Assembly: GCA_913031625.1 (NCBI GenBank)
Contig: CAJWGB010000036.1
Location: forward strand, 1 to 33,317
DNA from: an uncultured Planctomycetaceae bacterium
GTDB lineage: Bacteria > Planctomycetota > Planctomycetia > Planctomycetales > Planctomycetaceae
DNA: 33,317 nucleotides
Direction: 5' to 3'
Within the stretch, counting starts at the first letter, position 1. Each line of letters opens with the position of its first letter. Below are positions 1-33,317 of this stretch, piece after piece. The position numbers and the translations under genes were made by a program. The notes beneath the pieces were generated by a model, which worked only from the letters and a program-made list of their open reading frames with translations, was not told the origin of the DNA and made no database searches.

Positions 1-1830
1 ATCATTGGTGACCTGGGCCTGCGGTGCGAGTGAACTCATCAGGGACATCAGGCTGCTGACATCTACAGATTTGGTGTCGTACGTTTTCAGCTCATGGTCC
101 GGCAGCGCCAGATTCTGAGTGACTTCTGTCAGCGTCGTGCCGATCAGCTCGTGCTTCTCCGGAGGGGCCACAACAAGAAGCCGTTTGTTGTCTGCGTCGA
201 GCGTAACGGTCGCTTCCGGGACGATCGCTGAAAGGACGGAGGTGGCAGTGGACGCAATCTCTGTCTGAATGGGATACGTCTTCAGCTGTGCCGGCTTTCG
301 TCCTGCCGTGGCTGGTTCCAGCTGTTCAAGCAGAGTCTGGATGGCCTTATGGTCCTGCAGTGTTCCGATTGCGATCAGGCTGCCTGTTCGCGAATCAATC
401 GTGACTTTCGTATCCGGCAGCAGTGTGGCCAGCAGAGTCTGTGCCGCTGATGCGTCAATATGTTCCAGCGGATACACCTCCAGCTGTGTGTCCCCACCTG
501 TCGGTTGCTGAGTCAGCATTTCAGCCAGAGATGCGGCAATCTTCACATGATCGGCTGCATTCGCGAATGCGATCAGCTTGCGGCTTGCCGCGTCGTATCG
601 GTAGGAGCCATCGGCGGCGACCAGCTGCATCGTTGCCAGCAGTTCTGACGAATCCGAAACACGAGCGGGATACAACTTCAGAACAGGCTGTTTGTCAGGC
701 CCCTGATTGGACTCCAGCTGGCCGATAATGATCTTTGCTTTTGCCTGTTGAGTTGGCGTGGCGTTGACCGAGATCTGGCTGGCGGTTTCATCGACGACCA
801 CCGTACCGCTGATAATCTGCTGCAGAACTTCTCCGGCCTGTTTGGGATTGGCGTGCTGGATTGGGTACACAACGAGTTCAGCCGGGACTGCCTTGGCTGG
901 CGGAGGCTTACTCGTTGGCAGGGGAATCTTCTCGACGATTGTCTCAATGCGTCGGATTGAGGATACCGAATCTGTGACCAGCAATTGACCGGTTGCTGCC
1001 AGTGCCTGAGCTTCGCCATAAGTTCCCAGAAGAGGTGTCACCTCCTCGACAACTGATTCGGCTGGGCGGCCTGTCAGCGGGATGAGTACACTGACGAATT
1101 CGAATCGTCCTCGCTCCGCAAGTTCCTCCAACGGGATTCGGGGGATCGCCCCTTCAGGAAGGCCTTCCTTCAGGTTCAGACACATCAACAGTCGCTCTCT
1201 TCGGACAAGAGTGAACCCCTTGGTCAGGAGCCAGCCATTCAACAGATCGATTGCTTCAGTAGGCGTGTATTCTTTGCTGTCCGAATAGTTGAACGCGCCT
1301 TCAGGAACGTCATCCATGACAAGCGACAGGCCCGCTTCATCGGCCATCCAGTCGAGGACGGCTTCCCATTTCTGCAGGCGGAAGTTGAACTTCAGTTTTG
1401 GGGCAAACAGTTCTTCCAGTTGCTTCTGTTGGAGTGCGGTCAGGACGGCTTCCAGTTTTTGCCCGGCTGCTTTCGTGAGCGCCGGTTTGTCCGCGTCTTC
1501 CGCCTCAAGAGCCGTATTGAGTTCTGTGATAATCTGCGTGATGGACGTCTTCTGTTCGTCCGTCAGTTGCAGCGCAGTGACGGTGGCTTCTTCGCTCAGC
1601 CGCAGATAAATGGATGGTGCAGGAGTGGGCTTCTCGTCCTGAGCATTCACTGCGGGCAACAGTGCCGTCAATAACACGGCCATCCACACGATGGGCAGGC
1701 ATTGCGTGGACCGATCGCCTGTTGTGGCCTGAGTCGTGACGCGAGAACATAATGATGCACGGGGCGTGCAGGAGGAGGGCGCGCGGGCAGGCAACTGGGG
1801 CAGCCGCCGTGCTGAACGTCGAGTATCCAT
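1..1830 (-). CDS. Exported protein with N0 (STN-like) domain and tandem secretin N1-type repeats (partial, C-terminus outside window)
   Basis: The frame is open from the left edge to beyond 1830 on the minus strand. The ATG at 1830 gives an Arg-rich n-region (MDTRRSARR) and a hydrophobic stretch (LPIVWMAVLLTALLPAVNA) ending in a signal-peptidase-like AVNA-Q. The ATG at 1683 would leave only a 15-residue signal without positive charge, so I prefer 1830 or another upstream start; neither has a clear Shine-Dalgarno. After an acidic helical stretch comes an N0/STN-like segment (FNFRLQKWEAVLDWMADEAG, then LSLVMDDVPEG). At least five repeats of about 65-70 residues follow, each with a strand like LKLYPA or LEVYPLEH, a helix, and a strand like ISVNAT or LIAIGT. 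This is the ring-building fold of secretin periplasmic domains. The secretin pore domain, if present, lies outside the window. The protein probably works in the periplasm or at the outer membrane. It resembles the N-terminus of the secretin at 26211-30032. Confidence 0.75.
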   Translation of the reverse strand, partial: MDTRRSARRLPQLPARAPSSCTPRASLCSRVTTQATTGDRSTQCLPIVWMAVLLTALLPAVNAQDEKPTPAPSIYLRLSEEATVTALQLTDEQKTSITQIITELNTALEAEDADKPALTKAAGQKLEAVLTALQQKQLEELFAPKLKFNFRLQKWEAVLDWMADEAGLSLVMDDVPEGAFNYSDSKEYTPTEAIDLLNGWLLTKGFTLVRRERLLMCLNLKEGLPEGAIPRIPLEELAERGRFEFVSVLIPLTGRPAESVVEEVTPLLGTYGEAQALAATGQLLVTDSVSSIRRIETIVEKIPLPTSKPPPAKAVPAELVVYPIQHANPKQAGEVLQQIISGTVVVDETASQISVNATPTQQAKAKIIIGQLESNQGPDKQPVLKLYPARVSDSSELLATMQLVAADGSYRYDAASRKLIAFANAADHVKIAASLAEMLTQQPTGGDTQLEVYPLEHIDASAAQTLLATLLPDTKVTIDSRTGSLIAIGTLQDHKAIQTLLEQLEPATAGRKPAQLKTYPIQTEIASTATSVLSAIVPEATVTLDADNKRLLVVAPPEKHELIGTTLTEVTQNLALPDHELKTYDTKSVDVSSLMSLMSSLAPQAQVTND

Positions 1831-2159
1831 CGATCTGCTTTTTGGAAGGGAGTCCCACGCCGAACTGGGGGAATGGCGCCGATCGCCGTATCTCTCACCT
1901 GCCCCGCAGCTGCCGTAGACTCAATATTCCCCGCAGATTACAGAAATCGAGTGGTTTCGGAAAGTCGGAGACCCTTTGGAGAGCTTTTTGACGGGCACGG
2001 AAGATTCCGTTCGCGAATCGGATGACGGGCTGTGGATTGCCGCAAAACCGTGTTGTTGCGTCTGAGGAATGTGCCGATTGAGTAAACATCCCGGCGATTC
2101 AATTCGTAGGTAAGTGAGTGGGCAGGTCGACGGTTGGTCAGATTTGTGGGGGGATTCCG
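1831..2159. other. Divergent intergenic region before rfbA
   Basis: About 330 bases lie between two divergent genes, so promoters for both should be here. I see no promoter of good quality. TTGACG near 1987 has no matching -10 at the right distance. The only clear signal is a purine run (GGGGGGA, 2148-2154) five bases before the ATG at 2160, which fits a ribosome binding site for rfbA. Confidence 0.4.
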
Positions 2160-3041
2160 ATGAGCAAAGGCATCATTTTGGCGGGAGGAACCGGCTCGCG
2201 CCTGTACCCGCTGACGTTGGGAATCTCCAAGCAGATGGCCCCGGTCTATGACAAGCCGATGATTTATTATCCGCTGTGCACATTGCTGCTGGCGGGTATC
2301 AAAGAAATCCTCGTCATCAGTTCGCCGCGCGACCTGCAGGGATTTGAACAGTTACTGGGCGATGGCTCGGACTGGGGGGTTGAGTTTTCGTTTATTGAAC
2401 AACCGCATCCCGAAGGGCTCGCTCAGGCGTTCATCCTGGGAGCCGACTTCATCGGGGACGACCATGTTACGCTGGTCCTGGGCGATAACATTTTTTACGG
2501 ACGAGGCTTCCGCAGCATTCTTCGCAACGCAGCGGCCCTCGAGTCCGGTGCCATTGTGTTCGGTTATGAAGTGCGCGATCCTGAACGGTATGGCGTCGTG
2601 GAATTTGATGAAACGGGAAGAGCCATCTCACTTGAAGAGAAGCCGTCCACGCCACGATCCAACTATGCCGTACCAGGACTGTACTTCTACGACAACGACG
2701 TCGTGGAGATCGCGCGCAACCTGAAACCATCGCCTCGTGGTGAGCTTGAAATCACGGACGTTAATCGAACGTACCTTGAGCAGGGTCGCCTGCAGGTCGA
2801 ATCGTTGTCGCGCGGATTTGCATGGCTCGATACGGGGACTCACGAGTCACTCCTGGACGCGGGCAATTTCGTGGCAGCCATCGAAAAACGAATGGGGCTG
2901 AAGATCTCCTGTCCGGAAGAGATCGCGTACCACCAGGGGTTCATTACGTCTGACGACGTCCTCCGACTGGCCGATCGTTATAAAAACGAGTACGGCGCGT
3001 ACCTCAGGCACGTGGCCGCCCGCGGCATCCCACCTCTGTAG
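2160..3041 (+). CDS. rfbA: Glucose-1-phosphate thymidylyltransferase
   Basis: The enzyme makes dTDP-glucose from dTTP and glucose-1-phosphate in the cytoplasm, the first step toward dTDP-L-rhamnose for surface polysaccharides. The product is 293 residues, the usual family length. The nucleotide-binding signature [11 protein letters not shown] is at residues 9-19, the metal-binding LGDN at 107-110, and the EKP and GLYFYDN motifs follow. The open frame reaches back to 2118, but the ATG at 2160 has a purine-rich binding site just upstream and matches the family N-terminus ([10 protein letters not shown]). No rfbB, rfbC or rfbD lies in the window, so it stands alone here, divergent from the repeat protein at the left edge. 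The family call is firm. Confidence 0.95.
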
Positions 3042-3178
3042 GCCGGACTAAGGAGCGCAGCGCCCCCCCAACCCGGCGGTTGGTTCATCGCACCGCGACA
3101 GCAGTCTTCAGCGGGATTGGGCAAAGCAGCGTCGATTGTCGGAGTTCGCCGCGCTCGGTGCGGCCTGCTGTTTCCGCC

Positions 3179-5473
3179 CTATGCTGGGACGGCATCGGCA
3201 TCAGACAGCGAAGCGGCGGAGGCAGCGTTGGCATCGGCATGGCCGCCCAGCACAAGGCGTCGCGTCATCCACACTTCGACGGCAAGCAGAATCAAAAACA
3301 GCCATAGCAGAAGTGCCCAGAGTTCACTGGTGGATTCATCCTGGTACATGCCTTTGACGAGCGACTCTGTGCCTGTCACGAATTTCATGCGATTGTTGAC
3401 GGTTAGCCGCGCGTAATCGTCTTCCGTCAGCTCGGTCTGGTCGTCCTCGATATGATCATAATTGACGACAAACGAATCTTTGGGCTTCGCGCCTTCTGTG
3501 TCCTCATGCAGCAGGAATACTCCGGGGATGCGGGGGCCCGACATTCGAACAGTGGACTCCGTGCTGTCTCCTTCCTGAACGGGGGTGCTCAGACTCGCTT
3601 CACGGGTCCGCTCATCGGGTGTGGTGAAGACCAACTCCGTGTCTTCCACGCCTTCCAGTTTCGTGACCAGTGGCTGGCCGAAGCCCACGTTCCGTTGAAT
3701 CCTTGAGGAAGCCATCTGAAACAGCGCTTCATGGATAAAGGGAACATAGTCCGGAGTCGCGACGAGCCCACTCATGGATGCATCGAGAGATGCTCCCATC
3801 AGAAGCACGGTTCCTTTGCGATATTGCCCCTGCAGAAGCAGGGGATGTCCTGAGGTCAGCTGAGCGATAATGGCAGGAGGGCGGGCAGGCCTGCTGTCAG
3901 GATCCGGTTTGTTCTGTTCAGCCTCAGTGTCTGCCTGACGTCCGTTAGGCAGGATGTGCCACCAACTTTCGAAAGCCGCCTGGATCAGGCTGGCACCTTC
4001 GCGTTCACGAAAACGATTGAGCCAGCCAGCCTCAAGGCTGTAAGGAGCGATCGTGACAGCGATCTCCGAATTTCGGACCGCTGAGATTTGCTCTTTCAGC
4101 CGGACTGTCGGCAGAAGACCAGACTCTGCATAGAGCCGATCAAAGGATTCGGGTGTGGATTCAGGTCCCAGGCAGATCATGGCACCATGTCCGTCCGCAA
4201 CAAACTCACGTACGGCATCCAGTGCGGCTCTGGAGAGCCTCGACACGCTGGGCAGAACCACGGCCGCCATTCCATCGAAGTCGTCTGCGGAAAGCTCATT
4301 CGCTTTGATGGTTTTTGCGACGATCCAGGGGTTTTTGTTCTGCGGACTGGTCAGTGCAATCTGCGCAAAGAATGTGTTCCATCGAGTACGTTTTGTCTCT
4401 GTGGAACTTTCGACGAGCAGGACCGGGATCGCGGAGTCCACTCGAATGGCAGCATGAGACTGGTTGTCTGCCTGAACGGGGTCACTCTTCAGGTCTGCTT
4501 TTACACTCAGCAGACTGACGCCCGTGGAGTTAAACCGGACAGACCGTGAAAACGTTGTCTGGGATCCTCCCGGAACATCAATCGTCTCATCCATTCCTGC
4601 CAGCCGCTGTCCGTTGATCAGAATCTGCAGAGGAACTTTTGCAGCTGCTTTGCCTGAATTCAGAACGTCGACTTCAAGTCGCACCGGGAAGTCAGGGACG
4701 GTGAGGTCTCGAGAAAGCTTAAGCTGTCCGAGTGAAATGTTTTGAGAAATCGGTGCGAGTCCATGACCCACGTCCATCACCCAGACGGATGGTTTCACTG
4801 ACGGAAACTTCAGGATGTCATCAAATCGTTTCCATGACTGATCGTTGGTGACGTCCCAGCTGTTGCGTTGGCGATCTGTGAATACGACAACCTCGCGGGA
4901 GCCGTTGCTTCCGCGACCCAGAATTCCGATTGCTTCTTCACAGGCCTGCTGAAGGTCGGATGCTCCTCCTGGAGGAGGAATCTCCTCCAGCAGTTCAGCA
5001 ACCGTTTCGCGGTCCTGAATGGGGCTGTCGAGCAGAACAAACGGCTTGTCTCGTGCGTCGATTATCGTGACGGTGTCGGAGGGACTCAGGGTTTCCAGAA
5101 AGTCTGCGGCGCGACGAATTGCCTTTTGGTGGAGTGTCGTCAGGCCATCTGATCGGCTCATTGAGTTGGAACTGTCGATGACGAGGACGACATCTCGGGA
5201 GCCAGCCGATTCATAGCCGGTGAGGAATCCACTGTTGATCCATGGGCGAGCGGCCGCAAGGGCGATCATCGCGATGGCAAGAATCCGGATCAGCAGCAGC
5301 AGCAGTTCTTCCAGTTTCATCTTTCGCCGGGTGCGGCGACTGGGATTAAGAAACTGCATGGCCCCCCATTGAATGACGTCAAACTTTCGTCGACTGAGCA
5401 GGTGTGCAATTACGGGCAGCCCAATTCCTGCCAGGCCCAGCAGCATGAACGGGTTGATGAAAAACTGCAGCAT
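3179..5473 (-). CDS. BatA-type membrane protein with von Willebrand factor A domain
   Basis: The product is 764 residues from the ATG at 5473, which starts directly at the conserved BatA N-terminal anchor (MLQFFINPFMLLGLAGIGLP, then SRRKFDVIQWGAMQFL). A second membrane helix spans about 55-78. The vWA domain follows with an intact MIDAS start, DSSNS at 100-104. The middle (roughly residues 360-470) resembles a glutamine-amidotransferase-like fold often found in these proteins (ADDFDGMAAVVLPSVSRLS, GHGAMICLGP). A last helix near 725-745 (LWALLLWLFLILLAVEVWM) ends in a basic stretch and a short Ala/Asp tail. The frame extends to 5590, but those 39 residues do not look like the family. In planctomycetes such genes usually sit with a MoxR ATPase and a DUF58 protein; neither is within the window. 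A metal-dependent role in envelope complex assembly is inferred from the family. Confidence 0.85.
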   Translation of the reverse strand: MLQFFINPFMLLGLAGIGLPVIAHLLSRRKFDVIQWGAMQFLNPSRRTRRKMKLEELLLLLIRILAIAMIALAAARPWINSGFLTGYESAGSRDVVLVIDSSNSMSRSDGLTTLHQKAIRRAADFLETLSPSDTVTIIDARDKPFVLLDSPIQDRETVAELLEEIPPPGGASDLQQACEEAIGILGRGSNGSREVVVFTDRQRNSWDVTNDQSWKRFDDILKFPSVKPSVWVMDVGHGLAPISQNISLGQLKLSRDLTVPDFPVRLEVDVLNSGKAAAKVPLQILINGQRLAGMDETIDVPGGSQTTFSRSVRFNSTGVSLLSVKADLKSDPVQADNQSHAAIRVDSAIPVLLVESSTETKRTRWNTFFAQIALTSPQNKNPWIVAKTIKANELSADDFDGMAAVVLPSVSRLSRAALDAVREFVADGHGAMICLGPESTPESFDRLYAESGLLPTVRLKEQISAVRNSEIAVTIAPYSLEAGWLNRFREREGASLIQAAFESWWHILPNGRQADTEAEQNKPDPDSRPARPPAIIAQLTSGHPLLLQGQYRKGTVLLMGASLDASMSGLVATPDYVPFIHEALFQMASSRIQRNVGFGQPLVTKLEGVEDTELVFTTPDERTREASLSTPVQEGDSTESTVRMSGPRIPGVFLLHEDTEGAKPKDSFVVNYDHIEDDQTELTEDDYARLTVNNRMKFVTGTESLVKGMYQDESTSELWALLLWLFLILLAVEVWMTRRLVLGGHADANAASAASLSDADAVPA

Positions 5474-5798
5474 GAGCGATCTGACGGCGAGTGCGGCGGT
5501 CGAGCCGATGAAACGATGGGTTTGGCCGATTCTCGCCACTGTTTGCAGGGAATCAAACGGGAATCGCTCCGGAAATGCCTGCACATCCAAATTGTCCCGT
5601 CATTCTGAGGGCCGCCGGGGTTTCTGCCTTCGCTGACCTGCTTTCGACGGTAGACTGATCGGGTGATGCGGAAATAATACGGATGCCCTGCCGACACAGT
5701 GGTTCATTCCCCTGGTAATTCCGGTGACTGCAACTACGGTCAAGTCGCAGTCTGGAACAGAATTCGCGACGAGTCCTCTTCAACAGTTGAGAATAACG
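5474..5798. other. Divergent region between vWA and radical SAM genes
   Basis: This stretch should hold the promoters for the two divergent genes. It also includes in-frame upstream extensions of both (to 5590 on the minus strand and 5724 on the plus strand), which do not look conserved. I could not pick a convincing -35/-10 pair or a hairpin. Confidence 0.3.
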
Positions 5799-7193
5799 AT
5801 GTACACCCTGCGCATGGCCAAGCGGATGCTGTTTGAAACAAACAAGCGCCTTCTTTGGAAGCTGTTCTGGAATCTGGGTGTGAAAGGAGCCCGGTCGGTT
5901 CTCGCACACAAACGCCGGATGCGTAAGGGACAGTTCTTTCCGCCGTTCCTCTATGTCTCAGTCATTAACAGCTGCAACCTGAGGTGTCAGGGATGCTGGG
6001 TTGATGTCGCTCACAAGCAGCAGACCATCGACCTTGAGGCAATGAATAAACTGATTACGGAAGCTAAGCAGGCGGGAAATACGTTCTTTGGCATCGTGGG
6101 CGGCGAACCGTTCATGCATCCGGAACTGTTCGACATTCTGGCCGCTCATCCGGACGTCTACTTTCAGGTGTTCACCAATGGTCAGTTCATCACAAAAGAG
6201 AAAGCTCAGCGGCTGTTTGAGCTTGGTAATGTCACTCCGCTCATCAGCGTTGAGGGCAATGAAATCATCAGCGACGAGCGGCGTGGTCGAGGTGACGTGC
6301 TGAACAAGACGCTGGAAGGCGTGCAGAACTGCCTTGATGCGAATGTGATGACGGGTGTTTGTACCAGTCTGTGCAAAACAAACATTGATGATCTGCTGAC
6401 AGAGCAGTGGGTCGATCGTCTGATCGAAATGGGCGTGCTGTATACGTGGTTTCACGTTTACCGCCCGATGGGTCCGGACGCGATGCCCGAACTCTGTCTG
6501 ACTCCCGAGCAGCAGCGTCAGGCACGTGAGTTCGTCGTTGATATGCGGGCACGTAAACCCATCATCATCATCGATGCGTATTATGACGGAGCCGGCCAGG
6601 CGCTTTGTCCGGCTGCAAACGGGATTAGCCACCACATCAATCCATGGGGAGATATTGAGCCGTGTCCAATCGTGCAGTTTTCTCAGGAGAGTATTCACTC
6701 CTCAGAAGAAGACGATCGCACACTGTTCGAGAAGTTTACTCAATCCGAATTCCTGGCTGACTTTCGGACGCTGGCTCAGGAAACCACACGAGGATGCATC
6801 GTGCTGGAACGTCCCGAACTCCTGCAGCAGGTTGTTGAGAAGCACGATGCGAAAGACAGCACGGCACGCGGCACTGCGTTGCAGGAACTCAAGTCCATGG
6901 TTCCGCGTACGTCACAGTACCATCCTGGACACGAGATTCCGGAACGAAACCTCTACTACCGCCTCGCCAAAAAGTTTCTTTTCAATGACTTTGGCGTCTA
7001 CGAAGGCCACGATCATTCCGGAACTGCCGCACCGTACATCGTGTCATCAGAGCCGGCCTTGCGGGCAAACGGTGCTGCGTCTCAGGCCGGTGGTTGTTGC
7101 GGCACCGAACAGTCAGCTGACGCTGGTTGCTGTGGTGGAGGCGAGAACCTCGTGACGCTGGGAATGGAAGACCCAAAGGACTCTGACACCTAA
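5799..7193 (+). CDS. Radical SAM protein with SPASM-like region and Cys-rich tail
   Basis: The SAM-binding [4Fe-4S] motif CNLRCQGC (Cys 59, 63, 66) is followed by GGEPFMHPE, typical of radical SAM enzymes. Further cysteines near 270 (LCPAANG), 289 (EPCPIV) and 333 (RGCIVL) look like a SPASM or Twitch auxiliary cluster site. Residues 1-50 are basic and helical. The C-terminus carries two Cys-Cys pairs (433-434 and 444-445) in a Gly-rich stretch. The ATG at 5799 has a weak GAGAA in front; a GTG at 5724 in the same frame would add 25 residues and has no binding site. The substrate cannot be told from sequence. The gene is divergent from the vWA gene, with about 325 bases between the two chosen starts, and no peptide substrate or partner is visible beside it. 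Confidence 0.85.
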   Translation: MYTLRMAKRMLFETNKRLLWKLFWNLGVKGARSVLAHKRRMRKGQFFPPFLYVSVINSCNLRCQGCWVDVAHKQQTIDLEAMNKLITEAKQAGNTFFGIVGGEPFMHPELFDILAAHPDVYFQVFTNGQFITKEKAQRLFELGNVTPLISVEGNEIISDERRGRGDVLNKTLEGVQNCLDANVMTGVCTSLCKTNIDDLLTEQWVDRLIEMGVLYTWFHVYRPMGPDAMPELCLTPEQQRQAREFVVDMRARKPIIIIDAYYDGAGQALCPAANGISHHINPWGDIEPCPIVQFSQESIHSSEEDDRTLFEKFTQSEFLADFRTLAQETTRGCIVLERPELLQQVVEKHDAKDSTARGTALQELKSMVPRTSQYHPGHEIPERNLYYRLAKKFLFNDFGVYEGHDHSGTAAPYIVSSEPALRANGAASQAGGCCGTEQSADAGCCGGGENLVTLGMEDPKDSDT

Positions 7194-7201
7194 ACCATGT
7201 G

Positions 7202-7222
7202 CCTGGCTGTCATGCGGCCAGG
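7202..7222 (+). terminator. Weak stem-loop after the radical SAM gene
   Basis: CCTGGC (7202-7207) pairs with GCCAGG (7217-7222) across a nine-base loop, nine bases after the stop codon. There is no real T-run afterwards, so it may stabilise the mRNA end or act only weakly as a terminator. Confidence 0.3.
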
Positions 7223-7362
7223 ACCGCCTTTGTCGTTGCAGAAGATTACTCAAGGGATCCGATCGTCGCCGCTCCGCCTATCGCCGTGGCACGTCTTGCG
7301 CGAACCTGTCATACTGCCTGGTCTGTCATTTGTCGCGCTAAGTGCCTGTAAACCAGATTCCC

Positions 7363-8880
7363 ATGTCGAGACTTCTTTCGCTTCTTCTTGTCTTTGGACT
7401 CGTACTCCCTGTTTTCGCAGATGAAGTCTCGGGTGACGGCGATCAGGATGATCAGGCCGATTCCCGGACAACGCAGGTGGAGCCTGACTCCGGCAGCGAC
7501 GAAACTCCGGCAGAAGAAGATCACGGCAGCGTCTGGTCGCAACTCGGGTTTGCGACGCTTGCCATCTTCCTTGTGCTGTTGAATGGTTTCTTTGTCGCGG
7601 CCGAGTTCGCTCTCGTTAAAGTCCGCGCCAGCCAGATTGAGGAGCTGGCGCGTCAGAATCGCCCGTTTTCAAGAACGGCACTCTGGCTCTCAGAACGGAT
7701 GGAAGACACGCTTGCCGCCTGTCAGCTCGGAATCACGATGGCTTCGCTGGCCCTGGGTTATGTGGGCGAGCCGGCTTTTCACCACCTGCTGGAACCCGTG
7801 CTTTCGCCGATTATCTCCAACGAGACTGCGATGCACATCATCAGTTTCGGATTCGCATTCACGTTTATTACGGCGCTGCACCTGATCATCGGAGAGCAGG
7901 CTCCCAAGATTTACGCCATTCGCCGACCCGAGCAGATGGTGCTCTGGTGTGCGATCCCGATGAAATTCTTCTTCGTGATCAGCTACCCGTTGCTGGTTGC
8001 TCTGAACTGGTCCACCGAAATCATCCTCAAGTGGATGGGGGTCGATTCCGCCGGACATGATACTCCTCACACGGAAGAGGAGATTCGGGCACTGTTGCGT
8101 GAAGCGCGTGTTCACGGAGACGTAACACAGAATGAGCAGCGGCTCATTGATGCCGTCTTTGAGTTTGACGATATGCTGTGCCGACGCGTCATGGTGCCTC
8201 GCGGGGATGTCGAGTTCCTGACCACTGACCAGACTCTCGAGCAGTGTGTTGGCCAGGCCAGTCAATCCCGCCACACAAGGTTTCCGCTGTGCAACGGATC
8301 TCTGGACGACGTGATCGGTGTGGTGCATATCAAGGACCTCGTTGGACTGTCTGATCCGGAAACGTTTGACCTGACGAAGCTGGCGCGGGAGCCTCAAAGT
8401 GTTCCCGAGAATATGCCTATCAGCCGGTTATTGCGGTTCTTTCAGCGGATCCGTCAACACATGGTCTTCGTCGCTGACGAGTACGGGAACACGATCGGTA
8501 TCGTGACTCTGGAGAATGTCCTCGAACAGATTGTCGGCGCTGTCCAGGATGAGTTTGATCTTGAGACTCCGGACATTGTTCCGGACGGTCCTGGCCAGTT
8601 TATGGTTCGCGGCAGTACGCCGATTGATGTGGTTGAGAAGATTCTGAATCTGTACCGAGGCAGCGACGAAGTCGATACGTTTTCCGGACTGCTGATGGCA
8701 CGGCACGGTGAGGTGCTGGAGGTCGGCGATCGAATTGACCTTGGCGGTGCCGTCGCTGAAGTTGTCGAAGTGAAGGGCACACGAGCGGAGAAGGTTCGCG
8801 TCACACTCGATAACAGTCCGGCGACGGAAATCCCGCAGATTAACGATACTCCGGACGAAGGTGCTTCCGACGACCACTAG
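7363..8880 (+). CDS. CNNM/CBS/CorC_HlyC-domain membrane protein (hemolysin C / magnesium-cobalt efflux family)
   Basis: The product is 505 residues from the ATG at 7363, which begins a clear Sec signal peptide (MSRLLSLLLVFGLVLPVFAD). An acidic linker follows. Then comes the CNNM (DUF21) membrane domain with about four helices, the first being LGFATLAIFLVLLNGFFVAA. Two CBS repeats follow (RRVMVPRGDVEFL, HTRFPLCNGSLDDVIGVVHI, VFVADEYGNTIGIVTLENVL). A C-terminal CorC_HlyC domain (FMVRGSTPIDVVEKILNL to the end) completes the usual order. Proteins of this family are linked to Mg2+ or Co2+ export and CBS-controlled transport; they are not proven hemolysins. A GTG at 7342 is possible but would put seven residues ahead of the signal peptide. 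It lies 169 bases after the radical SAM gene. Confidence 0.9.
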   Translation: MSRLLSLLLVFGLVLPVFADEVSGDGDQDDQADSRTTQVEPDSGSDETPAEEDHGSVWSQLGFATLAIFLVLLNGFFVAAEFALVKVRASQIEELARQNRPFSRTALWLSERMEDTLAACQLGITMASLALGYVGEPAFHHLLEPVLSPIISNETAMHIISFGFAFTFITALHLIIGEQAPKIYAIRRPEQMVLWCAIPMKFFFVISYPLLVALNWSTEIILKWMGVDSAGHDTPHTEEEIRALLREARVHGDVTQNEQRLIDAVFEFDDMLCRRVMVPRGDVEFLTTDQTLEQCVGQASQSRHTRFPLCNGSLDDVIGVVHIKDLVGLSDPETFDLTKLAREPQSVPENMPISRLLRFFQRIRQHMVFVADEYGNTIGIVTLENVLEQIVGAVQDEFDLETPDIVPDGPGQFMVRGSTPIDVVEKILNLYRGSDEVDTFSGLLMARHGEVLEVGDRIDLGGAVAEVVEVKGTRAEKVRVTLDNSPATEIPQINDTPDEGASDDH

Positions 8881-9061
8881 AGTGCTTTCCGGATATCGCA
8901 GCGTCTAAGCGGACACAGGCCCGCAGCGCGACGGAGGGAATCGCTGCGCTCTGCTGGCTTGCACAGCGCTACGCTCTGGTGAACAGGACTCGCCCAGACC
9001 GACACAAGCTGATTCGGACGCCAACGTGCGTCGAATGCCGGGTAAACGAATGACAATGATT

Positions 9062-9083
9062 CTCCAGCTTCGCTTAACTGGAG
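9062..9083. terminator. Stem-loop between convergent genes
   Basis: CTCCAG (9062-9067) pairs with CTGGAG (9078-9083). It lies in the 225-base gap between the convergent CorC-type and DUF1552 genes, just past the stop codon of the latter. No T-run is seen on either side, so termination is only a suggestion. Confidence 0.25.
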
Positions 9084-9105
9084 CAGGGGCCCGCGTGACG
9101 GCCGG

Positions 9106-10377
9106 CTAAGCCGTTTTCCGCAGCCGATCGAGCGTTCCTGTCGAGTTCGAGTACTTGTCCTGTTCGACGCCGAAGTGCTGAATCAGAGTCAACAGGCAGT
9201 TTGCATGTGGTGGTTGTCTGGGATACGCCAGAAGTCTGCCCGTCTGCAGACCACTCTGCTTGCCGCCAGCCAGCAGCAGCGGCAGATTGCTGCCTGTATG
9301 TTGTCCACCGTGGCTGAGTCCGGAACCGAACATTAGCACGGAATGATCAAAGACACTGGTTCCGTCGTATTCCTTAAGTTGCTTCATTCGCTGAATGGCA
9401 TATCCGAACTGCGAGACGTACCAGGTGTTCGCCGTGTTGAATTCCTCTGCAAGGCGATTGTTCTTTTCAAAGTGAGACGACCAGTGGTAATCGGCCTTGA
9501 GTGACAGGAAGTCGTGGATCCGACGACTGCTTTCGAGCGCCATGATGCAGGAGGCAACTCGCGTCGCATCCGTCCAGAAGGCCAGAGCAACAAGGTCCAT
9601 CATGGTTTTCATTTTGGACGGGAAGTCGTCAAGCCTGATTACGTCGTTCTTCACCTGAGAGAGGTTTGGTCGAACGTGATCGGTCTGTTCGTGCTTCTCG
9701 ATGGCCAGTTCCACCTCCCGGACAGAATCAAGGTAGCTGGCAATGACCTGTTTGTCGGAACTGCTGGCCCGACGGAGCAGGGCTGAAGTCGGTTCTCGAA
9801 CTGCATCGAGGACGCTTCCCATTTCTCGACGCACGCCGGAATCACTCAGGCCGCGGAACAGTCGGTCAAACGCAAACTGGGCATTTCGTTCCACGAAGAG
9901 TGCTCGACCTTCATGGTCATAGGCGAGGCTGTTCAGAGTTGTTGAACGGACGTCGACGGGATCGGCTGACAGTTGGAACGATTTGAACTGCGTTGTCTGG
10001 CCGACGTGATCGGCAATCACCTGGTCAAAGGTCTGGCCGGGACTTCGATTTTGAACCCCTGTCATAAACAGCGGCATCGCACCATAGTGATCGCCCTTGG
10101 CCTGATTGCTCACGTTGGACAAGACAACGATGTCGTCTTTGAGAGACTCCAGCGGTTCAAGGTTGCGGGAGAGTGTGAAGTCCGTTTCGGTGCCCTGAGC
10201 TTCCCAGCCGGCGGGATCTATTCCGTTTCCTTTATGGAAGACACCCAGCCGCAGAGGGATCTTTCTTTGTTGATCATCGGCCATTGCCGCCTGCATGATC
10301 TCCAGGGCTGGCAGGGCCAGAGCAACACCAGCGCCCCGCAGCAGGCTGCGTCGTGGAATCAAATAGCTGTTCTTCAT
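9106..10377 (-). CDS. DUF1552 family exported protein
   Basis: The product is 423 residues, normal for this planctomycete/verrucomicrobial family. The N-terminus (YLIPRRSLLRGAGVALALPA) is a twin-arginine signal with hydrophobic core. The body shows family features such as LRLGVFHKGNGIDPAGWEAQ, FHKGNG and, near the end, LMFGSGLSHGGQHTGSNLPL and LLAGGK. These proteins look related to the alkaline-phosphatase/sulfatase fold, as DUF1501 is, but no enzymatic role is established. The start at 10377 lies only 11 bases after the stop of the DUF1592-type gene. This cytochrome-DUF1592 plus DUF1552 pair is a recurring planctomycete operon, so the two products probably act together in the periplasm. Function is unknown. 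Confidence 0.9.
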   Translation of the reverse strand: MKNSYLIPRRSLLRGAGVALALPALEIMQAAMADDQQRKIPLRLGVFHKGNGIDPAGWEAQGTETDFTLSRNLEPLESLKDDIVVLSNVSNQAKGDHYGAMPLFMTGVQNRSPGQTFDQVIADHVGQTTQFKSFQLSADPVDVRSTTLNSLAYDHEGRALFVERNAQFAFDRLFRGLSDSGVRREMGSVLDAVREPTSALLRRASSSDKQVIASYLDSVREVELAIEKHEQTDHVRPNLSQVKNDVIRLDDFPSKMKTMMDLVALAFWTDATRVASCIMALESSRRIHDFLSLKADYHWSSHFEKNNRLAEEFNTANTWYVSQFGYAIQRMKQLKEYDGTSVFDHSVLMFGSGLSHGGQHTGSNLPLLLAGGKQSGLQTGRLLAYPRQPPHANCLLTLIQHFGVEQDKYSNSTGTLDRLRKTA

Positions 10378-10388
10378 GGCTGATTCTC

Positions 10389-12701
10389 TTACTTATGCAG
10401 AAACGGAAAACTCAGGACCACTTCTTCCAGCAGGGCATTGAAGCGAAAGTCCTGCTTTTCAATTTGCTGTCGGATGAGGCGGATTGCCGGTCGATCGACT
10501 GGTTCAGTCTGGCGACCAAGAGCATACGCCAAAACGCGTCTCACAGCATTATCGATGATTTGGTCTTCGTAGTCAGACAAAAGCAGCTGCTTGAGCTCTT
10601 TCGGCGTTCGAAATGTGCTGCCGTTGGGCAGCTTGTAACCAACAGGCAGATCATCGGGCCCGGAAATCGTGATGATGCCGCTGGACTGATTCCCACCGTC
10701 ACCTTTGATTTCGGCCGTCAGTGTCCAGCCATCAGTTGGGGCTTCCTCCGGAAGCTTGAAGAACCACACGTTGTCCCGCATTGCTTCTCCGGTGAAACCA
10801 AAATGGTTGTCCACAATTTCGACCTCGCCGTTGGTCAGCCTGACCTTACGAATATCGAGTCGATGCGCACCCTTTGTGTAGTTGAAGTAGATCCGAGTCT
10901 CACCGGGGCTGGTCAGTGATTCTTTCAGCGGCCATGAATGATCGGCCCATGCACGCGGTGTTTCTTTCGGACTCCATGAGAGCTTCTCTCCTCCAGGCCC
11001 TGCCTGAGTGTTCGTTCTTGTAACGCCCAGTTGGTCATAGATCTCCAGACCGAATCCAATCGGGTCAATGTACTGATGGCACGAGGCGCATCCCTCCTGT
11101 GCCGAGTGTAGCTTCAGAATCTCGTTGTCTGTCAGATTGAGCTTCTGCTGCTTTGCCTTCTTTTGAGTTGCTTCGAGATCTGGCACATCGATCGGCGGTT
11201 CAAGGTGCTCCCCCAGAATGCGCTCCATGATCCACACACCACGACGAATCGGACTTGTCCGGTTGTCGGTTGATGTCAGGCTGAGCGTCGGGCCAAGTGT
11301 GACAAAGCCCCCTCGATTGCGGTCCTGAAGTTTCACAAGTCCCAGCGGAGCGTGTTTGTATTCGTAGTTGCCTTCCGCGATGGTGTGTGAGGCGTTTCTG
11401 TAGTGCACATTGACTGCCGTCAGAGCTTCCCCTTCGAATGAGTGAGGAGTTGTCCGCAATCGGTAAATCCCTGCCTGGTGCCTGTTGAGGAAAGCCCAGT
11501 CTGCATCGACCAGCTTCTGCAGTGGCTGCCGGAATCGAATCACACTATCAAAGAACAACAACGCTTCCTCGTATTGCGTTCGATAGAACCCAGCCATGCG
11601 ATCGCTGCGTTTGTTGACTGCGCTCTTCTGACGCAGTTGCTTGAAGTCGAACCATTCTCCTCCAAGATTTTCTGCGAGTGCAATTCGACGCGGATCAGCA
11701 AGCATCCGCTGAACCTGGCTGCGAAGGACCTCTGGTTTGTGTAGCTCGTTATTTTCTGCCAGCTCCTGCAGCTTTGAATCCGGCGGCGCGGACCACAGGA
11801 AATAGGAAAGTCGTACCGCCAACTCGTGGTCTGTGACAGGAACCGGATGTTCCTCACTGCGAGGCGACTCAAAACGAAACAGGAACGAAGGGGAAAGGAG
11901 TGTTGCCAGAAACGCAGAGCGAATCGCAGCGGCTGCTGCCTGAGTTTCCCGGCCACGATCGTAGACTTTGACCAGTGCCTCTCGTTCGGATCTGGTGAGT
12001 GGTCGGCGAAAGGCGGCCGTGGCAAATCGATCGATGATTTCAGCTGCCGCTGACCGCGAGAGATCTTCGGGCAGTTTTTCAGATCCGAACAAAGCAGTCC
12101 GAGCAGACTCACTGGCATCGACGCGAGACAGGATCAGAGAGAAACAACGCGCATAATTCTGAACATCAATCGATTCGCGGTTGAGAGTGTCAGCGTCATT
12201 AGAGAATCCGGACGCTCCTCGAACGCCTGTCGCAAAGAATTTTTCAATGACGGTGTCGGGAATCACGTGGAGTCGACTGTTCGTGACAGTTTCCCGAATG
12301 TCGATTCGGAGGATGTCTTCCAGTGTGTTCTGAAGTTCTTCCCGTGTCAGACGGCGTGGTCGTTGCGGGCCGGGCGACTGTACGCCTTCTGGCAGAACGA
12401 ATGTCCGCTCAAACCATGTCGCAAACTGTTTCCGCTCAGAGTCAGTCAGTTGGTCAGCGTCGGCGGGAGGCATCTTCCCGGCGGCAATCATTTTCTCCGC
12501 CTTCAGCCAGTGGTCGCGCACTGTATGCGGGTTGGTGGAGTTCACCAGGTCCGTGAGATTCATTCCGGCTGCGGGCTCATTGGAGCCGTGACAGTCGAGA
12601 CACCGACTGCGAATCAGTTCCTGAGTCTGCGCAAGGTCGGCGCGAGAGACTGAGAAGAGCAGCATCAGGAGAAAGGCAGGGATACGGATGGCTGGGCTCA
12701 C
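10389..12701 (-). CDS. Cytochrome c / DUF1587-DUF1595-DUF1592-DUF1588-DUF1585 protein with an extra inserted segment
   Basis: The product is 770 residues with an N-terminal signal peptide (IPAFLLMLLFSVSRADLA). A heme-binding CLDCH follows at 34-38, in a planctomycete-type cytochrome domain. DUF1587 (RPRRLTREELQNTLEDIL), DUF1595 (ATAAFRRPLTRSEREALVKV) and DUF1592 (LAVRLSYFLWSAPPDSKL to GGEWFDFKQL) come next. DUF1588 (TSPIRRGVWIMERILGE) contains a second CxxCH, CASCH, near 537, and DUF1585 closes the protein (RRVLAYALGRQTEPVD). Between DUF1588 (ends near YDQLGVTRT) and DUF1585 (begins near LPVGYKLPNGSTF) there are about 115 extra residues rich in Trp, Gly and beta-strand patterns. The two CxxCH motifs imply two c-type hemes and a periplasmic redox role. 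It is transcribed with the DUF1552 gene downstream. Confidence 0.9.
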   Translation of the reverse strand: MSPAIRIPAFLLMLLFSVSRADLAQTQELIRSRCLDCHGSNEPAAGMNLTDLVNSTNPHTVRDHWLKAEKMIAAGKMPPADADQLTDSERKQFATWFERTFVLPEGVQSPGPQRPRRLTREELQNTLEDILRIDIRETVTNSRLHVIPDTVIEKFFATGVRGASGFSNDADTLNRESIDVQNYARCFSLILSRVDASESARTALFGSEKLPEDLSRSAAAEIIDRFATAAFRRPLTRSEREALVKVYDRGRETQAAAAAIRSAFLATLLSPSFLFRFESPRSEEHPVPVTDHELAVRLSYFLWSAPPDSKLQELAENNELHKPEVLRSQVQRMLADPRRIALAENLGGEWFDFKQLRQKSAVNKRSDRMAGFYRTQYEEALLFFDSVIRFRQPLQKLVDADWAFLNRHQAGIYRLRTTPHSFEGEALTAVNVHYRNASHTIAEGNYEYKHAPLGLVKLQDRNRGGFVTLGPTLSLTSTDNRTSPIRRGVWIMERILGEHLEPPIDVPDLEATQKKAKQQKLNLTDNEILKLHSAQEGCASCHQYIDPIGFGLEIYDQLGVTRTNTQAGPGGEKLSWSPKETPRAWADHSWPLKESLTSPGETRIYFNYTKGAHRLDIRKVRLTNGEVEIVDNHFGFTGEAMRDNVWFFKLPEEAPTDGWTLTAEIKGDGGNQSSGIITISGPDDLPVGYKLPNGSTFRTPKELKQLLLSDYEDQIIDNAVRRVLAYALGRQTEPVDRPAIRLIRQQIEKQDFRFNALLEEVVLSFPFLHK

Positions 12702-12740
12702 GGCAGGAGTGGAGGAAGGTTCTCCAGCATACCGGAATCC

Positions 12741-12763
12741 GGATGCAGTCTAAAGCTGCATCC
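12741..12763 (-). terminator. Stem-loop between lpxI and the DUF1592-type gene
   Basis: GGATGCAG (12741-12748) and CTGCATCC (12756-12763) form a perfect eight-base-pair stem with a seven-base loop. It sits 23 bases after the lpxI stop and 40 bases before the next start on the minus strand. No T-run follows, so it may be a partial terminator or an mRNA processing or stability element that separates the lpx pair from the DUF1592/DUF1552 pair. Confidence 0.4.
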
Positions 12764-12786
12764 TGAGAGTTCATCCGTCCGTTGAA

Positions 12787-13716
12787 TCAGGCAGCGGCCT
12801 GCAATTCCAGTTCTTCGGCGTTGACAGCGACGATCGTGATCCCGAATTTGTCCGCCAGAGCGGCTACAGCTTCGGGCTCGATAATGATTGTCATGTCGGC
12901 TTCAATGGCAAGCACGCGTCCGCCGGATTCCTGCATGGTCTTAATGGTCTCAACACCGACCGTCGGGACGTCGAATCGCATGTCCTGTTGTGGCTTGGCC
13001 ACTTTCACAACCGTGAATCCACCTCGACGGCAGAGTTCTCCGGCACGACGGATACATTTGTCGGTGCCTTCGATCGCTTCGACTGCAATCACGGCCGTGT
13101 CATTGACTGCGACGGTCTGGCCGACATCCAGTCGTCCCATTTCACGTGCCAGTTCCCAGCCGAATCTGATGTCGCGCCATTGTGCAGCGCTCGGTTTGCG
13201 TGAGGTGAGGAAGCCGTGTTTCACGAGTAACTCCGGGGCGTATTCCAGGGCTGAGTCAAACTGAAAGCCGTCGCGTTCGAATTCGCGAATGACGGCCAGC
13301 AGAATTGTGTCGTCCTTCTTGTTCTTGCTGGCATAGCGAAACCACATATGAACGGTTCGCCAGTCCGGCATAAGCCGCACCCATCGAAACGGATGAAACA
13401 GCACGGTCTTTTCGATCTTTCCCGCCATGACTATTCGATTGACATCGGCTTTTCGAAAGAGGCGAATTGCTTTTCCAATGCGAGCCAGCGGCACAAGTCG
13501 AAAACTGTCACAGGAGTCGGCCAGTGCTTCGCTCGCCATGCCCTGCACACCGAGAGCGTGGACAGAATGTCCGGCCGCTCGGGCGGCATCCGCAAATTGA
13601 ATTGGAAACTGTCCTCCGCCCGCCAGCAGACCAAGCCGTCGCGGCGCAACATCGACCGCGCGGCGGATGCGATCTGCCGGGAACGGAAGAATATTATTTG
13701 GCTCGTCGTCAATCAT
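12787..13716 (-). CDS. lpxI: UDP-2,3-diacylglucosamine diphosphatase LpxI (DUF1009)
   Basis: LpxI hydrolyses UDP-2,3-diacylglucosamine to lipid X and UMP in lipid A synthesis, replacing LpxH in many bacteria. The product is 309 residues. The N-terminal Rossmann-like motif RLGLLAGGGQFPIQFADAAR starts near residue 27. The C-terminal DUF1009 domain shows AREMGRLDVGQTVAVNDTAV, VEAIEGTDKCIRRAGELCRR and FDVPTVGVETIKTMQESGG, all characteristic. The first 26 residues are a short extension before the conserved domain. It begins 11 bases after lpxD stops, so both are probably in one operon, and both serve the same pathway. The neighbour strongly supports the call. Confidence 0.93.
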   Translation of the reverse strand: MIDDEPNNILPFPADRIRRAVDVAPRRLGLLAGGGQFPIQFADAARAAGHSVHALGVQGMASEALADSCDSFRLVPLARIGKAIRLFRKADVNRIVMAGKIEKTVLFHPFRWVRLMPDWRTVHMWFRYASKNKKDDTILLAVIREFERDGFQFDSALEYAPELLVKHGFLTSRKPSAAQWRDIRFGWELAREMGRLDVGQTVAVNDTAVIAVEAIEGTDKCIRRAGELCRRGGFTVVKVAKPQQDMRFDVPTVGVETIKTMQESGGRVLAIEADMTIIIEPEAVAALADKFGITIVAVNAEELELQAAA

Positions 13717-13727
13717 GTCGCGAAGGA

Positions 13728-14831
13728 TCAGGCCGCGTCTCTGGTGCCGGATGAGTCTGAGGAATTCAACTGGTCCAGTTGCTCCTGCATGCCGCTGATC
13801 TGCTTCTGCAGTTCTTTGACTGTGTCACGCAGATCCGGCAGTCGTTTCAGGGCCATTTGTTCCCGCGCATGCTCCGCAGCGTCTCTCGCGGGGATGCCAA
13901 GGTATGCCCGGCCGCCCTGCATGTCTCGATGTACGCCCGTCTTGGCGCCGATGATGGCATGATCGCCCAGATGGACATGGTCTGCGATGCCCGCCTGGCC
14001 GGCGCAGACAACGTATTCACCCGTGGTGACTGATCCTGCGAGACCGGTTTGTGAGATCAACAGGTTGTGTTTCCCGATGCGACAGTTGTGGGCAATCATC
14101 ACCTGACCGTCGATCCGCGTGCCGCTGTCAATTGTCGTGTCTCCCGCCTTGCCACGGTCCACTATTGTGCAGCTGCCGATGTGAACGTCGTCTCCAATGC
14201 GAACGCGACCGACATGTGGGAGTCGGACGTGGTGACCGTTTTCCTGCCGGTACCCAAATCCGATGCCTCCAATGACGCAGCCCGCGTGGAGTTCGCAGTG
14301 ACTTCCGATCTCCACGTCCGGATAGATTACGGCGTTGGCATCGATCGTGGTTTCGTCCCCGATCACAGTGCCTGCTCCAATCACAGTCCCGGGACCGATG
14401 TCACAGAATTCGCCGATCACCACATCGCGTTCAATGACCGCCATGGGATGCACGTTCGTTCGCGCGCCAACCGTGGCCGTTGGATGCACCACAGCATGCG
14501 GTGAGACTCCAACGTTCGCTCGTGGACGCGGCGGGCGAATATGTTCTGCAATCGTGAGGAACCCGACCTCCGGATGTTGCACAAAGATCAGTGTTCGGCC
14601 TGGCCATGAATCTGATTGATCACCGGCTTCTGTCGGGACGATCACAATCCCTGCCCGCGACTGAGAGATTCGGGAAATCTCTTTGAGGGAGCCGACAAAG
14701 GCCAGCTCGTCCGGCTCTGCGTCTTCGATCAGATTGACCCAGCCGACTGTGACTTCCGGGTCTCCGACAAGAGTGCCGTTCAGCATTTCGGCAATCTGCC
14801 CTGCCGTCACTCGGTTTGAATTCGCTGTCAT
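13728..14831 (-). CDS. lpxD: UDP-3-O-acylglucosamine N-acyltransferase LpxD
   Basis: LpxD transfers the second 3-hydroxyacyl chain from acyl-ACP onto UDP-3-O-acylglucosamine in the cytoplasm. The product is 367 residues. An N-terminal uridine-binding domain (to about residue 105) is followed by left-handed beta-helix hexapeptide repeats (VHPMAVIERDVVIGEFCDIG and onward). The conserved block GGIGFGYRQENGHHVRLPHV is present. The catalytic His is expected in MIAHNCRIG. The C-terminus (residues about 325-355) is a coiled-coil-like helix rich in Leu, Gln and Glu, followed by a Ser-rich tail. It is the first gene of a minus-strand run with lpxI right behind it, divergent from metX. Confidence 0.95.
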   Translation of the reverse strand: MTANSNRVTAGQIAEMLNGTLVGDPEVTVGWVNLIEDAEPDELAFVGSLKEISRISQSRAGIVIVPTEAGDQSDSWPGRTLIFVQHPEVGFLTIAEHIRPPRPRANVGVSPHAVVHPTATVGARTNVHPMAVIERDVVIGEFCDIGPGTVIGAGTVIGDETTIDANAVIYPDVEIGSHCELHAGCVIGGIGFGYRQENGHHVRLPHVGRVRIGDDVHIGSCTIVDRGKAGDTTIDSGTRIDGQVMIAHNCRIGKHNLLISQTGLAGSVTTGEYVVCAGQAGIADHVHLGDHAIIGAKTGVHRDMQGGRAYLGIPARDAAEHAREQMALKRLPDLRDTVKELQKQISGMQEQLDQLNSSDSSGTRDAA

Positions 14832-15011
14832 GACATGCCTCCCTGCCTTCGGATCCCGCGATTCCGTTCAGTTCACATCCTTGCTGTCCCGGATTAAGCG
14901 CACAATTGAGTGACTGCCGCCGGGCGTACCCTGCAGTTTATCTGGAATTCAAAACTCGCTGCAATACGGGTCCTCAGAGGCGTCCGGCCGCGAAAAATGC
15001 TGGATTCGGGC

Positions 15012-15017
15012 TATAAT
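15012..15017 (+). promoter_or_regulatory. Candidate -10 element for metX
   Basis: A consensus TATAAT lies 93 bases before the metX start in the 278-base divergent region with lpxD. The -35 position (about 14989-14994, CGCGAA) is not consensus, so only the -10 is supported. I saw no SAM riboswitch-like core in the leader. Confidence 0.35.
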
Positions 15018-15109
15018 TCTCGCCCACCTCACGACGGGAGTGCCGACTCCTGCCTTTCCGGAAGCCACTGAACAGGGCTACGGCGATTTCTCGCCGCTGC
15101 CGACCAAGC

Positions 15110-16243
15110 ATGACCGAATACGTCAAAACATTAGAAACCACACTCTTTGAAGAGAGTCCGCTGACTCTGCAGTGTGGCGCCACATTGAGTCCTGTGACTG
15201 TGGCGTACGAGACATACGGGGAGCTCAACGAACAACGAGACAACGCTGTCTTTGTCTGTCATGCCCTGACCGGAGACGCCCACGCCGCAGGTCGACACGG
15301 TCCCGACGACACAAAAGGCGGCTGGTGGGAAGGCTTTATTGGTCCCGGCAAAGGGGTCGATACCAATCGCTATTTTGTCATCTGTGCCAATGTTCTGGGA
15401 GGATGTCAGGGGACCACAGGACCTGGCAGCATTAATCCGGCAACCGGCCAGCGATTCTGTCTTGATTTTCCGTTCCTGACCGTCTCCGACATTGTCAGTG
15501 TTCATTCAGAGTTGGTTCGCTCATTGGGTGTCGATCGCCTGCTTGCTGTGGTGGGTGGCAGTCTTGGTGGTATGCAGGTTCTCGACTGGGCAGTCCGGTT
15601 TCCCAATCAGATGAACGGCTGTGTCGTCCTTGCTTCGGCCACAAAGCTGGCGGCTCAGGGGATTGCATTCAACGCGGTTGGCCGCCGTGCCATTCATTCA
15701 GATCCCGGGTTTAACAACGGCGAATATTATGAAACCGACGGTCCCCGGTATGGACTCGCACTTGCTCGGATGGTGGCCCACATCACCTATCTCTCTGAGG
15801 ATTCGATTGAACTGAAGTTTGGGCGGCGGCTTCAGGACAGTGACCGGTTTGCGTTCGACATGGAGAAGGAAACCGAGTTCCAGATTGAGAGTTATCTGCA
15901 CTACCAGGGTAAACGCTTTGTGCAGCGTTTCGATGCCAACAGCTACCTGTATCTGACGCGCGCCATGGACTACTTTGATCTGGCTGAAGGGTATGAGACT
16001 CTTGCTGATGCTGTTCAGAACGTGCAGGCGCGATTTCTTGTGGCGTCGTATGACACGGACTGGCTGTTTCCGAGTTCCCAGAGTCGCGAACTGGTTTCCG
16101 CGTTGTTGCAAACCGGAAAGCACGCGTCCTTCCTTGAGCTTCCGTGCCCATTTGGGCATGACTCATTTTTGATCGACCTTGATCCGCTGACGGAACTGGT
16201 TGCACCTTTTCTTCAACAGACGCAGGCCGCTGGCCGAGCCTGA
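15110..16243 (+). CDS. metX: Homoserine O-acetyltransferase
   Basis: MetX acetylates (in some members succinylates) homoserine, entering methionine synthesis. The product is 377 residues, the family length, with the alpha/beta-hydrolase fold. The nucleophile Ser sits in GGSLGGMQVLDWA. The Asp of the triad is expected in ASYDTDWLFP and the His in FGHDSFLID near the C-terminus. The early motif LTGDAHAAG and the GPGKGVDTNRYFVICANVLG segment are typical of MetX. No metW or other methionine gene follows within the window; the next gene is convergent. Acyl donor specificity (acetyl versus succinyl) cannot be decided safely from sequence alone. Confidence 0.93.
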   Translation: MTEYVKTLETTLFEESPLTLQCGATLSPVTVAYETYGELNEQRDNAVFVCHALTGDAHAAGRHGPDDTKGGWWEGFIGPGKGVDTNRYFVICANVLGGCQGTTGPGSINPATGQRFCLDFPFLTVSDIVSVHSELVRSLGVDRLLAVVGGSLGGMQVLDWAVRFPNQMNGCVVLASATKLAAQGIAFNAVGRRAIHSDPGFNNGEYYETDGPRYGLALARMVAHITYLSEDSIELKFGRRLQDSDRFAFDMEKETEFQIESYLHYQGKRFVQRFDANSYLYLTRAMDYFDLAEGYETLADAVQNVQARFLVASYDTDWLFPSSQSRELVSALLQTGKHASFLELPCPFGHDSFLIDLDPLTELVAPFLQQTQAAGRA

Positions 16244-16562
16244 TGGGGCCGTTTCAAATCTCAGCAGCAGAAGGCCGTCAGGTCCGGGCTCTCTGACGCT
16301 GTGGGCGAGTGAAATGCTGCGGTTTCATACACCTGGTCGAGCGGCGGCAAGCCTGCCAATTGCTGGTTGGCATCCTCAACAGATATCCCGGTGCCTGAAG
16401 CATCTCATCTGAGTAATTCAGCCATCGTGGAACGTTGTCATATCCAGGCGTCGGTCAGGTCGCGGGTGCTCGCTGCAGTCGAGACGACCAGCCTGCCATT
16501 TTCCTCGGTCTGAAATCCGCAGCAGTCCGATAACAGATGTGAGTTGCTCCGCAATCGTTGAT
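16244..16562. other. Convergent intergenic region with no confident feature
   Basis: About 320 bases separate the metX stop from the TPR gene stop. Short open frames exist on both strands, including one on the minus strand overlapping the TPR 3' end, but none has a good start, binding site or recognisable product. I see no strong T-tailed hairpin, although a terminator would be expected here. Confidence 0.4.
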
Positions 16563-18152
16563 CTACTCTTCTTCAGGGTCAGGATTAGCCAGAGCGGCGG
16601 CCTTGGCACGATATTTTTTAGCCAGACTTGGCTCTCCCGTCTTCTCGTAGATCGTCGCAAATTTGACGTAGACGGGGCGTTTGTCGGGGATTGTCTTGAT
16701 GGCTTCGTCGAAGTCGGTCAGAGCACTCTCCCAGTCTTCCTGCAGGAAGTAGATGGTGCCTCGTGTGTCTTTGAAGTTGGCCGAATTAGGCTGGAGTTCA
16801 ATTGCCTTTTGGACCAGTTCCATTGCCAGGTCAAACTTCGGTTCTTCTGCATGAGCCAGCAGCCATGCGAGGTTATTCATGACGACTGCCATGTCGTCTC
16901 GAATTCTAAGCGCCCGATTGAAGTGGCGGATTGCCAGTTCCTGATTTCCTTCCAGCCAGTACAGGTTGCCCATTGCAAGGTGCGCCAGAGCAGGCTCCTT
17001 GCCGTCAATGATGACTGACTCAAGGACATCCCGCAAAGTGCCGTTGCCGGACACGTTGGCCTGTGCGTAACCCATGAGCCGGTTCAGGGCGAGTCCGTTA
17101 TTAGGGTTGTATTCCAGAGCGACCCGAATCCTGGTAAGCAGGTCACTGATCGACGGCGGGTTCTCAGTATCTGCCAGCATGAATTCATGCACTGTCATTG
17201 TCAGGTTTGACAGATACTTGTTGAAGGTGTCGCGGCTCTCTTCGTGCCGTTCCGCCCCTTCTCTGAGGACACGTTCGGCTTCACCGTATTCTCCGAGGTA
17301 TGACAGCACACGTGCGTAGTCGATCCTGATCTTTTGGTTGTTCTGGTCCTGAGCCAGCTCATTGGACAGGTAACCCCTCGCTTTCAGAAAGTAGGTGCGG
17401 TGCTCTGCCTTCTGCAGTGCAAACAGGAGTTCACCCACGATTGAGTAGAGTTGTTCGTACTCTTCCGATGCGCGTTTCAGATACTCGACAGCCTTTTCCC
17501 GGTCGCGGACTGAAACGTAGTAGCGCCCCCATGCCATTTCGACTTCCGGAAGAGTGTCGTTGCGGGCGGCGTTCAGGTGGAAGAGCAACCGGTCTTTCTC
17601 TTCCTTTGAGCTGTTGACGTTAATCGATTCAGCAAGAATCATCGCCAGTCGGCGGTGGGCATCCGGATGTCCCTGACCCTGGTCTTTGGTCCCATACGGG
17701 GCAAGCAGTTGATAAAGCGCTTCTGCTCTTCCAACGTCGTTGCGTTCGTCATAAACCCGTGCCAGTTCCAAACGCGCGTCGTTTCGACGCGCGGGCGACT
17801 CTTCCATGACACGCTGAAGGAGCATGATCGCCTTGTCATGTTCTTTCTTACTGATTGCACTCTTCGCCGCCTTCCAGTAGTTGCCGGCGTTTTCGTCGGT
17901 GCACGCATTAACCGCACCTGCGATCACGACTGCAGTGATGCCGACGATGATTGCCGGAATGCCCAGCCAGAAGTTACGACCTCGACGAAGACTCCATGAA
18001 TCCATGAACAGCTCAAACGGCCACTTCACCCATGCGAGGTAGAAGTCGAGTTTCAGCATGTTGGGCCATCGCCATTCCTGCCACCAGTGTCGTACGGGGC
18101 GGGTGAGGCGGCGGTAGTAGCGGTGAATTCCTTTTGCGGCTTTGAGGAACAC
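16563..18152 (-). CDS. Membrane-anchored tetratricopeptide-repeat protein of the exosortase locus
   Basis: The product is 529 residues. The first 60 are rich in Arg and Trp and probably cytoplasmic. One transmembrane helix follows (LGIPAIIVGITAVVIAGAVN, about 64-83). The rest looks like TPR repeats, for example AIMLLQRVMEESPARRNDAR, AHLAMGNLYWLEGNQELAIR, FNRALRIRDDMAVVMNNLAW and TRGTIYFLQEDWESALTDFD. It ends in an acidic tail. The start is a GTG whose first base is the last base of the exosortase TAG stop, so translation is probably coupled. TPR proteins recur at exosortase and exopolysaccharide loci as assembly or scaffold factors; that role is inferred here. The call of a TPR protein is firm, its partner is not known. 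Confidence 0.85.
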   Translation of the reverse strand: MFLKAAKGIHRYYRRLTRPVRHWWQEWRWPNMLKLDFYLAWVKWPFELFMDSWSLRRGRNFWLGIPAIIVGITAVVIAGAVNACTDENAGNYWKAAKSAISKKEHDKAIMLLQRVMEESPARRNDARLELARVYDERNDVGRAEALYQLLAPYGTKDQGQGHPDAHRRLAMILAESINVNSSKEEKDRLLFHLNAARNDTLPEVEMAWGRYYVSVRDREKAVEYLKRASEEYEQLYSIVGELLFALQKAEHRTYFLKARGYLSNELAQDQNNQKIRIDYARVLSYLGEYGEAERVLREGAERHEESRDTFNKYLSNLTMTVHEFMLADTENPPSISDLLTRIRVALEYNPNNGLALNRLMGYAQANVSGNGTLRDVLESVIIDGKEPALAHLAMGNLYWLEGNQELAIRHFNRALRIRDDMAVVMNNLAWLLAHAEEPKFDLAMELVQKAIELQPNSANFKDTRGTIYFLQEDWESALTDFDEAIKTIPDKRPVYVKFATIYEKTGEPSLAKKYRAKAAALANPDPEEE

Positions 18153-19489
18153 TATTCAGCATCCTTTTCAGAGGGCGTGTTTTGCGCCTGCTGTTTTTCA
18201 ATGCTTTTGACCACATGGCGTGTCAATACCCTGTATAGCTGCTGCATCGACTGACGCTCATGTTCCAGGACTGCTTCCTTTCGGCTCACCCAGATCTGTG
18301 TCTGAAAGACGGGCCCATTCACCGGAGGGCGATCATCGGGCAGCAGGTTGAAGCTGCGAATCCGATTCCAGAAGTTGCGGAGCGGACTGCCCGCTGCTTC
18401 TGCCGGATCGACTGCCACACATCCTGCTCGCTCGTAGCAGCTAAACATGCTGACGGCGAAGTCTCCAGATTCTTTGTAGAGGTTGAGTTCCGTTGTCTGT
18501 GCGCGAGTGATGTAGTCAATGTTTCGCGCTGATTCGAGTTGCCAGTCCATGGCTGTGTAGCAATACGACAGGTCGTGCCACTCCGGATAGAAGCCGTCGA
18601 CGGTGAACTGGACCTGCAGGCCGTGTCCTTCCAGCGTCCAGACAACAGAGTTTGTTCCCAATGGATTGTCCGGGTCACGTTTGACTTCCTCTGCGTGAAT
18701 GACGTTCCACTCACCGTAAGTGCCCGAAATCAGATCCGGGCTGACCATGTCGTTCAATGATGACTTAAAGTTGTCTCCCTTTCCGCCTGATTTCTCACTC
18801 ATCACGAGGTGGGCATGTGCAGAGGCAGACAGCGGGAGGTAGACCGCGCCAAGGAAGATCATTCCGGCGATCAAAGACGGTCGAGGCTTAAGCACTGCCT
18901 TATTGAGACGTGTCGTGATTGAGTTCAGGATTCTCAGGAGTTTTGAGTCGACCAGATCCGGGTTCTTCTTCACCTCGTCCCCGTCAGCGAGAATCGTCAG
19001 CAGGCTGCGTTCGCTGAGCGGAAAGATGAATCGAATCAGTTGGTCCATACTCAACGCTAGGCCGAGACTGAGGACATAGGTGGTGATTCCCAGCAATTCG
19101 TGTTTCCAGCCAACGTCAAGCGCGGCGCCAAAGCGAGCATGGGCATAGACAATCAGGAAAACTCGCAGGCAGTTGGCGAGAACCACCCACAGCACGGTAT
19201 GCGCGATAGTGGCAACGAGTCGCAGTATCGAATAACGAAAGCACACGCACCAGAAGCTGATGGCTACGACACAGGAAAACAGGGAGTGGATTCCACTGCA
19301 GGCTTCTTCCACCATGAAGCTCTTATCAAAGGTTCGGATTGCCACACCGGACCGAATGTGCTTCAGTCGAGAGTCACCGATGAGGTCGAGCAGACCGCTG
19401 GCAGCAGTCGTCGCCATCTTCTGAAGTTCGATGATCACTCCCTGGTCAATCTTGAGCGGGAATGGAACCACCAACAAAAGGAACACCAT
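18152..19489 (-). CDS. Exosortase-family protein, short N-terminus, fused to a C-terminal soluble (EpsI-like) domain
   Basis: Exosortases are integral membrane cysteine transpeptidase-like enzymes that process PEP-CTERM-type surface proteins. The catalytic triad signature is complete: Cys 64 in EEACSGIHSL, Arg 109 in LANCLRVFLIV, His 130 in WKHELLG. Four helices surround these residues, and a fifth lies near 230-250 (LIAGMIFLGAVYLPLSASAH). The C-terminal 190 residues form a soluble domain with GEWNV, FYPEWHDLSYCY and other features like EpsI (DUF3485). From the ATG at 19489 the product has 445 residues. The frame runs back to 19633, but that part overlaps the acetyltransferase gene and is Arg/Cys-rich, not membrane-like. 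Thus the first few helices usual in exosortases are missing. It is probably in operon with the acetyltransferase (41-base gap) and the TPR gene (one-base overlap). Confidence 0.8.
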   Translation of the reverse strand: MVFLLLVVPFPLKIDQGVIIELQKMATTAASGLLDLIGDSRLKHIRSGVAIRTFDKSFMVEEACSGIHSLFSCVVAISFWCVCFRYSILRLVATIAHTVLWVVLANCLRVFLIVYAHARFGAALDVGWKHELLGITTYVLSLGLALSMDQLIRFIFPLSERSLLTILADGDEVKKNPDLVDSKLLRILNSITTRLNKAVLKPRPSLIAGMIFLGAVYLPLSASAHAHLVMSEKSGGKGDNFKSSLNDMVSPDLISGTYGEWNVIHAEEVKRDPDNPLGTNSVVWTLEGHGLQVQFTVDGFYPEWHDLSYCYTAMDWQLESARNIDYITRAQTTELNLYKESGDFAVSMFSCYERAGCVAVDPAEAAGSPLRNFWNRIRSFNLLPDDRPPVNGPVFQTQIWVSRKEAVLEHERQSMQQLYRVLTRHVVKSIEKQQAQNTPSEKDAE

Positions 19490-19530
19490 CGGACCACGCA
19501 ACTGGTCCGCAATTTTTGCTCCCCTCAGCG

Positions 19531-20064
19531 TCAGCTCTCGTTTTGATGACGTGTGAAAACGCGTCCTGCTCCTACAACCCTCATCCCCGGCACAACTGCG
19601 CCGGGGAGCACAGTCGCGCGGCAGCAGATCCATGCACCATGTCCAATCCGAATTGGGGCTGCTGTGAGCTCAAACGTCTCGGAGTGATGATCGTGACTGC
19701 CCGTGCACAGATAGGCCTGTTGTGACAGGCAGACGTCAGATTCGATCGTGACATCTTCGATGTTGTCGATCCAGACTTCGCGGCCAATCCAGCAGTTATC
19801 GTCAATCGAAAGACGCCACGGATTCTTGACTCGGACATTTGGGTGGATCACAACGCCAGCCCCGATTCTTGCGCCAAACAGTCTCAGCAGCCACACTTTT
19901 AGGCCGGACCATGGCAGCCAGGCGCTCTCAAGGAAAACCAGACTGACGAAGTACCAGGTCAGCCGCACCAGAAATCCACGGCCAGGGTGATATTCCGCGT
20001 TGGAATAGTCAGCCAACCGTCGACGAACGGGAGGTTCTGGATTGGAATCCGGGGAGTGAGTCAT
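19531..20064 (-). CDS. WcaF-type hexapeptide-repeat acetyltransferase
   Basis: The product is 177 residues from the ATG at 20064, which has an AGG six bases upstream (CGCAGGTATTTC). A GTG at 20109 in the same frame lacks one. The N-terminal helix region (GRGFLVRLTWYFVSLVFLES, LPWSGLKVWLLRLFGARIG) and the left-handed beta-helix repeats (VVIHPNVRVKNPWRLSIDDN, CWIGREVWIDNI, TIESDVCLSQQAYLCTGSHD) match colanic-acid-type WcaF acetyltransferases. The probable catalytic His lies in TGSHDHHSETF. It likely O-acetylates a sugar of an extracellular polysaccharide. It is the first gene of the exosortase locus, divergent from the protease gene at 20378. The family is clear, the acceptor sugar is not. Confidence 0.88.
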   Translation of the reverse strand: MTHSPDSNPEPPVRRRLADYSNAEYHPGRGFLVRLTWYFVSLVFLESAWLPWSGLKVWLLRLFGARIGAGVVIHPNVRVKNPWRLSIDDNCWIGREVWIDNIEDVTIESDVCLSQQAYLCTGSHDHHSETFELTAAPIRIGHGAWICCRATVLPGAVVPGMRVVGAGRVFTRHQNES

Positions 20065-20334
20065 GAAATACCTGCGAAAACCGGAATTCTGCGCAGGAAA
20101 TGCGTTCACGGCTACGCCGTTTTTTTAGAGTCGCCTGATCCAGGCAGAAGGACCGCTTCTGCAAGGGGTTTAAGCGTCAGAATTGGAAGAACGGTATTTC
20201 GGCCTGTCGGTGGGGACCTGGACAATTCCGTGCTCCAGGATACAAAAAAGGTTGGTTTCGACTGTGCGCTACGTCCAAATCGTGTTTCGGGCGATACCAC
20301 GCAGCGTTCCATGTGTTGATCTGAGTGAAGAAAT

Positions 20335-20354
20335 AGACCGTTCACGAACGGTCT
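20335..20354. promoter_or_regulatory. Perfect 20-bp palindrome upstream of the protease gene
   Basis: AGACCGTTC (20335-20343) and GAACGGTCT (20346-20354) are perfect inverted repeats with a two-base spacer. The site ends 23 bases before the preferred start at 20378. The tiny spacer fits a dimeric repressor operator better than an RNA hairpin. No factor can be named. Confidence 0.5.
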
Positions 20355-20377
20355 TCATGAAATTGAGGGGTCTGCCA

Positions 20378-22429
20378 ATGAGACTTATTGCTTCTCTCCT
20401 GCTGTTTTCTGTTGCTGTTTCGCCGACGCTGGCGGAGGACGCTGACGACTCCAACATCCCCGAGCGACAGCAACGACTCTATTCGGCTCTTGAAAAAGTC
20501 AGACCGGCACTGGTTGCCGTCCTGGATGGCCGGGGGGCAGGAAGTGGAGTAGTGGTTTCTGGTGACGGGCTTGTCCTGACTGCGTCACACGTGGTGGATT
20601 CTCCGCGCGGCGGCCGACGCTTCCCATTGCAGGTGCGTTTCTCTGATGGAAAGGGATATCGGGCGGAGATTCTGGGGATGGATCGCTCTGTGGATTCTGC
20701 GCTGCTGCGAATTACTGAGTCACCGAAAGACGGCGAAGAGTTCCCCTATGTTGAACTCGGGCAGTCGTCTGAACTCGAACGTGGCGATTGGTGTTTCGCT
20801 CTGGGCCACCCAGGCGGGTTTCGGCAGACCCGGCCGGCTCCAGTTCGACTGGGCCGAGTTCTCTCGGTCGGTCATCGAACAGTTGTCTCAGACTGTGCGA
20901 TTGTTCTTGGTGACTCCGGCGGACCCCTGTTCGATATGTCCGGCAACGTCATCGGAATCCACAGCATGATTACAGAAGTGATTGTGGAGAACCGCCACGT
21001 GGCAATTGATTGTTATCACCGTGATTGGGAACGCCTGAAGAGCGGCGAGCGCTGGGGTAAACTCTACTCACATGATAATGGACTTAGCATCTCAGACTTT
21101 GTGGGAATTAATGTCCGCTGGAGAAGCTTTACTCCGGAAGTGTTCCGAGTACAGCGCGGAAGCCCTGCGGACTCCGCTGGCATCCGAACGGGAGACATCC
21201 TCGTCAGCATTAACGACGAGCCATTTGCCGATCAACTGGGTCTCAGTAACCTCATCAACCATCTCGACGCAGATCAGCGTGTCGATGTGGTCGTTGACCG
21301 AAACGGGCGTGAGATTCACCTGAAGATGAAGACGGGTGACCGACCGGAACCGGACGAATTGCGGGAGATCCTCAAACGCCGATTTCGTGGCGGGCGTGAA
21401 CTGCTTGATCAGCGAAATGAACAGCTGTCTTCGTCACGCAAAGTGGGCCCCTTCGAAAAGCGTTCGATCGAGGAACTTGCCAAGTTCGAGCCGATTCTTG
21501 AAACGACTGGAGCAGCCACAGTAGAGCTCAGACATCGCGGCCAGATCAAAGCTCTGGGGACTGTCATGAGCGAAGACGGTTATATTCTGACCAAGGCCAG
21601 TGAAATCGAAGATGTCTCCAAGATGAAGTGCGTGCTGCCGGACGGTCGGGCCGTCACGCTGACGTCTGTTGGAATCAACAATCCGTACGACCTTCTGCTT
21701 GTGAAGGTCGACGCACAGGACCTGAAACCTGTGGAATGGGTGGCAGACGACGCTGAGGCTGGAAGTATTGTCATCACGACTGATGGGCGAGGAACACCGC
21801 TGTTGCCGGGAGTTGTCAGCGTCCACACCAGAAGCCTGCCAACATCGAAGACAGGATTCCTGGGTGTCCAGATGGAGACACTCCGGGAGCCTCGCAATCC
21901 GGTGAAAATCACGCACGTCCTGCCTGGAGGAGCCGCGCTTGCTGCGGGTGTTAAAGTCAACGACCGAGTTGTTTCAATTGACGACCGAGCGATTCGAAAC
22001 AACCAACAGATGGCCCTGCTGATTCGTGCGAAAAAGCCCTACGAGAAAATTAAGCTGATCGTTCAGCGTGCAGGTCAGGAAGTCACGATGAACATCGCAC
22101 TGACTCCACGGTACATTTCTGAAGTCGGGGACGTTCTGCTTCCGAGATACAGCGACACGGAAAACCTCGGCGAATTTGCCAGCGTCCACAACTCCGGATT
22201 TCCGGAAGTGCTGCAACACGATACGGATCTGTTCCCGAATCAGTGTGGCGGGCCTTTGTATGGTATTTCGGGCAAAGCGATTGGGCTGAATATCGCCCGC
22301 GCAGCTCGTATCAAGAGTTACGCTCTTCCCGCCGCGGCAGTGCAGAAGGTCTACAGGGAACTGCTGAAACTGGGGGAATCTGAAACAGAGTCGGACGACG
22401 ACGGTGACGATCAGCCTGATGAGGAATAA
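20378..22429 (+). CDS. Exported trypsin-like serine protease with two PDZ domains and a degenerate second protease domain
   Basis: The ATG at 20378 has GAGGGG eight bases upstream and begins a Sec signal peptide (MRLIASLLLFSVAVSPTLAE); the open frame reaches back to 20183. The 683-residue product resembles HtrA/DegP. The first protease domain has a full triad: His 71 (LTASHVVD), Asp 106 (RSVDSALL), Ser 180 (GDSGGPLF). PDZ1 spans about 242-320 (QRGSPADSAGIRTGDILVSI). A second protease-like domain starts near 378 (GYILTKASEIED, NPYDLLLVKV), is interrupted by PDZ2 at about 492-577 (VLPGGAALAAGVKVNDRVVS), and resumes with NQCGGPLYGISG. There the catalytic Ser is replaced by Cys 623 and the His is absent. 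The tail is acidic. It probably works in the periplasm on damaged or signalling proteins. The end is two bases from the tadA stop (convergent). Confidence 0.9.
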   Translation: MRLIASLLLFSVAVSPTLAEDADDSNIPERQQRLYSALEKVRPALVAVLDGRGAGSGVVVSGDGLVLTASHVVDSPRGGRRFPLQVRFSDGKGYRAEILGMDRSVDSALLRITESPKDGEEFPYVELGQSSELERGDWCFALGHPGGFRQTRPAPVRLGRVLSVGHRTVVSDCAIVLGDSGGPLFDMSGNVIGIHSMITEVIVENRHVAIDCYHRDWERLKSGERWGKLYSHDNGLSISDFVGINVRWRSFTPEVFRVQRGSPADSAGIRTGDILVSINDEPFADQLGLSNLINHLDADQRVDVVVDRNGREIHLKMKTGDRPEPDELREILKRRFRGGRELLDQRNEQLSSSRKVGPFEKRSIEELAKFEPILETTGAATVELRHRGQIKALGTVMSEDGYILTKASEIEDVSKMKCVLPDGRAVTLTSVGINNPYDLLLVKVDAQDLKPVEWVADDAEAGSIVITTDGRGTPLLPGVVSVHTRSLPTSKTGFLGVQMETLREPRNPVKITHVLPGGAALAAGVKVNDRVVSIDDRAIRNNQQMALLIRAKKPYEKIKLIVQRAGQEVTMNIALTPRYISEVGDVLLPRYSDTENLGEFASVHNSGFPEVLQHDTDLFPNQCGGPLYGISGKAIGLNIARAARIKSYALPAAAVQKVYRELLKLGESETESDDDGDDQPDEE

Positions 22430-22431
22430 GA

Positions 22432-22923
22432 CTACTTCTTGCCCCTGGCTCGCTGTTCCTGAAAGAACTGCTGCAGAATTGCCCGGCAGTCATCGCGCAT
22501 GACTCCGCCGAGTACTGCTGACTGATGATTCAGGCGGATGTCTGAGGTGATTTGAAAGAGTGTGTCACACGCTCCGCCTTTGGGGTCCGGTGTTCCGTAA
22601 ACCACGAATGGAATTCGCGACTGGACAATGGCGCCCGCGCACATTGGGCACGGCTCCAGCGTGACGTACAGCGTACAGTCGAGGAGTCGCCAGGATCCGA
22701 GTTCCTCCGCTGCCTGAGTAATGGCGATCATCTCGGCATGGGCTGTGGGATCGTTCAGAGTCTCCCGCAGGTTGCAGGCTTCCGCGATGACCCGTTCCTT
22801 GTGGACGATGATTGCACCGACCGGCACCTCACCCTGATCCCATGCGGCGACAGCCTGATCCAATGCCTTCTTCATCCAGAATTCGTGTGGCTGTAATGGG
22901 TTGACGTCCGCATCCGGCAGCAT
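22432..22923 (-). CDS. tadA: tRNA-specific adenosine deaminase
   Basis: TadA converts A34 to inosine in the tRNA-Arg(ACG) anticodon, allowing reading of CGU/CGC/CGA. The product is 163 residues from the ATG at 22923, normal length; the frame continues to 23010, but those residues do not match the family. The zinc site is complete: His 62 and the proton-shuttle Glu 64 in AHAEMIAI, Cys 92 and Cys 95 in EPCPMCAGA. The motif [10 protein letters not shown] and the downstream GACDTLFQI region fit. Two palindromic repeats begin 13 bases upstream of the start codon and would overlap its leader or ribosome binding region. Confidence 0.93.
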
Positions 22924-22935
22924 CAGTCGGTGCCT

Positions 22936-22974
22936 TGTAAAAAGTACAACGGGACCTGAGTGTAAAAAGTACAA
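22936..22974. promoter_or_regulatory. Pair of near-identical palindromes (TTGTA-N5-TACAA), 25-bp period
   Basis: TGTAAAAAGTACAA occurs at 22936-22949 and again at 22961-22974. The first copy extends to a perfect palindrome TTGTA-AAAAG-TACAA from 22935. The two copies are separated by 11 bases. This is a typical layout for a dimeric DNA-binding protein that binds cooperatively. They lie just upstream of tadA, and also about 140-180 bases upstream of a sigma-54 promoter pointing the other way, where an enhancer-binding protein would be expected. A weaker relative (CTCG, AAAAATAGTA, CGAG) is at 23081-23098. Confidence 0.65.
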
Positions 22975-23110
22975 TTCTGCAACAGCGTGTAGAGCATTGT
23001 GCGGTCGCATTCAATCAGTCTTCGCGAATCACTCGGGTTCTCTGGCCAAAAAGCCTCGGGAAATGCTCACTTTCTGCTGCCTCGAAAAATAGTACGAGTC
23101 AGTCAGTCAA

Positions 23111-23128
23111 TTGGCACGGTGGTTGCAT
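23111..23128 (+). promoter_or_regulatory. Sigma-54 (RpoN) -24/-12 promoter
   Basis: TTGGCACGGTGGTTGCAT matches the published RpoN consensus TGGCACG-N4-TTGCW at every defined base. The GG (23113-23114) and GC (23125-23126) doublets have correct spacing. The predicted start of transcription is near 23138, directly before the tandem-hairpin region. No sigma-54 activator gene is in the window. Confidence 0.75.
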
Positions 23129-23137
23129 TTCTCGGAG

Positions 23138-23322
23138 GCAGAGAGACGGTTCAGGGGTGAGAGCCTGAACCCGGACTGCCCTGAGAAAGCAGTCAGCACA
23201 TGTCACCTGAGGGTGACAGGCGAAAGAGAGAATGGTCCGCCTGAGAAACGGACCGGACGACAGACCTGAGAGACCTGCCGTCCCTGAAAGAGGCCATCGG
23301 AAGATTCCGATCGGCCTTTTTT
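23138..23322 (+). ncRNA. Candidate structured small RNA of tandem hairpins with repeated CCTGAGARA loops
   Basis: No protein is likely here. From the predicted sigma-54 start the sequence folds by eye into a row of perfect hairpins. H1 pairs GGTTCAGG (23148-23155) with CCTGAACC (23164-23171). H2 pairs GACTGC (23174-23179) with GCAGTC (23189-23194), loop CCTGAGAAA. H3 pairs TGTCACC (23201-23207) with GGTGACA (23212-23218), loop TGAG. H4 pairs GGTCCG (23234-23239) with CGGACC (23249-23254), loop CCTGAGAAA. H5 pairs GGACG-A-CAG (23255-23263) with CTG-C-CGTCC (23275-23283), and its loop contains CCTGAGAGA. An intrinsic terminator closes the unit. H2 and H4 have different stems but identical loops, which suggests selection on the loop. 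I do not recognise a known RNA family. A leader role for the downstream DUF1501 gene is an alternative, but the terminator and a separate promoter favour a free small RNA. Confidence 0.7.
23291..23322 (+). terminator. Intrinsic terminator of the small RNA
   Basis: AGGCC (23291-23295) pairs with GGCCT (23313-23317), and inside it TCGGAA (23297-23302) pairs with TTCCGA (23305-23310). Six T follow the stem (23317-23322). This is a classic rho-independent terminator on the plus strand. Confidence 0.85.
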
Positions 23323-23357
23323 CATGCGCGCATTTTGCGGCCTGCCAATTCCGCCTT

Positions 23358-23387
23358 TTGCATTTTCCGGTCGGAAAGTGACATAAT
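23358..23387 (+). promoter_or_regulatory. Candidate sigma-70-type promoter for the DUF1501 gene
   Basis: TTGCAT (23358-23363) and CATAAT (23382-23387) are spaced by 18 bases, downstream of the small-RNA terminator and about 50 bases before the start codon at 23440. A perfect palindrome TTTCCG-GT-CGGAAA (23364-23377) lies in the spacer and could be an operator. Confidence 0.5.
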
Positions 23388-23439
23388 GGTGTGTCGATGA
23401 AGTCGATTGGTTCCCGCGTTTTCATTTCTGGAGAACCCG

Positions 23440-24876
23440 GTGTCTCATCAAAATCATGCGTTCCAAAACTATTTTCCGCAGACGCCGGAAGGGCTGACGG
23501 TGCGCAGCCGTCGCAACATGCTCAAAGCTGGCCTCGCGGGAGTTGCCGGACTCAGTCTGCCTGACCTGCTCAGAGCCAGAGCGGAAGGGGCTTCAGGCGG
23601 CAGGCCCGTCAGCAATCGCAGCGTGATTCTGCTGTGGATGACAGGAGGCCCCAGTCAGATTGATACATGGGACCCAAAGCCGGACCGCCCGTGGATGAAT
23701 CGCGGCCCGTTTGCCCCTGTCTCAACAGCGCTGCCCGGCGTGACGATCTGTGAACATCTGCCGAAGCAGGCTGAGATGCTTGATCAGTTCACAGTGATCC
23801 GATCTGTTGACCCAAAGAACAGTAATCATCAGCCCAACCAGGTGATGCAAACCGGTCATCGCGATGCAGCTCCCCGAGCGAATCCCAAGGGGGGAGATTA
23901 TCCTGCGATCGCCTCAATCGTGGCCAAACAACGCGGCCCCAATCATCCCTCAATGCCGCCGTATGTTGCCTTCATGAAGCACTCCTCGCACGTGGCATGG
24001 GGAGGCTGGCTCGGAAAACAGTATGACCCGTTTGACGGCAACAAGGCTGCGAAGCTTCCGGTTTATGACCTGTTGGGCAAAGACCTGAAGAGAACGTCCG
24101 GAGCTGATCTGTTTCAGCTTCCGGGCGGATTGAACATCGACCGCCTCGAAGATCGTCGCGCTTTGATGAAGGATCTTGACGGGATTCGTGCCGGACTTGA
24201 TCAGAGTGGCTCCATGGACGCGCTGGACCACTACGGGCAACAGGCGTTCGAGATGGTGCTTGGACGGCGTGCTCAGAAAGCGTTCGATCTTTCGTCTGAG
24301 CCAGCTCACATGAGGGAGCGCTATGGAAGCCATCTCTGGTGCCAGCAAGCGCTGCTTGCGCGACGACTTGTCGAAGCAGGTGTGAGCTTCGTGACCCTTG
24401 ACCTGAGTTACCACACTGCTTCGGGTACGTGGGACAATCACGGCATTCCCGGTGGAGTGTACGGAGGGATTTCAAAAGGGCTGAAGCCGCTGCTGCCTCT
24501 GTTTGATCACCTCGTGACGACACTGGTCAGCGATCTGGGGGAACGCGGATTGCTTAATGAGGTCCTTGTGATCTGTATGGGGGAGTTTGGTCGCACACCG
24601 AATATGGGAACCCAGGAAAGTGTAGACGGCCGGAATCACTGGCCTGTGGTGATGTCGATGTGTCTTGCCGGTGGAGGTCTGCGACATGGACAGGTGATCG
24701 GTGCCAGCAGTCACGACGGTGGAACCATCAAGGACCGCCCTGTTACACCGGGCGATCTGGCAGCGACAATTTATCGTCATATGGGTGTGCCATTGACTAC
24801 CACCTATCTGGACGACCGACAGCGCCCCCGGTTTGCTGTTCAGGAAAATGGCCAGCCACTGAAAGAGCTGTTTTGA
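23440..24876 (+). CDS. DUF1501 family exported protein
   Basis: The GTG at 23440 has GGAGAA just upstream and gives 478 residues; a TTG at 23407 lies in the same frame but is less likely. The N-terminus carries a twin-arginine signal, SRRNMLKAGLAGVAGLSLPD (starting at residue 23). The body shows the DUF1501 hallmarks VILLWMTGGPSQIDTWDPKP, HHQPNQ-like and GHRDAAPRANPKGGDYPAIA segments, and the end has MGEFGRTPNMG and GRNHWP. This family is related to the alkaline-phosphatase/sulfatase superfamily and is greatly expanded in planctomycetes, usually paired with a DUF1549/DUF1553 cytochrome protein; no such partner is adjacent here. Its last bases overlap the start of the next gene. Function is unknown. 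Confidence 0.9.
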   Translation: MSHQNHAFQNYFPQTPEGLTVRSRRNMLKAGLAGVAGLSLPDLLRARAEGASGGRPVSNRSVILLWMTGGPSQIDTWDPKPDRPWMNRGPFAPVSTALPGVTICEHLPKQAEMLDQFTVIRSVDPKNSNHQPNQVMQTGHRDAAPRANPKGGDYPAIASIVAKQRGPNHPSMPPYVAFMKHSSHVAWGGWLGKQYDPFDGNKAAKLPVYDLLGKDLKRTSGADLFQLPGGLNIDRLEDRRALMKDLDGIRAGLDQSGSMDALDHYGQQAFEMVLGRRAQKAFDLSSEPAHMRERYGSHLWCQQALLARRLVEAGVSFVTLDLSYHTASGTWDNHGIPGGVYGGISKGLKPLLPLFDHLVTTLVSDLGERGLLNEVLVICMGEFGRTPNMGTQESVDGRNHWPVVMSMCLAGGGLRHGQVIGASSHDGGTIKDRPVTPGDLAATIYRHMGVPLTTTYLDDRQRPRFAVQENGQPLKELF

Positions 24877-25325
24877 CAGCACCTGGAAATGGCGGGATCC
24901 CGACCGCAGCTGATTACCTGCCGGACTGGGCTGCTCCACGATTTTTGATCGTCGAGAAACAGAATCACTGGACCGGAGCCATCGCGTCCGAAGTTCGCAG
25001 TCGGATCTCCTCGGATATGACTGCGCCTGTGTTTGAACATTGTGCGAGTACACGAGATGCGCTGCTTGCTGCTGAGCTTCGCAATACGATCGGCATCGTG
25101 TTGTGCCTGCCAGGACTTGAGAAGGAGATCCTCGGGCTGCTGGGCCGTCTGAGCCGGATCCCTCACCGGCAGTGGCCGATTCTGGCCATCGGACAGCGGC
25201 AGCATCAGGACATTTTGCCGGCTCTTATGGAGTCAGGCGTGCAGAAGATGATGGTGGACATCCGCGATGACCTTGAATGCTCCTTGTGGTGCCTGCGAGT
25301 CCTCGGCCAGAGACCAGGGCGGTAG
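24873..25325 (+). CDS. Small hypothetical protein with receiver-like fold, coupled to the DUF1501 gene
   Basis: I infer a TTG start at 24873 that overlaps the DUF1501 stop in the four bases TTGA; a purine stretch (GAAAGAGC) lies upstream. The frame extends further back, but there it is only the shadow of the DUF1501 gene. The 150-residue product alternates strands and helices like a response-regulator receiver: RFLIVEKQNHW, then GIVLCLPGLEKEIL, WPILAIGQRQHQDI and GVQKMMVDIRDD. The Asp expected after the third strand is not there (LCLPG), so phosphorylation is unlikely. I do not recognise the family. It may be a cytoplasmic regulator, but that is a guess from the fold. Confidence 0.65.
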   Translation: MTAPGNGGIPTAADYLPDWAAPRFLIVEKQNHWTGAIASEVRSRISSDMTAPVFEHCASTRDALLAAELRNTIGIVLCLPGLEKEILGLLGRLSRIPHRQWPILAIGQRQHQDILPALMESGVQKMMVDIRDDLECSLWCLRVLGQRPGR

Positions 25326-25379
25326 ATTCCGGTCAAACGGGCTTGTTGGGCGAGTCTGCACCCGCAGTTTCGCTGCTGG

Positions 25380-25403
25380 CCCGAATGACGCCTGGAATTC
25401 GGG
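25380..25403. terminator. Stem-loop between convergent genes
   Basis: CCCGAAT (25380-25386) pairs with ATTCGGG (25397-25403) over a ten-base loop. It lies in the 103-base gap between the receiver-like gene and the convergent lipoprotein gene. Without a T-run it is only a possible shared transcript end. Confidence 0.3.
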
Positions 25404-25428
25404 AACTCAGGTGGTTTCGGACTCCGGC

Positions 25429-26118
25429 TTACTGCTTTGGCAGCTTGATGGTCATGCTGTTCAGCGGATCATCGGCTGGTTTGTCCGTCCTGCCGCGGTT
25501 CTCTGCGATCTGGTTGCTGACCTGCTTGAGTCGGTCGCGGTTGTTGGAGTTGGTCACGATGTTTCGAGACATCGCCTTTTGAGGGGCACCGGAAGTGCGG
25601 CTGGCCAGCGTGACTTCTGTGAACGGAGAAGACACTTCGCGCCCATCTTCGCTCCTGTAGACCACCCGCAGAGCACAGACGTCGTGCAGCTTGGATTTTC
25701 TGGTGTACGGAATGAATACGTTGTAGCTGATTCCCAGTGTTCCGTCTGTCATGTGCCGGTCCCATGCCTCATTCTCAAAGCGAAAACGATGCAGGGGTTC
25801 GGGGTCGTCTTCATTGACATCAAAGTCAGCGTACTCGTAGATCTGAACTTCGCCGCCCACCTGAATGGGTGACTCCTCACCGTGGGTGAAGAACAGAATC
25901 TGCCCGGCAAAGCCGCGTGAGGGCTGACCGTCGACTCCCTGTCCTTCTGCGGCTTCCCACAGGCACAGGATTCGCGAGACCGGTTTCGGTCGCGTGAGTG
26001 CTGAGATAGTCCTGACAGGATGTACGATTGCGGAGGTCGAAGACTGGACGAATGTCGATGAACAGCCGGTTGTTCCGGCAACTGCGGCCATCATGGCCAG
26101 AGCAATCATCTTTCTCAT
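25429..26118 (-). CDS. Putative outer-membrane lipoprotein next to the secretin gene
   Basis: The ATG at 26118 has GAAAGAG upstream and gives 229 residues. The N-terminus MRKMIALAMMAAVAGTTGCS is a lipoprotein signal with the lipobox AGTTGC, so Cys 19 would be lipidated. The mature part looks like a beta-rich domain (SRILCLWEAAEGQG, GGEVQIYEYADFD, LGISYNVFIPYTRK, CALRVVYRSEDGREV) followed by a polar, Asn/Arg-rich tail. I do not recognise the family. The gene is 92 bases downstream of the large secretin gene on the same strand, with a hairpin in between. A role as a secretin partner (pilotin-like) is possible by position only. Confidence 0.75.
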   Translation of the reverse strand: MRKMIALAMMAAVAGTTGCSSTFVQSSTSAIVHPVRTISALTRPKPVSRILCLWEAAEGQGVDGQPSRGFAGQILFFTHGEESPIQVGGEVQIYEYADFDVNEDDPEPLHRFRFENEAWDRHMTDGTLGISYNVFIPYTRKSKLHDVCALRVVYRSEDGREVSSPFTEVTLASRTSGAPQKAMSRNIVTNSNNRDRLKQVSNQIAENRGRTDKPADDPLNSMTIKLPKQ

Positions 26119-26152
26119 CACGAACTCTTTCTTCCTGCAGGCATCGTGCACG

Positions 26153-26189
26153 AAAACAATGCTGGCCCCAATAAGATTGAGGCCAGCAT
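26153..26189 (-). terminator. Terminator-like hairpin after the secretin gene
   Basis: ATGCTGGCC (26159-26167) and GGCCAGCAT (26181-26189) form a perfect nine-pair stem. Read on the minus strand it is followed by TGTTTTCG, a short T-run. It lies between the secretin stop (26211) and the lipoprotein start (26118), so it may reduce read-through into the lipoprotein gene. Confidence 0.6.
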
Positions 26190-26210
26190 CACTGTTACCA
26201 GGTCAGGTGA

Positions 26211-29200
26211 CTAAAATACCTTCCACCACGGCTTCTTTTCCGCGGTCTCATTCTCTTCGTCTCCCTTTGAAGACGTTGCTCGCTCGTCCTCCCGATCATC
26301 CTGTCTGTCGATTTCTCGGCTGGACGAGGCGGTCCTCGCGGGAATTGAGCGACCAGACCGGCGGGGTTCGATCGTCGGCATTCCTCGGCGGGTCTGAGGA
26401 GGCAGTACGGCAGACGGTGAGTGTTCAGCGTCTTCGTCGGCACCTTCGTCATCTGTCAGCGGAGCGGGTGATGGAGGAAGAATGTTGTCCTCCATCATGC
26501 CCATTCCCGGGTCATCCATGTGAGATGGTGGGATGCTGTAGATCGGACCGTGAATCTCTTCCACTTCAGATTCGAGGAAGTGCAATCGTTCGGCTTCGAC
26601 CTGTTTGATGAGCTCAGAATCAGCGTCGGTGTAGATCACCCGTGGAGTCAGGAAGAGCAGCAGTTCTGTTCGCACCGTGTTGGTGCCGTCATAACGGAAC
26701 AGATTGCCAAGCAGCGGCAGGTCACCCAGCCATGGTACCTTGCGTTCCAGAGTCTCATCTGACTTTGTAATCATCCCACCCATAATGATCGTCTGTCCGT
26801 TCGGCACGGAGACAATTGTGTCCGCCTGAGCCGTTTCGATGATGACCGATTCCACGACGTTACCACTCGCTGCGTCCGTAAAGATGGGCACACCACCAGG
26901 CAGCACATCACTCTTCTCAGCGAAGACTTCCATCACAATTGTGCCGTCGCTGGTGACTCGAGGAGTCACTTCAAGCACGATTCCGACATCACGTGGGTTC
27001 ACAGTTGGGTTGGCAAAGTTTTCCGTGATCGTGACCCCGTCGACAACAGGAACGACCTGCCCCACCTGAATTTTACCGGTGTTCTGGTCCATCACACGAA
27101 TCTGCGGACGGCTGAGAACCTGCACCTGGCGGCGTGCCGCAAGAGCTCGCAGCAGGACGCTGACGGCGTCCGACTGTGCAGAGAATACAAAGCCACCAAA
27201 GCCGAGGTCTCCATTCTGGCGACCCAGAGAGAAGTTACTCAGTCCCTGAGTTCCCACTCGGCCGGGATTCATCGCTCCGTTGTTACCCAGAGCTGCCAGG
27301 GTGTTGTTGAAGTTCAGGCCCGGCGTGGTGTTCTGAGACTGAATGATTGTTTCCTGCAACTGCTGGCCGTTGGGCTGCTGAACCACGTTGGTTGTCGTGA
27401 TCAGGTCGGCAGCATCGGCAAGAATACTGCGAGAAAACAGCGTCGGATCCTGGAACCCAAGTTCGACTCCGAACTCATCTGTGTTGTCCAGCTGGACTTC
27501 CACAATCAATGCCTGGACGATGATCTGTGGCGGACGGGCATCCAGATCTGCGATCACGGCTTCAATCTGGCTTAGGTATTCCGGAGACGTTTCAACAATC
27601 AGGTTGTTCCGATTCAGGTCCGGAGTGACAATGACTTCCTGACGGATTCGCTCAATATCACTGATCAGGTCGTCCGTACTGTCTGCCAGTTCCTGCCTGG
27701 CTTCCAGCCATGTATCAAGGGCCGTCGCGACAGCATCAACAGGAGCATTCTCAAGCCGGATGACGCGAGTAATGCGTTCGCGAGCCTGAGTTGAGTCCAG
27801 TCGCAGCAGAATCGCTTCCACAACAGAAAGTGCTTCCGGACCTCCAACAGCCAGAACTGTGTTAGTACGCGTGTCAGCGGCAAAAGTTACGGGGATCAGG
27901 CTGCTCGCAGATCCTTCTGTGCCTGCGATCTGAACTCCCAGCTGATCTTCCTGGTTCTGGTCTTCAAACATTGCTGTGAGCAGATCAACAGAAGCCGATG
28001 CATCCGCATTTTTGAGTGCGAACACTTTGATCTCTGCAGTAGCACCGGGAGCTTTGTCCAGTTCGTTGATCAGTGCCTTCAGGAGCGGCATGCTGATTTC
28101 CGGAGCCGAGACGATGAGTGTGTTGGAGCGGATGTCCGAGTTGATGCGAACGTCCACCAGAATTCCGGAACGCAGAATTTCGCGTCCGGCCGCTGTGGTG
28201 GCGAGAAACTCCAGAGCGACAGACTTGCTGTCCTGCAGCTCCTGAGCTCCCTGGTTTCCTGCTCCAAATCCACCGCCGAAGCCACCCCCCTGATTGTTCT
28301 GGCTTGGCGGGCTGCTTACTCCAAGAATGGCAGCATTCAGAGTTGTCGCCAGTTCTTCAGCTATGGCGTTCCTGAGTTTGATGACTTCCACGCGGTGAGT
28401 GGCGTGCGGCTGGTCGACATCCATCTTCTCGACCACGCGTGAGACTTCCGCGAGGTCGTTTTTGCGGCCCTGAACGATGACAGCGTTGGTCCGGACATCA
28501 GCTGCAATACGCAGCCGTGTTCCCAGTCCGCCTCGTTCCTCGTAGAAGCTTTCGACGGCAGTAACGACCTGTGAAGCGACTGCGTTTCGCAGTCCGAAGA
28601 CTTTGAATTCTGCATCGGGGTCGAATTCCCTGTCCAGCTTGTCTGCCAGATCAAGGATTGAGTCGAGTTCGATGGCAGGAGCAAGAATCAGAACTGCGTT
28701 TGGCTGAACGACAGGAATGAATGCTGCAATCTGTCGTTCGTCGCCACCACGAGCTCTCAGCGTGGTCAGCTGTGTATAAACATCTGTCAGAAGTTCTGAG
28801 AGTGACTCGGAATTGACGTTCTGTACGAACAGCAGGTGGATATCGGGCAGTGACCCAACGCTCATTTCCTCGAGCTGAGCAATGATGGCTGCCACTTTTT
28901 CCACGTCGACTTCATTACCCTTAAGGATCAGAATCCCAAGGTCCTGCATGGCCTGCACGTTGACTTCGCCACGCAGGCTCAGTGTTCCGCCTTCTTCCGG
29001 TTGAACGGCAACATCTTCATCCTGCCCCTTCATCTGAACCATGCGGTGGATCTGGTTGTTGAGGTCTTCCGCCGTGGCGTCTGTCACTCCATTGTTGGGC
29101 AGCAGCCGAACAGTCTCCTCGGCTTTCTTCTTATCCAGCACAGTCACCAGATTGCTGAGGTGTTTGGTGCGTGCAGGCGATGCCTCAATAATCAGTGTGT

Positions 29201-30032
29201 TGTCGGTGTTGTTGATGGCGATTCGGAAGAGTGGTGTGTCGTCGTCACCATGATTCTCGTCGGCAAAGACCGTGAACGTCGGAAGTCCTTTCAGTCCGTT
29301 CTTCACGAGTTCAGCTCGAGACTCAAAGACCACATAGATGCTGCGTGCAACATCCATTGCCTTCGCCTGCTTGATGCCAAGTGTTGAGATGATGGGCGGC
29401 AGTTCAGGTTCCTGTTGGCTGACCTCGGGTGTTTCCTCAGTCTGAGCCCTGGGCGTCAGAGTGCTGCCGAAGTCTTCTTCTTTTGGATCTTCGTCATACG
29501 GCTGAGCCTGAGGGCCTGCCTGGCTGACCTGGCTGGCGGTACGGAAGGGTGACTGCTGTGTCGGTTGCTCAGCGGATTGCTCTTCCTGAGCAATCGGTCG
29601 AGCGTAGCGGCTTCGCACTGCGTCGAGTTTCAGGGCAACAAGAAACCGTCCCTGCTGAAACAGTCGGAACCCCTGTGGCTCCAGTTCTGTGTTCAGGATG
29701 CGAATCACAGCGGGAACATCGTATCGAGTGCGATCACGACGCGCGTACCTTCCTCGCGGAACTCGATCCATGACGAGCGTGAGCCCTGCCTGATCGGCGA
29801 CGTTCTCGAGAACTTTGTCCCAGGACGTTTCGAAGAAGTTCAGCCGAACACCGGAATCGTCTTCCGTAGGTGCCGGGTCGTTCCGAACGCTGAACGCTTC
29901 TCGAAAGGAACCGACTGGTTCTTCTGAGGCATCGAGCTGGTCGGCCTGGTTGATCATCCATGCACAACAGGCGACTCCGCACGCTGCTGCGACTGCAAGA
30001 AAGCCATGACGTCTCACCGCAGTGATCCTCAC
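26211..30032 (-). CDS. Very large secretin (type II/IV pilus GspD/PilQ superfamily) with extended periplasmic modules
   Basis: Secretins form multimeric outer-membrane pores for type II secretion or type IV pili. The product is 1273 residues, about twice GspD. An N-terminal signal (GFLAVAAACGVACCAWMINQ) is followed by an N0/STN domain near 62-140 (LNFFETSWDKVLENVADQAG). I count about seven N1-type modules, for example IHLLFVQNVNSESLSELLTD, FKVFGLRNAVASQVVTAVES, VEVIKLRNAIAEELATTLNA, IKVFALKNADASASVDLLTA and TRVIRLENAPVDAVATALDT. A Gly-rich linker (GGGFGGGFGAGNQG) interrupts one. The secretin core begins near 860 (IIVQALIVEVQLDNTDEFGV) and carries the signature VPNGQTIIMGGMITKSDETL and WLGDLPLLGNLF near 1080-1110. 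The C-terminal 100 residues are Pro/Arg/Glu-rich and disordered, ending KPWWKVF. No other secretion genes are adjacent. Confidence 0.93.
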   Translation of the reverse strand: MRITAVRRHGFLAVAAACGVACCAWMINQADQLDASEEPVGSFREAFSVRNDPAPTEDDSGVRLNFFETSWDKVLENVADQAGLTLVMDRVPRGRYARRDRTRYDVPAVIRILNTELEPQGFRLFQQGRFLVALKLDAVRSRYARPIAQEEQSAEQPTQQSPFRTASQVSQAGPQAQPYDEDPKEEDFGSTLTPRAQTEETPEVSQQEPELPPIISTLGIKQAKAMDVARSIYVVFESRAELVKNGLKGLPTFTVFADENHGDDDTPLFRIAINNTDNTLIIEASPARTKHLSNLVTVLDKKKAEETVRLLPNNGVTDATAEDLNNQIHRMVQMKGQDEDVAVQPEEGGTLSLRGEVNVQAMQDLGILILKGNEVDVEKVAAIIAQLEEMSVGSLPDIHLLFVQNVNSESLSELLTDVYTQLTTLRARGGDERQIAAFIPVVQPNAVLILAPAIELDSILDLADKLDREFDPDAEFKVFGLRNAVASQVVTAVESFYEERGGLGTRLRIAADVRTNAVIVQGRKNDLAEVSRVVEKMDVDQPHATHRVEVIKLRNAIAEELATTLNAAILGVSSPPSQNNQGGGFGGGFGAGNQGAQELQDSKSVALEFLATTAAGREILRSGILVDVRINSDIRSNTLIVSAPEISMPLLKALINELDKAPGATAEIKVFALKNADASASVDLLTAMFEDQNQEDQLGVQIAGTEGSASSLIPVTFAADTRTNTVLAVGGPEALSVVEAILLRLDSTQARERITRVIRLENAPVDAVATALDTWLEARQELADSTDDLISDIERIRQEVIVTPDLNRNNLIVETSPEYLSQIEAVIADLDARPPQIIVQALIVEVQLDNTDEFGVELGFQDPTLFSRSILADAADLITTTNVVQQPNGQQLQETIIQSQNTTPGLNFNNTLAALGNNGAMNPGRVGTQGLSNFSLGRQNGDLGFGGFVFSAQSDAVSVLLRALAARRQVQVLSRPQIRVMDQNTGKIQVGQVVPVVDGVTITENFANPTVNPRDVGIVLEVTPRVTSDGTIVMEVFAEKSDVLPGGVPIFTDAASGNVVESVIIETAQADTIVSVPNGQTIIMGGMITKSDETLERKVPWLGDLPLLGNLFRYDGTNTVRTELLLFLTPRVIYTDADSELIKQVEAERLHFLESEVEEIHGPIYSIPPSHMDDPGMGMMEDNILPPSPAPLTDDEGADEDAEHSPSAVLPPQTRRGMPTIEPRRSGRSIPARTASSSREIDRQDDREDERATSSKGDEENETAEKKPWWKVF

Positions 30033-30375
30033 GTAAAGCAGGCTTCCGATTGCCTCCCCTTAGTCGGCTTGACCTTTTAACTGAAGTCTTACCATCCGAA
30101 GTTCCAATCGCCGGATGGTCAGACGGCTTTTCTGAGGCAAAGGAAAGCCAGGGCGCACGCCAGTCTTCAGTTCAGCCTGTACCGATTGTTCTGGTTTATC
30201 GGCGCGGTCCAGTGAGCAGGATCAGTCTGATTAGTCAGGATATACGGGTTTTGGCGGGAAGTTAGAATCTGTTGATTCTGACCAAAGCAGACTGAATATG
30301 GGGAGTTGCAGGTACCAATGGCCGCTCACCACTATGATACCCACAGGCGTGTTTCGTTTTGACAGCAGGTTACCC
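30033..30375. other. Divergent intergenic region between the secretin and a hypothetical gene
   Basis: About 340 bases hold two stem-loops. ACCATCCG (30091-30098) pairs with CGGATGGT (30112-30119). TTAGAATC pairs with GATTCTGA near 30264-30283 with one G-T pair. Both could be operators or leader structures. I found no convincing -35/-10 pair and no sigma-54 site. In-frame upstream starts of the hypothetical gene (30298, 30334) fall here. Confidence 0.35.
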
Positions 30376-30804
30376 GTGTCGTTTCTGAAGAAGATTTCCA
30401 ATTGGTTTACGTCCGCTGGCGTGAGCGTTTCGCACGTTCGAAAACAGTACGAGCGCCATCAGCAGGAACTTCACCGAAACTGCATTGCGATTGCAGCAGC
30501 GGCCGGCTCGCCGCGGGGGCTGGTGTGGTCACATCAGCAGTGGCTGACGTCGTGGATTCTTGTGGAAGATACGTCCACCGGACTCATTACAATGCTGCAC
30601 GGGGTCAATCTGTCTTTTGAGGCAGTTGCGGGTGGAGAGATGGAGGAAGTGGACGCCGTATCCACGATTCGCGATGCGACAGCCGTCTTTCACTATCAGG
30701 ACGGACGCTGGGGAACCGGCGGCAGAGTGCTCTTTAACATGTCGCCTGAATCTGCCATTGAATCGATCGGAGATGACTTCAGGATTCTCGCTTCATCGAA
30801 TTGA
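30376..30804 (+). CDS. Conserved-looking hypothetical protein
   Basis: I chose the GTG at 30376, which has AGCAGG seven bases upstream and gives 142 residues beginning MSFLKKISNWFTSAG. Earlier starts in the same frame (ATG 30298, ATG 30334) lack a binding site and add residues that look unstructured. The N-terminal 30 residues are basic and helical (VRKQYERHQQELHRNC). Then comes a Trp-rich segment (GLVWSHQQWLTSWILVEDTS) and a beta-rich part (LHGVNLSFEAVAGGEMEEVD, ATAVFHYQDGRWGTGGRVLF) ending in MSPESAIESIGDDF. No signal peptide or membrane helix is seen, so it is probably cytoplasmic. I do not know a function. It stands alone between the secretin and the ribosomal protein genes. Confidence 0.7.
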   Translation: MSFLKKISNWFTSAGVSVSHVRKQYERHQQELHRNCIAIAAAAGSPRGLVWSHQQWLTSWILVEDTSTGLITMLHGVNLSFEAVAGGEMEEVDAVSTIRDATAVFHYQDGRWGTGGRVLFNMSPESAIESIGDDFRILASSN

Positions 30805-30936
30805 AGAGAATTGGAGGTCGTGGCAGATTAGTGGAAATCGGCGGCGTCAGATCTCCGATACACAATATCCATTCCCAGGGAACCGGGGCAGCACGCTCTG
30901 AAACGTCGGATTTTTCAGGCTGCACGCCGAGAATAC

Positions 30937-30966
30937 TGGACTTGTAAATCCAGTGCTCGCTATACT
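30937..30966 (+). promoter_or_regulatory. Candidate promoter of rpmI-rplT
   Basis: TGGACT (30937-30942) and TATACT (30961-30966) are spaced by 18 bases, a plausible sigma-70-type promoter about 190 bases before rpmI. An inverted repeat ACTGGA/TCCAGT (30935-30954) covers the -35 side, and the direct repeat GCTCGCTA at 30955-30962 and 30972-30979 spans the -10 and start region. Confidence 0.5.
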
Positions 30967-30972
30967 CCCCGG

Positions 30973-31154
30973 CTCGCTAAACGAGAATAAATGTACGTTA
31001 GTTCAGTGTTTGTTCACTGCAGCTGATGAAGTCAGCTCCTGATTGTGGCCCCTGTTGGGTACCAGGACAGTGACAGAGAACGGGCGAAAACGACGGGCGG
31101 AAGGCGCCGACCTGTCAAAGCCTGAAGCTTTAAAAACCGACAGAGTACGGTCGA
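30973..31154 (+). other. Long untranslated leader of the rpmI-rplT operon
   Basis: About 180 bases lie between the predicted transcription start and rpmI. A hairpin AGCTGA-TGAAG-TCAGCT is near 31021-31037, and CCTG/CAGG and CTGT/ACAG pairings follow near 31060-31081. In several bacteria L20 represses its own operon by binding such a leader. A similar control here is only inferred; I cannot match the L20-site consensus by eye. Confidence 0.35.
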
Positions 31155-31355
31155 ATGCCTAAGCAAAAGACTCACAAAGGGATGAAACGCCGCTTCAAGA
31201 TTACGGCGTCTGGAAAAGCGCGCCACCGGAGTGCGTTCCGTGGTCACCTGCTGAGTGGCAAGGGTGCCAAGCGCAAACGCAACCTGCGGAACGGTGGCGT
31301 TGCCGAAGGCAAAGACGCAAAGAACATTATTGAAGCTCTGCGTCCTTCCCTGTAA
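31155..31355 (+). CDS. rpmI: 50S ribosomal protein L35
   Basis: The 66-residue basic protein [20 protein letters not shown] and on matches L35 throughout ([25 protein letters not shown]). It is a component of the large ribosomal subunit. It lies 44 bases before rplT, the usual order. The expected upstream partner infC (translation initiation factor IF-3) is not here; a hypothetical gene takes its place. No strong Shine-Dalgarno is seen before the ATG. Confidence 0.97.
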
Positions 31356-31399
31356 ATCAGTCCTTTACCACTGCTGCAATTTCAGCAAAGAGATAGGTC

Positions 31400-31762
31400 A
31401 TGCGAGTTAGATACGGTAAAGCTCGAAGACGTGCCAAGAAGCGTCTGTTCAAAGAAGCCCGTGGAAATGTGGGCGGCCGCAGCAAGCTGTTGCGAACTGT
31501 CAAGGAAACGGTCGTCCGCTCCCGCGCGTACGCATATCGCGATCGTCGCGTTCGCAAGCGTGAGTTCCGTCGACTGTGGATTACGCGTTTGACGGCTGCC
31601 TGTCGCGAACGTGGGATTTCCTACTCTCGCTTTATCTACGGCCTTGGTCAGGCCAATATTGAACTGAACCGCAAGTCGCTGAGTGAACTGGCGATCTTGA
31701 ACCCGGAGATCTTTGACGAGATTGTGACTGCAGTCAAAGGCGCAACAGCAGCTGCTGCCTGA
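31400..31762 (+). CDS. rplT: 50S ribosomal protein L20
   Basis: The 120-residue product matches L20, an early assembly protein that binds 23S rRNA: the basic N-terminal arm ([20 protein letters not shown]) and the globular C-terminal domain ([40 protein letters not shown]). The ATG is preceded by AGAGATAGG. The C-terminus ends in a short Ala run. A strong terminator follows, so rpmI-rplT looks like a closed transcription unit. Confidence 0.97.
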
Positions 31763-31776
31763 CAGCCACCAAAGAC

Positions 31777-31812
31777 AAAAGCGGGGTTCCGGAATAGTTC
31801 CCCGCTTTTTTT
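31777..31812 (+). terminator. Strong intrinsic terminator of rpmI-rplT
   Basis: AAAAGCGGGG (31777-31786) pairs perfectly with CCCCGCTTTT (31800-31809) over a 13-base loop, and the T-run goes on to 31812. It begins 15 bases after the rplT stop codon and separates it from pheST. Confidence 0.93.
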
Positions 31813-31845
31813 GTGCGCGATTATCGGGCCCCCTCGGTCCTCACC

Positions 31846-31851
31846 TATAGT
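31846..31851 (+). promoter_or_regulatory. Candidate -10 element for pheST
   Basis: TATAGT lies 34 bases after the rplT terminator and about 140 bases before the pheS start. The matching -35 is poor, so this is tentative. A transcript starting near 31858 would serve pheS and pheT. Confidence 0.3.
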
Positions 31852-31991
31852 CCGGAGTACAACCAGTCCCGAATCCGATGCTGCGGATTATTGATGCAGC
31901 AGACGCCGTGCTCGCGAAGCAGCTCGGATCGGTTTTCAGATGGCTCAAACGCCTCACCCGGTTGTCCGGTCACCGTTTGTGGAACAGAAAG

Positions 31992-33020
31992 ATGGAACAG
32001 GTAGAAGAGCTCAAAGCGGCAGGGTTAAAGCTCATTGCTGACGCGTCCTCCACTGCCGAACTTGAACAGGCCCGGGTCGAACTTCTTGGCAAGGAAGGAA
32101 AAGTCACCGAGCTGCTCAAGGGCGTCGGCAAGCTTCCTCCCGAAGATCGTCGCGAATTTGGCCAGTCCACTAATCAGCTCAAGAAGCTCTTTCAGGGAGA
32201 GATCGAGCAGGCGAAGCAGACGCTGCTGGAAACCGAGTCTGACATTGAACCTTTCGACTGCTCTCTGCCTGGCATTCCGCCCGGTGGGGGAGGGCTGCAT
32301 CCAATTACCCAAATGATGTATGACCTCAATGATGCTTTCCTGAGTCTGGGGTTTGAGGTTTACGACGGCCCTGAAATCACTTCCGAAAAGTATGCGTTCG
32401 ATAATCTCAATTTTCGCCCGGATCATCCGGCACGTGAGAGTATGGATACTTACTGGCTTGAAGGTGCCGACGGCAAGGGGGGCGAGGAACGGCTGTGCCT
32501 GCGGCCGCACCTGACGGGCGCATCTGTTCGCTATATGCAGACTCACAAGCCACCATTTCGATTTGTCTATCCTGGACGTGTCTATCGAAATGAAGTGCCC
32601 GACGCCCGGCACGAACGGGCGTTCTTTCAGTACGAAGCGCTGATTGTTGATCGCAAAGTGCCGTTCTCTTCTGGTCGCCTGCTGGTCACTACGATTCTGG
32701 AACGTGTCTTTAAGACCAACGTGAAGACGCGAATGAGGGCCGGCTACTTTCCGTTCGTCGAACCGGGTTTCGAGATCGATATGCAATGCCTCGTCTGCAG
32801 GGGTGAAGGCTGCTCGGTCTGTAAGCGTGTGGGCTGGCTGGAAGTTATGCCCGGGGGAGCCACTCACCCGAACGTCTTCCGGGCGGCCGGAATTGATCCG
32901 AATGAATGGACCGGGTTCTACATCAATATCGGTCTCGATCGTCTCGTCATGATGCGAACCGAAATGGACGACGTCCGCCACTTTCACAGTGGCGATTTGC
33001 GATTTCTCAAACAGTTCTGA
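31992..33020 (+). CDS. pheS: Phenylalanine-tRNA ligase alpha subunit
   Basis: PheS is the catalytic subunit of the (alpha-beta)2 enzyme that charges tRNA-Phe. From the ATG at 31992, which is preceded by AGAAAG, the product is 342 residues, the family length. The open frame begins at 31878 but the extra 38 residues are basic and unlike the coiled N-terminus (MEQVEELKAAGLKLIADASS). Class II motifs are visible: LRPHLTGASVRYMQ, FVYPGRVYRNEVPDARHERA and FQYEALIVD, and the C-terminal GLDRLVMMR. A four-cysteine cluster CLVCRGEGCSVC near 266-277, known from other bacterial PheS proteins, may bind zinc. pheT follows after 34 bases. Confidence 0.96.
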   Translation: MEQVEELKAAGLKLIADASSTAELEQARVELLGKEGKVTELLKGVGKLPPEDRREFGQSTNQLKKLFQGEIEQAKQTLLETESDIEPFDCSLPGIPPGGGGLHPITQMMYDLNDAFLSLGFEVYDGPEITSEKYAFDNLNFRPDHPARESMDTYWLEGADGKGGEERLCLRPHLTGASVRYMQTHKPPFRFVYPGRVYRNEVPDARHERAFFQYEALIVDRKVPFSSGRLLVTTILERVFKTNVKTRMRAGYFPFVEPGFEIDMQCLVCRGEGCSVCKRVGWLEVMPGGATHPNVFRAAGIDPNEWTGFYINIGLDRLVMMRTEMDDVRHFHSGDLRFLKQF

Positions 33021-33054
33021 TTTATCACTGTTCTGACACTGACTGCTCAGCGAC

Positions 33055-33317
33055 ATGAAAATTTCCATGAACTGGGTGCGCGACTACGTTTCGCTGCCCG
33101 ACGACATTGATTACGACAAACTGGCTTACGACCTCACCATGTCAACGGTCGAGGTGGAGTCCGTTGAGCGGCCCTTTGCCGGACTCTCCGCATTCATGCT
33201 GGCGCGCGTCACAGACGTGCAGCCTCATCCCAATGCTGATCGCCTTGTGGTTGCTACCTGTGACCTTGGTGGCTCTTCGGCCACTGTTGTTTGTGGCGGG
33301 GGAAACCTGAAGGGGGG
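33055..33317 (+). CDS. pheT: Phenylalanine-tRNA ligase beta subunit (partial, 5' end only)
   Basis: The ATG at 33055 opens a frame running off the right edge (87 complete codons). It starts MKISMNWVRDYVSLPDDIDY, the PheT N-terminus, and passes into the tRNA-binding (EMAP-like) domain with VTDVQPHPNADRLVVATCDL and VVCGGGN. PheT contributes tRNA recognition and, further on, the editing site, which is not in this window. It is almost certainly cotranscribed with pheS. Confidence 0.95.
   Translation, partial: MKISMNWVRDYVSLPDDIDYDKLAYDLTMSTVEVESVERPFAGLSAFMLARVTDVQPHPNADRLVVATCDLGGSSATVVCGGGNLKG

Follow-up and report, generated by a model that had tools for sequence, protein, structure and literature searches.

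The window analyzed here, i.e., the whole stretch of 33,317 nucleotides, corresponds to contig 36 in a genome assembly of 444 contigs totalling 6.7 Mb. Between tadA, which codes for a tRNA adenosine deaminase and is oriented divergently, and a DUF1501 gene located downstream on the same strand, we have found a locus containing a predicted small RNA, preceded by a sigma-54-type promoter and, further upstream, by two palindromes (Table 1). The RNA is present as a single copy in its own genome (blastn). The initial annotation had placed here, at 23111-23322, a structured and terminator-ended unit of about 185 nt. The position was right and the description was borne out, although the locus additionally takes in the upstream sites at 22935-22974. 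The longest open reading frame of tadA overruns these putative activator sites, so the true start of the gene is probably further in. Elsewhere in the window, an exosortase U gene (NF033780, PF09721; 18152-19633, - strand) adjoins the gene of a TPR protein at 16563-18152.

Table 1. Features of the small RNA locus (positions within the window).
Feature	Position	Strand	Remarks
tadA (tRNA adenosine deaminase), divergent neighbor	22432-23010	-	NF008113 above cut-off
Presumed enhancer (activator) site 1, palindrome TTGTAAAAAGTACAA	22935-22949	+	TTGTA-N5-TRCA present in 30/30 homologues
Second palindrome TGTAAAAAGTACAA, without the first T	22961-22974	+	26 bases beyond the first
Sigma-54-type -24/-12 promoter TGGCACGGTGGTTGCA	23112-23127	+	strict form in 27/30 homologues
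Predicted small RNA	23138-23322	+	start inferred from the promoter; fold z -5.17; covariance model and covariation
5' linker AGAGAGA	23140-23146	+	all seven aligned RNAs keep AGAGA
Hairpin 1, stem of 8 bp, loop GGTGAGAG	23148-23171	+	
Hairpin 2, loop CCTGAGAAA	23174-23194	+	
Hairpin 3, TGAG in the loop, TGAGA incomplete	23201-23218	+	least conserved region
Purine linker AAGAGAGA	23224-23231	+	all seven aligned RNAs keep AGAGA
Hairpin 4, loop CCTGAGAAA	23233-23255	+	
Hairpin 5, one stem mismatch, CCTGAGAGA in the loop	23255-23283	+	
Intrinsic terminator	23287-23322	+	arms 23287-23302 and 23305-23320, then T's

The description of five perfect hairpins was a slight overstatement, since all five are present but only four have perfect stems. 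The intrinsic terminator at the end was confirmed, and a different terminator hairpin is located at the same place in five homologues. The + strand folds with -78.7 kcal/mol, whereas 200 shuffles averaged -56.0 and none did as well (z -5.17). The 29 homologues above 150 nt in length had z values averaging -4.55, all of them below -2. The reverse strand of the window sequence folds still better (z -6.80), so that folding cannot set the strand; this is done by the promoter, the upstream sites and the position of the terminator. The absence of any protein-coding sign also held. Among the complete frames (start to stop) lying within any one of the 30 RNA sequences described below, the longest has 55 codons and is not shared, and the protein-coding reading was rejected for this reason.

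A blastn search over 58 relatives found the RNA in seven, including its own genome, and a first covariance model was built from seven sequences. This model matched 34 of the 170 genomes of the family at E ≤0.001. Thirty of them, spanning 6 of 58 genera, provided one locus each (L017-L046), of which 29 span the model and one (L042) is cut by the end of its contig. The other four gave short or terminator-like matches, and the one that was read (G086) had no UGAGA hairpin. Within its own genus the RNA was found in seven of the eight genomes, with no match in G001. When a refined model was run against the class (397 genomes), it matched 38, and all matches above 42 bits were within the window's own family; those outside it were either terminator-only or below 34 bits, the best of them (L124) covering a tRNA-Leu gene plus a terminator. 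Weak members may have escaped the searches of over 40 genomes, for which the filters were stricter. A DNA pattern also matched records of Pseudomonas, Actinomycetota and Anaerolineae, in which nothing but the single hairpin matched. One record titled Candidatus Kuenenia (L101) carries the RNA and is probably a mislabelled bin from the window's family.

Compensatory change was abundant in this set. In the seven-sequence alignment, which was not fitted to the model, 13 of the 39 predicted pairs had two-sided changes that kept the pair. In the alignment of 30 sequences 94.1% of the 1126 cells pair and 32 of the 39 pairs show two-sided changes; as this alignment was fitted to the model, its counts lean toward that structure. 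None of 500 shuffles reached any of five measures, and sliding the partner by 1-3 columns cut the pairing to 30-49%. A covariance model of homologues with compensatory changes and a search of Rfam were the checks that the initial annotation had itself proposed. The first gave the family just described (30/170 genomes, 32/39 pairs). In the second, no Rfam family reached its gathering score within the window; at E ≤5 the RNA region gave three matches, all far below the cut-off, and membership in an Rfam family was rejected. Nor did we find a description of this RNA in the literature searched, which omits most subscription journals and is therefore no proof of absence. These data also bear on the idea of a repeated or palindromic DNA element that is not transcribed. 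The repeated motifs and the good folding of the reverse strand would agree with it. Nevertheless, the single copy in the genome, the promoter and palindromes at fixed spacing and the strong covariation leave it hardly credible.

The initial annotation had claimed a full match to the RpoN -24/-12 consensus, and this was verified, TGGCACGGTGGTTGCA having no mismatch and being the sole such match to TGGCACGNNNNTTGCW within the window. Allowing up to two mismatches, there were three matches in the window versus 6.9 in shuffles, and thus only the exact match is meaningful. The start of the RNA predicted from this site, at about 23138, lies 12 nt beyond the GC of the -12 element (transcription is inferred). 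The strict pattern starts 23-29 nt 5' of the RNA in 27 of the 30 loci, against 0.02 expected from shuffles, while the remaining three are one base off (L035 CGGCATCGTCGTTGCA, L044 TGGTACAGAGGTTGCA and L046 CGGCACACGACGTGCG). A -24/-12 promoter at the right distance, as expected of a sigma-54-dependent small RNA, is thereby present. Given that the promoter is outside the covariance model, its conservation is independent evidence. A conserved stand-alone RNA family that sits behind a conserved sigma-54-type promoter is thus supported by computation, with neither transcription nor dependence on RpoN shown.

Upstream enhancer sites, the other feature expected of such a gene, were met by the palindromes in all 30 loci, with no protein-binding data. 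TTGTA-N5-TRCA(A) starts 158-232 nt upstream of the RNA in 30/30 (0.035 expected). At least two strict copies were found in 14 of the 30, the spacing between the first two being 25 nt (nine loci), 26 nt (two) or 35 nt (three), i.e., 25/26 and 35 nt, which differ by about one helical turn. The second palindrome of the window, missing its first T, was left out of this strict count. Across the eight genomes of the genus the strict tandem palindrome occurs at one place, the RNA gene, in five genomes and is absent from the other three, and the control with the reversed pattern gave none. This confinement suggests a dedicated enhancer-binding protein, although the palindromes remain presumed activator sites as long as there are no binding data. 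The genome has 18 matches to PF00158, eight of them with the exact GAFTGA motif, and the full palindrome was absent from the stretches of the best 12 of these 18 loci. No activator gene was recognised either among the gene clusters common to 21 regions around the RNA, in which PF00158 was not scanned for. In this genome the distance between a csrA gene and an activator gene is about 1.7 kb in one case and about 5 kb in another, with other genes intervening; we draw no inference from this.

Clustering of the same 21 regions placed tadA divergently beside the RNA in 11 of them; tblastn did so for G003 and G006. The gene downstream of the RNA is not conserved. A gene of the DUF1501 cluster directly follows the RNA in the window and in G005 only, where the identity is 30%, and judging from this gene order the neighbor is incidental to the putative small RNA. 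We had to consider whether the RNA acts in cis, as leader or riboswitch of the gene behind it, since the DUF1501 gene is on the same strand and, in related genera, another RNA that shares the hairpin serves as a leader (see below). With a terminator ending the RNA and no conserved gene behind it, we regard such a role as very improbable, and for the DUF1501 gene it was rejected.

The most conspicuous trait of the family is a repeated motif. UGAGA appears 3-7 times in 29 of the 30 RNAs, the exception being L046, a diverged member without it, and 132 copies were observed versus 36 expected. GAGA is enriched twofold (310 versus 152 expected from dinucleotide shuffles). In the minimum-energy folds of 29 RNAs, 94 of the 160 predicted hairpin loops carry UGAGA, and in the window RNA four of the five loops do, with UGAG in the third. 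The mean unpaired probability of GAGA was 0.78 versus 0.30 elsewhere in the RNA (base-pair probabilities). Still, the minimum-energy folds leave no more than 79 of 132 UGAGA and 47 of 122 GAGAGA copies entirely unpaired. A decoy is expected to expose one motif in several copies, and this was found, with the limit that many copies are not fully free of pairing. The motifs of the best known decoyed proteins are scarce. For CsrA, GGA was found 74 times versus 145.5 expected and ANGGA 15 versus 86.8, a depletion that is partly forced by the GAGA repeats; for Hfq, (ARN)3 was found 17 times versus 36.1 and AAYAAY 0 versus 1.1. A stand-alone RNA that has many copies of a largely single-stranded motif and few CsrA or Hfq motifs points to a decoy for some other protein.

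Hfq was not found in any of 10 genomes, including the window's own, in a search whose control matched in 5 of 14 known genomes, and a canonical Hfq decoy was rejected on the depletion of (ARN)3 and the lack of a detectable Hfq. The case of CsrA is less simple. A canonical CsrA decoy was rejected because GGA and ANGGA are depleted, leaving a special case of the decoy reading, in which the RNA would be a planctomycete CsrB that titrates a CsrA paralogue with its specificity moved from GGA to (U)GAGA. The genome codes for seven copies of CsrA and nine relatives for 4 to 12, the paralogues of the window's genome differ by eye in residues near the C-terminal binding segment, and sigma-54 promoters are enriched at csrA genes in Planctomycetia according to the part of a survey available to us (PMC12316311). 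On the other side are the scarcity of GGA, even if partly forced, and the presence of multi-copy CsrA also in relatives from other families, in which the class search gave no strong copy of the RNA. We consider this version distinctly improbable.

The main rival to a decoy is a base-pairing RNA like Qrr, whose loops and linkers would pair with mRNAs containing UUUCUC without the help of Hfq. The sigma-54-type promoter with paired activator palindromes is as in the qrr genes, and the complement of the loop, TTTCTCAGG, has 92 sites in the genome versus 61 for the reversed pattern (two of the 92 are in the RNA gene itself). Of the 30 sites that were read, one (L183, C4:68646) coincides in part with a plausible ribosome-binding site directly ahead of an ATG, and would be a candidate target if the RNA acts by base pairing. 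However, the failure to detect Hfq in the 10 genomes weakens Hfq-assisted pairing. Besides, 30 of the 92 sites were classified as 13 sense coding, 11 antisense and 6 intergenic (two of them the RNA), with no visible clustering at gene starts, although the sample is small. The sameness of the motif across so many loops is also more easily reconciled with one binding site in multiple copies than with a set of seeds. Base pairing thus appears to us unlikely, without being dismissed.

We have found the same hairpin in a second context. Weak matches to the models led to a second, different conserved RNA in other genomes of the family (L115, L116, L117, L120, L121 and L125). It has purine linkers and UGAGA hairpins, follows a sigma-54-type site and precedes a small pilin-like gene, with no terminator obvious by eye. 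Aligned over six genomes, it has a mean column identity of 80%; four of them have one UGAGA hairpin that the other two lack as a unit, so that within this aligned leader family the predicted hairpin is gained or lost as a unit. "Pilin-like" is our reading of the N-terminus of the query, which had no Pfam or NCBIfam match. The gene was found in 78 of 101 genomes of the family and was not found in the window's own genome or in G005. We examined 30 pilin-like loci (L125-L154). A sigma-54 site within 750 nt upstream was found in 18 (0.7 expected), the UGAGA hairpin in the leaders of seven (0.2 expected; nine control motifs gave 0-2) and both together in five. One locus (L128) was mis-cut yet has both hairpin and sigma-54 site, and the counts of seven and five are each probably one too low. 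The pilin-like genes may constitute a large sigma-54 regulon in this family. The TTGTA palindrome was absent from the up to 900 nt scanned at their leaders, which are therefore not obviously under the same activator as the small RNA.

Judged by these alignments and motif counts, the UGAGA hairpin is a module shared between different predicted RNAs of the family, with no target shown in the window's own genome. Scoring 150 of 4343 candidates in the latter recovered the RNA twice plus one coding region, and no target with the hairpin was found. Other matches to the hairpin model were mainly in coding sequence (six loci read). Some further occurrences are worth recording. Upstream of another pilin-like gene (L122, genome G096) there are three successive hairpins with ACCTGAGAGACC loops. 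Two loci (L118 in G104 and L119 in G188) have a single CCTGAGAAA hairpin some 80-145 nt after a TGGCACGNNNNNTGCA sigma-54-like site. At the extreme end of a response-regulator-like ORF (L155, G151:C86:47729-47747) a strong UGAGA hairpin (E 7.8e-4) is followed by a terminator-like hairpin.

The reading that we prefer, to which we give an even chance of being right, is that the small RNA is a multi-site decoy like CrcZ or CsrB, for another and as yet unidentified RNA-binding protein; there are no binding data. A dedicated enhancer-binding protein would respond to some signal by activating the RNA gene, and the RNA, acting as a multi-site decoy, would titrate a protein that reads single-stranded (U)GAGA, thereby freeing the mRNA targets of that protein. 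The candidate targets would be the sigma-54-type leaders of pilin-like genes with the same hairpin in related genera, and a CsrA paralogue could be the bound protein only if its specificity had changed. The more general proposal is that a planctomycete lineage without detectable Hfq has a post-transcriptional regulon of its own, based on a new RNA code. An unknown protein would read UGAGA loops and GAGA stretches in sigma-54-driven mRNA leaders (those of the pilin-like genes, for example) and be titrated by a decoy RNA that a dedicated sigma-54 enhancer protein switches on. This is put forward tentatively, as a possibility that falls short of an even chance.

There are several known systems with which this RNA can be compared. 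CsrB/CsrC and RsmY/RsmZ are rows of hairpins that expose one repeated motif and act as protein decoys. Here there is also a row of hairpins with one repeated motif and presumably a decoy function, and CsrA is encoded in the genome (seven copies), but GGA is depleted instead of being repeated in the loops, and there is no match in Rfam. GlmY and GlmZ are small RNAs controlled by sigma-54, and GlmY acts through a protein. The likeness is in the sigma-54-type control, while the lack of an Rfam match and the many-times repeated loop motif set our RNA apart. CrcZ of Pseudomonas, in the part of the source available to us, has an RpoN promoter, the activator CbrB and several copies of a protein-binding motif, and titrates the protein (PMC4063720). 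Both RNAs have a sigma-54-type promoter and a repeated motif, the titration being presumed in ours. CrcZ has 407 nt with A-rich Hfq sites, whereas here the motif is UGAGA/GAGA, (ARN)3 is depleted and Hfq was not detected (0/10 genomes). The qrr genes of Vibrio are activated by LuxO, which uses two copies of the site TTGCAWWWTGCAA as far as the accessible part of the source tells (PMC10162802). A sigma-54-type promoter with two palindromic sites is common to both, and TTGTA-N5-TRCAA resembles the LuxO site in the style of its half-sites. However, TTGTA-N5-TRCA(A) is two bases longer and the LuxO site as such is not met; the palindrome and its spacing are different, there is no match to Qrr in Rfam and Hfq was not detected. 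The closest analogues, CrcZ, CsrB/RsmZ and Qrr, each fail a tested feature.

The core of the initial annotation, a regulatory RNA behind a sigma-54 promoter, is supported by the lack of an Rfam match, the compensatory changes and the sigma-54 site in 27/30 loci, with transcription untested. What it had missed were the palindromic activator sites, the UGAGA/GAGA repeats and the likeness to decoys of the CrcZ/CsrB type. We regard the RNA family as well supported by comparative sequence data and its mechanism as inferred, since transcription, activator and bound protein are all untested.

Few small RNAs have been catalogued in the PVC part of the tree. The table of a 2022 review, in the portion available to us, has 8 for the whole PVC group versus 345 for Proteobacteria (PMC9029176). 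Here we have a strongly supported family from the Planctomycetota with its own promoter logic. As the tandem palindrome, in its strict form, is unique to the RNA gene in the genus, its activator should be findable. If the decoy reading is true, it would lead to a new kind of RNA-binding protein and RNA motif, in bacteria that have multiple copies of CsrA and in which Hfq was not detected.
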